This document shows, one piece after another, positions 1 through 64,000 of a DNA stretch of 64,000 nt (position 1 is the first letter of the stretch; every line of letters starts with the position of its first letter). The stretch is from Sphingobium jiangsuense (GTDB lineage: Bacteria > Pseudomonadota > Alphaproteobacteria > Sphingomonadales > Sphingomonadaceae), in the NCBI RefSeq assembly GCF_014196495.1, contig NZ_JACIDT010000001.1:372001-436000 (forward strand). The letters run 5' to 3'. A program made the translations under genes and the position numbers. The notes beneath the pieces are model-generated. The model worked only from the letters and a program-made list of their open reading frames with translations, was not told the DNA's origin and searched no databases.

Positions 1-1
1 G

Positions 2-667
2 CAGGCGGCGGAACCGGCGATCACCAGCCGCGCCCAGATCGAGGAGATCGTGCGCGACTATATATTGGAGCATCCCGAAATCCTGCCGCAGGCGATGGAG
101 CGGCTGCAGGCCAAACGCGTCGGCGCCGTCATCGACAGCAAGCGCGGCGAGATCGAAACGCCCTTTGCCGGGGCGTGGGAAGGCGCGCAGAACGGCGACA
201 TCGTGCTGGTCGAATTCTTCGACTATGCCTGCGGCTATTGCCGCGCCTCGCTGCCCGACATCACCAGGCTGGTGGGCGAGGACAAGAAGGTGAAGGTCGT
301 CTATCGCGAGTTGCCGATCCTGTCGGAGGAAAGCAACGCGGCGGCCCATGTCTCGCTGCTCGCCGCCGAGCGCAACCTGTATATGCCGTTCCACAAGGCG
401 CTCTACGCCGCCGGGCAGGTGACGCGCGAGACGATCCTGAAGGCGGCCGCCAGCGTCGGCATCGACCGCAAGGCCGCCGAGGCCGCGATCGCCGACAAGC
501 GCTATGCCGCCGAGATCGAGAAGAATGTCCGCCTCGCCCAGGCGCTGGGCGCGAGCGGCACCCCCACTTTCGTCGTCGGCGGACAGGTGCTGGGGGGCGC
601 GGTCGGCTATGACGGGCTGAAGAAGGCAGTGGCCGAGGAACGCGCGAAGGCGAAACCGGCGACATAA
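2..667 (+). CDS. DsbA-family thiol:disulfide oxidoreductase, 5' partial
   Basis: The open frame runs in from the left edge, so the start and any signal peptide lie outside the window; GTG at 50 is only an internal codon. The thioredoxin active site C-G-Y-C is encoded at 230-241, preceded by FFDYA, and a cis-Pro loop GTPTF follows near 560, with the helical insertion of DsbA proteins in between. Proteins of this family (DsbA/Com1-like) oxidise or isomerise disulfides in the periplasm. The C-terminus is lysine- and alanine-rich. The family is clear; the exact substrate and the missing N-terminus cannot be judged. Confidence 0.85.
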   Translation, partial: QAAEPAITSRAQIEEIVRDYILEHPEILPQAMERLQAKRVGAVIDSKRGEIETPFAGAWEGAQNGDIVLVEFFDYACGYCRASLPDITRLVGEDKKVKVVYRELPILSEESNAAAHVSLLAAERNLYMPFHKALYAAGQVTRETILKAAASVGIDRKAAEAAIADKRYAAEIEKNVRLAQALGASGTPTFVVGGQVLGGAVGYDGLKKAVAEERAKAKPAT

Positions 668-707
668 ACGCACGACGATCGGCCTTTCACCGCCGCCGGC
701 GCGATCC

Positions 708-713
708 TATATC
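708..713 (+). promoter_or_regulatory. Candidate -10 box directly before the DUF4186 gene
   Basis: TATATC lies exactly 6 nt before the ATG at 720, with TTTCAC at 685-690 as a possible -35 (17-nt spacer). No Shine-Dalgarno sequence is visible between them. If this is the promoter, the transcript would start at or within a nucleotide or two of the start codon. Inferred from spacing only. Confidence 0.4.
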
Positions 714-719
714 CCCGCC

Positions 720-1094
720 ATGGCTTCCCCGCCGGACGATCTGTGGGCGAGCCTCGCCCGTTCCCCGTTCCGCAGCCGTTTCCGGCTGGGGCCGAAGGAG
801 CGCGCCTGTTATCGCGACAAGGGCGCGGAGAGGATCAGCAGCCACGCCGCCGATTTCATCGCCAAACGGCTCGCCCCGGCCCATCCGGCAAAGGACGGGC
901 GGCAGACGCCGATGCGCGGCCATCCGGTGTTCATCGCCCAGCACGCCACCGCCACCTGCTGCCGCACCTGCCTGCGCAAATGGCACGGCATCGCGGAAGG
1001 ACGCCCGCTCGGCCCGGAGGAGCAGGAGCGGATCGTCGCCATCATCATGGAGTGGCTGGATCGCCAACAGGGGGCGCCCGACCCGCGCGGCTGA
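720..1094 (+). CDS. DUF4186 family protein
   Basis: The 124-residue protein matches my recollection of DUF4186 along its whole length, with the conserved blocks HAADFIAKRLAPA, QTPMRGHPVFIAQHATATCC and KWHGI. Two adjacent cysteines plus a third (CCRTC, residues about 80-84) and several histidines suggest metal binding, but the molecular function of the family is not known to me. It appears to be a single-gene unit between the DsbA-like gene and convergent bamE. The start is chosen at the only ATG before the conserved region; no ribosome binding site is seen and a -10-like box is 6 nt away. Confidence 0.8.
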   Translation: MASPPDDLWASLARSPFRSRFRLGPKERACYRDKGAERISSHAADFIAKRLAPAHPAKDGRQTPMRGHPVFIAQHATATCCRTCLRKWHGIAEGRPLGPEEQERIVAIIMEWLDRQQGAPDPRG

Positions 1095-1129
1095 AACCCG
1101 CGCGGGTCCGACCGGATCGGTTCGCGCTC

Positions 1130-1612
1130 TCAGTTCGCCGTGCCGCTGCCCGGCGCGCCACCGGCCCCGGCCGCGCCCACCGCGCCGATATTGCCGAAGA
1201 TTTCCTGCAACAGCGTGCGCTGGCGGCCCAGCGTCGGCGTCGAGCCGTCCTTGGGCGATATCCTGGCGATGGCGCTCGCGTCGCGCTTGTCGATGGAGAT
1301 CACATTGCCCGCGCCGTCGAACTGCACGCGCACGATTTCCTGCTTGGCGACCTTCGGGTTGGAAAAGGCGAGCTGCTTCATGTCGCGCGCGACATAATAC
1401 CAGTCCTGCTGGCCGAATTCGCTGACGAAGGTCGGGCGGCCCAGCGTGCCTTCGACCGAGGCGCGGTTGTCTGTGCCCGGCTGGATCGAATCGACCAGCA
1501 GATTGTCGACCAGATAGCCCTGATGGGTACGGATACGCGTACATCCCGACATCGCCATCGCTGCCACCGACAGCGCAAGAAGGACGGAAAGGCGCTTGTT
1601 CGGGAAACCCAT
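1130..1612 (-). CDS. bamE: Outer membrane protein assembly factor BamE (SmpA/OmlA)
   Basis: This is a 160-residue lipoprotein of the BAM complex, which inserts beta-barrel proteins in the outer membrane. The N-terminus has a signal peptide with a lipobox ending in MSGC (Cys24). The SmpA/OmlA fold follows, with the conserved stretches GTLGRPTF and DWYYVARD and a short beta strand where VQFD precedes the family's variable end. The C-terminus carries a Gly/Ala-rich tail. The ATG at 1612 is preferred over an upstream in-frame start because GGAG lies about 8 nt before it and it gives a proper signal peptide. It is divergent from the CBP3-like gene. Confidence 0.9.
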   Translation of the reverse strand: MGFPNKRLSVLLALSVAAMAMSGCTRIRTHQGYLVDNLLVDSIQPGTDNRASVEGTLGRPTFVSEFGQQDWYYVARDMKQLAFSNPKVAKQEIVRVQFDGAGNVISIDKRDASAIARISPKDGSTPTLGRQRTLLQEIFGNIGAVGAAGAGGAPGSGTAN

Positions 1613-1728
1613 TCTATTCTCCAACGGACCATCTTCATCGCGCCGCGCGCCGATGACGGGCCACGGCCTGCGGCCATCATCGCTGCCCAAAGTCATTGCA
1701 TTGCGAACGCGGGTCCATCAATATGGGA

Positions 1729-1746
1729 TTGTGCGGCCCCGCACAA
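1729..1746. promoter_or_regulatory. Perfect palindrome between bamE and the CBP3-like gene
   Basis: TTGTGCGG and CCGCACAA are perfect 8-bp arms separated by 2 nt. It lies in the 195-bp divergent intergenic region, 117 nt before bamE's start and 62 nt before the CBP3-like start. A protein operator or a short hairpin is possible; I do not recognise the site. Confidence 0.45.
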
Positions 1747-1807
1747 GCATAGACAGGCGGCCGCCCGACAACCAGGTCGCGCCCAAGGAAAGGTCATCAT
1801 TTCGTCA

Positions 1808-2326
1808 ATGTCCCTGCTCGATCGCCTGTTTCGCCGTCCCGATCCCAAGGGCATGATGGCCCCGCTCTATCATGCGGTGGTCGCGCGCGGACGGGCGGTG
1901 CACTGGTATGTCGAGGGCGCGGTGCCGGATACGCTCGACGGGCGGTTCGACATGATCGCCGCCATCCTCAGCCTGGTGCTGATGCGGCTGGAGGAGGCGG
2001 ACAGGCGACAGGAAAGCGTCTGGCTGACCGAATTGTTCATCGACGACATGGAAGGGCAGCTGCGCCAGATCGGCGTCGGCGACGTGGTGGTCGGCAAGCA
2101 TGTCGGCCGCATGGTCAGCGCGCTGGGCGGGCGTCTGTGCGCCTATCGCGAGGCGCTGGCCGGGGAGGACGGCGACCTGCGCGGCGCGCTCGCCCGCAAC
2201 CTCTATCGCGGCGAGCCGGTGGACGATGCGGCGCTGGCCGATGTGGAAAGCCGGTTGCGCGCCTTCCACCGGGCGCTTGGGACCGTCGCGCCCGAAACGC
2301 TGATCGAGGGACATCTGCCGTCATGA
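1808..2326 (+). CDS. Ubiquinol-cytochrome c chaperone (CBP3/UQCC1-like) family protein
   Basis: The 172-residue protein resembles the ubiquinol-cytochrome c chaperone domain shared with mitochondrial CBP3. The typical features are an early YHAVVARGR segment, a helix FDMIAAILSLVLMRL, and the block LFIDDMEGQLRQIGVGD followed by VGKHVGRMVSALGGRL. In mitochondria the family assists cytochrome b / bc1 complex assembly, and a similar role at the inner membrane is inferred here. AAGGAAAGG lies about 15 nt before the chosen ATG. The stop overlaps the start of the following DUF177 gene by 4 bp, so the pair is probably translated together. Confidence 0.82.
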   Translation: MSLLDRLFRRPDPKGMMAPLYHAVVARGRAVHWYVEGAVPDTLDGRFDMIAAILSLVLMRLEEADRRQESVWLTELFIDDMEGQLRQIGVGDVVVGKHVGRMVSALGGRLCAYREALAGEDGDLRGALARNLYRGEPVDDAALADVESRLRAFHRALGTVAPETLIEGHLPS

Positions 2327-2880
2327 CCGCCGCGCGCGAATTTTCCCACCCCGAATTTTCCCACATCGTCCGGCTGGACGCGATCGGGCGACTCGACTGG
2401 CCCGCGCATGTCGAGGCCGACGAGACGCAGCGCGCGGCGCTGGCCGCCCGCTTCGGCTTCGCCTCGCTCGACCTGCTGGAGGCGGATTTCAGCATGGACC
2501 GCAACGGCGCTACGGTGATGGCGACCGGATCGATCCGCGCCCGCCTCGCCCAGCCCTGCATCGCGACCGGCGAGCCGGTGGCCGAGGAGGTGCGCGAGGA
2601 ATTTACGATTCGCTTCCTGCCCGAGGAAAGCGGCGGCGGCGCGGAGGCCGACCCGCATGCGGAGATAGAGCTGGACGCCGACGAATGCGACACGCTGAGC
2701 TATAGCGGCGAGCGCATCGACATGGGCGAGGCGATCGCCGAGACGCTGGCGCTGGCGGTCAACCCCTATCCCCGCAGCCCGGACGCCGACCGCTTTCTGC
2801 GCGAGGCGGGCGTGCTGAGCGAGGATCAGGCCGGGCCGTTCGCGGCGCTGGCCGCGCTCAAGGGCAAATTGGGGTCCTGA
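2323..2880 (+). CDS. YceD/DUF177 family protein
   Basis: The 185-residue acidic protein belongs to the DUF177 (YceD) family. The family core is visible as RARLAQPCIATGEPV followed by a beta segment (EEFTIRFLP), an acidic insertion and the block DMGEAIAETLALAVNPYPR. Family members are linked to 23S rRNA maturation and are usually next to rpmF; here the neighbour is dinB instead. Its ATG overlaps the preceding stop (ATGA), indicating translational coupling to the CBP3-like gene. Function beyond family membership is not evident. Confidence 0.85.
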   Translation: MTAAREFSHPEFSHIVRLDAIGRLDWPAHVEADETQRAALAARFGFASLDLLEADFSMDRNGATVMATGSIRARLAQPCIATGEPVAEEVREEFTIRFLPEESGGGAEADPHAEIELDADECDTLSYSGERIDMGEAIAETLALAVNPYPRSPDADRFLREAGVLSEDQAGPFAALAALKGKLGS

Positions 2881-2893
2881 CGACCGGGCAATT

Positions 2894-2908
2894 GTTCCCC
2901 TTTTGTTC
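2894..2908. promoter_or_regulatory. LexA SOS box (GTTC-N7-GTTC) at dinB
   Basis: GTTC at 2894-2897 and GTTC at 2905-2908 are separated by exactly 7 nt, the direct-repeat LexA site of alphaproteobacteria. The second half overlaps a possible -35 (TTGTTC, 2903-2908), and TATAGA at 2924-2929 is the likely -10. LexA bound here would block RNA polymerase at dinB. Confidence 0.85.
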
Positions 2909-2935
2909 AAGAAGGGCAGGCGCTATAGAGGACGC

Positions 2936-4069
2936 ATGGACTCTGACACGCTGGATTCCGACGCGCCCGCCGCCCCGCGCAAGATCATCCATATCGACAT
3001 GGATGCCTTCTATGCGTCGGTCGAGCAGCGCGACAATCCCGAACTGCGCGGCAAGCCGCTCGCCGTGGGCGGCGCGGGCGTGCGCGGGGTGGTGGCGGCG
3101 GCCAGCTACGAGGCGCGGACCTTCGGCGTGCGCTCGGCCATGCCGGGCAGCAGGGCGCGGCGGCTCTGCCCCGACCTGATCTTCGTGCCGCCGCGCTTCG
3201 ACGCCTATCGCGCGGTGTCGGAACAGATTCACGGCATCTTCCGCCGCTTCACCGACATCATCCAGCCGCTGTCGCTGGACGAGGCCTATCTCGACGTGAC
3301 GCGCAACCGGCCGGGGATCGTGTCGGCCACCTATATCGCCGAGGAAATCCGCCGGATGATCCGCGAGGAAACCGGCCTCACCGCCTCGGCCGGGGTATCG
3401 TACAACAAGCTGCTGGCGAAGCTGGCTTCGGACCAGAACAAGCCCGACGGCCTGTGCGTCGTCCCACCGGAGGAAGGCCCGGCGTTCATCGCGAAGATGC
3501 CGGTGTCGCGCATTCACGGCATCGGCCCCGTCACCGCGCGGCGGATGAAGGAAATGGGGATAGAGACGGGCGCGGATCTGCGCGCACGCGACCTCGCCTT
3601 TCTCCAGCACCATTTCGGCAAGGCGGCGCGCTTCTATCATGGCGCGGCGCGCGGCATCGACGAGCGGCCGGTGGACGAGAACCGCATCCGCAAGTCGATC
3701 AGCGTCGAGGATACGTTCGAGACGGACCTGCGCGACCCGTCGGAGCTGGACGCCGCGCTGACCCCGATCATCGACCGGCTGTGGAAGCGGATGGAAAAGG
3801 CGGGGAGTTCCGGCCGCACCATCACGCTCAAGATCAAATATAATGACTTCGCGATCATCACCCGCTCGCTCAGCCTGCCCGGCCCCATCGCCGCGCGGGA
3901 GGTGCTGGAAACGAACGGGCGCGCGCTGCTCGCCCGCCAATGCCCGGTGCCCAGGGGCGTGCGGCTGCTGGGACTGGGCGTCCACAATCTGGCTGCGGAG
4001 GACAGCGACCGCCCCGCGCGCCCGGCGAAGAACGAGGCCGCCGCGCGGCAACTCAGCCTCGCATTATAG
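2936..4069 (+). CDS. dinB: DNA polymerase IV (Y-family translesion polymerase)
   Basis: This 377-residue Y-family polymerase performs error-prone translesion synthesis. The motif HIDMDAFYASVE (residues about 19-30) gives the first metal-binding Asp and the steric-gate region. SLDEAYLDVT carries the second catalytic Asp-Glu pair, and the SAGVSYNKLLAKLASD block and the helix-hairpin-helix IHGIGPVTARRM follow. The little-finger domain ends with LLGLGVHNL. The start at 2936 removes a dubious extension from TTG at 2903 that would run through the SOS box. GAGG lies 5 nt upstream. SOS control by LexA is strongly supported by the adjacent box. Confidence 0.95.
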   Translation: MDSDTLDSDAPAAPRKIIHIDMDAFYASVEQRDNPELRGKPLAVGGAGVRGVVAAASYEARTFGVRSAMPGSRARRLCPDLIFVPPRFDAYRAVSEQIHGIFRRFTDIIQPLSLDEAYLDVTRNRPGIVSATYIAEEIRRMIREETGLTASAGVSYNKLLAKLASDQNKPDGLCVVPPEEGPAFIAKMPVSRIHGIGPVTARRMKEMGIETGADLRARDLAFLQHHFGKAARFYHGAARGIDERPVDENRIRKSISVEDTFETDLRDPSELDAALTPIIDRLWKRMEKAGSSGRTITLKIKYNDFAIITRSLSLPGPIAAREVLETNGRALLARQCPVPRGVRLLGLGVHNLAAEDSDRPARPAKNEAAARQLSLAL

Positions 4070-4104
4070 AAGGCTGGCGGTGGCGGCCGCGTTGCTGTCT
4101 CGTC

Positions 4105-4124
4105 ATGCCAACGGAGACTGGCAT
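4105..4124. repeat. Short intergenic inverted repeat (ATGCCA/TGGCAT)
   Basis: ATGCCA at 4105-4110 and TGGCAT at 4119-4124 face each other across 8 nt, in the 164-bp gap between the convergent dinB and the next minus-strand gene. The same GTCATGCC/GGCAT theme recurs at 12.7 and 25.5 kb, so this looks like a decayed copy of a dispersed palindromic repeat. It may also help terminate transcription. Confidence 0.45.
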
Positions 4125-4233
4125 CTGTGCAACATGGCCAGCGGCTTCAGCCTGCGCCGGGGCGACGGATGGGGAGAGGCGTCTGCTCCCGCCCCCGATC
4201 AGCCATTTCGTCAGCAGGGCTACCTGACAGCCC

Positions 4234-4956
4234 TTACCGCGCAGGCGCCTGGGCCGCAGCGGACGCGCCGCCCAGCACTTCGGCGGCGGGCTTGTTGACC
4301 GCGTCGACGCTGCCGTCGGCGAGCATCGTCTTCGACAGCGAGACGGCTTCCGCCTTCACCGCCGCATCCTCGCTGGTCTGGCTCGCGCCGATCAGCGCGG
4401 AAAGGAGGAGGTTGCGGTTGGCCGCATCGGGCTGCGCCGCGACGAGCGCGCGCGCGACCGTCAGCGCTTCGGCATAGAGCGAGGCCGCCCCGGCCTTGTC
4501 CTGCTTCGACAGCTTCACATTGGCGACCTGCGTGGCAACGCTGGCCAATATCTTCTTGTTCGCGCTTTCGGCGGGCTTCGCCTGCACCACGGTGCGCCAA
4601 TGGGGGATGCTCTCCTCCAGCAGCGCGACGCCCTCGTCCGTCTTTTGCAGCGCGAGGTTCGCCGCCGCATTGGCGTAGAGGGCGTTGGCGAGGAAATTCA
4701 CATTGTCGATATTGCCCGGCTGGGCCTTCACCACATCGCGGATCGCCGGAAGGGCGGCGGCATAGCGGGTGGCGGCGGTGGCGTTGTCATTGGCCTGCTG
4801 CGCCTGTTGCGCGGCGTTGAAATCGGTGACGGCCTGGTTGAAGGCGGCGATCTGCTCCTGCGTCAGCGCGGGGGCGGCGTCAGCCTGCGCGGAGGCCTGC
4901 GCGAGCGCGGGCGCGCTGATGGATACAAGAAAGGCTGTCAGCAAGGCTCGGTACAT
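4234..4956 (-). CDS. Exported helical-repeat (TPR-like) protein, function unknown
   Basis: The 240-residue protein starts with a clear signal peptide (MYRALLTAFLVSISAPALAQA, cleavage after the Ala-Gln-Ala region). The mature part is almost entirely amphipathic helix, rich in Ala, Gln and Asn, with spacing like tetratricopeptide repeats: AAALPAIRDVVKAQPGN, LLEESIPHWRTVVQAKP and YAEALTVARALVAAQPD are successive helical pairs ending in a proline turn. I infer a periplasmic scaffold role only. The start at 4956 is chosen because AAGGA lies just upstream and it gives the signal peptide; longer in-frame starts do not. No operon partner is evident. Confidence 0.65.
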   Translation of the reverse strand: MYRALLTAFLVSISAPALAQASAQADAAPALTQEQIAAFNQAVTDFNAAQQAQQANDNATAATRYAAALPAIRDVVKAQPGNIDNVNFLANALYANAAANLALQKTDEGVALLEESIPHWRTVVQAKPAESANKKILASVATQVANVKLSKQDKAGAASLYAEALTVARALVAAQPDAANRNLLLSALIGASQTSEDAAVKAEAVSLSKTMLADGSVDAVNKPAAEVLGGASAAAQAPAR

Positions 4957-5278
4957 AAGGTCCTGTTCCTTCTCCGGCAATGCGGACGCGCGCCGGTAAA
5001 AGGGTGGACACACGACCGCTGGGTTGGGGAAATGGCGGAAAAGCGCCATCGGGCAAGCCTAATTCCCTGCCCCTGCCTGTCAACCCGCGCGCCGGAGCGG
5101 CCTCCGCGCCCGCCACGGGCCGGGGCGACGGCGCGGGACGCCCCGGAAAAAGGCGGATCATCGCGCCTTCCCGGCGCGCAATCGCAGCGCCTGCCCGCTG
5201 CCCAAGACGGGATACGCCGTGCCTAAACTCGGTCCGGATGAGCCGGGCGCAGGCTCTTTCCGCCCACGCCCGGCTGCA

Positions 5279-6043
5279 TCAGAATGGCAATATCCGCGAT
5301 TTCTCGGTGAATTTCATATAGCCCGCATTGATGCCAAGCCGCCAGCCGACGCCCAGCCGGATCGGGATCAGCACCACATTGCCGCGCCGCAAATAGGTCG
5401 CGGTGAAGCCGCCGACGATATAGGCCGTGCCCTCGACGGCGGGATAGCGCTTGAACAGGTCCTGCGAGTCATAAAGATTATAGACCAGCACGAACACCTT
5501 GGACGCATTGCCGCCGACATCGAAGCCGACCGACGGGCCGGTCCAGTAGACGTCGCGCGGCCCCTCGATCTTGTGGTTGAGCGTGCCCGATCCGTAGCGC
5601 AGGCCGACGATGAACGCGCCGGATGCCTCGCGCCCGGCGATATAGGCATTGGGCTCGCCCTGATCCTTCAATATCTTCTCGATGATGCCGGCCAGCCCTT
5701 CGGCGCCCTTGCCGAACACCCCTTCGGCCGCGCTCAGCACGTCGTCCTGCTGGTAGGAGGTGTTGGGATTGGGCGCCGCAGGCGCGGCCGTCGTCGCGGT
5801 GGGGGCGGCCGGATAGGCGGTCGAGGGCGTGCTGTAGGGATCGGGGGTGGAAGGGGCAGGCACCGGATCGACCGGCACGCTCGTCGTCCCGCCCTGCGGC
5901 GCGAGATCGGCGTCGATCGCCGTGTCCGGGTCCACCGTCCTGATCTGCGCGCCCGCCGGCGCCGCGCCCATGGAAAGGGCGGCCATGGCCATGATCGCCA
6001 TGCCGCCCGTCCTGCCGATCCATCTGCCGAAAATCGCGATCAT
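5279..6043 (-). CDS. DUF1134 family exported protein
   Basis: The protein has a signal peptide (cleavage near residue 32 after AGA) and a Pro/Ala/Thr-rich linker to about residue 90. The strongly conserved DUF1134 domain follows: EGVFGKGAEGLAGIIEKIL, GEPNAYIAGREASGAFIVG, YWTGPSVGFDVGGNASKVF and RLGVGWRLGINAGY. The family resembles SH3-like/YSC84-type lipid-associated domains, but its role is not established. ATG at 6043 is chosen because AGGACAGG lies immediately upstream; a GTG six codons earlier lacks this. It stands alone behind two hairpins that separate it from the corA-like gene. Confidence 0.85.
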   Translation of the reverse strand: MIAIFGRWIGRTGGMAIMAMAALSMGAAPAGAQIRTVDPDTAIDADLAPQGGTTSVPVDPVPAPSTPDPYSTPSTAYPAAPTATTAAPAAPNPNTSYQQDDVLSAAEGVFGKGAEGLAGIIEKILKDQGEPNAYIAGREASGAFIVGLRYGSGTLNHKIEGPRDVYWTGPSVGFDVGGNASKVFVLVYNLYDSQDLFKRYPAVEGTAYIVGGFTATYLRRGNVVLIPIRLGVGWRLGINAGYMKFTEKSRILPF

Positions 6044-6071
6044 CCACCTGTCCTCAGTCACTTTGCCGACA

Positions 6072-6107
6072 GAGCGGTGGACGATTGGATTGAATCGTCC
6101 ACCGCTC
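6072..6107. repeat. Perfect 14-bp hairpin upstream of the DUF1134 gene
   Basis: The arms at 6072-6085 and 6094-6107 are perfectly complementary over 14 bp (left arm GAGCGGTGGACGAT) around an 8-nt loop. The hairpin lies only 28 nt upstream of the DUF1134 start, so it falls in the leader or promoter of that gene. No T-tract follows, so a simple intrinsic terminator is unlikely. Confidence 0.6.
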
Positions 6108-6125
6108 CGTAAATCCCTGTTTCCC

Positions 6126-6168
6126 GCATTCCGCGAGCCGTCGGCCGTTCCGGCCGACTTCGGAATGC
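6126..6168. terminator. Interrupted hairpin behind the lysA-corA operon
   Basis: Outer arms GCATTCCG (6126-6133) and CGGAATGC (6161-6168) enclose inner arms GTCGGCC (6140-6146) and GGCCGAC (6152-6158). The structure lies in the 292-bp gap between the minus-strand CorA-like and DUF1134 genes and may terminate or protect the upstream transcript. No T-run is visible. The remainder of the gap shows nothing recognisable. Confidence 0.45.
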
Positions 6169-6335
6169 TCCAGCCTAGCTATTCCCGTGCCAGGATGAAA
6201 CAGCAATGAACGAACGGCGGCGCGAATCCTTTTTGCGGCGGGGCGCGGGGACGACGCTGACGGGAGAGGGGATTGGAGCAGACGTTCCTCCCCTTGGGGG
6301 AGGATTGCCGCAACCGACCCACCCCACCGCACGCG

Positions 6336-7292
6336 CTATTTCTGCAACCAGCGCGTCGCCTTGAACCAGACCGCCACCGCGCCGCCGGTCGCAAGGCAGA
6401 ACAGCACCACGCCCCAGAAGGCCCAGGGGCGATGCGCGAAGGGGATGCCGTCGACGTTCATGCCAAGCAGGCCGGTGACGAAGGTCAGCGGCAGGAAGAT
6501 CAGCGCGACCACGGCGAGGACCAGCGCCTGCCGGTTCATATGCTCGGCGCGCAGGTCGGTCAGCGCCTCGTGCACCAGCGCAGCGCGTTCCCGCACCGCC
6601 TCCAGTTCCTCGACCATGCGGGCGCAGCGGTCCGCCGCTTCCTGCAAATGCATGCGATCGTCCGGCTCCACCCAGCTTTCCTGCAAGGTCATCAGCCGTT
6701 CGAGCGCCTGCCGCTGCGGCGCGAGGAAGCGGCGATAGGCGATGGCGGTGGTGCGCAGTTCGGCGACGCGATAGCGCTCGCCGGTCTTGCCCTCGTCCAG
6801 CACGCTGCATTCGATGCTGTCGAGCGCGTCGCCCAGATCGGCGATTTCCGGGTCCAGCGCCTCGGTGATCTCGATCGCGGTGGCGGAAATCAGGTCGCCG
6901 GGGTCGGCGAACCGGCCGGACAGCATCTGCTCGACCAGCCGGTCGAAAATGCCGAGGCCGCGGTAAGACAGGCTGATCGCCAGCCGGCTCTGCGCCCAGA
7001 TGCGGATCGACACCAGCGGATCGCCGTCGATCGCGGACGGATCGCCGAGGCCGCGCATGTTGACCAGCGCGCCATGGCCGAAGGAGGCGCAGCGCGGGCG
7101 GGTTTCCTGCGCCTTCAGCGCCGCCAGCACCGGCGCGGGAATATGCGCGACCTGCGCGAGCAGGCCATCCACATCGTCGGCCGCGCCATCGAGGTGCAGC
7201 CAGACGAAATTGGCGATCTGCGCGACATCGGCGAAGTCGCGCGCGTCCCGCTCCCGCACCACATCGCCGACGCGGACGAAGAGGCGGCTCAT
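6336..7292 (-). CDS. CorA-family divalent cation transporter (ZntB-like)
   Basis: The 318-residue protein has the CorA layout: a long soluble N-terminal domain, an extended charged helix (about residues 150-250) and two C-terminal membrane helices. The first helix ends with the family signature GMN at about residue 283, followed by VDGIPFAHRPWAFW, as in ZntB-type members. The signature loop selects hydrated divalent cations (Mg2+, Co2+ or Zn2+); which ion cannot be told. Its ATG overlaps the stop of the siroheme synthase gene by 4 bp, so it is the last gene of the argH-lysA operon. Confidence 0.85.
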   Translation of the reverse strand: MSRLFVRVGDVVRERDARDFADVAQIANFVWLHLDGAADDVDGLLAQVAHIPAPVLAALKAQETRPRCASFGHGALVNMRGLGDPSAIDGDPLVSIRIWAQSRLAISLSYRGLGIFDRLVEQMLSGRFADPGDLISATAIEITEALDPEIADLGDALDSIECSVLDEGKTGERYRVAELRTTAIAYRRFLAPQRQALERLMTLQESWVEPDDRMHLQEAADRCARMVEELEAVRERAALVHEALTDLRAEHMNRQALVLAVVALIFLPLTFVTGLLGMNVDGIPFAHRPWAFWGVVLFCLATGGAVAVWFKATRWLQK

Positions 7293-8071
7293 GCGCGGCG
7301 GCCCTTGTGCAGCCACAGCGCCAGCCCCGGCCCCGCCCAGTCCGGCGCGCCGTCGCGCACCTCCCGCGCTGCGTCGGCGCGGGCGCGGTCGAGGATCGCG
7401 GGCGCGACATCGGCGGCATGGAATATATGGTCGGCCTGCCCCAGCAGCCGCGCGGCGCGCAGCGTCAGCTCGTCGGGGTCGTCGCAGAGCAGCGCGACCT
7501 CCTCCAGCCGCGCCGGCGCATCCTCGCCTGCCTGCCCGGCCAGCCAGCGCTCCACTCCGGCCGCATCGCCGCGGCCGAGCGGATCGAGCACGCCCCCTTC
7601 GGCCAGCGCCGCGTCGATCGCGCGCCGCCGCGCCGCCGCATCGGGCCAGCGTTCGCGCATGGCTCCGCGCGCCTTGCCCAGCGACGCCGCCAGCCCGCCC
7701 AGCACCGCGGGCAGCAGCGCCTCCAGCCGCTGCCGCAGCGCCTTGGCGAGGCCCGCCGACGCGCCGCCGGTGCCGATGGCGATCAGCACCGGATCGCGGT
7801 CCACTATCGCAGGCAAGGTGAAATCGCACAGCGCCGGGCGGTCCACCGCATTGACCAGCACACCGCGCGCCTTCAACCGGGCGATGGCGGCCCGCGCCTC
7901 GTCTTCATCCTCCAGCGCGACGATGGCGAGCACGGCATCCGCGCCCTCCTCGCCGCGCACATCGGCGCCCGCGCGGTCGAGCAGGCGGCGCTTGGCGCGC
8001 GCGGCCTCGCCATCGCCGAGCAGGATGACCGGCCGCCCCATGAGGTTCACGAAAAGCGGCAGGCTGTGCAT
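7289..8071 (-). CDS. Siroheme synthase (precorrin-2 dehydrogenase/ferrochelatase) with vestigial methylase end
   Basis: The first two thirds of this 260-residue protein match the Met8p/CysG N-terminal module. The NAD-binding loop is VILLGDGEAARAKRR, and NAVDRPALCDFTLPAIVDRDP and IAIGTGGASAGLAKALRQRLE are diagnostic blocks. This module oxidises precorrin-2 and inserts iron to make siroheme for sulfite or nitrite reductase. After residue about 205, the stretch LTLRAARLLGQADHIFHAADV looks like the start of the uroporphyrinogen-III methyltransferase domain of CysG, but that domain stops after about 50 residues. Methylation would need a separate enzyme. It is 5 nt downstream of lysA. Confidence 0.82.
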   Translation of the reverse strand: MHSLPLFVNLMGRPVILLGDGEAARAKRRLLDRAGADVRGEEGADAVLAIVALEDEDEARAAIARLKARGVLVNAVDRPALCDFTLPAIVDRDPVLIAIGTGGASAGLAKALRQRLEALLPAVLGGLAASLGKARGAMRERWPDAAARRRAIDAALAEGGVLDPLGRGDAAGVERWLAGQAGEDAPARLEEVALLCDDPDELTLRAARLLGQADHIFHAADVAPAILDRARADAAREVRDGAPDWAGPGLALWLHKGRRA

Positions 8072-8076
8072 CGCGG

Positions 8077-9339
8077 TCAGTCCTGAAGAAAATCCGGCAC
8101 GCGCTCGGCGGCGATGATCGAGGCCGGCTCGATGCGGTCCGCCACCACGGCGAAGCGGTCGCCGTCGACCATCACCTCCGGCACCAGCGGACGGCTGTTA
8201 TAGGTGCTCGCCATCGTCGCGCCATAGGCGCCCGCGGTGCGGAAGATGCCGAGATCGCCGGAACGCACCACGTCGATGGTGCGGTTCATCGCGAAGGTAT
8301 CCCCGGTCTCGCACACCGGCCCGGCGATATGGGCGACGATCTTCTCGCCGCTGGGCCGCACCGCCTCGAAATCGTGCCAGGCGTCGTACATGGCCGGGCG
8401 GGCGAGGTCGTTCATCGCCGCATCGACGATGACATAAGGATGGGTCACGCCCGGCTTCACCCAGATCACGCGGGTCAGCAGCACGCCCGCATTACCGACG
8501 ATCACCCGGCCCGGCTCGAACATCAGCGTCACGTCCCAGCCCTGCGTGACGCGCTCGACCATCCTGCCATAGTCGGCGGGGGACGGCGGCACCTTGTCGC
8601 GCTCATAGGGCACGCCGAGCCCGCCGCCGAGGTCCACCCGGTCGATGCCATGGCCCTCGCCGCGCAGCTCGCGCACCAGCTCGCCGATGCGGGCATAGGC
8701 CGCCTCCAGCGGGCCGAGGTCGAACAGCTGGCTGCCGATGTGCAGCGCGACGCCGCGCAGGTTGAGGCCGGGGCGGCCCGACAGCCGCGCGAAGATCGCC
8801 TTCGCCTCGCTGATCGGCACGCCGAACTTGTTCTCCGACTTGCCGGTCGAAATCTTCGCATGGGTGCCCGCATCGACATTCGGGTTGACGCGCAGCACCG
8901 CCGAGGCGGTCTTGCCTGCCGCATGGGCGAGGTCGGCCAGCACCGCACCTTCCTCCTCCAGCTCCAGATTGAACTGGCCGATGCCCATGTCGAGGCCATA
9001 TTGCAGTTCGGCCCGCGTCTTGCCGACGCCGGAAAAGACGATGTCCTCCGCCTTCATCCCCGCCGCCAGCGCACGGGCGATCTCTCCGCCCGACACCACG
9101 TCCGCGCCGAAGCCCTGGCGGGCCAGCACCTTCAGCACCGCGAGATTGGGGTTCGCCTTGATCGCGAAGGCGATATGCTTGCGCGGCAGGCCGGACAACG
9201 CCTCGCGGAACACCTGCGCATGACGCTCCAGCGTCGCGCGGGAATAGATGTAGACGGGCGTGCCGACCGCCTCGGCGATCGCCGTCAGCGGCACATTCTC
9301 GGCGTGCAGCACGCCGTCGCGATAGGTGAAATGGTCCAT
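8077..9339 (-). CDS. lysA: Diaminopimelate decarboxylase
   Basis: LysA decarboxylates meso-diaminopimelate to L-lysine. The 420-residue protein shows the PLP-lysine motif HIAFAIKANPN (about residue 60), GGEIARAL, the glycine-rich phosphate loop VDLGGGLGVPY, FEPGRVIVGNAGVLL, and the C-terminal GPVCETGDTF with the conserved catalytic-site Cys. ATG at 9339 is chosen although no strong ribosome binding site precedes it; a TTG ten codons upstream (9369) is the alternative. It is preceded by a small lipoprotein gene and argH on the same strand. Confidence 0.95.
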   Translation of the reverse strand: MDHFTYRDGVLHAENVPLTAIAEAVGTPVYIYSRATLERHAQVFREALSGLPRKHIAFAIKANPNLAVLKVLARQGFGADVVSGGEIARALAAGMKAEDIVFSGVGKTRAELQYGLDMGIGQFNLELEEEGAVLADLAHAAGKTASAVLRVNPNVDAGTHAKISTGKSENKFGVPISEAKAIFARLSGRPGLNLRGVALHIGSQLFDLGPLEAAYARIGELVRELRGEGHGIDRVDLGGGLGVPYERDKVPPSPADYGRMVERVTQGWDVTLMFEPGRVIVGNAGVLLTRVIWVKPGVTHPYVIVDAAMNDLARPAMYDAWHDFEAVRPSGEKIVAHIAGPVCETGDTFAMNRTIDVVRSGDLGIFRTAGAYGATMASTYNSRPLVPEVMVDGDRFAVVADRIEPASIIAAERVPDFLQD

Positions 9340-9372
9340 GGGCGGGTCGTATATCCGATAATCAGGCAAAAT

Positions 9373-9624
9373 TCAGGAAGGCGGCAGGTCGAACGGATCG
9401 TCCGGGCGTTCCTGCGACTGTTTGAGCGGCTCGGCGCTGCGGTCGGGACGGGCCTGCATGTCGTGCTCCATCATCTCCGCCGGGGTGGCGGCCCGGTCCG
9501 CGCCATAGGCGACCGGCGCCGGATCCATGCCCGGCTTCGCCTTCAGCGCCTTGCGCGACCCGCAGGCCGACAGCGCCAGCACCGCGCAGGCCAGCAGCAG
9601 CGCATGGCCGGGCTTCCTCATCAC
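9373..9624 (-). CDS. Small lipoprotein between argH and lysA (LptM/LppL-like position)
   Basis: The 83-residue protein has a lipoprotein signal peptide with the lipobox LSACGS (Cys near residue 21). The polar, proline-rich tail ends in DDPFDLPP. A tiny lipoprotein just upstream of lysA is a widely conserved arrangement, called LppL or LptM in gammaproteobacteria, where LptM helps mature the LPS translocon LptD. The sequence here lacks the usual CGQKGPL motif (it has CGSRKAL), so orthology is inferred from position and type only. Its start overlaps the argH stop by 4 bp. Confidence 0.65.
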
Positions 9625-11036
9625 GTCCGCTCTCCCGCCAGTTCCGCCTTCGAAAGCTCCGTCCGGGCCTGGGCGATGCGCGCGCGCACCTGCGCGGGCG
9701 CGGTGCCGCCATGGCTCATCCGGCTCGCCACCGACGCATCGACCGTCAGCACATCATAAATGCCCTGATGGATACGCGCGTCGATGCCCTGAAGTTCCTC
9801 CAGCGGCAGATCGGCCAGCTGAACGCCCCTGTCCTCGGCCAGCTTCACCGCGCGACCGGTGATATGATGCGCCTCGCGGAACGGCACGTCGGCCTCCCGC
9901 ACCAGCCAGTCGGCGAGGTCGGTCGCGGTGGCGAAGCCGCTTTCGGCGAGCGCGCGCATCCGGTCGGTGCGGAAGGTCACCGTCTCCACCATGCCGGTCA
10001 TCGCCGCGATGGAAAGGCCGAGCAGGTCGTGCGCCTCGAACACCGGCGGCTTGTCGTCCTGCATGTCCTTGGAATAGGCGAGCGGCAAGCCCTTCATCGT
10101 GACGCAGAGCGCCGTCATGCAGCCCATGATGCGCCCGGCATGGCCGCGCACCAGCTCGGCGGCGTCGGGGTTGCGCTTCTGCGGCATGATCGAGCTGCCG
10201 GTCGAATAGGCGTCGGGCAGCTTGACGAAACCGAAAGGCTGGCTCGCCCAGATGATGAATTCCTCCGCGAGGCGCGAGAGGTGGAGCGAGCATTGCGTCG
10301 CCGCCATCAGATAATCGAGCGCGAAGTCGCGGTCGGACACCGAATCGAGGCTGTTGTCGGTCGGCCCGTCGAAACCGAGCGCCGCCGCCGTCATGAAGCG
10401 ATCGGTCGGGAAGCCCGTCCCGGCGAGCGCCGCCGCGCCCAGCGGCGACCTGTTGAGCCGCGCCCGTGCATCGGCGAAGCGCGAACGGTCGCGTTTCAGC
10501 ATCTCATAATAGGCCATCAGATGATGACCGAGCGTCACCGGCTGCGCGCTCTGGAGATGGGTGAAGCCCGGCATCACGCTGTCGGCGTGGCTCTCGGCGC
10601 GGGCGACCAGCGCCGCCTGCAATGCGGCGAGGCCCGCCTGCACCTCGTCGATCGCGTCGCGCACCCAGAGCTTGAAATCGGTCGCGACCTGATCGTTGCG
10701 GCTGCGCGCGGTGTGCAGGCGGCCCGCCGCCGGTCCGATCAGCTCAGCCAGCCGCGACTCGGTGACCATGTGGATATCCTCAAGGTCCATGTTCACCGGA
10801 ACGCCGTTCGCCTCATATTCGGCGGCGACGCGATTGAGCCCCTCGGTGATCGCCTGCGCGTCCTCGCCGCTGACGATCCCCCGCGCGGCGAGCATCGCGA
10901 CATGCGCCTTCGACCCGGCGATATCCTGCTTCCACAGCCGCTTGTCGAAGGGGATGGACGCGTTTATCTCCCGCATCACAGAGGCCGGGCCTTCCGCGAA
11001 GCGCCCGCCCCACATGCTGTTGGAGCCTGCCGTCAT
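9621..11036 (-). CDS. argH: Argininosuccinate lyase
   Basis: ArgH cleaves argininosuccinate to arginine and fumarate, the last step of arginine synthesis. The 471-residue protein begins with [10 protein letters not shown] (residues 8-17), contains [13 protein letters not shown] and the fumarase/ASL signature [12 protein letters not shown] (about residue 285). ATG at 11036 is taken as the start; it overlaps the divergent TlpA-like start codon within a single CATG. A second ATG at 11015 (before WGGRF) is possible and would remove the overlap. It heads a minus-strand operon through the small lipoprotein, lysA, siroheme synthase and the CorA-like gene. Confidence 0.95.
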
Positions 11037-11661
11037 GTCCTGTTCGTCCCGGTCGCTAATCTCTCTGCTCCTGCTGGGGGTCGCTCTGGCCGCCTGCGAT
11101 AAGCAATCCGCGCCGTCCGGGCAAGATAATGCGGCAACATCGGGCGAAGTTACACCCGGCGAGGTCGCCCCGTCCGCGCCCGGCGGCAAGGCGCCCGCCC
11201 CCACTCCGGCCTATGTCATCGACCGTGGCAAGGCGGGGACGGCGCTGCCGGATTTCACATTCCGCGACGACAAGGGCAAGGACGTGACGCTGGAGGCGTT
11301 CGAGGGCAAGCCGATCCTCGTCAACCTCTGGGCGACCTGGTGCGCGCCCTGCGTCGCGGAGATGCCGCAGCTCGACAGGATCGCGGGCGCCCATGCGAAG
11401 GCCGGGTTGCAGGTGCTCACCATCTCGCAGGACATGACCGGCGCGGACAAGGTGCTGCCCTTCTTCGCGGCCAAGGGGTTCCGGCATATCCGCCCGTGGC
11501 TGGACCCGGAAAACCGCTTCGCCTTCCATTATGCGACCGGCCTGCTGCCCACCAGCGTGCTCTATGACGCGCAGGGCAGGGAAGTGGCGCGGGTGACCGG
11601 CGCGCTCGACTGGGAGGGGGAAGAGGCGCGCGCGCTGATCGAGGAGGCGATAGCGGGCTGA
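11035..11661 (+). CDS. TlpA-family thioredoxin-like lipoprotein
   Basis: This 208-residue protein carries a lipoprotein signal peptide ([11 protein letters not shown], Cys near residue 19) and a Gly/Pro/Ala linker. A TlpA/ResA-type thioredoxin fold follows, with [14 protein letters not shown] and the redox motif WCAPC at about residues 102-106. LLPTSVLYD provides the cis-Pro loop. Such membrane-tethered reductases keep periplasmic thiols reduced, often for cytochrome c maturation. GGAG lies 11 nt before the ATG, inside argH. The two divergent genes share two bases of their start codons. Confidence 0.88.
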
Positions 11662-11685
11662 GGCGCGGGCCGGGGCGCGGCTTCC

Positions 11686-12594
11686 CTATTCGATCGCGCG
11701 CGCGGCGGCCTGTCCGCGCAGATGCTTCAGCGCGTCGTGGGTGAAGATCGCAAGGCCGATCCAGATCAGCAGGAAGCTGAGCAGCTTCGCCATGCCCAGC
11801 GGCTCGTCATAGATCAGCCAGCCGATGAGGAACTGGATCGAGGGCGCCAGATATTGCAGCACCCCCAGCGTCGCCATCGACAGCCGCCGCGCCGCCTGCG
11901 CGAACAGCAGCAGCGGCACCGAGGACACCACGCCCACCAGCATCACCAGCACGGTCGACTGGGTGGCGCGGCCGAAATCCATCCCCCCATGCGCGGCCAG
12001 CCACAGCAGATAGGCCAGCGCGAACGGCAGCAGCAGCACCGTCTCGATCGTCAGCCCCGGCAGCGAGGCGACCGGCGCCATCTTGCGGATCAGCCCGTAG
12101 AAGCCGAAGGACACCGCCAGCATCACGCTGATCCACAGCGTATCGAGCGCGGAAAAGGCGAGGATGACGACGCCCGCCAGCGCAAAGCCGATCGCCGCCA
12201 TCTGCCGGGGCCGCAGCCTTTCCTTGAGCACGACCACGCCCAGCGCGACATTGACCAGCGGGTTGAGGAAATAGCCGAGGCTGGCGGCGAGGATATGGCC
12301 ATGGGCGATGGCCGCGACATAGACCAGCCAGTTGATACCGATCAGCAGCGAGGATCCGGCGAGCGCGAGGAGCAGCAGCCGGTTGCCCATCTGCCCCGCT
12401 ATATCGGCCAGTTCCCGCCGCGCGAGCGCGAGGAGCAGCAGGAACAACAGCGACCAGCAGACGCGCTGCGCGACGATCTCCACCGGGGAGATATCGGGGA
12501 TCGCCTTGAAATAGACCGGCAATATGCCCCAGATGAAATAGCAGAAGATGGCCAGCACATAGCCCCGGTGGCTCTCGGCGTCATGGTCGCTCAT
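11686..12594 (-). CDS. rarD: RarD-type EamA permease
   Basis: The 302-residue inner membrane protein has ten predicted helices in two EamA repeats. RarD-type motifs are visible: FCYFIWGILPVYFKAI at the start, VEIVAQRVCWSLLFLL, GINWLVYVAAIAHGHILAASLGYF and LGVLQYLAPSIQFLIGW. These fit the RarD subgroup of the drug/metabolite transporter superfamily; the substrate is unknown (the name comes from chloramphenicol sensitivity). ATG at 12594 is chosen over a start 12 codons upstream that would add a non-conserved extension. It converges on the TlpA-like gene. Confidence 0.88.
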   Translation of the reverse strand: MSDHDAESHRGYVLAIFCYFIWGILPVYFKAIPDISPVEIVAQRVCWSLLFLLLLALARRELADIAGQMGNRLLLLALAGSSLLIGINWLVYVAAIAHGHILAASLGYFLNPLVNVALGVVVLKERLRPRQMAAIGFALAGVVILAFSALDTLWISVMLAVSFGFYGLIRKMAPVASLPGLTIETVLLLPFALAYLLWLAAHGGMDFGRATQSTVLVMLVGVVSSVPLLLFAQAARRLSMATLGVLQYLAPSIQFLIGWLIYDEPLGMAKLLSFLLIWIGLAIFTHDALKHLRGQAAARAIE

Positions 12595-12675
12595 ATCCGC
12601 GCCCTTGGGGAAAGGGAGAGGCCGATGCAACCCCTAATGCCCGCCGCGTACCCCGCGATGCGATGAACAGAGCGG

Positions 12676-12728
12676 CGTCATGCCGGCACGGGCCCCAAGC
12701 CTGTCCCCCAACGCAGGCTGGCATGACG
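12676..12728. repeat. Dispersed palindromic repeat (GTCATGCC family)
   Basis: Perfect 9-bp arms CGTCATGCC (12676-12684) and GGCATGACG (12720-12728) enclose a 35-nt GC-rich spacer. It lies in the 338-bp gap between rarD and the next lipoprotein gene. The same arm sequence theme is found at 4.1 and 25.5 kb in this window, so it belongs to a dispersed REP-like family. Nothing else in the gap is recognised except the site at 12873-12898. Confidence 0.6.
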
Positions 12729-12872
12729 ATATTGGGGAGCGCGGACCTTCTCCTGATCTCCGTTGGGTCAGGGCGGATCTCAGGTCAGGTAGAAGTCCTA
12801 CCCCATTCAGCAAGCCACAGGTCCGCTACCGATATAAACGCCAAATTTACGCTCCCCTGTCAGGGACGGCTC

Positions 12873-12898
12873 TGATAGCAATGCTGGCATTGATAGCA
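12873..12898. promoter_or_regulatory. Direct repeat flanking a palindrome, possible operator
   Basis: TGATAGCA occurs at 12873-12880 and again at 12891-12898, 18 bp apart. The bases between and overlapping them form the palindrome CAATGC-tg-GCATTG (12879-12892). It sits about 35 nt upstream of the lipoprotein start at 12933, a typical position for a regulator site. Its cognate factor is not recognised. Confidence 0.45.
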
Positions 12899-12932
12899 GT
12901 ATCGCATCCGCCAACGCCTGCCGGGAAACGCC

Positions 12933-13691
12933 ATGCCCACAGCCTCCTTCCACCGCTCTCTCCTGCCCGGCCTGCTCGCCATGATGCTGGCGTCCTGCGG
13001 CGGGGATGCGGACAAGGATGCTCCGCTCGCCACGCTCGATGCCCCGCTCACCCGCAACGCCGCCGACCCGGCGCTGCGCGAGGCGCTGGAGACGCCGCTG
13101 GCATCCGACCCCGATTTGACCGGCGAGATGAATCGCGATGCGGTGCGCCCGCCCGACCGGCCGCTCAACGGCGCGCTGCCCCTGCTTTCCCCCGCGCAGG
13201 CGAAGGAGGAAGCGCTGCGCCTCGCGGGCGGCAGGCTGATATCCGCCCCGGCGGCCACGAAGAGCATCGCTTCGACCGGCACCGTGCCCGCGACGCTCGC
13301 CGGTCTGGCGCGGCAGACGCTGGCTAGCCGGGGGGAGCGCTGCGACAGCGGGCGGGAAAGCCACGACATGGACTGGGCCGGGCGCCTGCCCCCGGTGCTG
13401 CCCGTCTACCCCGGCGCGCATGTGACGGAGGCGGCGGGCGCCGACGACCCCGCCCCCTGCGCCTTCCGCGCGGCCAGCTTCACCACCGGCGCACCGGTGG
13501 GCGAGGTGATGGATTTCTACGCCACCATGGCGAAGCGCGGCGGCTATTCGGTCGAGCATGTCGAGCATAATGGCGCGCAGGTGCTGGACGGCGCGAAGGG
13601 CAGGAACGGCGCCGCCTATCAGCTGCGCGTGCAGGACGCGCCGGGCGGCGGCAGCTTGGTGGACCTGATCGCGACCGGCCGGGACGGCTGA
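12933..13691 (+). CDS. Uncharacterised lipoprotein
   Basis: The 252-residue protein has a lipoprotein signal peptide ending MLASCGGD (Cys22). The next 100 residues are polar and Asp/Pro/Ala-rich with no recognisable domain. The C-terminal half (about residues 150-250) looks folded: LPVYPGAHVTEAAGAD, an aromatic-containing FTTGAPVGEVMDFYATMAKRGG segment and a final beta stretch. This YPGA...FYATMAKRGGY pattern resembles small exported domains of unknown function in which a residue rise is followed by an amphipathic helix. The start gives the best signal peptide; no strong ribosome binding site is seen. Confidence 0.65.
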   Translation: MPTASFHRSLLPGLLAMMLASCGGDADKDAPLATLDAPLTRNAADPALREALETPLASDPDLTGEMNRDAVRPPDRPLNGALPLLSPAQAKEEALRLAGGRLISAPAATKSIASTGTVPATLAGLARQTLASRGERCDSGRESHDMDWAGRLPPVLPVYPGAHVTEAAGADDPAPCAFRAASFTTGAPVGEVMDFYATMAKRGGYSVEHVEHNGAQVLDGAKGRNGAAYQLRVQDAPGGGSLVDLIATGRDG

Positions 13692-13727
13692 CGGGCAGCA
13701 AAACGGCGCGCTTCCGCAGCGCCGGGC

Positions 13728-13756
13728 TTGCCCTTGCCCGTATTGCGGCCTAGGGC
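13728..13756 (+). promoter_or_regulatory. Candidate promoter of the crcB operon
   Basis: TTGCCC (13728-13733) and TAGGGC (13751-13756) are separated by 17 nt, and the ATG of crcB follows only 6 nt later. No Shine-Dalgarno sequence is present. The spacing implies a leaderless or nearly leaderless mRNA. A fluoride riboswitch would not fit here and none is seen. Confidence 0.4.
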
Positions 13757-13762
13757 TTGCCC

Positions 13763-14140
13763 ATGAACAGCCTTCTCGTCATGCTCGGTGGAGCGATCGG
13801 CACGCTGGCCCGGTACCAGTTCGGGCGGCTCTGCGGCCATATGTTCGGCACCGCCTTTCCCTATGGCACGCTGGGCGTCAACATCATCGGCGGCTTCCTG
13901 ATGGGCGCGCTCGCCGGATGGCTGGCGCGCTTCGGCGGCGGCGGGGAGCAGCTTCGCCTGCTGATCGGCGTCGGCGTGCTGGGCGGGTTCACCACCTTTT
14001 CCGCCTACAGCCTTGAGATCGTGCTGATGATGGAGCGAGGGCAGGCGCTGCTGGCCGCCTTCTATGCCGTGCTTTCGGTGGCGGCGGCGGTCGCGGCACT
14101 GCTGGCCGGGCTGATGCTGATGCGGAGCGTCGCCGCATGA
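13763..14140 (+). CDS. crcB: Fluoride ion channel/exporter CrcB (Fluc)
   Basis: This 125-residue protein has four membrane helices and the dual-topology Fluc signatures: GGAIGTLARYQFGR at the N-terminus, YGTLGVNIIGGFLMG, and GGFTTFSAYSLE in the third helix. Fluc dimers export fluoride through paired pores. It is the first gene of a five-gene run in which every junction is a 4-bp ATGA or GTGA overlap (crcB, pseudouridine synthase, phosphatase, small membrane protein, ATP12). The ATG at 13763 is preferred to TTG two codons upstream. Confidence 0.93.
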   Translation: MNSLLVMLGGAIGTLARYQFGRLCGHMFGTAFPYGTLGVNIIGGFLMGALAGWLARFGGGGEQLRLLIGVGVLGGFTTFSAYSLEIVLMMERGQALLAAFYAVLSVAAAVAALLAGLMLMRSVAA

Positions 14141-15492
14141 ACCGCCGTCCGCCCCGCCCGGCCTCCGGCCAGCGCAAGCGCGCGCCCGGCGCGCCGGTGG
14201 ACCGCAAGCGCGCCGCCCCTCGCCAGGACCGGGCGAAGAAGGCCGCCAGCGCGCCTTCGACCGGTCCGGCGGCGAAAGCGCCGCCCGCCAAAACGCCAGC
14301 CAAAACGCCAGCCAAAACGAAGGTCACGCCGCCCGCCACCGCCGCGCTTACCGTCACCGTGCGCGCCGACGATGACGGCATCCGCCTCGACCGCTGGTTC
14401 AAGCGGCACATGCCGGACGTCAGCTTCGCCACCGTGTCGCGCTGGGCGCGCACCGGCCAGTTGCGCGTCGACGGTGCGCGGGCGACGCCGGGCGACCGGA
14501 TCGCGGAAGGCCAGTCGATCCGCGTGCCCCCGAACCAGCCCGACGAGGCCGCGCCCGCCCGCGCCGCCCGCCCGGCCCGGCGCGAGCTGTCCGACGAGGA
14601 GATGGAGTTCGCGCAGAGCCTCGTCCTCCACAAGGACGATCAGGCGATCGTCATCAACAAGCCGCCCGGCCTCGCGACCCAGGGCGGCACCAAGACCGAC
14701 AATCATGTCGACGGCCTGCTCGACGCGCTGATGTTCGAGCGCGACGACCGCCCGAAGCTGGTCCACCGGCTCGACAAGGACACGTCCGGCGCGTTGCTGC
14801 TCGCCCGCACCGCGCGCGCGGCGGCGTTCTTCGCCAAGAGCTTTTCCAGCCGCACCGCGCGCAAGGTCTATTGGGCGCTGGTGATGGGCGTGCCGAGCAT
14901 CGAGGACGGAGTGATCGACCTGCCGCTCGCCAAGCAGCCGGGCACCGGCGGCGAGAAGATGCATGTCGACGAGGAAGAGGGCCTGCCCTCCCGCACCCGC
15001 TATCGCGTGATCGAGCGGGCGGGCAACCGCGCCTGCTGGCTGGAGCTGCAACCCCATACCGGGCGCACCCACCAGATCCGCGTGCATCTGGCCGCCATCG
15101 GCCATCCGATCGTCGGCGACGGCAAATATGGTGGCAAGGACGCGTTCCTTTCCGGCACGATCAGCCGCAAGATGCACCTGCACGCCCGCCGCATCCGCAT
15201 CGACCATCCCGATGGCGGGCGGGTGGACGTGCGCGCCGACCTGCCCCGCCATTTCGCCGAGAGCCTCGCCGATCTGGGCTTCGACCTCCATGCGGGCGAC
15301 CTGCCGCTCGACGAGGAGATCGACACCGGCCCCACCCGCGAGGATGAGAAGAAGGCCGCGCGCCAGCACGCCAAGACGCTGCGCAAGGAACGGCGCGGCG
15401 AGCGGCGCAGCCGGGGCCGCGGCGATGCCGGACCCGCAAGGAAGCCGCGCTCCGGCGGTGGGGGCGGCAAGGGGAAGCCCGGCCGCAAATGA
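14137..15492 (+). CDS. RluC/RluD-family 23S rRNA pseudouridine synthase
   Basis: The 451-residue protein is longer than the usual 300-350 of RluC/D because of basic, low-complexity ends: about 65 N-terminal residues rich in Arg, Pro, Ala and Lys with three AKTP-type repeats, and an Arg/Gly/Lys tail. Between them are an S4 RNA-binding domain (about residues 83-128) and the catalytic domain. The motif HRLDKDTSGALLLART at about 210 carries the catalytic Asp, and HTGRTHQIRVHLA follows. RluC-type enzymes modify 23S rRNA; the exact positions cannot be assigned. It overlaps both neighbours by 4 bp. Confidence 0.92.
   Translation: MNRRPPRPASGQRKRAPGAPVDRKRAAPRQDRAKKAASAPSTGPAAKAPPAKTPAKTPAKTKVTPPATAALTVTVRADDDGIRLDRWFKRHMPDVSFATVSRWARTGQLRVDGARATPGDRIAEGQSIRVPPNQPDEAAPARAARPARRELSDEEMEFAQSLVLHKDDQAIVINKPPGLATQGGTKTDNHVDGLLDALMFERDDRPKLVHRLDKDTSGALLLARTARAAAFFAKSFSSRTARKVYWALVMGVPSIEDGVIDLPLAKQPGTGGEKMHVDEEEGLPSRTRYRVIERAGNRACWLELQPHTGRTHQIRVHLAAIGHPIVGDGKYGGKDAFLSGTISRKMHLHARRIRIDHPDGGRVDVRADLPRHFAESLADLGFDLHAGDLPLDEEIDTGPTREDEKKAARQHAKTLRKERRGERRSRGRGDAGPARKPRSGGGGGKGKPGRK
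14287..14322 (+). repeat. 12-bp tandem repeat in the pseudouridine synthase N-terminus
   Basis: GCCAAAACGCCA is repeated twice perfectly (14287-14310) and a third time with two changes at its end (to 14322). It encodes an AKTP repeat in the disordered basic extension. Each unit is four codons, so expansion or loss would keep the frame. Confidence 0.7.
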
Positions 15493-16154
15493 GCGGGTGG
15501 AACCGCCTCGCGCTGTTCGATTGCGACGGCACGCTGGTCGACAGCCAGCATTCGATCGTCGAGGCGATGCGCCGCGCGTTCGAGGGCGCGAAGCTCGCCC
15601 CGCCGGATCGCGCCGCCATCCTCGCGATCGTCGGCCTGTCGCTGCCCCATGCGATGGCGCGGCTGCTCCCCGGCACGGATGCCGATTATCACGAGCATAT
15701 GGCCGAGCGGTACAAGGCCGCCTTCCGTGCGATGCGGCAGGAGGCATGCGTCGCCGAACCGCTTTATGAAGGGATAGCGGACCTCATCGCCGCGCTGGAC
15801 GCCGACGGCTGGATGCTGGGCGTCGCCACCGGCAAGTCGGATCGCGGGCTTCAGCTCTGCCTCGCCACCCATGGGCTGACCGGCCGCTTCGTCACGCTCC
15901 AGACCGCCGACCGCCATCCGAGCAAGCCCCATCCGTCGATGGCGTTGCAGGCGATGGCCGATGCGGGCGCGGCGCCGGAAACCACGGTGATGATAGGCGA
16001 CACCAGCTACGACATGGAAATGGCGGTCAATGCGGGCCTGCGCGGCATCGGCGTGCCCTGGGGCTATCACCGGCCCGAAGAGCTGATTGCGGCGGGCGCC
16101 CATGCGGTCGCGATGGACATGGACGATCTGGCGCGCCATATCGCGGCATCATGA
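15489..16154 (+). CDS. HAD-superfamily phosphatase (phosphoglycolate phosphatase-like)
   Basis: The 221-residue enzyme has HAD motif I DCDGTLVDS (nucleophile Asp near residue 11), an alpha-helical cap of subclass I, motif II in GVATGKSD, motif III lysine in HPSKPHPSMA, and motif IV GDTSYDMEMA. This is typical of phosphoglycolate phosphatase-like HAD-IA enzymes; the actual substrate cannot be told. Its ATG overlaps the upstream stop by 4 bp and its own stop overlaps the next gene in the same way, so it is part of the crcB-ATP12 unit. Confidence 0.85.
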   Translation: MSGWNRLALFDCDGTLVDSQHSIVEAMRRAFEGAKLAPPDRAAILAIVGLSLPHAMARLLPGTDADYHEHMAERYKAAFRAMRQEACVAEPLYEGIADLIAALDADGWMLGVATGKSDRGLQLCLATHGLTGRFVTLQTADRHPSKPHPSMALQAMADAGAAPETTVMIGDTSYDMEMAVNAGLRGIGVPWGYHRPEELIAAGAHAVAMDMDDLARHIAAS

Positions 16155-16474
16155 CCGAACCGCATACTCCCCCCGAAACAGGCCCCGAAGCAGGCCCCGA
16201 AACAGGCGCCGAAACCCTCGCGCCGATGGACCCGGAGGCCGAAAAGGCCGCCCGCGCCAAGGCCGCGAAGCAGCGCTTCTTCGCCCTGTCGCTCTTTCGC
16301 CTGTCGGGCATCGCGATATTGGCCGTCGCCTATCTGATCATCCTCGGCCAGTTCGATTTCGTCAGCGGGCAGAAGGCCAAGACGCTGGGCGCGATCATCG
16401 CCGCCATCGGCCTTGTCCAGACGATCGTCGTGCCGCGCCTGCTGGCGAGCATCTGGCGGACGCCGCGCCCGTGA
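16151..16474 (+). CDS. Small two-helix membrane protein, unknown function
   Basis: The 107-residue protein starts with an acidic, proline-rich stretch built from PETG/PEAG repeats, then a charged Ala/Lys segment. Two membrane helices follow: SGIAILAVAYLIILGQF (about residues 51-67) and LGAIIAAIGLVQTIVVPRLLA (about 76-96). The family is not one I can name, though the same gene often sits before ATP12 in sphingomonads as far as I recall. It overlaps both neighbours by 4 bp, which suggests a fixed ratio with the HAD phosphatase and ATP12. Confidence 0.7.
   Translation: MTEPHTPPETGPEAGPETGAETLAPMDPEAEKAARAKAAKQRFFALSLFRLSGIAILAVAYLIILGQFDFVSGQKAKTLGAIIAAIGLVQTIVVPRLLASIWRTPRP
16172..16207 (+). 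repeat. 12-bp tandem repeat at the start of the membrane protein
   Basis: CCCGAAACAGGC occurs three times in tandem (one base differs in the middle copy) with a partial fourth copy. It encodes Pro-Glu-Thr/Ala-Gly units. The repeat keeps the frame, and length variation between strains would be expected. Confidence 0.7.
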
Positions 16475-17175
16475 AGCGCTTTTACGCCGAGGCCACGGTC
16501 GGGCAGCGGGACGAGGGCGGCTTCGGCATCCTGCTCGACGGACGGCCGGTGCGCACCCCGGCGCGCGCCGTCCTCGCACTGCCCAATGCCGCGCTGGCCG
16601 AGGCGGTCGCGCGCGAATGGGCGGAACAGGGCGAGGAGATCGACCCGGCCTCGATGGCGCTGACCGGCCTCGCCAATGCGGCGATAGACCAGATCGCGCC
16701 CGATCCCGCCGCCTTCGCGGCGACCGTCTCCGTCTATAGCGAAAGCGATCTGCTCTGCTATCGCGCTGATGGCCCGGCCGAGCTGGTCGAGCGGCAGGCG
16801 GCGCAATGGCAGCCGCTGCTCGACTGGGCGGCCGTGCGCTATGAGGTGACCTTCGCGGTGACGCAGGGCGTGCTGCACGTCGCCCAGCCGGAGGCGACGC
16901 TAGCGCGGCTGCGCGCGGTCACCGCCGCCCACCCGCCCTTCCTGCTCGCGCCGCTGTCGCCGCTGGTCGGCATCCCCGGATCGCTGGTGATCGGCCTCGC
17001 CGCCGCCGAAGCCGCGTTCGACCTGTCCCTATTGTGGCAGGCGGCGGAGCTGGACGAGCTGTGGCAGGCCGAGCAGTGGGGCGACGATGACGAGGCGCTG
17101 GTCCGCCGCGCGCGCCGTCACCGGGATTTCACCAACGCCGCCCGTTTCGCCGCGCTGGTTCGCGAGGAAGCCTGA
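16471..17175 (+). CDS. ATP12-family F1-ATPase assembly chaperone
   Basis: The 234-residue protein matches the ATP12 chaperone family, which in mitochondria binds the F1 alpha subunit before assembly. Visible blocks are VKRFYAEATVGQ, GFGILLDGRPVRTPAR (near residue 15), VAREWAEQGEEIDPASMALTGLANAAID and YSESDLLCYRADGP (about 85-100). The start is GTG at 16471, overlapping the upstream stop (GTGA). This is the last of the five overlapping genes. Alphaproteobacterial ATP12 proteins presumably serve the same ATP synthase assembly step. Confidence 0.9.
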   Translation: MKRFYAEATVGQRDEGGFGILLDGRPVRTPARAVLALPNAALAEAVAREWAEQGEEIDPASMALTGLANAAIDQIAPDPAAFAATVSVYSESDLLCYRADGPAELVERQAAQWQPLLDWAAVRYEVTFAVTQGVLHVAQPEATLARLRAVTAAHPPFLLAPLSPLVGIPGSLVIGLAAAEAAFDLSLLWQAAELDELWQAEQWGDDDEALVRRARRHRDFTNAARFAALVREEA

Positions 17176-17234
17176 CAGGGCGCGGACGGGCGGCTATGGT
17201 CGGCCCGCGAAGATTCCCCGGCAGGAGGCGATCG

Positions 17235-17648
17235 ATGAAAAGGCCCATTCTTTCCGCGCTGGCGCTGTCGACGGCATGCGCGGCGGCCATCCCGGCCGGA
17301 GCGGCGGATCACCGCTCCTTCGGCACATGGCGCAACCCGAAGAACAGCGTCCATGTGCGCGCGCAACCGTGCGGCAAGACCATGTGCGGGGTCGTCGTCT
17401 GGGCCAGCGACAAGGCGAAGGCCGATGCCGCCAGGGGCAGCGACGCGCCGCTGGTCGGCTCCACCCTGTTCCGCGATTTCCGGCAGGAACGGCCGGAGGT
17501 ATGGCGCGGCAAGGTCTATGTGCCCGATATCGGCAAGACCTTTTCTGGCACGATCAGCGTGAAGGACGCCAATCATCTGGAGGGCAAGGGCTGCCTCGTC
17601 GGCCGGGTCGGCTGCAAGTCGCAGATATGGACCCGAATCGGCGGCTAG
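17235..17648 (+). CDS. DUF2147 family exported protein
   Basis: The 137-residue protein has a signal peptide (ALALSTACAAAIPAGAA, cleavage near residue 24) and one DUF2147 domain. The family markers are GTWRNPKNSVHVRAQPCGKTMCG, with two conserved cysteines, and GKVYVPDIGKTFSGTI with a final GCLVGRVGCKSQIW. Members fold as small lipocalin-like beta barrels and are periplasmic; the ligand is unknown. AGGAGG lies 6 nt before the ATG, an unusually strong ribosome binding site for this window. Confidence 0.88.
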   Translation: MKRPILSALALSTACAAAIPAGAADHRSFGTWRNPKNSVHVRAQPCGKTMCGVVVWASDKAKADAARGSDAPLVGSTLFRDFRQERPEVWRGKVYVPDIGKTFSGTISVKDANHLEGKGCLVGRVGCKSQIWTRIGG

Positions 17649-17730
17649 AGCATTTTCAAGTCCGGTGAACCACCTGACGGTTCGGAAACGAAGTTCAGCG
17701 TAGCTAAAATGCGGAAAACAAAAGACAATC

Positions 17731-17768
17731 AGAGCATGATCCGCTTCAGTTGAAGAGGATCATGCTCT
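17731..17768. terminator. Near-perfect 38-bp hairpin between DUF2147 gene and gmk
   Basis: AGAGCATGATCC (17731-17742) and GGATCATGCTCT (17757-17768) are perfect 12-bp arms. The inner CTTCA/TGAAG continues the stem with one mismatch and a 2-nt loop. The genes on both sides converge here, so it probably acts as a bidirectional terminator. No long T-run is present. It resembles a dispersed sphingomonad element rather than a unique site. Confidence 0.7.
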
Positions 17769-17773
17769 GAGTC

Positions 17774-18442
17774 CTATTCCAGCCCCTCGGCGCGTTTCTG
17801 GAGGCCGCGGATGAAGCCGATCAGGCCGGTCTGGCGGCTGCGCTTCAGCCGTTCGGCGCGCAGGATCGAATGCACCTGCTCGAAGCAGGCCTGCGCATCG
17901 TCGTTGACCAGCACATAATCATAGCCGTCCCAGTGCGAAATCTCGTTCGCGGCGCGGCTCATGCGCCCGGCGATCACTTCCTCGCTGTCGGTGCCCCGCG
18001 CGCGCAGGCGGCGTTCCAGCTCGGCGATGGACGGCGGCAGGATGAATACCCGCACCACGTCGCCCCCGGCGATCTGGTACAGCTGCTGCGCGCCCTGCCA
18101 GTCGATGTCGAACAGCACGTCGCACCCGGCCTTCAGCATCTCCTCCACCGGCGCGCGCGGCGTGCCGTAGCGGTTGTCGAACACATGCGCCCATTCGAGA
18201 AATTCGTTGTTCGCGGTCATCTCGCGGAATTTGGCGAGGTCGACGAAATGATAGTCGCGCCCGTCCACCTCGCCGGGCCGGATCGGCCGGGTCGTCGCGG
18301 AAACCGACATGCGCAGGCCCGGATCCTCGGCCAGCAGCATGCGCGAAATGGTGGACTTGCCCGCGCCCGAAGGCGAGGACAGCACGAAAAGCAGGCCCCG
18401 GCGCCGGAAGCCGTGCGGATCATTCTGGTTGGATGCAGCCAT
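17774..18442 (-). CDS. gmk: Guanylate kinase
   Basis: Gmk phosphorylates GMP to GDP. The 222-residue protein has the P-loop SSPSGAGKST (about residues 22-31), the GMP-binding block TTRPIRPGEVDGRDYHFV, and the lid region RLRARGTDSEEVIAGRM. A final FEQVHSILRAERLKR helix completes the fold. Its length is normal for proteobacterial Gmk. It converges with the DUF2147 gene and is divergent from the UPF0314 gene. No other gene of nucleotide metabolism is near. Confidence 0.95.
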   Translation of the reverse strand: MAASNQNDPHGFRRRGLLFVLSSPSGAGKSTISRMLLAEDPGLRMSVSATTRPIRPGEVDGRDYHFVDLAKFREMTANNEFLEWAHVFDNRYGTPRAPVEEMLKAGCDVLFDIDWQGAQQLYQIAGGDVVRVFILPPSIAELERRLRARGTDSEEVIAGRMSRAANEISHWDGYDYVLVNDDAQACFEQVHSILRAERLKRSRQTGLIGFIRGLQKRAEGLE

Positions 18443-18496
18443 GCCTGCTAGTGACGCGGACGAAAACGAACGTCAATATCCCAGTGAGCCGAAACC

Positions 18497-19072
18497 ATGG
18501 CCCGATTCACAAAGAGCCGCCGGCGCGCCGCCCTCCTGATCGTCTTCCTGCTGCTCGGCACGGCGACGCTGTTGCTCGCGATGGGCCGCCCGCCGATCTG
18601 CACCTGCGACACGGTGAAGCTGTGGGAAGGCGCGGTCAATTCGGCGGGCAACAGCCAGCATCTGGCCGACTGGTACAGCTTCAGCCACATCATCCACGGC
18701 TTCCTCTTCTACGCGCTGACATGGCTGTTGCTGCGGCAATGGCTGCGCGTCGAAAGCCGCCTCGCGGTCGCGGTGTTGATCGAGGCGGCGTGGGAGATCC
18801 TCGAAAATTCGCCGATCATCATCGACCGCTACCGCACCGCGACGATCGCGCTGGGCTATACCGGCGATTCGGTGCTCAACTCGCTGAGCGACATCGGCAT
18901 GATGATGCTGGGCTTCGCCTTCGCCGCGCGGATGCCGGTGAGGCTGACGGTGGCGCTCGCGATCGCGATGGAGCTGTTCACGCTGCTGATGATCCGCGAC
19001 AATCTGACGCTCAACGTGCTGATGCTGAGCTGGCCGGTGGAGGCGGTGCGCCACTGGCAATCGGCGCTGTAG
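18497..19072 (+). CDS. UPF0314/DUF2585 membrane protein
   Basis: The 191-residue inner membrane protein matches UPF0314 (DUF2585). The markers are [20 protein letters not shown] with two close cysteines, [40 protein letters not shown] and [13 protein letters not shown]. Four to five membrane helices are visible, the first at residues 11-29. Function is unknown in the family. It is a single gene between divergent gmk and the convergent minus-strand pair that includes sspB. Confidence 0.88.
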
Positions 19073-19079
19073 CCTGCGG

Positions 19080-19481
19080 TCAGCTCCGTCCGCTGTTGCC
19101 CTGGCCGCTTCCCGTGGTCGGCGGCGTCACCGGAACGGACTGGGCCGAGGCGGGCGGCGGCGCGGGCTCGGCCGGCTGCGCGGGCGCGGGCCCGACCCGC
19201 TTCGCATCGCGGGCGGCCTTGTCGAACGCGCGTTCCTGGCCGCGCTTGTAGAGCTTGTGGCCCAGCCATGCCCCGCCGATCACCAGCGCGCCGACCGGCG
19301 AGCGCCGCGCCACGCGGCTGATCACCAGTCCGGTCGCGGCGCCCAGCAGGCCCGATTTCCCGGACGTCTCGGCGACCCGCGCGCCGACAAACCCCGCAAA
19401 GACTTTTCCCAACATGGCGGCATGGCTCCGTTTTTCATCTGCCATGGTGCCAACAGTCGGCCGGGCCTTCTTGTTCCACAT
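19080..19481 (-). CDS. Hypothetical protein with glycine-rich hydrophobic segment
   Basis: This 133-residue protein has a basic N-terminus, a central weakly hydrophobic, glycine-rich stretch (GLLGAATGLVISRVARRS and GALVIGGAWLGHKLYKRG) and a Pro/Ala/Gly-rich C-terminal tail. One or two short membrane helices are possible. I do not recognise a family. ATG at 19481 lies 13 nt after the sspB stop and follows an AGGGGG stretch, so it is probably cotranscribed with sspB. An alternative ATG at 19445 has no better ribosome binding site. Confidence 0.55.
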   Translation of the reverse strand: MWNKKARPTVGTMADEKRSHAAMLGKVFAGFVGARVAETSGKSGLLGAATGLVISRVARRSPVGALVIGGAWLGHKLYKRGQERAFDKAARDAKRVGPAPAQPAEPAPPPASAQSVPVTPPTTGSGQGNSGRS

Positions 19482-19494
19482 CGGGGACGCCCCC

Positions 19495-19989
19495 TTATTT
19501 GCGCTTTCCGAAATCCACGGTGACGACGTTGGAGCCGTCCTCCGCCACCGCTTCCACCGTCGCGGCGGATGCCGGGTCGTTTTCCGGCGCCTCATGCCCA
19601 CCGGGGGCGAGGTCGCTTTCCTGCGCCTGGAATTGCAGCGCGAAATTGACCGCCGGATCGACGAAGGCGGTGATCGCGCCGAACGGAATGGTCAGCTGCG
19701 CCGGGATCTGGTTGAAGGTCAGGCTGACCTGGAAATAGCTGTCATAGACCTTCAGGTCCCAGAATTTGTTCTGGAGGACGATGGTCATCTCGTCCGGGAA
19801 GCGCTCCACCAGCTGGCGGGGAATGTCCACGCCCGGTCCCTGCGTCTTGAAGGTGATGTAGAAATGATGGTCGCCCGGCAGGCCGCCGGTCCGCTCCACC
19901 TGCCCCAGCACGCGGCCGACGACGGCGCGCAGCGCTTCCTGCACGATCTCGTCATAGGGAATCAGGCTTTCGGGCAGGTCGTCGCTCAT
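19495..19989 (-). CDS. sspB: SspB family ClpXP adaptor protein
   Basis: The 164-residue protein is the alphaproteobacterial type of SspB. Diagnostic blocks are YDEIVQEALRAVVGRVL, GLPGDHHFYITFKTQGPGVDIP and MTIVLQNKFWDLKV, which form the substrate-binding SspB core. The flexible acidic linker (about residues 125-155) leads to the C-terminal VVTVDFGKRK, the short motif that docks to ClpX. The adaptor delivers ssrA-tagged and other substrates to the protease. Confidence 0.9.
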   Translation of the reverse strand: MSDDLPESLIPYDEIVQEALRAVVGRVLGQVERTGGLPGDHHFYITFKTQGPGVDIPRQLVERFPDEMTIVLQNKFWDLKVYDSYFQVSLTFNQIPAQLTIPFGAITAFVDPAVNFALQFQAQESDLAPGGHEAPENDPASAATVEAVAEDGSNVVTVDFGKRK

Positions 19990-20082
19990 GCCCCTTTCCT
20001 AACGCAGGCATGATCGTGGTCAACCCTTTTGGCGGTCGGGAAAATGCGCCCGCCCATCCCGTGCGGGGCATGAGGCAAATGA

Positions 20083-20110
20083 TTGCACGGTCGCGAAAGC
20101 GCGCTATAGG
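20083..20110 (+). promoter_or_regulatory. Candidate promoter of the hisBHAFE operon
   Basis: TTGCAC (20083-20088) and TATAGG (20105-20110) are separated by 16 nt. The hisB ATG follows only 6 nt after the -10 box, with no Shine-Dalgarno sequence between. Expected transcription would start at about the A of the ATG, giving a leaderless mRNA. Confidence 0.5.
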
Positions 20111-20116
20111 GGGGCC

Positions 20117-20722
20117 ATGCGCACAGCCGAAATCCAGCGGACGACCGGGGAGACCTCGGTCCTTGTTTCCCTCAATCTCGACGGGACGGGCACCTATGAC
20201 GTCTCGACCGGCATCGGGTTCCTCGACCATATGCTGGAGCAGCTGTCGCGCCATTCGCTGATCGACCTTGTGGTGAAGGCGGAAGGCGACCTGCATATCG
20301 ACCAGCACCACACCACCGAGGACACCGGCATCGCGATCGGCGAGGCGCTGAAGAAGGCGCTGGGCGACAAGCGCGGCATCACCCGCTACGGCACCGCCTA
20401 TTCGCCGATGGATGAGACGCTGTCCCGCGTCGCGCTCGACATTTCCGGGCGGCCCTTCCTCGTGTGGAAGGCGGAGTTCACCCAGCCCCGCCTCGGCGCG
20501 ATGGACACCGAGCTGTTCGAGCACTGGTTCCACAGCTTCGCGGTGGCGGCGGGCATCACGCTGCACGCCGAATGCCTCTACGGCCAGAACAACCACCACA
20601 TCGTCGAGAGCCTGTTCAAGGGCCTCGCCCGCGCGCTGCGGCAGGCGGTGGAGATCGACCCGCGCAAGGCGGACAGCATCCCCTCGACCAAGGGCGTGTT
20701 GGGGAGCAAAGACGCGGAATGA
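20117..20722 (+). CDS. hisB: Imidazoleglycerol-phosphate dehydratase
   Basis: HisB catalyses the sixth step of histidine synthesis. The 201-residue monofunctional enzyme has the metal-binding signatures [14 protein letters not shown] (about residues 34-47), [16 protein letters not shown] (about 60-75) and [18 protein letters not shown] with the second metal site. Normal length for the plant/proteobacterial single-domain type. It is the first gene of the his cluster; the promoter is immediately upstream, and hisH overlaps its stop by 4 bp. Confidence 0.96.
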
Positions 20723-21333
20723 GCATCGCCCTGATCGATTATGGCGCGGGCAATCTCCATTCGGTGCATAATGCGCTGGTCAAGGCCGGGGCGCAAACGG
20801 TCGAGCTGACCGCCGATCCCGATGTGGTGGCGAGGGCCGACCGCATCGTCCTGCCCGGCGTCGGCTCCTTCGGGGCCTGCCGCGACGGCCTTGCCGCGCT
20901 GCCCGGCGTGATCGACGCGATGGCCGAGGCGGTGCAGGCGCGCGGCGTGCCCTTTCTCGGCATCTGCGTCGGCATGCAGCTGCTGGCCGATGCGGGCGAG
21001 GAGTTCGGGCGGCATCAGGGGCTGGGCTGGGTGCCCGGCACCGTGCGCAAGATCGAGCGCGCCGACCCGGCGATCAAGATCCCGCACATGGGCTGGAACA
21101 GCGTGACCCCGGCGACGCCGCATCCGCTGATCGAGGAAGGCGAGGCCTATTTCCTCCACAGCTATCATTTCGATGCCGCCGACCCGGCGCATGTCGTCGC
21201 GACCACCGACCATGGCGGGCCGCTGGTCGCCGCCGTCGCGCGCGATTCGATCATCGGCGTGCAGTTCCACCCGGAAAAGAGCCAGCGCTACGGCCTTTCC
21301 TTCCTCTCCCGCTTTCTCGACTGGAAGCCCTGA
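20719..21333 (+). CDS. hisH: Imidazole glycerol phosphate synthase glutaminase subunit
   Basis: HisH is the class I glutamine amidotransferase partner of HisF. The 204-residue protein starts with [15 protein letters not shown], carries the oxyanion strand [10 protein letters not shown], the nucleophile Cys in GICVGMQLL (about residue 83), and the His-Glu pair in [10 protein letters not shown]. Its ATG overlaps the hisB stop. It forms a heterodimer with the HisF encoded about 0.9 kb downstream. Confidence 0.96.
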
Positions 21334-21350
21334 CCCATGAGCATCGCCCC

Positions 21351-22085
21351 ATGAGCATCATCGTTTTCCCGGCCATCGACCTCAAGGGCGGACAGGTCGT
21401 GCGCCTCGCCGAGGGCGACATGGAGCGCGCCACCGTCTATGGCGACGATCCGGCGGCGCAGGCGACCCTGTTCGCGAATGCGGGCGCGCAGCATCTGCAT
21501 GTGGTCGACCTCGACGGCAGCTTCGCGGGCAAGGCGGTGAACGGCGCGGCGGTGGAAAGCATCGTGCGCACCTTCCCCGGCCACGTCCAGCTGGGCGGCG
21601 GCATTCGCAACCGGGATGCGGTCGAGCGCTGGTTCGACCTCGGCGTCTCGCGCCTCGTCATCGGCACGGCGGCGCTGAAAGACCCGGAGTTCGTCAAGGG
21701 CGCGGCGCGCGACTTCCCCGGCGGCATCGTCGTCGCGGTCGATGCGCGCGACGGCATGGTCGCGACCGACGGCTGGGCGGAAAAGAGCGACATGGAAGTC
21801 ATCGACCTCGCCCGCCGCTTCGAGGATGCGGGCGTCGCCGCGCTGCTGTTCACGGACGTAGGCCGCGACGGCCTGCTCAAGGGCTGCAACGTCGCGGCGA
21901 CGGTGGACCTCGCCCGCTCCGTGTCGATCCCGGTGATCGCCAGCGGCGGCGTCGCGGGCATTTCCGACATTCGCGTGCTGGCGTTGCATGCGCAGGACGG
22001 GATCGAGGGCGTCATTACGGGGCGCGCGCTTTATGACGGGCGCCTCGACCTCGCGGCCGCGCTCGCCGTCGCGGCGGCGGAGTGA
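21351..22085 (+). CDS. hisA: Phosphoribosylformimino-5-aminoimidazole carboxamide ribotide isomerase
   Basis: HisA is the ProFAR isomerase, a beta/alpha barrel of 244 residues. VFPAIDLKGGQVVRL holds the N-terminal catalytic Asp (about residue 8), LQLGGGIRN and GTAALKDPEF form the phosphate sites, and TDVGRDG contains the second catalytic Asp. The ATG at 21351 overlaps the TGA of a five-codon mini-ORF (ATG 21337, product MSIAP) in a direct duplication of ATGAGCATC. Whether the mini-ORF is translated is unknown. Confidence 0.95.
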   Translation: MSIIVFPAIDLKGGQVVRLAEGDMERATVYGDDPAAQATLFANAGAQHLHVVDLDGSFAGKAVNGAAVESIVRTFPGHVQLGGGIRNRDAVERWFDLGVSRLVIGTAALKDPEFVKGAARDFPGGIVVAVDARDGMVATDGWAEKSDMEVIDLARRFEDAGVAALLFTDVGRDGLLKGCNVAATVDLARSVSIPVIASGGVAGISDIRVLALHAQDGIEGVITGRALYDGRLDLAAALAVAAAE

Positions 22086-22118
22086 AGAGTTCGAAATGAG
22101 GTATCCCAGCGCATACAG

Positions 22119-22192
22119 CACCGGTCCGCACCCCCAGCCGGCCGTTCATTCCGATAAGCTGGCGGGCGGCCGGGTGGGGGTGTGGGCCGGTG
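22119..22192. terminator. Long imperfect hairpin between hisA and hisF
   Basis: Two 25-nt arms (22119-22143 and 22168-22192) pair at 22 positions around a 24-nt loop. It fills most of the 135-bp gap, the longest gap in the his cluster, and ends 28 nt before the hisF start. A partial terminator, an RNA-processing or stabilising structure, or a dispersed repeat copy are all possible. No T-tract follows. Confidence 0.5.
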
Positions 22193-22220
22193 CGGCCCCC
22201 GAGCGCGAGCGAGGTCAGGA

Positions 22221-23006
22221 ATGACCGTCCGCACCCGCGTCATTCCCTGCCTCGACGTCGCCAATGGCCGCGTGGTGAAGGGCGTCAACTTCGTCGAGTT
22301 GCGCGACGCGGGCGATCCGGTCGAGCAGGCGAAGCTCTATGACGCGGCGGGCGCGGACGAACTCTGCTTCCTCGACATTACGGCGAGCCATGAGGCGCGC
22401 GGCACCATCATCGACGTGGTGCGGCGCACGGCGGAGGTGTGCTTCATGCCCGTTACCGTCGGCGGCGGCGTGCGCAGCGCCGAGGATGCGCGCGCGCTGC
22501 TGCTCGCGGGCGCGGACAAGGTGGCGGTGAACAGCGCCGCCGTCTCCCGCCCCGAAGTGGTCGCCGACATCGCCGACCGCTTCGGCAGCCAGTGCATCGT
22601 CGCCAGCGTCGATGCGCGCCGGGTGGAGCCGGATGCGCAGGGCAATCCGCGCTGGGAAATCTTCACCCATGGCGGCAGGCGCGCGACCGGCATCGACGCG
22701 CTGGAGCATGCGGCGCGACTCGCGCAGTTGGGCGCGGGCGAGCTGCTCGTCACCTCGATGGACGGCGACGGCACCAAGCGCGGCTATGACCTCGCGCTGA
22801 CCCGCGCGATCGCCGATGCCGTGACCGTGCCGGTGATCGCCAGCGGCGGCGTCGGCACGCTCGACCATCTGGTCGAAGGCGTTCGCCAAGGCCATGCCAG
22901 CGCCGTGCTCGCCGCCTCGATCTTCCATTTCGGCCAGCACAGCATCGGCGAGGCGCATGCCGCGCTGGCCGCCGCCGGCATCCCGGTGCGCACGCCGATC
23001 CTCTGA
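22221..23006 (+). CDS. hisF: Imidazole glycerol phosphate synthase cyclase subunit
   Basis: HisF is the barrel-shaped cyclase of the HisF-HisH synthase. The 261-residue protein starts [20 protein letters not shown], with the N-terminal catalytic Asp in CLDV, and has [50 protein letters not shown] with the second catalytic Asp, and [15 protein letters not shown] at 22221 is preceded by AGGTCAGGA. It is 135 bp after hisA, separated by a long hairpin, and 39 bp before hisE. Confidence 0.96.
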
Positions 23007-23045
23007 CTTGACCTGCGTTCCCTGGGGCGCGAAGAAAGACCCACT

Positions 23046-23366
23046 ATGCGCGACAGCCTCGACCGCCTCGAACAGACCATAAAGGACCGCCGCACGGCCG
23101 ACCCCGGCTCTTCCTATGTCGCGAAGCTGACGGCGCGCGGCCGCGCCAAAATCGCGCAGAAGGTGGGCGAGGAAGCGGTCGAGCTGGTTATCGCGGCGAT
23201 TGCCGACGACAAGGCGGAAGCGGTCAAGGAAGGGGCGGACCTGCTCTTCCACCTCACCGTGCTGCTGGCTGACATGGGCCTGTCGCTCGACGATATCCGC
23301 GCGGAGCTGGACCGGCGCGAGGGCGTTTCGGGCCTCGCCGAAAAGGCCAGCCGCCCCAAGGAATAG
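23046..23366 (+). CDS. hisE: Phosphoribosyl-ATP diphosphatase
   Basis: HisE hydrolyses PR-ATP to PR-AMP, the second step of the pathway. The 106-residue all-helical protein has the MazG-like motif KVGEEAVELVIAA with the acidic metal ligands and the following ADLLFHLTVLLADMGLSL. The monofunctional form implies a separate HisI, which is not in this window. GAAG lies 10 nt before the ATG. The HIT-family gene follows 16 nt after the stop. Confidence 0.94.
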   Translation: MRDSLDRLEQTIKDRRTADPGSSYVAKLTARGRAKIAQKVGEEAVELVIAAIADDKAEAVKEGADLLFHLTVLLADMGLSLDDIRAELDRREGVSGLAEKASRPKE

Positions 23367-23382
23367 ACGCGGAGAAAGACCG

Positions 23383-23760
23383 ATGCCGATAGACGCCACC
23401 CTTCCCTATGACGACGACAATATCTTCGCGAAGATCCTGCGCGGCGAGATTCCGTGCAGCAAGGTCCATGAGGATGAGTGGGCCTTCGCCTTCCACGACA
23501 TCAACCCGCAGGCGCCCACCCATATCCTCGTCGTGCCCAAGGGCCGCTATGTCAGCTGGGACGATTTTTCCGCCCGCGCCTCCGACGCGGAAATCGCCGG
23601 GTTCGTGCGCGCCGTCGGGCGGATCGCGCGCGACCATGGCCTTGTCGAGCCGGGCTATCGCCTGCTCGCCAATATCGGCGGGCATGGCGGGCAGGAAGTG
23701 CCGCATCTGCACGTCCATCTCTTCGCCGGGCACCCGCTCGGCCCGATGCTGACGCGCTGA
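23383..23760 (+). CDS. HIT-family nucleotide phosphoramidase (HinT-like)
   Basis: The 125-residue protein has the classic HIT layout: DNIFAKILRGEIPCSKV near the start, AFHDINPQAPTHILVVPK, and the catalytic triad motif PHLHVHLFAG (about residues 106-115). HinT enzymes hydrolyse AMP-phosphoramidates such as AMP-lysine. The ATG at 23383 lies 8 nt after GGAG. It follows hisE by 16 nt, an arrangement common in alphaproteobacteria, so it is likely the last gene of the his unit. Confidence 0.92.
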   Translation: MPIDATLPYDDDNIFAKILRGEIPCSKVHEDEWAFAFHDINPQAPTHILVVPKGRYVSWDDFSARASDAEIAGFVRAVGRIARDHGLVEPGYRLLANIGGHGGQEVPHLHVHLFAGHPLGPMLTR

Positions 23761-23864
23761 TCCGTTCGACGGCCCCTTGCGCATCGCGTATTAGCCTATA
23801 GTCTCCCCTCTCCATAACGGCGCTCTGTTCAGACGCGCTTCATGGGAATAAAGGGGCCATCCGC

Positions 23865-25418
23865 ATGATCTTCGGTCGTATCAAACCGCTGGACGCCATA
23901 TTGGCGACGGCGGAAAAGAAATCCCTGCACCGATCGCTCGGCGCGTTCCAGCTCACCATGCTGGGCATCGGCGCGGTGATCGGCACCGGCATTTTCGTGC
24001 TCACCGCCGAGGCCGCGCAAAAGGCCGGACCCGGCATGATGATCAGCTTTGTCATCGCCGGTTTCGTCTGCGCTGTGGCCGCGCTCTGCTATGCCGAAAT
24101 GGCGTCGATGGTGCCGGTGTCCGGCTCCGCCTATACCTACAGCTATGCGGTGATGGGCGAGTTGATCGCGTGGATGGTCGGCTGGGCGCTGATCCTCGAA
24201 TATGCGGTGGCGGCAGGCGCCGTCTCGGTCGGCTGGTCGGGCTATATGATCGGCTATCTCGAACATGCGCTGGGCACCGACATATCGGACGCCTGGACGC
24301 GCGGGCCGTTCGACGGCGGCCTCATCAACCTGCCGGCGATGGTGATCGCCGGGCTGGTCACGCTGCTGCTGGTGCGCGGCACCAAGGAAAGCGCGACCGT
24401 GAACGCGGTGCTGGTGGCGATCAAGATCGTCGCGCTGCTCGCCTTCATCGCGCTGTCCGTGCCGGTGCTGAACATGAAGCAGTTCGATCCGTTCGCGCCG
24501 CTGGGCTTCGGCGGCATTTCGGCGGCGGCGGCCTCCATCTTCTTCGCCTATGTCGGCTTCGACGCGGTGTCGACGGCGGCGGAGGAGACCAAGAACCCGC
24601 AGCGCAACATGCCGATCGGCCTGATCGGCAGCCTCGGCATCTGCACCGTCTTCTATCTGCTCGTCTCGGCGGGCGTGATCGGCACGGTCGGCGCGCAACC
24701 ACAATTCGGGACCCATGGCGAGGCGCTGGAGCCGGGCAGCCGCGAACTCGCCGCCCAGTGCAGCGCGATCGCCGACCAGGCGGTTGTCTGCTCCAAGGAG
24801 GCGCTGGCCTGGACGCTGCGCCAGATCGGCTGGCCGCAGATCGGCAACCTCGTCGGGCTTGCCGCCATTCTCGCGCTGCCCTCGGTCATCCTGATGATGA
24901 TGTTCGGCCAGACCCGCATCTTCTTCGTGATGAGCCGCGACGGCCTGCTGCCGCAACTCTTCTCGAAGGTGCATCCGCGCTACAACACGCCGCATGTCAT
25001 CACGCTGCTGACCGGCCTGTTCGTCGCGCTGTTCTCCGCCTTCTTCCCGGTCGGGCAGCTGGCGAACATCTCCAACTCCGGCACGCTGTTCGCGTTCATG
25101 GCGGTGTCGGTCGCCGTGCTGGCGCTGCGCCGGACCGACCCGACCCGGCTGCGCCCGTTCCGCACCCCCGCCATCCTGCTGGTCGCGCCGCTGTCGATCG
25201 CGGGCTGCCTCTATCTGTTCTTCAGCCTCGACCAGAAGAGCAAGATGCTGTTCCTCGGCTGGGCGATCATCGGCCTCGCCGTCTATTTCCTCTACAGCCG
25301 CAACCGCAGCCATGTGGGCCGCGGCATCATCGACGTGCACGAGGACGACGCCGACACCCCGCCCCAACCGGTGCCGCCGCTGCCGGGCGTGCACACGCCG
25401 GGCGGCAAGGACGCCTGA
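23865..25418 (+). CDS. APC-family amino acid permease (cationic amino acid transporter type)
   Basis: The 517-residue protein has 12 or more membrane helices. The N-terminus fits the CAT/YfnA subgroup: LHRSLGAFQLTMLGIGAVIG, GTGIFVLTAEAAQKAGPG, and CYAEMASMVPVSGSAYTYSY in the first three helices, then FFAYVGFDAVSTAAEETKNP. The C-terminal cytoplasmic tail is acidic and proline-rich. Substrate, possibly cationic or branched amino acids, cannot be decided. A long untranslated stretch of about 60 nt precedes the ATG. Nothing in the neighbourhood suggests a pathway. Confidence 0.88.
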   Translation: MIFGRIKPLDAILATAEKKSLHRSLGAFQLTMLGIGAVIGTGIFVLTAEAAQKAGPGMMISFVIAGFVCAVAALCYAEMASMVPVSGSAYTYSYAVMGELIAWMVGWALILEYAVAAGAVSVGWSGYMIGYLEHALGTDISDAWTRGPFDGGLINLPAMVIAGLVTLLLVRGTKESATVNAVLVAIKIVALLAFIALSVPVLNMKQFDPFAPLGFGGISAAAASIFFAYVGFDAVSTAAEETKNPQRNMPIGLIGSLGICTVFYLLVSAGVIGTVGAQPQFGTHGEALEPGSRELAAQCSAIADQAVVCSKEALAWTLRQIGWPQIGNLVGLAAILALPSVILMMMFGQTRIFFVMSRDGLLPQLFSKVHPRYNTPHVITLLTGLFVALFSAFFPVGQLANISNSGTLFAFMAVSVAVLALRRTDPTRLRPFRTPAILLVAPLSIAGCLYLFFSLDQKSKMLFLGWAIIGLAVYFLYSRNRSHVGRGIIDVHEDDADTPPQPVPPLPGVHTPGGKDA

Positions 25419-25514
25419 ACGGATGGAGGAAGGGATGCCGGGTGGTCCGGCGTCCCTCTTCCTTTCGGGGTTCGTTGCGGCCGGTAACGGGCAATAGCTG
25501 ACCTCCGCCTTCAT

Positions 25515-25592
25515 CGTCACCCCAGCGAAGGCTGGCATCTCATGAGGCGGCGCGCGACAAGGCCTGCGACCCCAGCCTTCGCTGGGGTGACG
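25515..25592. repeat. Dispersed palindromic repeat with perfect 21-bp arms
   Basis: Left arm 25515-25535 (CGTCACCCCAGCGAAGGCTGG is 21 nt; core CACCCCAGCGAAGGC) and right arm 25572-25592 are exact inverted copies around a 36-nt spacer. It is in the 346-bp gap between the permease and an aminotransferase, where nothing else but the aminotransferase promoter is recognisable. Similar CGTCA...arms occur at 12.7 and 28.4 kb. Confidence 0.7.
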
Positions 25593-25744
25593 GTATAGGC
25601 GAAGGCCCGCCCCCCACCCTATAGCCGCCATGTCCGCATCGATCCGCAAGTCGCCCACGCCGCCCTCCGCGCCCCTGCGGCAAAGCGACCATCGACACCC
25701 CGCACGCGCCCGCCCGATCGTCTCCCCATGGCGCGGCCCGGCGC

Positions 25745-25750
25745 TATAGG
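25745..25750 (+). promoter_or_regulatory. Candidate -10 box of the aminotransferase gene
   Basis: TATAGG lies 14 nt before the ATG at 25765, with AAGGG at 25753-25757 as a possible ribosome binding site within a very short leader. No clear -35 is seen. Assigned by similarity to the his and bio promoters in this window. Confidence 0.3.
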
Positions 25751-25764
25751 CTAAGGGCGCATCC

Positions 25765-26919
25765 ATGCCTGTTCCCGTCGCGCCCTTTTACGCCATTTCG
25801 ATCAGCCGCCGCGCCCATGAGCTGAAGCAGCAGGGCCGCTCCATCATCCATATGGAGTTCGGCCAGCCCTCGACCGGCGCGCCCGCCGCCGCCATCGCCC
25901 GCGCCCATCAGGTGCTCGACAGCGACGGCATGGGCTATTGGGAAAGCCAGCCGCTGAAGGAGCGCATCGCCCGCCACTATGCGGAAAGCCATGGCGTAAG
26001 CGTGGACCCGGAACGCATCTTCCTGACCTGCGGCGCCTCGCCCGCGCTGGTCGTCGCGCTGCATTGCCTGTTCGATCCCGGCGCGCGCGTCGCGATGGCG
26101 CGGCCGGGCTATGTCGCCTATCGCAACGTCACCCGCGCGCTGCATATGGAGCCGGTCGAGCTGCCCTGCGGGCCGGACACCCATTACCAGCCGTCCGCCG
26201 CGATGATCGCCGCGATCGACCCGGCGCCCGATGGCCTCATCCTCGCCAGCCCGGCCAACCCGACCGGATCGGTGATCCCGCCCGAAGAGCTTGCCGCGAT
26301 GCTGCGCCTGTGCCGGGACCAGGCCATCCGCGTCATCTCGGACGAGATCTATCACGGCCTCAGCTATGTCGGGCCGCTGCCGACCGCGCTGTTGCTGGAT
26401 GAGGAGGCGATCGTCATCAACAGCTTTTCCAAATATTACAGCATGGCCGGGTGGCGGCTGGGCTGGGTGATCGTGCCCGACGCGCTGATCCCCAATGCCC
26501 GCGCGCTGATGGGCAATCTGTTCCTGACGCCGCCCTCGCTCGCCCAGCATGCCGCACTCGCCGCGTTCGACTGCGCGGAGGAGCTGGAGGGGCATGTCGC
26601 CAGCTATCGCCGCAACCGGGAGCTGATGCTCGACGCGCTGCCCCGGCTCGGCCTCACCCGCATCGCGCCGCCGGACGGGGCCTTCTACATCTATGCCGAC
26701 ATCGGCCATCTGACGCGCGACAGCCTGTCCTTCTGCCGCGCGCTGCTGGAGGACACCGGCGTCGTCACCGCGCCCGGCATCGATTTCGATCCGGTGGAGG
26801 GCCATCGCCACATGCGCTTCAGCTTCGCCGTCTCGACCGCCGAGGTGGAGGAGGCGATCGCCCGGATGATCCCGTGGTTCGCGCAGGCCGCGGCGGAAGC
26901 GGGGCGCGGCCCGGCGTGA
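25765..26919 (+). CDS. PLP-dependent class I/II aminotransferase
   Basis: The 384-residue fold-type I aminotransferase starts with FYAISISRRAHELKQQGRSIIHMEFGQPSTG. ASPANPTGSVIPPEEL holds the cofactor-ring Asn region, VISDEIYHGLSY the PLP-binding Asp and Tyr, and SFSKYYSMAGWRLGW the Schiff-base Lys (about residue 226). The C-terminal MRFSFA carries the substrate-carboxylate Arg. This subfamily is annotated as aspartate-like or valine-pyruvate-like; the substrate is not determined. The Phe-Tyr near the N-terminus follows the Ib subgroup. Confidence 0.85.
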   Translation: MPVPVAPFYAISISRRAHELKQQGRSIIHMEFGQPSTGAPAAAIARAHQVLDSDGMGYWESQPLKERIARHYAESHGVSVDPERIFLTCGASPALVVALHCLFDPGARVAMARPGYVAYRNVTRALHMEPVELPCGPDTHYQPSAAMIAAIDPAPDGLILASPANPTGSVIPPEELAAMLRLCRDQAIRVISDEIYHGLSYVGPLPTALLLDEEAIVINSFSKYYSMAGWRLGWVIVPDALIPNARALMGNLFLTPPSLAQHAALAAFDCAEELEGHVASYRRNRELMLDALPRLGLTRIAPPDGAFYIYADIGHLTRDSLSFCRALLEDTGVVTAPGIDFDPVEGHRHMRFSFAVSTAEVEEAIARMIPWFAQAAAEAGRGPA

Positions 26920-26956
26920 CGCATTTCTGTAACGCAACCGGGCTAGGCGCGCGGCG

Positions 26957-28333
26957 ATGACGAGCAATTACAACCGCAGACAGGTCGCCTTCGGGCTGAC
27001 CGGCATCGCCTTTGGCGGCATGGCGCTCTACGCCGGCACCATCCACGCGCTGGGCCATAAGGGCGCGTCCGCCGCCAAGGCGACGGCGAGCGGCTACGGC
27101 CCGTTGCAGGCCGACCCCGATGGCCTGCTCGACCTGCCGCGCGGCTTTTCCTACCGGGTGATTTCCGCCCATGGCGACCGGATGAACGACGGCCTCGTCG
27201 TGCCGGACAATTGCGACGGCATGGGCTGCTTCCGGCTGGACGACCGCCGCATCGCATTGGTCCGCAACCATGAATTGCGCCCCGAATCGCTGAAGGACGG
27301 CGCGGCGGGCAAGGCGGGCTTGCGGACGGGCGAGGCCTATGACCGGCTTGGCAGCGGCGCCGCGCTGCCGGGCGGCACCTCGACCATCGTGCTCGATGCG
27401 AAGAGCCTCGCGGTCGAGGATCAGTATCTCAGCCTCGCGGGCACCATCCGCAATTGCGCGGGCGGCGTCACCCCATGGGGCAGCTGGCTCAGCTGCGAGG
27501 AGGATGTGAGCCGCGCCGGACAGGACGGCCTGTCGCAGGATCATGGCTGGGTGTTCGAGGTGCCCGTCGCCCATCGCGGCCTCGCCCGGCCGGAGCCGCT
27601 GCGCGCGATGGGCCGCTTCAATCATGAGGCCGCCTGCGTCGACCCCGCGACCGGCATCGTCTACCTGACCGAGGATCGCGACGACAGCCTGCTCTACCGC
27701 TTCCTGCCCGCCGAGCGCGGGGCGCTGGCAAAGGGTGGCCGGTTGCAGGCGCTGGCGCTGACCGGCGCGCCCGCCGACACGCGCAACTGGGGCACGCTCG
27801 ATTTCACCCCCGGCACCTGGGCCACCGCGCGCTGGATTGATCTGGACGGGGTGGACAGCCCGGACGACGACCTGCGCCTGCGCGGAGCGAAGGCGGGCGC
27901 GGCGATCTTCGCGCGCGGCGAGGGCATCTGGTTCGGGCAGGGGGAATTCTATTTCTGCTGCACCAGCGGCGGCAAGGCGGGCCTCGGCCAGATCATGCGC
28001 TATCGCCCCTCCCCGGCGGAAGGACAGGCGGGCGAGGCGGATGCGCCCGGCACGCTCCAGATCTTCATCGAATCGCAGGACAGGACGATGTTCAACTATG
28101 GCGACAATCTGACCGTCGCCCCCAATGGCCATCTGATCGTCTGCGAGGATCAATATACCTCCGTGGTCGACAATCATCTGCGCGGCGTGACGCCCGACGG
28201 CCTGCTCTACACGCTGGCCCGGCTGCGCACCCAGACGGAGCTGGCCGGGGCCTGCTTCTCGCCCGACGGGTCGACGCTGTTCGTCAACCTCTACCGCCCC
28301 GGCAAGACCCTCGCGATCCGGGGGCCGTGGTAG
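26957..28333 (+). CDS. PhoX-family (DUF839) phosphatase-like protein
   Basis: The 458-residue protein starts with a Tat-like signal (SNYNRRQVAFGLTGIAFGG, twin Arg at residues 7-8) and a PhoX-type beta-propeller. Diagnostic blocks are GGVTPWGSWLSCEE, a metal-site segment, FNHEAACVDPATGIVYLTEDR, GDNLTVAPNGHLIVCEDQ and the last ACFSPDGSTLFVNL. PhoX enzymes are exported Ca2+/Fe3+-dependent alkaline phosphatases, but several DUF839 proteins have no shown activity. No Pho-box was identified upstream; a TAGGCG hexamer lies 7 nt before the ATG. Confidence 0.85.
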   Translation: MTSNYNRRQVAFGLTGIAFGGMALYAGTIHALGHKGASAAKATASGYGPLQADPDGLLDLPRGFSYRVISAHGDRMNDGLVVPDNCDGMGCFRLDDRRIALVRNHELRPESLKDGAAGKAGLRTGEAYDRLGSGAALPGGTSTIVLDAKSLAVEDQYLSLAGTIRNCAGGVTPWGSWLSCEEDVSRAGQDGLSQDHGWVFEVPVAHRGLARPEPLRAMGRFNHEAACVDPATGIVYLTEDRDDSLLYRFLPAERGALAKGGRLQALALTGAPADTRNWGTLDFTPGTWATARWIDLDGVDSPDDDLRLRGAKAGAAIFARGEGIWFGQGEFYFCCTSGGKAGLGQIMRYRPSPAEGQAGEADAPGTLQIFIESQDRTMFNYGDNLTVAPNGHLIVCEDQYTSVVDNHLRGVTPDGLLYTLARLRTQTELAGACFSPDGSTLFVNLYRPGKTLAIRGPW

Positions 28334-28368
28334 AGGGCGGTTTGGGTGGCTTTGCGATATAGTCCAAT

Positions 28369-28459
28369 CGTCATGCTGAACTTGTTTCAGCATCCATCAA
28401 GCCCCACGCTCCTCCGCTCAATCCGGTGAAATGGACCCTGAAACGAGTTCAGGGTGACG
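28369..28459. repeat. Dispersed palindromic repeat (GTCATGCTGAAC family)
   Basis: Arms at 28369-28395 and 28433-28459 pair at 22 of 27 positions. The sequence CTGAACTTGTTTCAG in the left arm is the type found repeated in many sphingomonad intergenic regions. It lies in the 208-bp gap between the PhoX-like gene and the DUF1810 gene. No gene is seen in the gap. Confidence 0.65.
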
Positions 28460-28541
28460 GTAAAGGCTAAGGTATGCCTCTACCTGCAAGCCGCCCGCTG
28501 CAAGCCATTGACCTCCAACACCATTCGGCGATGATGCCGTC

Positions 28542-28979
28542 ATGGCCTTCGCCCCCGACCTGTCCCGCTTCGTCGTCGCCCAGCAGCAATGTTGGGATCG
28601 CGTGCTGGCGGAATTGCGTGAGGGGCACAAGCGGAGCCATTGGATGTGGTTCGTCTTTCCGCAGATCGCCGGGCTGGGCCACAGCGCGACCGCGCGCCAT
28701 TATGCGATCGCCGATCTGGCCGAGGCGCGCGCCTGGCTGCGCCATCCGCTGCTCGGCGCGCGGCTCCGCGAGGCGGTGGAGGCCGTGCTGCCCTGGCAAG
28801 ACAGTCGCACGGCGGAGGCGATATTCGGCGGCGTCGACGCGATGAAGCTGCGCTCGTCGATGACCCTGTTCGAACGGGCCGCGCGGGAAGAAGGCCTTGA
28901 CCCCGCCCCCTTTGTGGCGATGCTGGAGGGCTTCCACGCGGGGGAGCGCGATCCGGCCACGCTGAGTCGGCTGGGCTGA
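28542..28979 (+). CDS. DUF1810 family protein
   Basis: The 145-residue protein matches DUF1810 throughout: DLSRFVVAQQQCWDRVLAEL, KRSHWMWFVFPQIAGLGHSA, ARHYAIADLAEARAWLRHPLLG and FGGVDAMKLRSSMTLFERAA. The family is common, soluble and without an established activity. It seems to be a single-gene unit following a palindromic repeat. ATG at 28542 is the first in-frame start before the conserved core; no good ribosome binding site is seen. Confidence 0.9.
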   Translation: MAFAPDLSRFVVAQQQCWDRVLAELREGHKRSHWMWFVFPQIAGLGHSATARHYAIADLAEARAWLRHPLLGARLREAVEAVLPWQDSRTAEAIFGGVDAMKLRSSMTLFERAAREEGLDPAPFVAMLEGFHAGERDPATLSRLG

Positions 28980-29141
28980 GTCGCGGCCTCCGCGATGGAA
29001 TGACGGCAATGGCCGGTCGTCGACTGATCGCGCGGCTTGCATCCCCTTTACGGCAGCGCGTCCGGCCTTCTGCATTGTGTTGGGCACGCCGGCGCCGAAA
29101 CGCGCCCGGCGCCCCTCGGCTTCATCACAGGAGACTGGATC

Positions 29142-29570
29142 ATGACCACCAATAGCGCATCCGCCCGTTACGAGGGCCTCGGCAAGGACGGGAAGGGCCA
29201 TATCTGGACCAAATCCGGCGTACTCGACGCCCAGCCCTATGGCTTCGGCACGCGCTTCGAGGGCGAGCCCGGCACCAACCCGGAAGAGCTGATCGCCGCC
29301 GCCCACGCCGCCTGCTTCACCATGGCGCTGTCCTTCGCGCTGGCCGGGGCCGGGCACAGCGACGGCCAGCTCGATACCGAGGCGCGGGTGACGCTGGAAA
29401 AGGATGGGGACAGCTTCACCGTCACCCGGTCCGACCTGAAGCTGACCGCCCGCGTGCCGGGCATCGACGAGGAGACGTTCGCCTCGCTCGCCTCCGGCGC
29501 CAAGGCCGGCTGCCCGATCAGCAAGCTGCTCAACTGCGAAATCTCGCTCGACTATGAGCTGAAGGACTGA
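29142..29570 (+). CDS. OsmC-type peroxidase
   Basis: The 142-residue protein is an OsmC-family thiol peroxidase of the OsmC/YhfA type. NPEELIAAAHAACFTMALSFAL carries the first catalytic Cys (about residue 58), and AKAGCPISKLLNC carries the second. Reduction of organic hydroperoxides is the expected role. AGGAGA lies 9 nt before the ATG. The neighbouring genes are unrelated, and a hairpin follows the stop at 29580. Confidence 0.9.
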   Translation: MTTNSASARYEGLGKDGKGHIWTKSGVLDAQPYGFGTRFEGEPGTNPEELIAAAHAACFTMALSFALAGAGHSDGQLDTEARVTLEKDGDSFTVTRSDLKLTARVPGIDEETFASLASGAKAGCPISKLLNCEISLDYELKD

Positions 29571-29579
29571 TTCTTTTCC

Positions 29580-29609
29580 GGGCGGAGGGCACCGCTACGC
29601 CATCCGCCC
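29580..29609 (+). terminator. Hairpin after the OsmC gene
   Basis: GGGCGGA (29580-29586) and TCCGCCC (29603-29609) form a 7-bp GC-rich stem 10 nt after the osmC stop. No T-run follows, so it is a probable but not canonical terminator. Confidence 0.5.
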
Positions 29610-29723
29610 GAACAAATCGGCCATGCCGATCAATGTGACAGAAATAATCGGCTGGATGAATTTGCGAACGATTCCTAAACACGTCCTGTACCGATCATCG
29701 CCGATCAACAGGAATTTCCGGCC

Positions 29724-29972
29724 ATGTCTACCGACCTGCTCAAGACGCTGACCTATCTTTCCGTCCACCTGACGGTCGGATTCTCGGTCGCCTATGCGCT
29801 CACCGGGTCGGTCGGGATCGCGAGCGGCATTGCGCTGGTCGAACCCTGCATCAACGCGGTCGCCTTCTTCTTCCACGAAAAGGCATGGCAGCACCATCAG
29901 GCCAGGCCCATCCGGGCGCAAGCCCAGCGGGACAGGACGTCCGCCCTGCACCACGGCCCGGCGCTGGCCTGA
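29724..29972 (+). CDS. DUF2061 family membrane protein
   Basis: The 82-residue protein has two membrane helices and the DUF2061 features TLTYLSVHLTVGFSVAYALTG and EPCINAVAFFFHEKAWQH. The family is of unknown function and often lies near metabolic or transport genes. The C-terminal 25 residues are polar. AGGAA lies about 11 nt before the ATG. It converges on the Ivy-like lipoprotein gene, the stops being 5 nt apart. Confidence 0.85.
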   Translation: MSTDLLKTLTYLSVHLTVGFSVAYALTGSVGIASGIALVEPCINAVAFFFHEKAWQHHQARPIRAQAQRDRTSALHHGPALA

Positions 29973-29977
29973 GGCTC

Positions 29978-30517
29978 CTACTCCGCCTTGGGGCAGGGCG
30001 CGGTCCGCACCTCTTCCTTGCCGCCCTTGAACCAGCGGGTCTTGCCGGGGGCGGCTTCCTCATTGACGTAGCAGATCTCGGCCGCGCCGCTGACGGCATC
30101 GATCATCGTCGTCCAGTTATGCGGCCCGCAATTATGCGCCTCGCACGCCCAGGACAAGACCCTGCCGTCCTTCTCGACTATGGGGGAGGACGGCCCCTCG
30201 GCTTCGAGCACCAGCTGACGCACCTTCGCGTCGCCGACCGCCGCCGTCACCGCCGAGACGACCGCCGGATCGTCGTTCCAGCTGTGGCCGCCCACCTTGT
30301 CGAACGGATATTTCCCGACATAGCGCGACAGGCCGGATGCGGCAGCGGCGGCATTGGCCGCGTTGGCGGCGGCCATGGCATTGTCGGCGGCCGCCTGCGC
30401 ATTGTCCGCCGCATTGGTCATATTCGACGCGGCATTTTCCGCGCCCCTGTCTCCGCCGCAAGCCGCCAGCGCCAGCATGGCGGCCAGCGCCGCCGGGGTG
30501 AACATCCTGATTGTCAT
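29978..30517 (-). CDS. Lipoprotein with Ivy-like (lysozyme inhibitor) domain
   Basis: The 179-residue protein has a lipoprotein signal (Cys20 in LAACGG). Residues about 27-60 are an Ala/Asn-rich linker of repeating AADNA, AANAA units. The C-terminal domain ends with LSWACEAHNCGPHNWTTMID, in which CEAHNC matches the C-x-x-H-[DN]-C lock loop of inhibitors of vertebrate lysozyme (Ivy). That loop blocks c-type lysozyme. The rest of the domain is too divergent to be sure. If correct, it protects peptidoglycan from host or protist lysozyme, or acts on the cell's own lytic enzymes. Confidence 0.6.
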   Translation of the reverse strand: MTIRMFTPAALAAMLALAACGGDRGAENAASNMTNAADNAQAAADNAMAAANAANAAAAASGLSRYVGKYPFDKVGGHSWNDDPAVVSAVTAAVGDAKVRQLVLEAEGPSSPIVEKDGRVLSWACEAHNCGPHNWTTMIDAVSGAAEICYVNEEAAPGKTRWFKGGKEEVRTAPCPKAE

Positions 30518-30550
30518 GATCCTCCTTCCCTTGTCCGGTGCGGCATCATC

Positions 30551-32849
<2,299 letters not shown>

Positions 32850-32914
32850 CGCAGCCTCTCCTTCCCACGATGGAGGGAGACCTGATGCGCCATGGCCCCA
32901 TCGGCCCGCGCGCC

Positions 32915-33008
32915 CGTCCACTCCCTCCGACCGTATTAGCGGTTTCAGGTTCAGCGGGTCGTGCGGCGTTACCCGCACCTCTCAGCCACATGGCTCCCCG
33001 GTGGTAGG
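32915..33008 (-). promoter_or_regulatory. TPP (thi-box) riboswitch
   Basis: Read on the minus strand, GGGGAGCC, CTGAGAGG (32985-32978) and CTGAACCTGA (32954-32945) occur in the right order and spacing, with a closing stem at the end. This is the conserved core of the TPP aptamer. It lies between the convergent-type end of eamA (33035) and the membrane protein start, so it controls the membrane protein and thiC. Confidence 0.93.
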
Positions 33009-33034
33009 CGGCAAGGATAGCGCGGCGCGCGCCG

Positions 33035-33982
33035 TCAGGGAAGCCCTATTGTCGACGCCCCGTCGTCATCGCCGCAGTGCGCACGGGACAGCGCCCGGCG
33101 CTGCGCCTGCCAGGTCATCAGGCCCGCCGCGACGATCAGCAGCGCGCCGAGCAGGGTCATCCCGTCCGGCCAGTCGCCGAAGAACAGCGTGCCCAGCACC
33201 ACCGCGCCCAGCAGCTGCACATAGGTGAACGGCGCGATCTGCCCGGCGGAAATCCGGTCCGTCGCCATGATGATGAGCGCATGGGCGCTCGTCGCGGTGA
33301 AGGCGACCGCCGCGCAGCCCAGCAGCACCAGCGGCGAGGGCAGCGAGAGATGCAGCCTTTCCACCCCGGTCAGGTGGCCGCCCAGCGCGATCGCCGAGGA
33401 GACAACCAGCGCCGACAGCGAGATCAGGAACTGGGTGTGCAGAATGTCGCCGGACCCGGCCGCCACGCGGTTCATGATGACGAACGAGGCCATGGCGAAG
33501 GCGGTGACCAGCGGCAGCAGCGCCACCCATTGCATATGCCCGACATCGGGGCGGACCACGACCACGACGCCCGCGAAGGCGAGGATCGTCGCCACCCAGG
33601 CGATGCGCGGCACCTGCTCGCCCAGCAGCAGGCGGGACAGGAAGACGATGAGGATGGGGCTGAGATACATGATGACCGTCGCCTCGGCGAGCGGCAGGAA
33701 GCCCAGCGCGACGAAGAAGGCCGCGGTCGCCACCGCCACCGCGCCGCCGCGCCCGATCTGGAGCCAGGGCCGGGGAAAGCTGCGGAAGGTCCGCGGATCA
33801 TGCCGCCAGGAGGCGACGCCGAGAACCAGCGTGCTGACGATATAGCGCCACAGGGCGATGCCGGTGCCGGGGTAGAAGGGCGCGACGCCCTTCACCACCG
33901 CATCGCCCACCGAATAGAGGCTGTAGGCGCCGATCGCCAGCGCCATGCCCGCCATCGCGCGCCGGTGCGCTTCGGCGCTCAA
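33035..33982 (-). CDS. EamA/DMT-family permease
   Basis: The 315-residue inner membrane protein has ten helices in two EamA repeats. The first contains AIGAYSLYSVGDAVVKGVAPFYPG and ALWRYIVSTLVLGVASW, with PLAEATVIMYLSPILIVFLSRLLLGEQV; the second ends TYVQLLGAVVLGTLFFGDWPDGMTLLGALLI. It is of the DMT permease type without a predictable substrate. It is separate from the RarD at 11.7 kb. The C-terminus has a short polar tail. It lies just before the riboswitch unit on the same strand, but transcripts are unlikely to be joined. Confidence 0.88.
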   Translation of the reverse strand: MSAEAHRRAMAGMALAIGAYSLYSVGDAVVKGVAPFYPGTGIALWRYIVSTLVLGVASWRHDPRTFRSFPRPWLQIGRGGAVAVATAAFFVALGFLPLAEATVIMYLSPILIVFLSRLLLGEQVPRIAWVATILAFAGVVVVVRPDVGHMQWVALLPLVTAFAMASFVIMNRVAAGSGDILHTQFLISLSALVVSSAIALGGHLTGVERLHLSLPSPLVLLGCAAVAFTATSAHALIIMATDRISAGQIAPFTYVQLLGAVVLGTLFFGDWPDGMTLLGALLIVAAGLMTWQAQRRALSRAHCGDDDGASTIGLP

Positions 33983-34116
33983 TGCCGCCGCCGGAGGTCC
34001 GGCCGTGGCCGCGCTCCGCCCTGTTCGCCTGTCATGCCCCTCGTCACGTCCCTAGCCATGCCGCCCTGCATACAGCCGCCCGCCCGCTTGGCAATGAGGA
34101 GATAGCGGTGGCGCCG

Positions 34117-35091
34117 TCAGTCGGGCCAGCGTTCGACGGTGACATGCACCATATTGCGCAGCGCGCCGACGGCCGCGCGGATTTCCCCCGTGTCGCCGCC
34201 CTGCCCGGCGATGGTGACGATCGCCGCATGGGCATGCGGGCCGACGCGCCAGACATGCAGGTCCGCGACCGTGCCGCCCTTCTCCTCGGCGATGGCCCGG
34301 ACCGCGAGCGCCAGCTCCGGCTCGGCGGTGTCGAGCAGGATCGCGGCGGTATCCTTCATCAGCCCCCAGGCCCAGCGGGCGATGACGACCGCGCCGACCA
34401 GCCCGATCAGCGGATCGAGCCACACCCAGCCGAGATAGCGCCCGGCCAGCAGCGCGACGATCGCCGCGACCGAGGTCAGCGCATCGGCCAGCACATGCAG
34501 ATAGGCCGCGCGCAGATTATTGTCGCGCGGGCCGCGTGTCCTGTCGTCCGACGCGCCGTCATGGGCGTGGTAGTGGTTATGGGAATGGCCGTGCGCATGG
34601 TCGTGGCCATGGCCATGCCCCGCATGCCCATGATCCTCCATCAGCATCCACGCGCTGACCAGATTGACGACAAGGCCGATGGCCGCCACCAGCGCCGCCT
34701 CGCCGAACCGGACAGTGCCGGGGTGCAGCAGCCGCTCGCCCGATTCGAACGCGATGCCGAGCGAGGCGATTCCCAGCATCAGCGCGGAGGCGAAGCCCGC
34801 CAGATCCCCGACCTTGCCGGTGCCGAAGGTGAAGCGCGCATCATGCGCGTGCCTGCGCGCGAAGCTGTAGGCGACCGCCGCGATTCCCAGCGCCCCGGCA
34901 TGGGTGGCCATGTGGAAGCCGTCGGCCAGCAGCGCCATCGATCCGGTCATCCAGCCCGCGACGATCTCCACCGCCATGGTCAGCACCGTCAGCACGATCA
35001 CCCAGCGGGTGCGGCGCGCATTGCGGTCATGCCCTTCGGGCAGATAGACATGATCGAAATAATGGGTGTGTTCGGGCGGCTGGCGGGTCAT
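34117..35091 (-). CDS. CDF-family cation exporter, DmeF-like
   Basis: The 324-residue cation diffusion facilitator has six membrane helices and the DmeF signatures DGFHMATHAGALGIAAVAYSFARR and FGTGKVGDLAGFASA. A histidine-rich cytoplasmic loop (GHGHDHAHGHSHNHYHAH, about residues 155-178) follows the fourth helix. LLDTAEPE and HVWRVGPHAHA belong to the C-terminal metal-binding domain. DmeF exports Co2+ and Ni2+ in relatives; ion specificity here is inferred. A promoter-like pair (35127-35100) lies just upstream. Confidence 0.85.
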   Translation of the reverse strand: MTRQPPEHTHYFDHVYLPEGHDRNARRTRWVIVLTVLTMAVEIVAGWMTGSMALLADGFHMATHAGALGIAAVAYSFARRHAHDARFTFGTGKVGDLAGFASALMLGIASLGIAFESGERLLHPGTVRFGEAALVAAIGLVVNLVSAWMLMEDHGHAGHGHGHDHAHGHSHNHYHAHDGASDDRTRGPRDNNLRAAYLHVLADALTSVAAIVALLAGRYLGWVWLDPLIGLVGAVVIARWAWGLMKDTAAILLDTAEPELALAVRAIAEEKGGTVADLHVWRVGPHAHAAIVTIAGQGGDTGEIRAAVGALRNMVHVTVERWPD

Positions 35092-35099
35092 GGCAAAGC

Positions 35100-35127
35100 A
35101 CTATGCAGCCCCGCATCCTCCCGTCAA
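35100..35127 (-). promoter_or_regulatory. Candidate promoter of the DmeF-like gene
   Basis: On the minus strand TTGACG (35127-35122) and CATAGT (35105-35100) are separated by 16 nt, and the ATG follows 8 nt later. The leader would be at most 1-3 nt, with no ribosome binding site. Confidence 0.45.
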
Positions 35128-35240
35128 TCATGCGCGGCTGGCGGGGCCGCGCCTGTTTCCGGCCCAATCCCGGTCTTGTGCCCGGCGGCGCCAATGCGCA
35201 TAAGGGCTCGGATGCAGACAGCAAAGCAGCGGAAAGGCGC

Positions 35241-36749
35241 ATGACCCCGGCACCCCACGCCGCCGACAGGACAAAATCGGCGATCGTCATCGGCTCCGGC
35301 TTCGGCGGTCTGGCGCTCGCCATTCGCCTGCAATCGGCGGGCATCGCCACTACCGTGGTGGAAGCGCGGGAGCGGCCGGGCGGCTGCGCGGGATACCGGC
35401 AGCAGGACGGCTTCACCTTCGACGCCGGGCCAACGGTCGTCACCGATCCCGATTGCCTGGCCGAGCTGTGGCGCCTGTCCGGGCACGACATGGCGCAGGA
35501 CGTCACGCTCGATCCGGTGTCGCCCTTCTACCGGCTGAGCTGGCCCGACGGCACCCAGTTCGATTGCAGCGCCGACGACGCCACGCTGCGGCAGGAGATC
35601 GCGAAGCTCGATAGCGGCGACCTGCCGGGCTATGAGCGCTTCCTCGATTATAGCGGCGCGATGATGCAGGAATGCTACCAGCATCTGGCCCGCGCGCCTT
35701 TCCTCGACATGCGGGCGATGGCGCGCGCGCTGCCCGCGCTGATCCAGTCGCAGGCGTGGCGCTCCGTCCACTCGATCGTCTCCGGCTTCGTCGGAAACGA
35801 GAAGCTGCGGCAGGCGCTGTCGTTCCAGACGCTGCTGATCGGCGGCAATCCGATGACCGCCAGCGCGATCTACGCGCTCATCCACAAGCTGGAGAAGGAC
35901 ACCGGCCTGTGGTGGCCGCGCGGCGGCATCAACCGGCTGGTCGCGGCGATGGTGACGCAGTTCGAGCGCATCGGCGGCACGCTGCGGCTGGGCGATCCGG
36001 TTGCGCATATCGAAACCGTCGGCGACCGGGCGAGCGCGGTGGTGACGCGCGACGGCTGGCGCGGCGAGGCGGATGCGATCGCCAGCAATGCCGACCTGAT
36101 CCACAGCTACGGCACGCTGCTCGCCGACCATCCGCGCGGCCGGGCGCAGGCGGAAAAGCTTTCCCGCAAGCGCTGGTCGCCCAGCCTGTTCATGGTGCAT
36201 TTCGGCATCAAGGGCACCTGGCCGGGCATTCCGCACCATATGGTGCTGTTCGGGCCGCGCTATCGGGAATTGCTGACCGACATCTTCCAGCATGGCGTGC
36301 TGAGCGCGGATTTCTCGCTCTACCTCCACCATCCGACAATCACCGACCCCGGCCTCGCGCCGGACGGCTGCTCGGTGTTCACGGCGGTGGCGCCGGTGCC
36401 GCATATGGGCAAGCTGCCGATCGACTGGGCGGAGATGGGGCCGCTCTATGCCGAGCGCATCCTCGACGAGATAGAGCGCCGCCTGATCCCCGATATCCGG
36501 GCGCGCATCGTCACCCGCTTCCACCATGCTCCGCCCGATTTCGCGGCGGATCTCCACGCCTTCCGGGGCAGCGCCTTCTCGCTGGAACCCTTGTTGACGC
36601 AAAATGGCTGGCTGCGCCCGCATAACCGCGACGATGTGATCTCCAACCTCTATCTGGTCGGCGCGGGCACGCATCCGGGCGCGGGCATCCCCGCCGTGGT
36701 CGGCAGCGCGCGGATCACCGCCCGGCTGATGCTGGACGATCTGGCGTGA
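35241..36749 (+). CDS. crtI: Phytoene desaturase (CrtI-type)
   Basis: The 502-residue FAD-dependent amine-oxidase-like enzyme carries the dinucleotide fold IGSGFGGLALAIRLQSAG near residue 16. CrtI blocks follow: FTFDAGPTVVTDPD, LLIGGNPMTASAIYALIHKLE, WPRGGINRLV, and the C-terminal GAGTHPGAGIPAVVGSARITA. CrtI introduces double bonds into phytoene to form lycopene, feeding carotenoid pigments. The loop usually written GGRA is GGCA here. It stands apart from other crt genes, its stop overlapping an alternative start of the LOG gene. GGAAAGG lies just before the ATG. Confidence 0.9.
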   Translation: MTPAPHAADRTKSAIVIGSGFGGLALAIRLQSAGIATTVVEARERPGGCAGYRQQDGFTFDAGPTVVTDPDCLAELWRLSGHDMAQDVTLDPVSPFYRLSWPDGTQFDCSADDATLRQEIAKLDSGDLPGYERFLDYSGAMMQECYQHLARAPFLDMRAMARALPALIQSQAWRSVHSIVSGFVGNEKLRQALSFQTLLIGGNPMTASAIYALIHKLEKDTGLWWPRGGINRLVAAMVTQFERIGGTLRLGDPVAHIETVGDRASAVVTRDGWRGEADAIASNADLIHSYGTLLADHPRGRAQAEKLSRKRWSPSLFMVHFGIKGTWPGIPHHMVLFGPRYRELLTDIFQHGVLSADFSLYLHHPTITDPGLAPDGCSVFTAVAPVPHMGKLPIDWAEMGPLYAERILDEIERRLIPDIRARIVTRFHHAPPDFAADLHAFRGSAFSLEPLLTQNGWLRPHNRDDVISNLYLVGAGTHPGAGIPAVVGSARITARLMLDDLA

Positions 36750-36766
36750 CAGCGATGGGCGGGAAG

Positions 36767-37369
36767 ATGGAGCGCATCGCCGTCTATTGCGGCGCGGCCT
36801 CGCCCGCCGACCCGATCTTCCTCCAGACCGCGCGCGACGTCGGCGCGGAGCTGGCGCGCTGGGGCGTGACGATCATCTATGGCGGCGGGCATCTCGGCCT
36901 GATGGGCGCGCTCGCCGACGCGGCGCTGGCGGAAGGGGGCGAGGTGGTCGGCGTCATCCCGGAGGCGCTGGTCGAGGCCGAAGCCGCCCATCGCGGCCTT
37001 ACCCAATTGCATGTCGTGCCGGACATGCACACGCGCAAGGCGCTGTTCACCAGCCTGTGCGACGGCTTTCTGACGCTGCCCGGCGGCGTCGGCACGATGG
37101 ACGAGCTGTGGGAGGCAATCAGCTGGGCTCAGCTCGGCTATCACGCCAAGCCGGTGGGGCTGCTGAATGTCGCGGGCTTTTACGACCAGTTGCTCGGCTT
37201 TCATCGCCACATGATCGAGACCGGCTTCATCCGCCCCGGCCATGCGGGCATATTGATCGCCCGCGACACCCTGCCCGCGCTGGTCGACGCGATGGAGCGC
37301 TACGAGGCGCATGACAGCCTGTTTTCCGCCGCCGCCCGCGCGAAGGGCGCTCCGCCCCGGCCCGCCTGA
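36767..37369 (+). CDS. LOG-family protein (cytokinin riboside 5'-monophosphate phosphoribohydrolase type)
   Basis: The 200-residue Rossmann protein has ERIAVYCGAASPADP at the start, GGGHLGLMGALADAAL, and the signature PGGVGTMDELWEAISWAQLG (about residues 103-122), the LOG/TIGR00730 core. Bacterial LOG proteins release adenine-type bases from nucleotide monophosphates. ATG at 36767 is chosen since GGGAAG lies directly upstream and homologues begin MxRIAVYCG; GTG 36746, overlapping the crtI stop, is the alternative. It is probably cotranscribed with crtI. Confidence 0.88.
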   Translation: MERIAVYCGAASPADPIFLQTARDVGAELARWGVTIIYGGGHLGLMGALADAALAEGGEVVGVIPEALVEAEAAHRGLTQLHVVPDMHTRKALFTSLCDGFLTLPGGVGTMDELWEAISWAQLGYHAKPVGLLNVAGFYDQLLGFHRHMIETGFIRPGHAGILIARDTLPALVDAMERYEAHDSLFSAAARAKGAPPRPA

Positions 37370-37471
37370 AAAACCGCGCGACTGCATGGAATCGGGCGGT
37401 TGCGCTGCGGCGCAAAATACTATAGGGGCCGCCGCGATAATCTTCTCCTCAAAATTCAAGTCAGGACCTCT

Positions 37472-39289
37472 ATGAGTCTCCGCAATGTGGCCATCATCGC
37501 GCACGTCGATCATGGCAAGACAACGCTGGTCGACCAGCTTTTCCGCCAGTCCGGCACCTTTCGCGACAACCAGCGCGTCGAAGAGCGCGCGATGGATTCC
37601 AACGATCTCGAAAAGGAACGCGGGATCACGATTCTGGCCAAGTGCACCTCGGTCGAATGGCGCGGCAACCGCATCAACATCGTCGATACGCCCGGCCACG
37701 CCGATTTCGGCGGCGAGGTGGAACGCATCCTCTCGATGGTCGACGGGGTGATCCTGCTGGTCGATTCGTCCGAAGGCGCGATGCCGCAGACCAAGTTCGT
37801 CACCGGCAAGGCGCTGGCGCTGGGCCTCAAGCCCATCGTCGTCGTCAACAAGATCGACCGCCCCGACGGCCGCCCGGTCGAGGTGCTGGACGAGGTGTTC
37901 GACCTGTTCGTCAGCCTCGACGCCAATGACGAGCAGCTCGATTTCCCGGTGCTCTACGCGTCGGGCCGCAACGGCTATGCCAGCGACGACATCGACGCGC
38001 GCGAGGGCGACCTGACGCCGCTGTTCCAGAAGATCGTCGATCACGTTCCACCGCCGCATGCGGTGCAGGAGGACGCGCCCTTCACCTTCCTCGCGACGCT
38101 GCTCGACCGCGACAATTTCCTCGGCCGTATCCTGACCGGGCGCGTCCAGACCGGCGTGGTGAAGCTGAACCAGCCGATCCACGCGCTCGACGCGAGCGGC
38201 AAGGTGATCGAGCAGGGCCGCGCCTCCAAGATCATGGCGTTCCGCGGGCTGGAGCGCGTGCCGGTGGAGGAAGCCCATGCGGGCGACATCATTTCGCTGG
38301 CTGGCCTCACCACCGCGACGGTGGCGAACACCATCGCCGATCTCAGCGTCACCACGCCGATCGAGGCGCAGCCGATCGATCCGCCGACGCTGTCGATGCG
38401 GTTCGCGGTGAACGATTCGCCGATGGCGGGCCGCGAAGGCGACAAGGTGACCAGCCGCATGATCCGCGATCGCCTGATGCGCGAGGCCGAATCGAACGTC
38501 GCCATCCGCGTGACCGAGAGCGCGGACAAGGACAGCTTCGAGGTCGCCGGGCGCGGCGAATTGCAGCTGGGCGTGCTGATCGAGACGATGCGCCGCGAGG
38601 GCTTCGAGCTCGGCATTTCCCGCCCGCGCGTGCTGTTCCGCGATGGCGAGAACGGTCGCGAGGAGCCCTATGAGACGGTCGTCATCGACGTGGACGACGA
38701 ATTTTCCGGCACGGTCATCGACAAGATGGCGCTGCGCAAGGCGGAAATGACCGACATGCGCCAGTCCGGCGGCGGCAAGACCCGCATCACCTTCTCCGCT
38801 CCGTCGCGCGGCCTGATCGGCTATCATGGCGAATTCCTGTCCGACACGCGCGGCACCGGCATCATGAACCGCCTGTTCGAGAAATACGGCCCCTATAAGG
38901 GCGTGATCGAGGGCCGCCCCAACGGCGTCCTCATCTCCAACAGCACCGGCGACGCGGTCGCCTATGCGCTCAACGCGCTGGAGGATCGCGGCGTGCTGTT
39001 CGTCTCGCCGGGCGAGCCGCTCTACGAAGGCATGATCGTCGGCGAGAATGCGAAGCCGGAGGACCTGGAGGTCAACCCGCTCAAGTCGAAGCAGCTCACC
39101 AACTTCCGCGCCAGCGGCAAGGACGAAGGCATCCGCCTGACGCCGCCGCGCCGCATGACGCTGGAACAGGCGATCGCCTATATCGACGAGGACGAGATGG
39201 TGGAGGTGACCCCCAAGTCGATCCGCCTGCGCAAGCGCCACCTCGACCCGCATGAGCGCAAGAAGGCGAAGCGCGCCGTCGCCGCCTGA
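37472..39289 (+). CDS. typA: Ribosome-associated GTPase TypA/BipA
   Basis: The 605-residue translational GTPase has G1 AHVDHGKTT (about residues 9-17), the switch I Thr in ERGIT, G3 [10 protein letters not shown], and G4 NKIDRP. Domains II, III, V and the C-terminal BipA-specific domain are complete, including [17 protein letters not shown] and [11 protein letters not shown]. BipA binds the 70S ribosome and helps 50S biogenesis and stress adaptation. ATG at 37472 is chosen over upstream in-frame codons as it starts the canonical [22 protein letters not shown] lies 9 nt before it. Confidence 0.96.
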
Positions 39290-39296
39290 TCCGGCC

Positions 39297-39320
39297 GGGC
39301 GGGAACGAAGCGTCCCGCCC
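39297..39320. terminator. Hairpin between the convergent typA and peroxiredoxin genes
   Basis: GGGCGGGA (39297-39304) and TCCCGCCC (39313-39320) form a perfect 8-bp stem around an 8-nt loop. It occupies the 39-bp gap between two convergent genes, so a bidirectional terminator is likely. A T-run is absent. Confidence 0.6.
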
Positions 39321-39328
39321 CGTCTGAC

Positions 39329-39880
39329 CTACTGCGCCCGCATCGACTGCACCGCCGCCAGCGTGTTCTTCACATGGTCCTTATAGCTCAGCGCGCTGTG
39401 CACATAGGCGATGCGGCCCGTCGGCGCGATCACATAGGAGGTGCGGTTGGTCATCCCCGCCTTCAGCGGCAGCGCGACGTCGAAGCCCTTGATGATCGCG
39501 GGACCGGCCGAGGCGACGGCGAACTTGTTGCGGCATTCCTCGACCGAGAATTTGGCGAGCTTGTCCACCGGGTCCGCCGACATGCCGATGACGGTCGCGC
39601 CCGCCTTTTTGAACTCATCGCTCATCTCCGCGAATTCGCGCGCTTCCGCGGTGCAGCCGGGGGTGAAGGCGGCCGGGAAGAAATAGAGCACCACCGGCCC
39701 CTTCTTCAGCTGATCCGACAGCTTGAGCGTGAAGACCTTGCCCGCGAGCGCACCGCGCGTCGTGAAATCGGGCGCCTTCGCCCCGACCGGCAGCGCGCTC
39801 GTCGCCGCCTTGGGCACCACCAGCAGCGCGATCGCGCCCAACACACCGGCGGCGGCCAATCCTTTCTTCCAGCGTCGCAT
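39329..39880 (-). CDS. Exported or membrane-anchored peroxiredoxin (AhpC/TSA type)
   Basis: The 183-residue protein has an N-terminal hydrophobic segment (GLAAAGVLGAIALLVV) that is a signal peptide or anchor. The peroxiredoxin fold has FFPAAFTPGCTAEAREF with the peroxidatic Cys (about residue 77), the Thr-Pro, and a second cysteine in VEECRNKFAV. YVIAPTGRIAYV completes the fold. It resembles the BCP/AhpE-like periplasmic branch. Spacing suggests a single-gene unit, convergent with typA. Confidence 0.88.
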   Translation of the reverse strand: MRRWKKGLAAAGVLGAIALLVVPKAATSALPVGAKAPDFTTRGALAGKVFTLKLSDQLKKGPVVLYFFPAAFTPGCTAEAREFAEMSDEFKKAGATVIGMSADPVDKLAKFSVEECRNKFAVASAGPAIIKGFDVALPLKAGMTNRTSYVIAPTGRIAYVHSALSYKDHVKNTLAAVQSMRAQ

Positions 39881-39946
39881 CTTCCACTCTCCCTTCGGCA
39901 GCGATGCCCCATCTTATATCAGAGGAGGGACCAAAAGCGACTCGCC

Positions 39947-39975
39947 TTGCCCTTTTTCGCTGCCCCCGGTAAAGC
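39947..39975 (+). promoter_or_regulatory. Candidate promoter of hisG-hisD
   Basis: TTGCCC (39947-39952) and TAAAGC (39970-39975) are separated by 17 nt. The hisG ATG follows 9 nt later, with no ribosome binding site. The leader would be at most 2-4 nt. The pair is weaker than that of hisB. Confidence 0.4.
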
Positions 39976-39984
39976 GCGGCCATC

Positions 39985-40650
39985 ATGACCGCTCCACTCA
40001 TCATCGCCGTGCCCAAGGGGCGCATATTGGACGAGGCGCTGCCGCTGCTGGCGCGCGCCGGTATCGAGCCGGAGGCGGAGTTTCACGACAAGAAGAGCCG
40101 CGCGCTGAGATTCGCGACCAACCGCGAAGGGATGTCGATCATCCGCGTGCGCGCGTTCGATGTCGCCACCTTCGTCGCCCATGGCGCGGCGCAGGTCGGC
40201 ATTGTCGGCTCGGACGTGATCGAGGAATTCGACTATTCGCAAATCTATGCGCCGGTCGATCTCGACATCGGCCATTGCCGCCTGTCGGTCGCCCAGCCCG
40301 CCGACGCGCTCGATGAGGACGAGGCGGCGATGAGCCATGTGCGCGTCGCGACCAAATATCCGCACCTGACCCGCCGCCATTATGAGGCCCGCGGCATTCA
40401 GGCCGAATGCGTGAAGCTGAACGGCGCGATGGAGCTGGCGCCCTCGCTCGGCCTGTCGCGGCGGATCGTCGATCTCGTCTCGTCGGGCGCGACGCTCAAG
40501 GCCAACGGCCTCGTCGAAACCAGCATCATCATGCAGATCAGCGCCCGGCTGATCGTCAACCGCGCGGCGCTCAAGATGCGGGCGTCCGAGCTGGTGCCGA
40601 TGATCGAGGCGTTCCGCGCGGCGGTGGAGGTGCGCGATGCTGCGGCTTGA
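39985..40650 (+). CDS. hisG: ATP phosphoribosyltransferase (short form)
   Basis: HisG starts histidine synthesis, joining ATP and PRPP. The 221-residue protein is the short HisG-S form with [12 protein letters not shown] near the start (IAVPKGRI), [23 protein letters not shown] and [15 protein letters not shown], the PRPP/regulatory loop. The short form lacks the C-terminal regulatory domain and in other bacteria needs HisZ, which is not encoded in this window. It lies 20 kb from hisBHAFE and overlaps hisD by 14 bp. Confidence 0.95.
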
Positions 40651-41932
40651 TGCGAGCCGCGCGGATTTCGCCGCGCAGTTCGACGCACTGGTCAATGCCC
40701 GGCGCGAGGCCGACGCCGATGTCTCCGACACGGTGCGCGACATCATCGCGAAGGTGCGGAACGGCGGCGACGCGGCGCTGGCCGAACTGACGAAAACCTT
40801 CGACCGGCACGATCTCGACGCAACCGGCTGGCGCGTGAGCGAGGAGGAGATGCAGGCGGCGCTCGACGGCCTGCCGACCGAGCTGCGCACCGCGCTGGAA
40901 CTGGCGGCGGAGCGGATCGCCGCCTATCATGAAAAGCAGCGGCCGGAGGACCGGGACGAGATCGATGCGGCGGGGGTGCGGCTCGGCGCGCGCTGGGGCG
41001 CGGTCGATGCCGCGGGGCTCTATGTGCCGGGCGGGCGTGCCGCCTATCCGTCCTCGGTGCTGATGAACGCGATCCCCGCCAAGGTCGCGGGCGTGCGCCG
41101 CATCGTCATCGTCACGCCGACGCCGGGCGGGGAGATGAACCCGCTGGTCCTCGCCGCCGCGCGCATCGCGGGCGTGACCGAGGTGTGGCGCGTGGGCGGC
41201 GCGCAGGCGATCGCCGCACTCGCCTACGGTACGGAGCGGATCGCGCCCGTCGATGTGATCACCGGCCCCGGCAATGCCTGGGTGGCCGAGGCCAAGCGCC
41301 AGCTTTACGGCGTGGTCGGCATCGACATGGTGGCCGGACCGTCCGAGATCGTCGTCGTTGCCGATGCGCAGAACGATCCCGAATGGACCGCCGCCGACCT
41401 GCTCAGCCAGTCGGAGCATGACCCGACCAGCCAGTCCATCCTGTTCACCGACGATGCCGCCTTCGCCGATGCGGTGGCCAGCGCGGTGGACGCGCAGATC
41501 CCGCAGCTTTCCACCGCGCAGACCGCGCGGACGAGCTGGGACGCCAATGGCGCGATCATCCTCGTCCCCACGCTGGAGGCCGCGATGCCGCTGGTCGACC
41601 GGCTCGCGCCCGAACATCTGGAGCTGGCGGTGGACGATCCCGACGCGCTGTTCGCGATGGTGCGCCATGCCGGTTCGGTCTTTCTGGGCCGCATGACGCC
41701 CGAAGCGGTGGGCGATTATGTCGCCGGGCCGAACCATGTGCTGCCCACCGGGCGGCGCGCGCGCTTCTCCTCCGGCCTGTCGGTGCTGGACTTCATGAAG
41801 CGCACCAGCTTCCTCGCGCTCGACAAGGCCGCGATCGAGGCCATCGGCCCCGCCGCCGTCGCGCTGGCGCGGGCGGAGGGGCTGCCCGCCCACGCCGCCT
41901 CGGTCGCGCGACGCCTCGGCCTTCCCTCCTGA
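40637..41932 (+). CDS. hisD: Histidinol dehydrogenase
   Basis: HisD catalyses the last two steps, oxidising histidinol to histidine. The 431-residue Zn enzyme shows [61 protein letters not shown], and the metal/substrate block [16 protein letters not shown] (about residues 255-270), then [23 protein letters not shown]-like ending. Start ATG 40637 overlaps the hisG stop by 14 bp, so both are in one transcript. Confidence 0.96.
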
Positions 41933-41953
41933 CACAGCAAAGGACTGCCCTTC

Positions 41954-42487
41954 ATGCCCATTTCCCTTTATGACGCGCTGGTTCCGTCCTGGCTTCAGAT
42001 CGCGCAGGCGGTGCGCGGCCTGCTGGACAAGGCCGAAGGCTGGTGCACGGAAAAGGGCGTTGCGGAAAGCGAGATATTGAACGCCCGCCTCGCCGACGAC
42101 ATGTTCCCGCTCACCTTCCAGATCGCCTCGGTCGCCAATCACAGCTTCGGCGCGATCAAGGGCGCGCGCGCGGGCGTCTTCTCGCCCGTGCCCCCCGCGA
42201 CCCCGCCCGCGAGCATCGCGGACCTGAAGGCGATCCTCGACGAGGCGATCGCCGGGCTCAAGCAGGTGACGGCGGAGGAGATGGAGGGCTTCATCGGCCG
42301 CGACATGCGCTTTTCCGTGCCCGCCCATGGCATCGAAATGCCGTTCACGGCGGAAAATTACCTGCTGTCCTTCGCCCAGCCCAATTTCTATTTCCACGCG
42401 ACGACCGCCTATGACATTCTGCGCGCCAGGGGCGTGGAACTGGGCAAGCGCGACTTCCTCGGCGCCGTCCGCATCAAGGCCGATTGA
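41954..42487 (+). CDS. DUF1993 family protein
   Basis: The 177-residue protein matches DUF1993: LYDALVPSWLQIAQAVRGLLDKAEGW at the start, a LADDMFPLTFQIASVANHSFGAIKGARAG block, and FLLSF-type YLLSFAQPNFYFHATTAYDILRARG at the end. It is predicted to fold like the DinB-type four-helix proteins, as the family is related to them, but its function is unknown. It is 21 nt after hisD and overlaps nothing; the nusB start follows 5 nt after its stop. Confidence 0.85.
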   Translation: MPISLYDALVPSWLQIAQAVRGLLDKAEGWCTEKGVAESEILNARLADDMFPLTFQIASVANHSFGAIKGARAGVFSPVPPATPPASIADLKAILDEAIAGLKQVTAEEMEGFIGRDMRFSVPAHGIEMPFTAENYLLSFAQPNFYFHATTAYDILRARGVELGKRDFLGAVRIKAD

Positions 42488-42492
42488 CCCAT

Positions 42493-42939
42493 ATGAACGA
42501 CCGTTCCCGATCCCGCTCCGCCGCGCGGCTGGCCGCCGTGCAGGCCCTCTATCAGAAAGAGATGGAGGGAACGCCGCTGCCGGTGCTGCTGACGGAGTTC
42601 CACAACCACCGGCTCGGCGCGACGATCGAGGACGTGACCTATGCCGAGGCGGAGGTCAGCTTCTTCGACGATGTCGTTTCCGGCGTCGATGCGCGGCGGG
42701 AAGAGATTGACGGGCGCATCTCCGCGCGCCTGTCGAAAGGCTGGTCGCTCGACCGGCTCGACCGCCCGATGCGGCAGATATTGCGCGCCGGCACCTATGA
42801 GCTGATCGCGCGGATCGACGTGCCGACCGGCACCGTCATCAGCGAATATGTCGATGTCGCCAAGGCGTTCTACGACAAGCGCGAGGCGGGCTTCGTCAAC
42901 GGCCTGCTCGACGCGGTGGCGAAGGACGTGCGCGCCTGA
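42493..42939 (+). CDS. nusB: Transcription antitermination factor NusB
   Basis: The 148-residue helical protein acts with NusE (S10) in rRNA antitermination. RSRSAARLAAVQALYQKEM is the N-terminal RNA-binding helix. LDRPMRQILRAGTYELIARIDVPTGTVISEYVDVAKAF carries the characteristic NusB core, and REAGFVNGLLDAVA is the conserved end (FVNGVLD motif). ATG at 42493 is chosen over the TTG at 42484. thiL begins 2 nt after its stop, as is common in proteobacteria. Confidence 0.95.
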   Translation: MNDRSRSRSAARLAAVQALYQKEMEGTPLPVLLTEFHNHRLGATIEDVTYAEAEVSFFDDVVSGVDARREEIDGRISARLSKGWSLDRLDRPMRQILRAGTYELIARIDVPTGTVISEYVDVAKAFYDKREAGFVNGLLDAVAKDVRA

Positions 42940-42941
42940 GC

Positions 42942-43913
42942 ATGAGCGAGGAGGGCGCCTTCATCGCCCTGATGCGCACCCTCGCCACCGCCCCCGGCGC
43001 GCGCGGCCTGATGGACGACGCGGCGGTGCTGGATCGCCCGGCGGGCGGCCTCGTCCTCACCCATGACATGATGGTCGAGGGCGTGCATTTCCTGCCCGGC
43101 GACCCGCCCGAAAGCGTCGCGTGGAAGCTGTGCGCGGTCAATATGTCGGACCTCGCCGCCAAGGGCGCGACGCCGCTCGGCGCGCTGATCGGCTATGGCA
43201 TGGCGGGCGATCCCGGCTGGAACGAAGGATTTGCACGCGGGCTGGGCGAGGCGCTCGGCCATTTCGGCGCGGCGCTGCTGGGCGGCGATACGGTGCGGAT
43301 GCCCGATGGCGGCCCGCGCACGCTGGGGCTGACCGCGATCGGCGCGGCGCCCGCCTGCGGCGCGCCCGCGCGCAGCGGCGCGCGAGCGGGCGACCTGCTG
43401 TTCGTCACCGGCACGCTGGGCGATGCGGGCGCGGGCCTCGCGCTGCTGCTGGGACAGGCGGACGCGCCGGAGGAGGCGCGCGCGCGCCTGATCGAAGCCT
43501 ATCGCCGCCCCCGCCCCCCGGTCGCGCTGGGGCCCGCGCTCGCGCCCCATGTCTCGGCGATGGCGGACGTGTCGGACGGCCTGCTGATCGACGCGAACCG
43601 GATCGCGCAGGCGAGCGGCCTTGCCATCGCCATCGACCTTGCGCGCACGCCGCTCTCCCCCGCCCTTGTCGCGGCCCGTGGGGAGGACGCGCAAGGCCGC
43701 CTCGCCGCCGCGACGGCGGGCGACGATTATCAGCTGCTGTTCACCGCCCGCCCGCAGGAAGAGGCCGCGATCCGCGCCCTCGCCGCCGCGCGGGGGATCG
43801 CCGTCACGGCGGTCGGCCGATGCGAGGCAGGGCCTGCGGGCCTGACGCTGACCCATGCGGGCGCGCCCGTGCCGCTGCCCGGACGGCTCGGCTATGAACA
43901 TGGCGCCAGTTGA
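42942..43913 (+). CDS. thiL: Thiamine-monophosphate kinase
   Basis: ThiL makes thiamine pyrophosphate from thiamine phosphate. The 323-residue PurM-like enzyme has GLMDDAAVLDRPAG near the N-terminus, HDMMVEGVHFLPGD with the metal-binding Asp, AVNMSDLAAKGATPLGAL, LLGGDTVRMP, and DVSDGLLIDANRIA. It is directly downstream of nusB. Together with the riboswitch-controlled thiC it places two steps of the thiamine pathway in this window. Confidence 0.95.
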   Translation: MSEEGAFIALMRTLATAPGARGLMDDAAVLDRPAGGLVLTHDMMVEGVHFLPGDPPESVAWKLCAVNMSDLAAKGATPLGALIGYGMAGDPGWNEGFARGLGEALGHFGAALLGGDTVRMPDGGPRTLGLTAIGAAPACGAPARSGARAGDLLFVTGTLGDAGAGLALLLGQADAPEEARARLIEAYRRPRPPVALGPALAPHVSAMADVSDGLLIDANRIAQASGLAIAIDLARTPLSPALVAARGEDAQGRLAAATAGDDYQLLFTARPQEEAAIRALAAARGIAVTAVGRCEAGPAGLTLTHAGAPVPLPGRLGYEHGAS

Positions 43914-44058
43914 TCCGGACTGACCGCAAAAGCGAAGCGAAATCAAAACCGGCTTGACGCCCGGCGCGCTGCCGATAGGTTCCTCCTCCAAAGGATCAGC
44001 CCCAAAAGATCAGCAAGGTCAGGACCAGCCTGTGACCGAAAAGACGCTGAACGCTTAT

Positions 44059-44153
44059 AGGAGGGACGACCCCGCCGGCACCGCAGGCGGCATCGCCTGC
44101 TTTCGTGCTTGCGCGACCCTGTCCTGCCCGCCATGTGCCGGGCGGCCCCTCCT
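44059..44153 (+). other. Structured leader region upstream of hppA
   Basis: AGGAGGG (44059-44065) is complementary to CCCTCCT (44147-44153). Between them lie two smaller hairpins: GCAGGCG/CGCCTGC (44083-44100, 4-nt loop) and GCCCG/CGGGC (44126-44143). The 282-bp gap before hppA contains no gene, so this may be a folded 5' leader. If the TATAGG at 44056-44061 is the real -10, the outer stem would not be transcribed. Confidence 0.35.
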
Positions 44154-44195
44154 GACCGAACCCATCACGATCATAACGGGGGAGAGGATTTTTTC

Positions 44196-46325
44196 ATGAC
44201 AATCGCGACATTCGCCATGGCGTGCGGCATATTGGCCGTACTCTATGGATTGCTGACCAGCAGGCAGGTGCTTGCCAGTCCCGCCGGTAACGAAACCATG
44301 CGCGGCATCGCCGCCGCCATCCAGGAAGGCGCGCAGGCCTATCTGGGCCGCCAATATCGCACGATCGGCATTGTCGGCGTGGTCGTGGCGGTGCTGGTGC
44401 TCTATTTCCTGGGCGTCACCTCCGCCATCGGCTTCGTGCTGGGGGCGATCCTGTCGGGCGCGGCGGGCTATATCGGCATGAACATTTCGGTGCGGTCCAA
44501 CGTCCGCACCGCCGAGGCCGCGCGGCAATCGCTGCAATCGGGCCTGACGGTCGCGTTCCGCGCGGGCGCGATCACCGGCATGCTGGTGGCGGGCCTCGCG
44601 CTGCTCGCGATCGCGACCTTCTTCTGGTATCTGACCGGCCCGGCCGATCTCGCGCCGTCCGACCGGACGGTGATCGACAGTCTGGTCGCGCTGGCCTTCG
44701 GCGCCAGCCTCATCTCCATCTTCGCCCGTCTGGGCGGCGGCATCTTCACCAAGGCGGCCGACGTGGGCGCGGACCTCGTCGGCAAGGTCGAGGCCGGGAT
44801 ACCGGAGGACGACCCGCGCAACCCGGCGGTGATCGCGGACAATGTCGGCGACAATGTCGGCGACTGCGCAGGGATGGCCGCCGACCTGTTCGAAACCTAT
44901 GTGGTGACGGTCGGCGCGACCATGGTGCTGATCGCGCTGCTGGTGAAGGGCGTCGGCGCGGCCGAGCTGTCGCAGCTGATGTCGCTGCCGCTGGCGGTCG
45001 GCGGGGTGTGCATCATCACCTCGATCATCGGCACCTATATGGTGCGGCTGGGGTCGAGCCAGTCGATCATGGGCGCGCTCTACAAGGGCTTCTGGACCAC
45101 GGCGATCCTGTCCGTGCCCGCAATCCTCGCGGTGACTCACGTGACGCTGGGCGGCGACCTCAACGCCGTGTTCGGCGCCGACCTCGACGGGCAGGGCGGC
45201 TATACCGGCTGGGCGCTGTTCTGGTCGATGATGGTGGGCCTCGCCGTCACCGGCCTGATCGTCTGGATCACCGAATATTATACCGGCACCAACTACCGCC
45301 CGGTGCGCAGCATCGCCAAGGCCTCGGAAACCGGCCACGGCACCAACGTCATCCAGGGCCTCGCGGTGAGCCTGGAGGCGACCGCGCTGCCGACGCTGGT
45401 GATCTGCGTCGGCATCATCGTCGCCTATCAACTGGCTGGCCTGATCGGCATCGCCTTCGCCGCGACCGCGATGCTGGCGCTGGCCGGCATGGTGGTGGCC
45501 TTGGACGCCTACGGCCCGGTGACGGACAATGCGGGCGGCATCGCCGAAATGGCGGGGCTGGAAGATGACGTGCGCACCCGCACCGACGCGCTCGACGCGG
45601 TGGGCAACACCACCAAGGCGGTGACGAAGGGCTATGCCATCGGCTCGGCGGGCCTTGCCGCGCTGGTGCTGTTCGGCAGCTACACCGAGGACCTCAAATA
45701 TTTCAACAGCGCCCTCGGCCTTGTCGAACCGCCGGATTTCAACCTGTCCAACCCCTATGTCATCGTCGGCCTGCTGCTGGGCGCGCTGCTGCCCTATCTG
45801 TTCGGCGCGATGGGCATGACGGCGGTGGGCCGCGCGGGCGGCGCGGTGGTCGAGGAGGTTCGCGGCCAGTTCCGCGACAATCCCGGCATCATGGCGGGCA
45901 CGTCGAAGCCGGATTATGCGCGCACCGTCGATCTCGTCACCAAGGCGGCGATCCGCGAGATGATCCTGCCCAGCCTGCTGCCGGTGCTGGCGCCGATCGT
46001 CGTCTATTTCGTCATCGGCGCGATCGGCGGCACCGCCAACGGCTTCGCGGCGCTCGGCGCGCTGCTGCTGGGCGTCATCGTCTCCGGCCTGTTCGTCGCG
46101 CTGTCGATGACTTCGGGGGGCGGCGCATGGGACAATGCGAAGAAATATATCGAGGACGGCCATCATGGCGGCAAGGGATCGGAGGCGCACAAGGCGGCCG
46201 TCACCGGCGACACGGTGGGCGATCCCTATAAGGACACGGCCGGCCCGGCGGTGAACCCGATGATCAAGATCACCAACATCGTCGCGCTGCTGCTGCTGAC
46301 GGCGCTGGCGCACGGCGCGGTCTGA
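44196..46325 (+). CDS. hppA: K+-independent H+-translocating pyrophosphatase
   Basis: The 709-residue, 15-16-helix membrane protein pumps protons with the energy of PPi hydrolysis. The PPi-binding signature [19 protein letters not shown] (about residues 189-207) is complete, and [19 protein letters not shown] supplies metal ligands. [17 protein letters not shown] has Lys, not Ala, after GNTT, which marks the K+-independent subfamily. This is the proton-pumping class. GGGGGAGAGG lies just before the ATG at 44196; an upstream start adds a non-conserved extension. An intrinsic terminator follows. Confidence 0.96.
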
Positions 46326-46381
46326 TATCGGCGGAAGCGGCGCGGCGGGCTTTCCCTCGCGCCCCTTCCTCTTTCTTTCGG

Positions 46382-46417
46382 CCCGGCGGCTCCATCGAGT
46401 CGCCGGGTTTCGTTTTG
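46382..46417 (+). terminator. Intrinsic terminator after hppA
   Basis: CCCGGCGGCT (46382-46391) pairs with AGTCGCCGGG (46398-46407), one G-U pair, then a T-rich tract with two non-T bases follows. This is the clearest rho-independent terminator in the window. It separates hppA from the biotin genes. Confidence 0.8.
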
Positions 46418-46429
46418 TCCCGACCTTGC

Positions 46430-46435
46430 TATAAG
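46430..46435 (+). promoter_or_regulatory. Candidate -10 box of bioFDA
   Basis: TATAAG lies 7 nt before the bioF ATG at 46443 with no ribosome binding site between. It directly follows the hppA terminator, where a promoter is needed. A clear -35 is not visible (best GTTTCG-like, 17-nt spacer). Confidence 0.4.
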
Positions 46436-46442
46436 CCCCGCC

Positions 46443-47588
46443 ATGTCTCCCCTCGCCCCCTATGCCCGCCAGATCGCCGCGCTGGATGCGCGAGCGCGGC
46501 GGCGGCGGCTTCTGCCGCGCGCGGGCGTGGATTTCTCGTCCAACGATTATCTGGCGCTCGCCGCCGATCCGGCGATCGCGCTGGCGATCAGCGAGGCGCT
46601 GGGCCGGGGCGTGCCGGCGGGATCGGGCGGATCGCGCCTGCTGCGCGGCAACGCGGCGGAGCATGAGGCATTGGAAGCCAAGGCCGCCGGTTTTTTCGGC
46701 GCGGAGGCCGCGCTCTACATGGCGAACGGCTTCGCCGCCAACCTCGCGATCCTCTCCGCCCTGCCCCGCAACGGCGACCTGATCGTCGCGGACGAACTCG
46801 CCCATGCCAGCATGCATGACGGCATCCGCCAGTCGAAGGCGCGGGCGGTGTTCGTCCGCCATAACGACGCGCAGGCGTTCGGGGATGCGATCGCCGACTG
46901 GCGCGCCAAGGGCGGCACCGGCACGCCGTGGATCGTCGCGGAGGCGCTTTATTCGATGGACGGCGACCGCGCGCCGGTGGACGACCTCGCCGCCATCGCC
47001 GCGCGGCACGACGCGCTGATGCTGCTGGACGAAGCGCATGCGACCGGCGTGTTCGGCGTGGACGGGCGCGGCCTAGCGGGGCATCTGGAAGGCGCGGAAA
47101 ACCTCGTCACGCTGCACACCTGCGGCAAGGGACTGGGCGTCGAGGGCGCGCTGGTCTGCGCGCCGCGGCTGCTGATCGACATGCTGGTGAACAAGGCGCG
47201 GCCCTTCATCTTCTCGACCGCGCCCTCGCCGCTGATGGCGGTGGCGGTGGGCGCGGCGCTCGACCGGATCGCAGGCGCGGGCGGCGAGGCGTTGCGGGAG
47301 GAGCTGCGCGCGCTGATCGCGGCGGCGGCGGAGGCGATCTGCGCGCCGCTGGGCCTGCCGCTGCCCGAATCGCAGATCCTTCCCGTCATCGTCGGCGAGG
47401 ACGCCCGCACGATGGAGATAGCGGCGGCGTGCCAGCAGGCGGGCTTCGACGTACGCGGCATCCGCCCGCCGACCGTGCCGCCGGGCACCAGCCGCCTGCG
47501 CCTGTCGATCACCCGCAACCTCACCGCGCGCGACATAGCGGCGCTCGCCGCGACGCTGGTGCCGCTGATGCAGGGACAGGCCGCATGA
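46443..47588 (+). CDS. bioF: 8-amino-7-oxononanoate synthase
   Basis: BioF condenses pimeloyl-thioester with alanine. The 381-residue PLP enzyme has VDFSSNDYLALAADP near the N-terminus, GVPAGSGGSRLLRG, ALYSMDGDRAPVDDLA, LLDEAHATGVFG with the PLP-binding Asp and His, and the Schiff-base Lys in HTCGKGLGVEGA (about residue 228). The usual TLSKA context is HTCGKG here. It starts a three-gene biotin operon with bioD and bioA. No bioB or bioC is present. Confidence 0.92.
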   Translation: MSPLAPYARQIAALDARARRRRLLPRAGVDFSSNDYLALAADPAIALAISEALGRGVPAGSGGSRLLRGNAAEHEALEAKAAGFFGAEAALYMANGFAANLAILSALPRNGDLIVADELAHASMHDGIRQSKARAVFVRHNDAQAFGDAIADWRAKGGTGTPWIVAEALYSMDGDRAPVDDLAAIAARHDALMLLDEAHATGVFGVDGRGLAGHLEGAENLVTLHTCGKGLGVEGALVCAPRLLIDMLVNKARPFIFSTAPSPLMAVAVGAALDRIAGAGGEALREELRALIAAAAEAICAPLGLPLPESQILPVIVGEDARTMEIAAACQQAGFDVRGIRPPTVPPGTSRLRLSITRNLTARDIAALAATLVPLMQGQAA

Positions 47589-48226
47589 CCCGCGCGCTGG
47601 TCGTCACCGGCACCGATACCGACGCGGGCAAGACGGTGGTCGCGGCCGGGCTGACGCTCTGCCTGCCCGGCGCGCATTATTGGAAGCCCGTCCAGTCCGG
47701 CACCACGCCCGCCACCGACACGGCGACCGTCCGCGCGCTGACCGGCCTGCCCGCCGACCGCTTCCTGCCCGAAGCCTATCTGCTGCGCGAGCCGGCCTCG
47801 CCGCATCTGTCGGCGCGGCTGGAGGGGGTGGAGATCGACCTCGACCGCCTCTCCCTGCCCGAAACCGACGCGCCGCTGATCGTCGAGGGCGCGGGCGGGC
47901 TGATGGTGCCGCTCAATGAACGGGCGCTCGCCATCGACCTGTTCGCGCGCTGGGGCAGGCCGGTGATCCTCGTCGCCCGCACCGGTCTCGGCACGATCAA
48001 CCACAGCCTGCTCAGCATCGAGGCGCTGCGGGCGCGCGGCATTCCCATCGGCGGCATCCTCTTTTCCGGCGATCCGCATGCCGAGAATGAGCGCATCATC
48101 CCGCAGCTTTCCGGTATCCGCTCGCTCGGCCGCCTGCCGCGCCTCGCCTCGCTCGACGCCGCCTGCCTGCATGCCGCCATCGAGGCCCATATCGACCTCG
48201 CCGCGATAGAGGCGCTGCTCGCATGA
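47585..48226 (+). CDS. bioD: Dethiobiotin synthase
   Basis: BioD forms the ureido ring of dethiobiotin from DAPA, CO2 and ATP. The 213-residue protein has the P-loop GTDTDAGKT (residues about 9-17), the catalytic Lys in WKPVQSG, and VEGAGGLMVPLNE with the conserved Glu-Gly-Ala-Gly. It is shorter than the 225-230 average but complete. Its ATG overlaps the bioF stop by 4 bp, and bioA overlaps its own stop in the same way. Confidence 0.94.
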   Translation: MTRALVVTGTDTDAGKTVVAAGLTLCLPGAHYWKPVQSGTTPATDTATVRALTGLPADRFLPEAYLLREPASPHLSARLEGVEIDLDRLSLPETDAPLIVEGAGGLMVPLNERALAIDLFARWGRPVILVARTGLGTINHSLLSIEALRARGIPIGGILFSGDPHAENERIIPQLSGIRSLGRLPRLASLDAACLHAAIEAHIDLAAIEALLA

Positions 48227-49542
48227 GCCCCCCGTCCTCTGGCGCACCTTCTCCCATCTGGCACCCGTTCACCCAGCACGGGCTCGGCGAGGAATGTCCG
48301 CTGGTCGAGAGCGCACAAGGATCGCTGCTCCACTGCCGCGACGGCCGGGCACTGATCGACGGCATTTCGAGCTGGTGGGTGGTAACCCATGGTCATTGCC
48401 ACCCGCCGATCGTCACCGCCATCCGCGATCAGGCGGAGCGGCTGGACCAGCTGATCTTCGCCGGCTTCACCCATGAACCGGCCGAGCGGGTCGCGCGCGG
48501 CCTCCTCCGCCTGACCGACGCGCATCTGCCCTCGCCCGATCCGCTGGCGCATATGTTCTTCTCCGACAGCGGCTCCACCTGCGTCGAGGTCGCGCTGAAG
48601 ATGGCGCTGGGCTATTGGCACCACCGCGCCCGGCGTTCCGGGGAGAGCGAGGCGCGCCATCGCATCGTCGTGATGGAGCACAGCTATCATGGCGACACCA
48701 TCGGCACCATGTCGGTGGGCGCGCGCGGCGTGTTCAACCACGCCTATGCGCCGCTGCTGTTCGACGTGACGAGCATTCCTTACCCCTCCGCCGGGCGGGA
48801 GCAGGCGACGCTCGACGCGCTGGAGGCCGCCTGCCGCGCGCCGGAAAAGCCCGCCGCCCTCCTCGTCGAGCCGCTGGTGCTGGGGTCGGGCGGCATGCTC
48901 TTCTACGGCCCCGCAACGCTGCGCGCCATGGCGCAGATCTGCGCCGCGCATGAGGTGCTGTTCATCGCCGACGAGGTGATGACCGGCTGGGGCCGCACCG
49001 GCACGCTGTTCGCCTGCCAGCAGGCGGGCGTCGTGCCCGATATCCTCTGCACCGCCAAGGGGCTGACCGGGGGCAGCGTGCCGCTCGCCGCGACCTTGTG
49101 CCGGGCGAAGATATTCGACGCGCACCTTTCGCGCGACCGGGCGGACATGTTCTTCCATTCGTCCAGCTTCACCGCCAACCCGATCGCCTGCGCCGCCGCC
49201 GCCGCCAATATCGCGATCTGGGAAAGCGAGGACATGGCCGCCCGCCTCGCCGCCATCGGCGCGGGGCTGGAGGCGCACGTCGCCGCCCTTGCCGCCCATC
49301 CCGCATTCGAAAACGTCCGCCGCCTCGGCACCATCGCCGCGCTCGACCTGAAGGTGGGCGGGGGCGCGGGCTATCTTTCCGAGGCCGCGCCCGGCTTGCG
49401 CGCCTTTTTTCTGGAGCGCGGCCTGTTGCTGCGGCCGCTCGGCAACACCATCTACGTGCTGGCGCCCTATTGCACCGACGCCGCCCAGTTCGACCGGATT
49501 TTCGCCGCCATCGGCGAGGCCGGGGAGCGCTTCGGCGCATAG
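48223..49542 (+). CDS. bioA: Adenosylmethionine-8-amino-7-oxononanoate aminotransferase
   Basis: BioA converts KAPA to DAPA with SAM as amino donor. The 439-residue class III aminotransferase has IWHPFTQHG at the start, ISSWWVVTHGHCHP, FSDSGSTCVEVALKMA, HSYHGDTIGTMSVG, FIADEVMTGWGRTG, and the Schiff-base Lys in LCTAKGLTGG (about residue 280). The order bioF-bioD-bioA uses the genes out of pathway order. Overlaps indicate a tightly coupled transcript. Confidence 0.95.
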   Translation: MSPPSSGAPSPIWHPFTQHGLGEECPLVESAQGSLLHCRDGRALIDGISSWWVVTHGHCHPPIVTAIRDQAERLDQLIFAGFTHEPAERVARGLLRLTDAHLPSPDPLAHMFFSDSGSTCVEVALKMALGYWHHRARRSGESEARHRIVVMEHSYHGDTIGTMSVGARGVFNHAYAPLLFDVTSIPYPSAGREQATLDALEAACRAPEKPAALLVEPLVLGSGGMLFYGPATLRAMAQICAAHEVLFIADEVMTGWGRTGTLFACQQAGVVPDILCTAKGLTGGSVPLAATLCRAKIFDAHLSRDRADMFFHSSSFTANPIACAAAAANIAIWESEDMAARLAAIGAGLEAHVAALAAHPAFENVRRLGTIAALDLKVGGGAGYLSEAAPGLRAFFLERGLLLRPLGNTIYVLAPYCTDAAQFDRIFAAIGEAGERFGA

Positions 49543-49636
49543 CTCCACAAGGACGCAATAGCAGACGGCGCTCATCGCTTCCCTTTTTCGCGTTTTGGCG
49601 TTATGGCGGCGCCAATTCTCAGGATTTCAGGACTAT

Positions 49637-49855
49637 ATGGCAAAAGAAGAACTGCTCGAAATGCGCGGCACGGTGGTGGAGCTGCTCCCCAATGCGATGT
49701 TCCGCGTCCGCCTTGAAAACGACCATGAAATATTGGGCCACACCGCCGGCAAGATGCGCAAGAACCGCATTCGCGTACTGGTGGGCGACGAGGTGCTCGT
49801 CGAGCTGACCCCCTATGACCTGACCAAGGGTCGCATCACCTACCGCTTCAAATAA
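49637..49855 (+). CDS. infA: Translation initiation factor IF-1
   Basis: IF-1 binds the ribosomal A site during initiation. The 72-residue OB-fold protein is the standard form: [20 protein letters not shown], the [26 protein letters not shown] core with the conserved GKMRKNRIR, and [12 protein letters not shown] at the end. ATG at 49637 (start of MAKEEL) has AGGA 5 nt upstream; a longer frame is ignored. It is 14 nt before maf, so the gene run infA-maf-RNase E/G-like-yacG appears to be one operon. Confidence 0.97.
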
Positions 49856-49869
49856 GGACAGGCGCGCCC

Positions 49870-50457
49870 ATGCGCCCCGCTTCCCGTCCTCCGCTGATCC
49901 TGGCCTCGGCTTCGCCGCGCCGGGCGGACCTGCTCGCCCAGATCGGCGTGAGCGCCGACCTCATCGACCCCGCCGACATCGACGAAAGCCCGCTCAAGGC
50001 CGAATTGCCGCGCGATTATGCCGCGCGCATGGCTCGCGAGAAGGCCGCCGCCGTCGCCGCCCGCCACCCCGGCGCGCTGGTGCTGGCCGGCGACACGGTG
50101 GTCGCCTGCGGGCGGCGCATCCTGCCCAAGGCGGAGGATGAGGCGACCGCGCGGCGCTGTCTGGAACTGCTTTCGGGCCGCCGCCATCATGTCCTTTCCG
50201 CGCTCACGCTGGTCGATGCGCAGGGGCAGCCGCGCCATCGCCTGTCGGACAGCATCGTCACCTTCAAGCGGCTGCACCCGTCCGAGATCGACGCCTATGC
50301 CGCCAGCGGCGAATGGCATGGCAAGGCGGGCGGCTATGCGATACAAGGCCGCGCGGCGGGCCTCATCCGGGCGCTTCAGGGCAGCCATTCGGGTGTGGTC
50401 GGCCTGCCGCTTTACGAAACGAGGGCGCTGCTGATGGCCGCCGGATATCCGCTATGA
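49870..50457 (+). CDS. maf: Maf-family nucleotide pyrophosphatase
   Basis: Maf proteins hydrolyse non-canonical nucleoside triphosphates. The 195-residue protein has LILASASPRRADLLAQIG near the N-terminus, ESPLKAELPRDYAARMAREKA, VLAGDTVVACGRRILPK with the catalytic Asp, and the C-terminal GKAGGYAIQGRAAGLI and GSHSGVVGLPLYET. This corresponds to the dTTPase/UTPase branch by the SGSxxNVVGLP-like end. It overlaps the following gene by 4 bp. Confidence 0.92.
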   Translation: MRPASRPPLILASASPRRADLLAQIGVSADLIDPADIDESPLKAELPRDYAARMAREKAAAVAARHPGALVLAGDTVVACGRRILPKAEDEATARRCLELLSGRRHHVLSALTLVDAQGQPRHRLSDSIVTFKRLHPSEIDAYAASGEWHGKAGGYAIQGRAAGLIRALQGSHSGVVGLPLYETRALLMAAGYPL

Positions 50458-51482
50458 CGACCCAGATGCAATGGCTGTACGAGGAAGGCATCGGCGAATG
50501 CCGCGCCGCGCTGGTCGCCCATGGCCGCATCCTGGAGGCGCAGATCGAGCGCGAGAGCGAGCGCGTGCTCGCGGGCGCGGTGGCGCAGGGCCGCCTCGTC
50601 CGCACGCTGGTGCCGAAGAAGCGGGGCATAGTGCGCCTCCATTCGGGCGAGGAAGCGCTGCTGGAGCCGCTGCCGCCGCGTCTGGCCGAGGGCGGCACGG
50701 TGCTGGTCGAGATCCGCCGCGAGGCGCTGGGCGAGGCGGGGCTGGACGGCGAGCGCCGCGACAAGCTGGCCACCGCCCGCGCGGCACTGCCGGGGCAGAA
50801 GGCGCATCCGGGGCCGAGCCTGCTGCAACGCATCCGCGCGACCGACATTCCCGTCATCCCCTGCCCGGCGCATGAGGAGGATCATCTGGAGGCGCATGGC
50901 TGGGGCGAACTGCTCGACGCGGCGATGCGCGGCGAGGTGGGGACGGAGGCCGCCGCCCTGCGCATCTTCCCGACGCCCGCGATGGTGCTGATCGACGTGG
51001 ACGGCAGCCTGCCGCCCGCGCAGCTCGGCCCCAAGGGCGCGAAGCTCGCCGCGCAGGCGATCCGCGCGATGGGCCTCACCGGATCGATCGGCATCGACCT
51101 GCCGACGATGAACAACAAGGAAGAGCGCAACATCGCCGCCGCGCAGATCGACAAATATCTGCCCCAGCCGTTCGAGCGCACCGCCGTCAACGGTTTCGGC
51201 TTCATCCAGATCATCCGGCGGCGCGAGCGCGCCTCGCTGATCGAGCTGCTGCGCGACGACCCGGCGCTGACGGCGGCGATGGCGCTGCTGCGGCAGGCGG
51301 AGCGCTGGACCGGCGGCCATGGCACCGGCGGCGGCGCGGTGACGCTGACCGCGAATCCGGCGGTGATCGAGCGGATCCGCCGCGGCCCCGACTGGGTGGC
51401 GCGCCTCGAAAAGCGGCGCGGCGGCGCGGTGACGCTGGCCGCCGATCCCACCCTCTCTCTGGAGCAAGGCCATGCCGGATAG
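50454..51482 (+). CDS. Short RNase E/G-family ribonuclease
   Basis: The 342-residue protein resembles the catalytic part of RNase E/G. The N-terminal S1-like region is WLYEEGIGECRAALVAHGRI. Two catalytic Asp regions are kept: MVLIDVDGSLPPAQLG (about residues 180-195) and GSIGIDLPTMNNKEERN (about 215-230). It lacks the Zn-link cysteines (CPxC) and the long scaffold C-terminus of RNase E and is about 150 residues shorter than RNase G. Whether it is active as a monomer or dimer is unknown. It is coupled to maf and yacG. Confidence 0.8.
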   Translation: MTTQMQWLYEEGIGECRAALVAHGRILEAQIERESERVLAGAVAQGRLVRTLVPKKRGIVRLHSGEEALLEPLPPRLAEGGTVLVEIRREALGEAGLDGERRDKLATARAALPGQKAHPGPSLLQRIRATDIPVIPCPAHEEDHLEAHGWGELLDAAMRGEVGTEAAALRIFPTPAMVLIDVDGSLPPAQLGPKGAKLAAQAIRAMGLTGSIGIDLPTMNNKEERNIAAAQIDKYLPQPFERTAVNGFGFIQIIRRRERASLIELLRDDPALTAAMALLRQAERWTGGHGTGGGAVTLTANPAVIERIRRGPDWVARLEKRRGGAVTLAADPTLSLEQGHAG

Positions 51483-51675
51483 GAAGAAGGAAAAGCGCTG
51501 CCCGGTCTGCAAGGCGCCCCGCAGCACGGAATTCTCCCCTTTTTGCAGCCGGGGCTGCCGCGACCGCGACCTGCTCGGCTGGTTCGGGGAAGATTACAAG
51601 ATCGCGGGTCGCTCGACCGAAGAGGACGAACTGCAAAAAAGCAGCGATTATGGGCTGGACAGAGAGGACGGTTGA
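51472..51675 (+). CDS. yacG: DNA gyrase inhibitor YacG (zinc protein)
   Basis: The 67-residue protein has the four zinc-binding cysteines as CPVCKAP (residues about 10-16) and FCSRGCRDRDLLGWFGEDY. YacG in E. coli binds GyrB and blocks DNA binding. The C-terminal tail is acidic and disordered. It overlaps the RNase E/G-like gene by 11 bp, the last gene of the infA-maf operon, and a tRNA-Phe gene follows 53 nt after. Confidence 0.92.
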   Translation: MPDRKKEKRCPVCKAPRSTEFSPFCSRGCRDRDLLGWFGEDYKIAGRSTEEDELQKSSDYGLDREDG

Positions 51676-51728
51676 TGCTTATAGGCCCCTCTCTCATCCG
51701 CGCGGGCGCTTCTGCCTGAGGCGAGGAT

Positions 51729-51804
51729 GCCCGGGTAGCTCAGTTGGTAGAGCATGCGACTGAAAATCGCAGTGTCGGTGGTTCGATCCCGCCCCCGGGC
51801 ACCA
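51729..51804 (+). tRNA. tRNA-Phe (GAA)
   Basis: The 76-nt sequence starts GCCCGGG and ends CCCGGGC plus ACCA, so the acceptor stem pairs perfectly and CCA is encoded. D-loop TAGCTCAGTTGG, anticodon loop ctGAAaa and T-loop GGTTCGATCCC are normal. The anticodon GAA reads UUC/UUU codons. A TATAGG hexamer at 51680-51685 may be its -10 if cotranscription with yacG does not apply. Confidence 0.97.
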
Positions 51805-51836
51805 TATTTCGAAAAGTTTGATCCCATACCGGCCAA

Positions 51837-51866
51837 GGCTTTCCTGACTGACCTTCAAGGAAAGCC
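51837..51866. terminator. Hairpin after tRNA-Phe
   Basis: GGCTTTCCT (51837-51845) and AGGAAAGCC (51858-51866) form a perfect 9-bp stem with a 12-nt loop, 33 nt after the tRNA. It lies between the tRNA and the convergent CDF gene (end 51923). A T-run is absent. Likely a terminator for both. Confidence 0.6.
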
Positions 51867-51922
51867 GCCGATCTCCACTGTTGCGAAGCGGCTTCGGCCG
51901 CGATCAAGCGATGCATGGCAAT

Positions 51923-52573
51923 CTATTCCGACAGCTTGGGCGAATGGCCGCGCGCCTGCCGCCAGGCGGGGACGGCTTCCGAAAGGACCCGGAATGCCGA
52001 TCGCAGGAAGAGGATCGCGATAAGGGCGCCCACGGCGATGTCCGGCCAGGCGGATCCCGTCATGCCGACAAGGCCGGCGGCGATCAGCACGCCGATATTG
52101 GAGGCGACGTCGTTGCGTGAGCATTCGAAGGTGCTCGACATGTTCACATTGGCCGTGCGGAACCGCCACAGCAAAGCGAGGCAGGCGAGATTGGCGGCCA
52201 GCGCGATCCCGCCGAAGGCCAGCATCAGGCCGGAAGAAGGCGGCACGCCGTTCGCGATCTTGTCGGCGATCTCGGCAATGATCGCGATGCCGAAGAGGAG
52301 AATGATGCCGCCCTTGACGATCGCGGCGGCGGCTTCCCAGCGCGCGCCGCGATGCAGCGCATAGAGGCTGAGCGCATAGACGAACGCGTCGCCCAGCATG
52401 TCGACGGAATCGGCCATCAGCGCCGACGACCGGGCGATCACGCCGCCGCCGAACTCCGTGGCGAACATCGCCATATTGATCAGCATGACGGTGACGAGGA
52501 CGCGGCGCTGCTCCTTCCTGCGCGCCAGTTCCGTGAGCATCCCGCTCTTCCTGGAGCAGCAGTCGTCCGCCAT
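51923..52573 (-). CDS. CDF-family cation transporter with N-terminal Cys pair
   Basis: The 216-residue inner membrane protein is shorter than usual cation diffusion facilitators (about 300) as it lacks the C-terminal metal domain. It has six helices and the TM2 and TM5 motifs in ALMADSVDMLGDAFVYALSLYAL and SRNDVASNIGVLIAAGLVG. The N-terminus carries DDCC (residues 3-6). MADDCC at 52573 is taken as the start since the -10 box lies only 3 nt before the alternative start at 52600, while GAGGAGAAGG precedes 52573. The divergent MerR-type gene and operator imply metal-induced expression. Confidence 0.82.
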   Translation of the reverse strand: MADDCCSRKSGMLTELARRKEQRRVLVTVMLINMAMFATEFGGGVIARSSALMADSVDMLGDAFVYALSLYALHRGARWEAAAAIVKGGIILLFGIAIIAEIADKIANGVPPSSGLMLAFGGIALAANLACLALLWRFRTANVNMSSTFECSRNDVASNIGVLIAAGLVGMTGSAWPDIAVGALIAILFLRSAFRVLSEAVPAWRQARGHSPKLSE

Positions 52574-52603
52574 ATTCCGGCCCTTCTCCTCGATAGGCAT
52601 GGA

Positions 52604-52634
52604 CCTATGCACCCTGAAGCCACTATAGGGTCAA
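52604..52634 (-). promoter_or_regulatory. MerR-type operator and promoter of the CDF gene
   Basis: On the minus strand TTGACC (52634-52629) and CATAGG (52609-52604) are 19 nt apart, the long spacer typical of MerR-activated promoters. Between them lies the dyad ACCCT...AGGGT (52611-52631). The merR start is at 52637, so one site serves both divergent genes. Confidence 0.75.
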
Positions 52635-52636
52635 GC

Positions 52637-53053
52637 ATGAAAATCGGCGATCTGGCAAAGCGCACGCACACGCGCGTCGAAACCATCCGTTTCTACGAGA
52701 AGGAAGGGCTGCTTCCCGCGCCCGGCCGAAGCGGCGGCAATTATCGCATCTACGAGCAGGCGCATCTCAACCGGCTGTCCTTCATCCGCCGGTCGCGCGA
52801 CCTTGGCTTCACGCTCGATCAGGTGCGCAAGCTAATGAAGCTCGCCGACGACCGCGATGCGCCCTGTGCGGAGGTCAATGCGATCACAGCCGCCAACATC
52901 GCGGAGATCGACCGCAAGCTTGCCGATCTTGGCGCGCTCCGCGCCGAACTCGTCCGCAGGCTGGAATGCTGCGAGGGCCCGACCATCGCCGATTGCCGGA
53001 TCATCGAAGCGCTGGCGCCCGACACGCGGGAAGGAAAGCAACGGCCGGAGTAG
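52637..53053 (+). CDS. MerR-family metal-sensing regulator (CadR/PbrR/ZntR-like)
   Basis: The 138-residue regulator starts with the winged helix-turn-helix MKIGDLAKRTHTRVETIRFYEKEGLL, then GNYRIYEQAHLNRLSFIRRSRDLGF and the dimerisation helix. Cysteines sit at 77, 111-112 and 120. This pattern (C77, CC at about 112, C near 119-120) is that of ZntR, CadR and PbrR, which bind Zn2+, Cd2+ or Pb2+. It has a divergent CDF transporter gene and a shared operator with the right long spacer. Which ion is sensed cannot be told from sequence. Confidence 0.88.
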   Translation: MKIGDLAKRTHTRVETIRFYEKEGLLPAPGRSGGNYRIYEQAHLNRLSFIRRSRDLGFTLDQVRKLMKLADDRDAPCAEVNAITAANIAEIDRKLADLGALRAELVRRLECCEGPTIADCRIIEALAPDTREGKQRPE

Positions 53054-53111
53054 CAGCGATAGGGCAGACATGCCCAAAACCCTCAACGGATTCAGCCGCG
53101 CCGCATAACCC

Positions 53112-54041
53112 CTACGCCACCGCCTGAAGCGCGGAGAGCTTCCGGCCAAGACCATAATCGCCCATGATCGTCGTGCGCTGCATGATGCGCACCTCGTCGG
53201 GGGCGGCGCCGCTCACGGAATGGGCCATGCGCCAATTGTCCCACGCCAGCATTTCATTCGGCTTCCAGCTGTGATGATAGGCCGGGCAGGACACCAGATG
53301 ATCGACGAGCCGCTGCAGCAGCGCATGGCCCGCCTCATCATCGCGGCCCAGAATATGGAGCGCGCCGAAGGGAGAGATGTTGAGCACCTTGCGCCCCGTG
53401 TCGGGCTGGGTGAAGACAACCGGATGGACGACGGGAGGATAGTCCGTGTCCAGACGCGGCCCCACCGATTTCTCGAAGTCGCTCGTGCGAAGGGTGCGGA
53501 CCTTGCTCCTGGTGCCATAGCGGGAATAGCCGGGATTGACGCAGAGCTGGTACACGATATCGAGCCCTTCGATCTCGGTCTTCAGATCGTCGGGCAGCAG
53601 GTCGTATGCCTGCACCTGATCGATGAAGCCGGTTTCCCCGCCCCAGGACGATATCTGCTTCGCGGTCAGGACGCCGCCATGGTTGATGCGGTCGGTAAAG
53701 ACGAGGTCCGAATGCCAGGGCAGGAACGCGATCGAGGGCTTGCCGTCGATTTCGAACAGCCCTTCCCTGTTCTGGTCCGACACCAGCGTGATAAGCTCCG
53801 GCGTGCCGTCCGTCACCAGTTCCGGGATCGGGTGGACCTCCAGCTCGCCGAAGACGCGGCTGAGGTCGATCTGGAATTCCGGCGTCACCTCGCTGTCGCG
53901 GAAGACGAGCAGGCCGTCCTGAAGCCAATGGTGGCGCAGTTCCCGGCGGACTGCCTCATCCTCGATATCGGACGGAGCAAGGCCCGTGACCTGCTTGCCG
54001 AAACCCAATCCGTCCTGAAGCGGTGCAATTGCATAAACCAT
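53112..54041 (-). CDS. TauD/TfdA-family Fe(II)/2-oxoglutarate dioxygenase
   Basis: The 309-residue enzyme has the TauD fold. The iron ligands are H and D in FLPWHSDLVF (about residue 108) and the distal His in WRMAHSVSG (about 272). The Arg for 2-oxoglutarate is in VRIMQRTTI. Family members cleave taurine or phenoxyalkanoates or hydroxylate other carboxylates. Here the substrate is unknown. GGAGAGGAG lies 9 nt before the ATG. It is transcribed away from a LuxR-type regulator, with a palindrome in the 206-bp gap, so it may be that regulator's target. Confidence 0.85.
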   Translation of the reverse strand: MVYAIAPLQDGLGFGKQVTGLAPSDIEDEAVRRELRHHWLQDGLLVFRDSEVTPEFQIDLSRVFGELEVHPIPELVTDGTPELITLVSDQNREGLFEIDGKPSIAFLPWHSDLVFTDRINHGGVLTAKQISSWGGETGFIDQVQAYDLLPDDLKTEIEGLDIVYQLCVNPGYSRYGTRSKVRTLRTSDFEKSVGPRLDTDYPPVVHPVVFTQPDTGRKVLNISPFGALHILGRDDEAGHALLQRLVDHLVSCPAYHHSWKPNEMLAWDNWRMAHSVSGAAPDEVRIMQRTTIMGDYGLGRKLSALQAVA

Positions 54042-54143
54042 GGAAGCTCTCCTCTCCGCAGACTCTGGCTGCTGTCATCACCCTTCTGCCGCGCGCCGAT
54101 CGCCTCTACAGCCCACATTTGGGGGTTTGATGCCGATCGATGA

Positions 54144-54157
54144 CGGTTCACGAACCG
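54144..54157. promoter_or_regulatory. Palindrome between dioxygenase and LuxR-type gene
   Basis: CGGTTC-ac-GAACCG is a perfect 6-bp inverted repeat in the 206-bp divergent gap, 103 nt before the dioxygenase start and 91 nt before the regulator start. It is a likely operator. No other recognisable site is present. Confidence 0.5.
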
Positions 54158-54247
54158 GCATGGCCCATCGGATCAGGGATGTGACGATCTGCGCGGGATG
54201 TTTGACGAGGCTTGTCTTTCGGATGCGGCGCGGCTCTTCTGCTCATC

Positions 54248-55390
54248 ATGGTTCCCGCTTCCACCATAGAGGAGCCGGCCCCGCGCGCCGTCTCGCATGA
54301 GGACCTGATCCTGAGCCTGCACCAGGGGGCGACGGAGCAGCCGCCCTGGGCGACATTCCTTAGCCAGATCAGCACCGCGTTGCAGTCCAGCTATGCCAAT
54401 ATCGTGTTCCGCCAGCCCGACGGGAAGTCCGTCCTCGCCGACCTCGCGCAGGGCGACCCCGACATATTGGCGGCGCGGCAACGCTATTCCGACACCCCCT
54501 CCTCCTTCCTGTCGAGCGATCGCGGGATGGCCATCGGCCGCTCCTACAGGCTGCCCGAACTGGTCGATGCCGATCATCCCCTCAAGCGCAGCTATTACCG
54601 CCATTTTCTGGAGCCTGCCGGGCTGCGCGCGATCCTCATCGCGCGGCTGGCGGAGGAAGGCGGCTATCAGGCATGGTTCACCGTGGCGCGCCGAAAGAGC
54701 GTTCCCGACTATTCCACGGCGGACCAGTCGCTGTTCGATGCCCTTTTGCCCCATCTCGGGGTGGCGCTGCGCAATTTCGCGCAGACCGATCGCTACCGGG
54801 TGAGGGCGGCGCTGGGCAGCTTCATCTCCTCCCGTTTCGAGCTGGCTGCGGTCACCGTCTCCCAGGACGGCCGCATATTGGGCATGGAGCCGGTTGCCCA
54901 GGCGCTGCTGGAAAATGCCGGGGGCGCGGTCGCGATTGTCGGCGGCCGCCTCCTTTTCAGCGAAATCCACCTGCAACAGCGCATGGCCGACGCGTTGCGG
55001 ACGGCCGCCTGCGGCCAGCGTTCGAAGGCCATCATATTCCATGTCGGCGACGAGCGGGTCGAGATGCTGGTGCAGCCCTTCCTCGCCGCCTCGCCGCATG
55101 CGGCGATCCGCCCGGCCGCCGTCCTGTATCTGCACCGCGACCGGCCGCTGATGGGCCGCGAGGAGGAAATGCGCAGCGCGCTTAACGAGATGTACGACCT
55201 GAGCCCGGTCGAGGCGGACATCGCGCTGGGCCTTTCGCGCGGGCGGACGATGATGCAGCTCGCGGGCGACCTTGGCCTCAGCGAAAATACGATCCGCAGC
55301 TATTCCAAGCCCATCTATGCCAAGCTGGGCGTTTCGAGACAGGTGGACCTCGTGCGGCTTCTCCTCACCAGCCTCGCCCGGCTGGCCTGA
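54248..55390 (+). CDS. LuxR-type transcriptional regulator
   Basis: The 380-residue protein has a long N-terminal part without a receiver domain and a C-terminal LuxR helix-turn-helix (about residues 315-375): LSPVEADIALGLSRGRTMMQLAGDLGLSENTIRSYSKPIYAKLGVSRQVDLVRLLL. The N-terminus may bind a ligand, but no PAS, GAF or autoinducer domain is recognised. A conserved WFTVAR and HVGDERVEMLV occur in the middle region. ATG at 54248 is chosen since an earlier start (54212) adds 12 residues without support. It is divergent from the TauD-type dioxygenase. Confidence 0.82.
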   Translation: MVPASTIEEPAPRAVSHEDLILSLHQGATEQPPWATFLSQISTALQSSYANIVFRQPDGKSVLADLAQGDPDILAARQRYSDTPSSFLSSDRGMAIGRSYRLPELVDADHPLKRSYYRHFLEPAGLRAILIARLAEEGGYQAWFTVARRKSVPDYSTADQSLFDALLPHLGVALRNFAQTDRYRVRAALGSFISSRFELAAVTVSQDGRILGMEPVAQALLENAGGAVAIVGGRLLFSEIHLQQRMADALRTAACGQRSKAIIFHVGDERVEMLVQPFLAASPHAAIRPAAVLYLHRDRPLMGREEEMRSALNEMYDLSPVEADIALGLSRGRTMMQLAGDLGLSENTIRSYSKPIYAKLGVSRQVDLVRLLLTSLARLA

Positions 55391-55419
55391 GAGGGCTCCT
55401 CCCCGGAATCATCGTCTCC

Positions 55420-56544
55420 TCAGGATATCCGGTCGCGCAGCCGGGCCGCTTCCCGGTTGCGCTTCTTTTCCAGCAGTGCGCGGCTCGCGCCGTCCACCGC
55501 GATGCTGTCCGCCATCACCGCGCCGCGCTGGCCGATCGGGCGGTCGGGGCCGACGGTGGAATCCACCATCGTCTGCCGCTCCATCTCGCTGTTCACCTCC
55601 GCCCCGATCAGTACCGCGAACGAGGACAGGAACAGCCACATCAGGAAGATCACCACCGCCGCGAGCGATCCATAGGTCGCGTTGTAATTGGTGAAATTGG
55701 CGACATAAAAGCCGAAGCCGACGGTTATGCTCGTCCAGAGGACCGTCGACAGCAGCGACCCGACCGACAGCCACCGCCATTTGGCCGCCCGCCTGTCCGG
55801 CGCGAAGCGGAAGAAAATGGCGAAGGTCAGGCTGACCAGCGCGCCCGCCATCGCCCATGTCGCGATCTGCACCAGCAAGGTCGCCGCGCCGCCGATATAG
55901 GGCGAGAGGAACCGGGTGACATAGGTGAAGAGCGACATCGCGATGATCCCGATCACCGCCACCAGCACCATGCCGAAGGTGATGGCCGCCGCCACCGCCG
56001 TCTTACGGAAGATGTTGCGCGTCTCATGCTCTTCATAAATGACGTTGAGCGCCCCGATCATCGCGGTGGCGGCGCGCATCGCGCCGTAGATGGACACCAG
56101 CAGCGCGATAAGCAGGCCGAAGCCCTGCGCGGTCTTGTTGCTGTTCACGATGGCGAGCAATTGCTCGGACAGGATGCCGAGCACCTCCGGCGGGACGAAG
56201 CCGTCGAGCAGGTCGACGCTCTGCGCCACCGTCTGCGGATCGCCGACAAGGCCGTAGAGCAGCACGACCGAGGCGATCAGCGGCACGAAGGCGAGGAAGG
56301 CGAAGAAGGCGACCCCGGCCGCCAGCAGGCTGAGATTGTGGAAATCCACCATCACATAGACGCGCTTGACGATCGCCCACCAGGCGCGGAGCGGGAAGGC
56401 GGCGGGGGAAGCCCCCGTCGCGCCGGGCACGGTTTCCTCAAGACGGGCGATTTCCGCACCCGTCAGGGGCGTCCTCTCGCCATCATAGGCGATCGCCTGG
56501 CCCTGCGCCCCACCTTGGGCCTCGTCATGGCCTGTATCGTTCAT
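55420..56544 (-). CDS. YihY/BrkB-family inner membrane protein
   Basis: The 374-residue protein has six membrane helices typical of YihY/BrkB. Markers are NLSLLAAGVAFFAFLAFVPLIASVVLLYGL, NVIYEEHETRNIFRKTAVAAAITFGMVLV, and NFTNYNATYGSLAAVVIFLMWLFLSSFAVLIGAEVNSEMER at the end. The family was once called RNase BN by mistake and its role is unknown. It has acidic N- and C-terminal extensions. Its start overlaps the stop of a small lipoprotein by 4 bp, the end of the tamA-tamB unit. Confidence 0.9.
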   Translation of the reverse strand: MNDTGHDEAQGGAQGQAIAYDGERTPLTGAEIARLEETVPGATGASPAAFPLRAWWAIVKRVYVMVDFHNLSLLAAGVAFFAFLAFVPLIASVVLLYGLVGDPQTVAQSVDLLDGFVPPEVLGILSEQLLAIVNSNKTAQGFGLLIALLVSIYGAMRAATAMIGALNVIYEEHETRNIFRKTAVAAAITFGMVLVAVIGIIAMSLFTYVTRFLSPYIGGAATLLVQIATWAMAGALVSLTFAIFFRFAPDRRAAKWRWLSVGSLLSTVLWTSITVGFGFYVANFTNYNATYGSLAAVVIFLMWLFLSSFAVLIGAEVNSEMERQTMVDSTVGPDRPIGQRGAVMADSIAVDGASRALLEKKRNREAARLRDRIS

Positions 56545-56771
56545 GGCTGCATCCCGTTATCCTCCGGCATGGCGCGGCCGGTCGCCGCCTCGATCCGGTT
56601 GCGGGCCGCCATGCGGTTTTCCAGTTCCTGCTGCATGGAATTCGCCGCCGCCTCCAGATCCTCCGCCTTGCGCTGATAGCGTTCGTCGAAATCGGCCTCC
56701 CCCTTGCAGGACGCCAGCAGCAGCGCGGGAAGCGCGAAGGACAGCGGCAGCAGGAAGGACGCCCGGCGCAT
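56541..56771 (-). CDS. Small lipoprotein between tamB and the BrkB-family gene
   Basis: The 76-residue protein has a lipoprotein signal peptide with lipobox LLASC (Cys22). The mature part is highly charged (GEADFDERYQRKAEDLEAAA) with a helical, coiled-coil-like stretch and a hydrophilic end. It is of no family I recognise. ATG at 56771 overlaps the tamB stop by one nucleotide (TGATG), and its own stop overlaps the brkB-like start. It is therefore embedded in the TamAB operon. Confidence 0.7.
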   Translation of the reverse strand: MRRASFLLPLSFALPALLLASCKGEADFDERYQRKAEDLEAAANSMQQELENRMAARNRIEAATGRAMPEDNGMQP

Positions 56772-59700
56772 CAATAATCCTTCCGGTAGCGGAGGTTGAC
56801 GCTGGACCCGCCGAAGCTGCCGACCTCGCTCAGCACCGACAGCGCCTTCGACAGCGCGATTTCGAGCTGGGTCGCGGTATAGCCGCGCGCATCGGTGACG
56901 ATCTCCACATAGATGTCGTTGCTGATATACTGTCCGACGGCGACGGAGGTGCCGCGCCCCGTTTCCTCATCCGCGCCGAGCAGGCGCAGCCGGTCGATCC
57001 CGCTCGCCGATTGCAGCACGGACAGCGGGTTGAGGCCGCCCTTGCCGCCGCGCAGGCTGTTGAGCGACGCGGCCAGCTGCACCGCCTGCATCGGGCTCAG
57101 CTCGCCGACCGAATTGCCGAACAATATGCGCGCCATCAGTTCGTCCTGCGGCAGTTCGGGCGTGGAGCTGAGCGTGATTTCCGGGTTGGAGCCGGTGCCC
57201 GTGATCGCAATGGTAATGGTGACATCCTCGACCTCTCCCTCCGCCACGATGTTGAGGGTGGGGTCGGTCATGTCGCCGCCGCTGAAGGTGAGCCGCCCCT
57301 GTTGCAGGTCGAAGCTGTGCCCGGCAAAGCCCAGCGTGCCGCGCACCAGCCGCACGCCGCCGGCGATCTTCGGCGCGCGGCTCGTGCCGGTCATGCGGAT
57401 ATCGGCGGCCCACTCGGAATTGAGCCCCATGCCGGTGACGTAGATCTTGTTGTCCGCCACCACCCGCACGTCGAGGTTCCAGTTGGACGGCACCGTCTGC
57501 ATCGGTTCCGGCGCGCCGCTGATCCGTTCTCGCCCCAGCGCGGGCTTGCGCCGCACGCCGGTCAGCGTGGCGACCTGCGTGCTGCCCTGATAGGCGATCC
57601 GGTAATGGGTTTCGGGCAGGCTGATCCGCCCCCTGATCGTCGGCGGCTGGCCCGCGCCGTTGACGATCTCGATGGTGCCGGACGCCTGCGCGGACATATC
57701 CTGCCCCTGCGCGACCTGCGCCTTGTCGAGATTGATGCCGAGCTGCATCGGATAGCCCTGCTCCGCGTTGAGGGAGACGAAGCCGCTCGCGCTCACCGTT
57801 CCCGCGCCCGCGCGGGCGGTCAGGCTTTCGACCTGAAGCCGGTCGTTGGTAAACCGGCCGCTCAGCTGCATGTTCGTCAGCTTCGTGCCGTAGACCGCGT
57901 TTTCATAGGTCAGCCGGTTCGCGCGCACCACGCCGGTCAGTTGCGGCGCACTCACATGCCCGCCGAAATCGGCGGCGAGGCCGATCGGCCCCTTCAGGCT
58001 CTGGTCCGCCAGCGCCGCCAGCGAGAAGAGCACGTCGGCCGGGCCGTTATAGCGCACCCCGCCGGAAAGCGGTGCCGCCATCAGGCGCGTGGACCAGCTT
58101 CCCGCACCGGCGGGCAGCGGGCGCAGATGCACCTGCATCCGGCCGATCGCCGCGCCGCGCCGCCGGATGATGGAACTGGCGCTGCCGCCCTCGGCCGACA
58201 GCCGCCCGACCAGATCGATATCGACCGGCTCCGAAACGGCGGCAAGGCTGGTGCGGGTGAAATTGTCGATCTTCAGCCGCGCGTCGGCGGTCGGGAAGGC
58301 GGCGGGGGAGGCCTGCGCGAAATCGAGGCTGCCGGTCGCCTTGCCGCCAAGGCCCAGCCCCGGCATGAACGGATTGAGCAGGGCCAGATTGACGTCGCTG
58401 AGCCGGGCCTTGAGGTCCGTCCCGCTGCCGTAGCGGCCCGCCAGTTGCAGCGCCCCGCCACCCACCGACAGGGTGGAGGGCTGCAAGGTATAGCCGCCCT
58501 TGCCGACCACGATCCGCATCGGCTCGCGCGTGGCGATATCCACGCCGTTCAGCCGACCGTTCAGCGCGACGCGCCAGAGCTGCGGATCGAACAGCGCATT
58601 GGCGGCGAGGCGGAAGGGATAGCGCGTGCGCCCCTCCGCCAGCAACTTCGCCTGCCCGCGCCCGCCGCGGTAGACGATATCGCTGCGGGCGCCCGCAAGG
58701 TAGAATTCGCCCATGCGCAGCCCCGCCACCTGGACATTGCCGACGATCTGCGGCTGCTGCGCCAGCGTCGCGTCCGCCTTGACGATCGCGCGGTCGATGG
58801 TGAGGCCCACCGGCCCTTCGAGCCGCGCCTGCGTCGCCGTCGCGTCGACGAGCGCGCGCTGGTTGCCGCCCGCATCGGAAAGCCGCACCTGCCCATCGAT
58901 GCCGGATCCGCTCGCCAGCAGCGTTCCGGCGAAGGGACCGGCCGCGCTCTGGGTCATCCGGCCCGTCAGGGCGACGCCGGAAAAGCTGGTGCCGGGGCGC
59001 ACGTCGATGGTCAGCGGCCCGCGCCCGGTGATGGCGGCGATATTGGCGCGCACCGGGCCGTAATCGCTGTTGCCCTGCCCGGTGACGAAATAGGTTCCGT
59101 TCTCGCCCCGGATCGTCGCCGTCACATCGGCAAGGCCGATGCCGACGCCCGGCCGGGGCGCGGCCAGCCGGACGAGCGGGCGGTCGGCGCTGCCCGTCAC
59201 ATCGACGCCGAGCGGACCATATTGGTCGGAGCTGGCGCGCGCGGTGAAGCGAACCGATCCGTCCGCACCGTAGCGCCCCTGCCCCCGCGTCACGCGGAAG
59301 GACGGCGCGGCCACCTGCAGGCGGTCCAGCGTGGCGACGCCGTTGCTGTCATAGCCGACATCGGCGACAATCAGCGCATTGCCGCCGAGGAATGTCTGGA
59401 GGCCGTCGTTGAGCAGCCGCGTCGAGCGCGCGGTCACCCGCCCGCCCAGCCGGAACGCGCCGTTCGCGCCGGTCTTGAGGTCCATGTCGGTCCGCACGTT
59501 GAAGATGCCGACGCTCTCGACCCTATAGCCGTTCACCCGGCCGTTGAACGCGCCGGTGTAGAGTGCGCGATTGAGGTCGGCGACGATCACCGCCGTCGCG
59601 TCGATCCGGTCGGTGCGCAGCTTCATATTGTCGGACATCAGCCGCCCGTTGGCATAGGCGAAGTCGCCGTCCAGCCGCACATTGGTCAGCAGCGGCTCCA

Positions 59701-61021
59701 TGCTCGCATTGACGCCGGTGATGCGCCGGGCGCGGCCCTCGACCGGGATGCGCCATTGCTCCTTGTCGAGCGCGGCGCTGCCCGAAACGGCGAGGCCCTC
59801 CACATTGGTCGCGCCGAAACCGATCTGCCGCGCGGTCAGCCCATAGGCGATGCGCGGCGCGGCGAAGGCGCCGTTGAGGGTCGCCCGCGCGGCGATATCC
59901 GCGCCGCGCAGATTTTCCGCGATCACGCTCGGCTTGAGCAGGCGGAAATCCAGCGCGAGGTCCTTCATGCTGCTTTCGCCCAGATCCACGAGGCCGTCCG
60001 CGCCGAAGGTGAAATTGTCGCTTGACGCGCCGCCTTTCAGCTGGATGCGCCGCTCCTCCGCCCTTGCCGTCACGTCGAGCAGGGTGACGGGCTCCAGCAT
60101 CCCCCGGCCGGGGCCGGTCAGGAACAGGCCGGGGCGGATCGGGCCCTTTGCCGCGAAGCTGCCGTCCCGCGCGGCCAGCGCCACATCGGCGAGCCTTTCC
60201 GCGCCCATGGTGCCGGACAGGCGGCCGTCCCATTTCTTCCAGTCGCCCTTGCCCGCGATGCCGAGGTCCAGCGCCTGCTCCACGCCCGTGAACCCGGCGA
60301 CGAGGCCCTTGGCGGGCGCATGGACGCGCATGTCGATATCGAGCCGGTTGCTCTCCGGCACCGCATCCAGCACCAGCTTCAGCGTATCGCCGCCCGCCAC
60401 GCCCGGCGCGGCGAGCGCCTTGCCGTCGGCGGTGATCTGCGCGCGCCGGTCGGCGATATGCACCCTGCCCGCGAAGGCGAGCAGATGGCGCCGGCCGGTG
60501 AAGGGCGGGTCGATCTGGAGCCTGCCGATTTCCAGCCGGTTCACGTCGATGTCGAGATCGGGCAGCAGCGGACCCTCGCTGGGCGGCGTCTCCCTGAACT
60601 GCGGCGCGCGGTGAAGACGCGCGGCGGGCACGAGCAGCGAGCGCACGTCGAGATGATTGCCGAGATAGGCCAGCGGCCGCCAGTCGAGGTCGAGTTGCGG
60701 CACGGTCAGGAACACGCCCTTCGGGTCGCGGAGGGCGAGGTCGCTGACCCGCATCTTGCCGAAGATCGACCCGTCGATCCGGCCGATGCCGATCTTCATC
60801 CCGTTTTCGAAGCTCAGCGCCTCCACCTGTCGCGCGACGAAGCGGCGGCCGCTGTCGGTGCCGAGCCAGGCATAGCCGCCCACGGCCAGCACGACGAGCA
60901 GGGCCAGCAGCGACAGCAGCGCGATGCCGATGCGCCGTCCCCATGAAGGGCGCCGCCCCTCCGTGCCGGAGGAAGCCGGGGCGCCGGGCGCGGTGTCGGT
61001 TATGTCGCTCTGCTGCGCCAT
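56771..61021 (-). CDS. tamB: Translocation and assembly module subunit TamB (DUF490)
   Basis: The 1416-residue inner-membrane-anchored protein spans the periplasm and moves lipids or assembles autotransporters with TamA. It has one N-terminal membrane helix (about residues 30-50), a long series of repetitive beta-strands (taco-shaped groove), and the C-terminal DUF490 domain with GISLDGSASDVRI-type end: ILFGNSVGELSPMQAVQLAASL, DRLRLLGADEETGRGTSVAVGQYISNDIYVEI and VNLRYRKDY. Overlaps by one nucleotide with tamA upstream and with the small lipoprotein downstream. Confidence 0.93.
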   Translation of the reverse strand: MAQQSDITDTAPGAPASSGTEGRRPSWGRRIGIALLSLLALLVVLAVGGYAWLGTDSGRRFVARQVEALSFENGMKIGIGRIDGSIFGKMRVSDLALRDPKGVFLTVPQLDLDWRPLAYLGNHLDVRSLLVPAARLHRAPQFRETPPSEGPLLPDLDIDVNRLEIGRLQIDPPFTGRRHLLAFAGRVHIADRRAQITADGKALAAPGVAGGDTLKLVLDAVPESNRLDIDMRVHAPAKGLVAGFTGVEQALDLGIAGKGDWKKWDGRLSGTMGAERLADVALAARDGSFAAKGPIRPGLFLTGPGRGMLEPVTLLDVTARAEERRIQLKGGASSDNFTFGADGLVDLGESSMKDLALDFRLLKPSVIAENLRGADIAARATLNGAFAAPRIAYGLTARQIGFGATNVEGLAVSGSAALDKEQWRIPVEGRARRITGVNASMEPLLTNVRLDGDFAYANGRLMSDNMKLRTDRIDATAVIVADLNRALYTGAFNGRVNGYRVESVGIFNVRTDMDLKTGANGAFRLGGRVTARSTRLLNDGLQTFLGGNALIVADVGYDSNGVATLDRLQVAAPSFRVTRGQGRYGADGSVRFTARASSDQYGPLGVDVTGSADRPLVRLAAPRPGVGIGLADVTATIRGENGTYFVTGQGNSDYGPVRANIAAITGRGPLTIDVRPGTSFSGVALTGRMTQSAAGPFAGTLLASGSGIDGQVRLSDAGGNQRALVDATATQARLEGPVGLTIDRAIVKADATLAQQPQIVGNVQVAGLRMGEFYLAGARSDIVYRGGRGQAKLLAEGRTRYPFRLAANALFDPQLWRVALNGRLNGVDIATREPMRIVVGKGGYTLQPSTLSVGGGALQLAGRYGSGTDLKARLSDVNLALLNPFMPGLGLGGKATGSLDFAQASPAAFPTADARLKIDNFTRTSLAAVSEPVDIDLVGRLSAEGGSASSIIRRRGAAIGRMQVHLRPLPAGAGSWSTRLMAAPLSGGVRYNGPADVLFSLAALADQSLKGPIGLAADFGGHVSAPQLTGVVRANRLTYENAVYGTKLTNMQLSGRFTNDRLQVESLTARAGAGTVSASGFVSLNAEQGYPMQLGINLDKAQVAQGQDMSAQASGTIEIVNGAGQPPTIRGRISLPETHYRIAYQGSTQVATLTGVRRKPALGRERISGAPEPMQTVPSNWNLDVRVVADNKIYVTGMGLNSEWAADIRMTGTSRAPKIAGGVRLVRGTLGFAGHSFDLQQGRLTFSGGDMTDPTLNIVAEGEVEDVTITIAITGTGSNPEITLSSTPELPQDELMARILFGNSVGELSPMQAVQLAASLNSLRGGKGGLNPLSVLQSASGIDRLRLLGADEETGRGTSVAVGQYISNDIYVEIVTDARGYTATQLEIALSKALSVLSEVGSFGGSSVNLRYRKDY

Positions 61022-63210
61022 CAGAAGGCCTGCCCGATCGAGATATAGACGGAAATGCGCGATTCACCCGGCCGCCGGTCGATCGGCGTGGCGACGTCCA
61101 GCCGCATCGGCCCGAAATTGGTGTAGAAGCGTCCGCCGATGCCGACGCCGAAGCGCCAGTCGGTGAAGCGCGGCAGGGATTCGGTATAGACCTGCCCGCC
61201 GTCGACGAAGCCCACGACGCCGTAATTGCCGAAGCGATAGCGCACCTCCGCCGCCGCCTCGACGAGGCTGCGCCCGCCTATGGGGTTGTTGTCCGGATCC
61301 TTGGGACCGAGTTCCTGAAAGCCGAAGCCGCGCACCGATCCGCCGCCGCCCGCATAGAAGCGCCGCGAGGGCGCGATCTGCGCGCGATCCGCCCCGCCGA
61401 TCATGCCCACCCGCGCGCGGCCTGCAAGGACGATGCCGTCCGAAACCGAATAATAGCCGGTGCCTTCCAGCAGCGTGCGGGCATAGGCCTGCGCGCCGCT
61501 GCCCAGCGAGGCCTCCGGCGAGAGCTTCGCGGTGAGGCGGAAGCCCTTGGTGGGATCGAGCAGCGAATTGGAGGTGTCGAACGTCACCTGTCCCGGCAGC
61601 GCGATGAGCGAGAAGGTCCGCCGCCGCCTTTCCCCCGACGCGAAGTCATAATCCTGCTCGTTCGTGCCGATCAGCTCGAAACCGTAGCTGTAGGTGAACC
61701 GCTTCTGCCAGATCGGGGTGCTGTCATAGGAAATGCGGCCCGCGAGCCTGCCGGTATAGGCCTCATAAGCGTCGAAATCGCTGTGGTTGGCGCTCAGCGA
61801 CAATTCGACCGTGCGGTCGCGCCTGCCCGCATTGGACCGCCGGAAGGTGCCCCCCAGCCCCTGTTCCTGCGTGCCCAGCGTGGCGGAGCCGATCAGCGCG
61901 CCTTCGGGCGGGAAGAGGTTGCGATGCGTCCAGCTTCCCTCCAGCTTGATGCCCTGTCCGGTCGCATAGCCCGCCTGCCCGGCGAGCGTGCGCGGCGGCC
62001 CCGCCTCCTGATTGACGACGAGGTTCGCATATTGGGTGTCGTCGCCGCTCGCTATCCCGGTCTGCTGCGGCGCGATCGCCACGGTGGAGAACAGCCCCGT
62101 CGCCACCAGCGCCCGCCGCAGATCGTCGACCTTGCGGCTGTCATAGGGCTCGCCCTTTTCGAAGCGCGCGATGGTCGCGATATGGTCGGGCTCGAACACC
62201 GCCTTGTCGCCGCTGATGACGATATCGCCGAAGCGGCTGCGCGGGCCGGGCGTTACCGGCAGCGTGTAATCGCCGGTTCGCGTCGCGGCGTCGAGCAGGA
62301 TGTCGCGCTCCCCCACCTCGACGAAGGGATAGCCGTTTTCCGGCAGCTTCACCGCGATATTGGCCTCCGCGCCCAATATCCGGTCGGCGACGATCGGCTC
62401 GCCGCTCTTGGGCGCGAAGGCTTTTTCGATGAGGTCGGGCGGCGTCACCGGCGGCGCGTCGAAGCGGATCGCGCCCAGCCGGTAGCGCGGCCCCGGCGTC
62501 GCCTGGAGCAGCACGGCGATTTCCCCCTGCTGCGCTCCGTCTGCAGCCTGCTCCGGCAGTTCCAGGCTGCCCTGCACCGTCGCGTCGAAAAAGCCCTGCC
62601 CCGACAATATATCCGCCAGCAGCGTCTGGTCCGATTGCAGGCGCGCATTGATCATCGCGCCGTTGGCGGCCTTGCCCTTGCCTTCCTCAAGCGCGGAAAG
62701 GCTGCGAAACAGGGCTTTCACGTCGCTGGCGCCGACGGGCGCCACCTCGTCCTCGCCGGAAAGGTTGTCCAGCCCCTCCAAGCGATAGCCATAGCGCACC
62801 TCCGCCGATCCGCCGTCGTCGGCCTCGGTATAGCGGCTTTCGTCGAAGGCCTCGACGTCGAAGGCCTGAAGCGGGGTCAGCGGCCGGTCGATTTCGGGAT
62901 CGATCGCGGGCGGCTCGCCCAGCGGCTCGGCGGCCCGTGCCTGCGCCTCCCAGTCGGCCACGCTGCCCATCGGCGCATCGGGATCGGCGTCGATCGGGGG
63001 AATGCTGCTGTCGAATTCCTCGTCGGAGATGATCGGCTCCTGCGCCGCCGGATCCTGCGCCCCGGCTCCGTCCTGACCGACATGCGCAGGTCCGGAGGCA
63101 CCGGTGGAGACATCGGCTCCGGTCTGCGCAAGGAGCGGCGAAGGCAGCCCCATGGCCACCGCCATCACCATTAGGGAAACGCCCGACGATATGCCCGCCC
63201 GTTGGCCCAT
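61021..63210 (-). CDS. tamA: BamA/TamA-family outer membrane protein (TamA)
   Basis: The 729-residue precursor has a signal peptide (ending about residue 29), an acidic linker of about 100 residues, POTRA repeats (FDAPPVTPPDLIEKAF and QGFFDATVQGSLELPE) and a 16-strand beta-barrel. The barrel has RFYAGGGGSVRGFGFQELGP, the conserved VRGF loop, and the last strand ISVYISIGQAF ending in Phe. Start 63210 is chosen with GGCAGG just upstream; a GTG at 63252 is the alternative. TamB overlaps its stop by one nucleotide, so TamA and TamB form one complex from one transcript. Confidence 0.93.
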   Translation of the reverse strand: MGQRAGISSGVSLMVMAVAMGLPSPLLAQTGADVSTGASGPAHVGQDGAGAQDPAAQEPIISDEEFDSSIPPIDADPDAPMGSVADWEAQARAAEPLGEPPAIDPEIDRPLTPLQAFDVEAFDESRYTEADDGGSAEVRYGYRLEGLDNLSGEDEVAPVGASDVKALFRSLSALEEGKGKAANGAMINARLQSDQTLLADILSGQGFFDATVQGSLELPEQAADGAQQGEIAVLLQATPGPRYRLGAIRFDAPPVTPPDLIEKAFAPKSGEPIVADRILGAEANIAVKLPENGYPFVEVGERDILLDAATRTGDYTLPVTPGPRSRFGDIVISGDKAVFEPDHIATIARFEKGEPYDSRKVDDLRRALVATGLFSTVAIAPQQTGIASGDDTQYANLVVNQEAGPPRTLAGQAGYATGQGIKLEGSWTHRNLFPPEGALIGSATLGTQEQGLGGTFRRSNAGRRDRTVELSLSANHSDFDAYEAYTGRLAGRISYDSTPIWQKRFTYSYGFELIGTNEQDYDFASGERRRRTFSLIALPGQVTFDTSNSLLDPTKGFRLTAKLSPEASLGSGAQAYARTLLEGTGYYSVSDGIVLAGRARVGMIGGADRAQIAPSRRFYAGGGGSVRGFGFQELGPKDPDNNPIGGRSLVEAAAEVRYRFGNYGVVGFVDGGQVYTESLPRFTDWRFGVGIGGRFYTNFGPMRLDVATPIDRRPGESRISVYISIGQAF

Positions 63211-63757
63211 CACCTGCCGATGCCGAATGACAGAATAATACGCCAATCCCACACCCCTTTTTCTTCTGCCCGCACGGTCCCACCGGCCCGTATCAGCGGC
63301 TTTCCGTCATTCAACCGGGGATACCGCCACCCCGCCCCGACCGGAACCGGCCGATCCGCACCTTGGTATCGGAAAAACCTGCCCTTCCACCACCATCCCT
63401 TCTTCTCTCCGCCGCCGGACAGGCCGTCCGCCCTTTCCCTTTCAACCGGGAACTCCGCGCCCGCGTCGGCCGTTGCATCGGTTCCTGTATAGACAGGATG
63501 AAAGGCCGGAACTGGAATTCCGATATTCATGTCTGAAACATGAACACGGAAAGGCATCTCTGGTTCCGGCGGCGCCGGGCAGGCAGGGGCGAAGGGCCCG
63601 TTCTTCCTCTTGCTCGACGGGGGATCGATCGCGGCCGCATCGGACCGGCTGCCCATCATCAATCGCCCGATGCCTGCAACCGCTACGGCTGTTCAGTTTC
63701 GGTTGAACGACCGCGCCTATAAGGCGATGGCCATGAGGAACGGCCGGGAGGTGACAG
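63211..63757. other. 547-bp divergent intergenic region between tamA and the response regulator
   Basis: No convincing gene is seen; the short open frames here are low-complexity. It holds three palindromes that could be operators: TCCTGT/ACAGGA (63483-63498), TTCATGT/ACATGAA (63526-63544) and GTTCA/TGAAC near 63690-63707. A TATAAG hexamer at 63718-63723 may be the -10 for the response regulator. Confidence 0.5.
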
Positions 63758-64000
63758 ATGCGCATATTGCTGGTTGAGGACGATCAGGGCCTCGCGGACG
63801 ATATCGCCCGCACCCTGCGCGCGGAGAATTTCGCGGTGGATGTGGCCAATAACGGCGAGGACGGCGCGCATCTCGGCGCGACGGAGCGTTATGACGCCGC
63901 CGTTCTCGACCTCGGCCTGCCCAAGCTCGACGGCCTCAGCGTGCTCCATGGCTGGCGGTCGGGCGGGCATGACCTGCCGGTTCTGATCCTCACCGCGCGC
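63758..64000 (+). CDS. OmpR-family response regulator, 3' partial
   Basis: Only the first 81 codons are in the window; the frame is open at the edge. The receiver domain starts RILLVEDDQGLADDI with the acidic pair (Asp8-Asp9), and AAVLDLGLPKLDG carries the phosphoacceptor Asp (about residue 51). VLILTAR is the conserved Thr/Ser region. The DNA-binding half and the expected histidine kinase lie beyond the edge. GGGAGG lies 8 nt before the ATG. The PhoP/OmpR class is inferred from the sequence pattern LVEDD...LDLGLP. Confidence 0.85.
   Translation, partial: MRILLVEDDQGLADDIARTLRAENFAVDVANNGEDGAHLGATERYDAAVLDLGLPKLDGLSVLHGWRSGGHDLPVLILTAR

Follow-up and report, generated by a model that had tools for sequence, protein, structure and literature searches.

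In the stretch of 64,000 nucleotides of Sphingobium jiangsuense DNA analysed here (the window), argH and a gene for a TlpA-like lipoprotein (referred to as tlpA) most likely lie head-to-head with overlapping 5′ ends, argH being translated from an ATT codon at 11060, inside tlpA, and the promoters of the two genes being crossed. This reading comes from comparison with relatives, through the reading frame, the Shine-Dalgarno sequence (SD), codon constraint and the lack of canonical starts in some relatives; the use of AUU in the cell, the transcript ends and any mutual regulation are what we infer from it. The original prediction placed the argH start at 11036, within a CATG shared with the lipoprotein gene. 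This placement is probably wrong, since the ATT at 11060 is the best supported start and would leave 26 bp read on both strands instead of two common bases.

Organization of the argH-tlpA region

The predicted argH coding sequence, read from the ATT start, occupies 9621..11060 on the minus strand and encodes 479 residues, its N-terminus being [22 protein letters not shown]; alternative starts of the conventional kind lie at 11036 or 11015 of the same strand. The product is identified as ArgH by its score against TIGR00838 (590.7 bits, cutoff 279.5, the profile being scanned from 11036), and most of the nearest named relatives of the gene come from Sphingobium. A small lipoprotein-like ORF (9373-9624) has a GTG that overlaps the argH stop by 4 nt, at 9621-9624, which suggests translational coupling, and a lysA-like ORF (8077-9369) adjoins this small ORF.

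The plus-strand gene (11035..11661) encodes a TlpA-like thioredoxin-fold lipoprotein of 208 aa. Pfam Redoxin/AhpC-TSA is above cutoff, and the AhpC-TSA/Redoxin domain, a WATWCAPC motif and a LAAC lipobox in the translation place the protein among the TlpA/ResA-like thioredoxin-fold lipoproteins. It scores below the cutoff of the TlpA equivalog (NF047696, 111 bits vs 230). The protein is thus related to TlpA, and is called TlpA-like only.

The CATG at 11034..11037 is present as originally described, and supplies in-frame ATGs to both argH (11036-11034, minus strand) and tlpA (11035-11037, plus strand), with bases 11035-11036 common to both. A second CATG (11013..11016), 21 bp away, also contains an in-frame ATG for each gene: the one at 11015 is the codon before Trp-Gly-Gly (WGG) in argH, an alternative start, and the one at 11014 lies upstream of the tlpA start. 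Therefore, the window sequence alone leaves several start choices.

Loci compared

The argH loci were gathered from genus, family, class and named genomes. Thinning at an ungapped identity below 80% (mean of the argH start region and the tlpA-side region) kept 157 of the 262 family loci, among which some genomes are present twice. There are 210 unique junctions; the tlpA start was called in 201 of them and not in the other nine. Rows L002 and L003 (distant lyases), L090 and L293 (WGG not found) and L296 (truncated) were dropped. The divergent family genomes G080, G090, G100, G102, G128, G136, G144, G145, G158, G165 and G172 were left out, as were the partial hits of G026, G085, G138 and G175. 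As the loci are related, their binomial p values cannot be treated as independent. The thinned set of 77 loci with an ATT/ATC/ATA start was selected by start codon, and the avoidance of ATG is taken from sets not so conditioned. One genome, listed as 86% complete and 7% contaminated, shows two argH hits of the same score on one contig (L285 and L298, G067:C1:41875-43251 and 2850811-2852187), perhaps an assembly repeat.

Conservation of the pair and of the argH frame

A divergent TlpA match is found near argH in 26 of the 27 class loci that could be parsed from the best 30, by score, of 80 matching genomes, indicating that the pair is old. Outside the family, argH of divergent tlpA-argH pairs mostly has ATG/GTG/TTG candidates upstream, unlike the family of the window, and, by eye, there is often a short argH-tlpA gap or a shared CATG. 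Four family argH loci with no TlpA match upstream (L227, L232, L268 and L270) carry an ordinary in-frame ATG upstream of the WGG codon.

The relative phase of argH and tlpA is constant in 253 of the 255 family loci with a TlpA match, and Asn is found at position −2 before WGG in 208 of 210 junctions, being kept, by eye, also where the tlpA SD has moved. A noncoding spacer would need neither the kept frame nor the Asn, so the argH reading frame probably extends through the spacer.

A predicted ATT start for argH

Very few bacterial starts beyond ATG, GTG and TTG have been characterised, and start prediction assumes those three, as described in PMC5472188; an ATT start is of a type for which gene finders do not usually search. 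On the other strand of tlpA, the predicted argH initiation codon, assigned by SD spacing and by comparison, is the ATT at 11058..11060 (minus strand), and 7 nt before it lies AGGAG (11068..11072, minus strand), which is written in the tlpA Leu codons CTC-CTG. Both the predicted start and its SD sit inside the signal-peptide codons of tlpA.

An SD match of 5 nt or more, followed at 6-8 nt by an in-frame ATT/ATC/ATA, is present in 62/157 thinned family loci, and the same motif occurs in 2/157 and 0/157 in the other two frames. The outgroup shows it in 0/37 loci in the argH frame and in 1/37 in each shifted frame, and none of 309 control windows from the argH body contains it. When the SD match is relaxed to 4 nt or more, the figures are 79/157 in frame vs 14 and 2/157 in the other frames (outgroup, 1/37 in each frame). 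Start assignment with this lower threshold gave ATT/ATC/ATA in 77/157 thinned loci, ATG/GTG/TTG in 28/157 and no start in 52/157. A conserved in-frame codon other than ATG/GTG/TTG, accompanied by a strong SD, is thus found, which is the sequence pattern of a non-canonical start. The modelled SD pairing in the window is −7.5 kcal/mol for the ATT, −5.7 for each ATG and −5.6 for tlpA itself; in this model, the energy gap between the ATT and the ATGs is modest.

In a tree of 184 ArgH rows, built by a quick method and having many weak forks, the ATT/ATC/ATA state is found in 91 rows, of which 90 belong to the family, and requires 9 changes vs a shuffled mean of 61.4. It spans Sphingobium, Sphingomonas, Parasphingopyxis and an early-branching group. 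Several Novosphingobium loci, L122, L130, L135, L140, L157 and L160 among them, have TTG 7 nt after AAGGA or AGGA. This is the same SD spacing, so the ATT of the window sits where these relatives have a canonical start; the reading after TTG is Ser-Glu-Arg-Asp in some Novosphingobium, and Ser-Asp-Arg-Asp after the ATT of the window. Other Novosphingobium have an ATG for which the start-assignment rule finds no clear SD.

One genus of the early-branching group bears directly on the choice of start, as three of its five readable genomes have CTG and the other two CTA before WGG. In four of them (G123, G280, G281 and G284) there is no ATG/GTG/TTG within 30 codons upstream, and an SD-N7-ATT/ATC is present; in the remaining one, G282, an ATG is found at −23. 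The ArgH proteins of these genomes share 73-76% identity with the query along almost their whole length, so these argH look like working genes, and G284, a CTA genome, has a listed completeness of 100% over 3 contigs. However, the CTG of three of the five genomes might itself be a weak start, and only the CTA of the other two cannot.

Synonymous constraint on tlpA codons

Since the SD and the start bases lie in tlpA codons, selection on them can be tested through codon choice. The tlpA Leu codon that writes AGGAG is CTC in 87/89 unique junctions and in 57/59 thinned loci, whereas CTC makes up 14% of the other Leu codons among the first 30 of tlpA and 34% in the tlpA body.

The tlpA codon before ATx is also skewed in the 89 junctions. 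When it encodes Val it is GTA (27) or GTG (6), never GTC or GTT, although GTC represents 52% of Val codons in the tlpA body; when it encodes Leu it is CTA (22), CTG (10) or TTG (8), never CTC or CTT. Only two of the 89 codons end in C (both GCC) and two in T, all of them Ala. With CTC or GTC at this place, argH would gain an ATG while TlpA stayed unchanged. In the thinned set picked blind to this codon (n=59), the last base is A in 34, G in 22, T in three and C in none. Synonymous constraint on tlpA thus appears to hold both the argH SD and the codon before ATx.

Three observations qualify this reading. The Ala codons before ATx have no preference for A or G (GCT 2, GCC 2, GCG 1); an A or G before ATx also creates an out-of-frame TAA or TGA on the plus strand; and ATT exceeds ATC by far more than codon usage predicts, a preference that is not accounted for by a start codon alone. 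An ORF on the plus strand that would end at this TAA/TGA was considered and dropped, as no start codon for it was seen by eye in the window and in L012.

The tlpA start and the shared CATG

The start of tlpA at 11035, as originally placed, is supported by an SD, TTGGAG (11020..11025, plus strand), contained within the argH codons for Ser-Asn. The distance from SD to start is 6 or 9 nt in 193/201 unique junctions and a multiple of three in 200/201. A reading of tlpA through the spacer was also considered and is disfavoured, since a stop in the tlpA frame is found in 27/253 loci and, by eye, a TTG start there has no SD.

The tlpA start codon varies widely across the family (ATG in 54, GTG in 73 and TTG in 74 of the 201 unique junctions). 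The base before it is C in 155/201, namely 47/54 of the ATG type, 57/73 of the GTG type and 51/74 of the TTG type; the enrichment of C in the ATG type vs the rest gives a Fisher p = 0.057. An argH-strand ATG overlapping the inferred tlpA start is thus found in only 47/201 unique family junctions, and the argH strand at this place reads mostly ATG, ACG or AAG, complementing the start codon of tlpA. Family-wide selection for an argH ATG at the shared CATG is not convincing in these data. Since the argH strand changes along with a drifting tlpA start codon, the CATG common to both genes in the window is most likely a by-product rather than the argH start, and as a selected feature in the clade of the window it was rejected. 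The original prediction had called for a comparison of this junction across sphingomonads: the signals that it placed inside the neighbouring gene appear to be borne out, and the shared CATG as argH start of the window probably is not. An ACG start for argH at the tlpA junction was rejected too, because other close relatives carry AAG or AAC there. In two loci from two other alphaproteobacterial families (L071 and L089), an argH ATG and a tlpA start candidate with an SD-like sequence share a CATG, so such sharing may arise repeatedly.

Candidate promoters

On the argH strand, a −35 candidate, TTGCCC (11119..11124, minus strand), overlaps the tlpA Gln codon CAA at lipobox +9, and a −10 candidate, TATCGC (11096..11101, minus strand), lies 17 bp from it, with a predicted 5′ end at about 11089. 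For tlpA, the −35 candidate TTGTCG (10942..10947, plus strand) is inside the argH codons for Lys-Asp and the −10 candidate TATCTC (10965..10970, plus strand) is made by a rare argH Ile codon, ATA, the 5′ end being predicted at about 10977. The window thus reads TTG-N17-TATCGC on the argH strand and TTGTCG-N17-TATCTC for tlpA. Both match the housekeeping promoter of Zymomonas described in PMC7566282 (TTGNNN, 17 bp, TANNNN). The same source describes the −10 element of Zymomonas and Caulobacter as having no conserved T at −7, which accounts for the poor fit of the E. coli promoter pattern; a scan of 10500-11600 with the E. coli-type sigma-70 consensus found no promoter.

The codons underneath these candidates are unusual. 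Lipobox +9 is Gln in 139/142 thinned loci with a lipobox and is written CAA in 139/139 of these (expected 0.20). Among the tlpA codons after the lipobox Cys, Asp is GAT in 134/136, Arg is AGG or AGA in 92/92 (expected 0.065) and Gln at +3 is CAA in 84/85. In argH, Ile +16 is ATA in 90/157 thinned loci (expected 0.017), ATT in 38 and ATC in 29, although this means that 67/157 do not have the ATA that makes the TAT of tlpA. Each promoter candidate lies in the coding DNA of the other gene, and the two transcripts are predicted to be complementary over about 113 nt. The claim that the ribosome binding site and promoter of each gene lie inside the coding region of the other thus appears to be right, the skewed codon choices fitting both promoters and SD.

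Alternative readings

Long annotated overlaps with weak starts are often mispredictions (PMC2478687), and three other readings of the junction were weighed. argH could start at the ATG before Trp-Gly-Gly (11015), leaving the AGGAG-ATT unused. The original prediction held that this start would leave less room for the two promoters; the reverse is the case, since a 19-bp gap (11016-11034), which holds the tlpA SD, would separate the two genes. The pre-WGG codon is ATG in 201/210 unique junctions, its SD pairing (−5.7 kcal/mol) is as strong as that of tlpA (−5.6), and no ATG/GTG/TTG is present in the argH frame within 30 codons upstream of it in 79/262 family loci. It is also ATG in 70/77 thinned ATT/ATC/ATA loci, so it could act as a start in most species. 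However, conservation of this ATG is equal with (151/158) and without (50/52) a canonical start within 35 codons upstream, and a start at 11015 leaves unexplained the CTC in 57/59 loci, the bias of the codon before ATx, the kept spacer frame and the Asn at −2. The kept frame, the Asn and the genus whose five readable genomes all carry CTA or CTG in place of this ATG disfavour this start, and we regard it as unlikely. The ATG at 11036, common with the tlpA start, is present in the window and in some near relatives. A start of this type may be used in some other lineages: in L041, an in-frame stop at −10 restricts the choice to the shared ATG, at −6, and the WGG codon, and in L044, L108 and L111, where the rule finds no SD-ATT/ATC/ATA start, Met-Ala-Asp is read from the shared ATG. 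Against its use in the window, the argH-strand ATG at the tlpA start is restricted to 47/201 junctions and tracks the start codon of tlpA, other Sphingobium relatives have ACG, AAG or AAC there, and AGGA is 1 nt from the ATG. For the window, we consider this start very improbable.

The conserved CTC and the A/G bases could instead serve some other DNA or RNA element, for instance a regulator site or a CUCC pairing with GGAG in the tlpA mRNA. Synonymous constraint by itself cannot name the element that it protects, and a pairing of GGAGC with GCTCC looks feasible by eye in the window. Nevertheless, AGGAG is kept in L036 and L039, where the tlpA SD is GGAA, and in L109, where this SD has moved; the pattern is tied to the argH frame at the 7-nt spacing; and some Novosphingobium carry TTG at the position of the ATT, all of which makes such an element a very remote prospect. 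The ATT at 11060 thus remains the preferred argH start.

Proposed functioning and significance

According to the preferred arrangement, tlpA would be translated from the ATG at 11035 with TTGGAG as SD, and argH from the ATT at 11060 with AGGAG as SD, within the signal-peptide codons of tlpA. The argH promoter would be located in the lipobox region of tlpA, and the tlpA promoter in argH codons +16 to +24. The strong SD would offset the weak AUU codon, letting ribosomes start argH; initiation would probably be low and IF3-sensitive, and the two genes may be coupled through their crossed transcription. An AUU/AUC start appears to be kept across Sphingobium, Sphingomonas, Parasphingopyxis and relatives, with AUG avoided even though TlpA would permit it. 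It is tentatively proposed, as a possibility that we hold to be rather doubtful, that the weak start, the strong SD and the crossed promoters act together as one conserved switch, through which the synthesis of arginine is linked with IF3 or growth state and with the redox lipoprotein.

The site pointed out in the original prediction is real and worth attention, most likely for another reason, the conserved AUU/AUC start of argH. Such a start is unusual on a gene for a biosynthetic enzyme, and a family-wide weak start in a housekeeping enzyme, placed inside a signal peptide, tests how selection uses weak starts. The case also illustrates that a hidden start codon can be revealed by constraint on the synonymous codons of the gene that overlaps it. 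If the reading is true, the N-terminus of ArgH is probably misannotated in many sphingomonads.

Comparison with known systems

A literature search found no paper on a divergent argH-tlpA pair or on a non-AUG argH start in Sphingomonas, nor, going by titles and the openings of abstracts, one on reannotated starts in Alphaproteobacteria that deals with this pair, and tlpA and argH do not occur in the main text of the Bradyrhizobium paper on transcription start sites. Excludons are overlapping divergent transcripts. The argH-tlpA pair would resemble them in the predicted complementary 5′ ends of two divergent transcripts, but its overlap is short (about 113 nt), predicted only, and includes a coding overlap with embedded signals.

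Among genes with unusual starts, infC (encoding IF3) begins with ATT or ATC and Streptomyces sigR with GTC, and IF3 represses both, as described in PMC5472188. The predicted argH start would share with them, following the same source, a codon other than ATG/GTG/TTG that is often misannotated. However, argH is a gene for a biosynthetic enzyme, its start would be embedded in a divergent neighbour, and its sensitivity to IF3 is predicted. In the genome of the window, infC (L305, G000:C3:173000-173494) shows by eye AGGAG, 8 nt and ATA, with ATGs four codons later; this ATA may be a second non-AUG start in that genome. The pncA gene of Borrelia (BBE22) is reported to start with AUU (PMC13398362). 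This gene, too, encodes an enzyme, and its AUU start lies upstream of the annotated position, but it is reported from one species, and the abstract of that paper mentions no head-to-head overlap such as the one proposed here for argH and tlpA.
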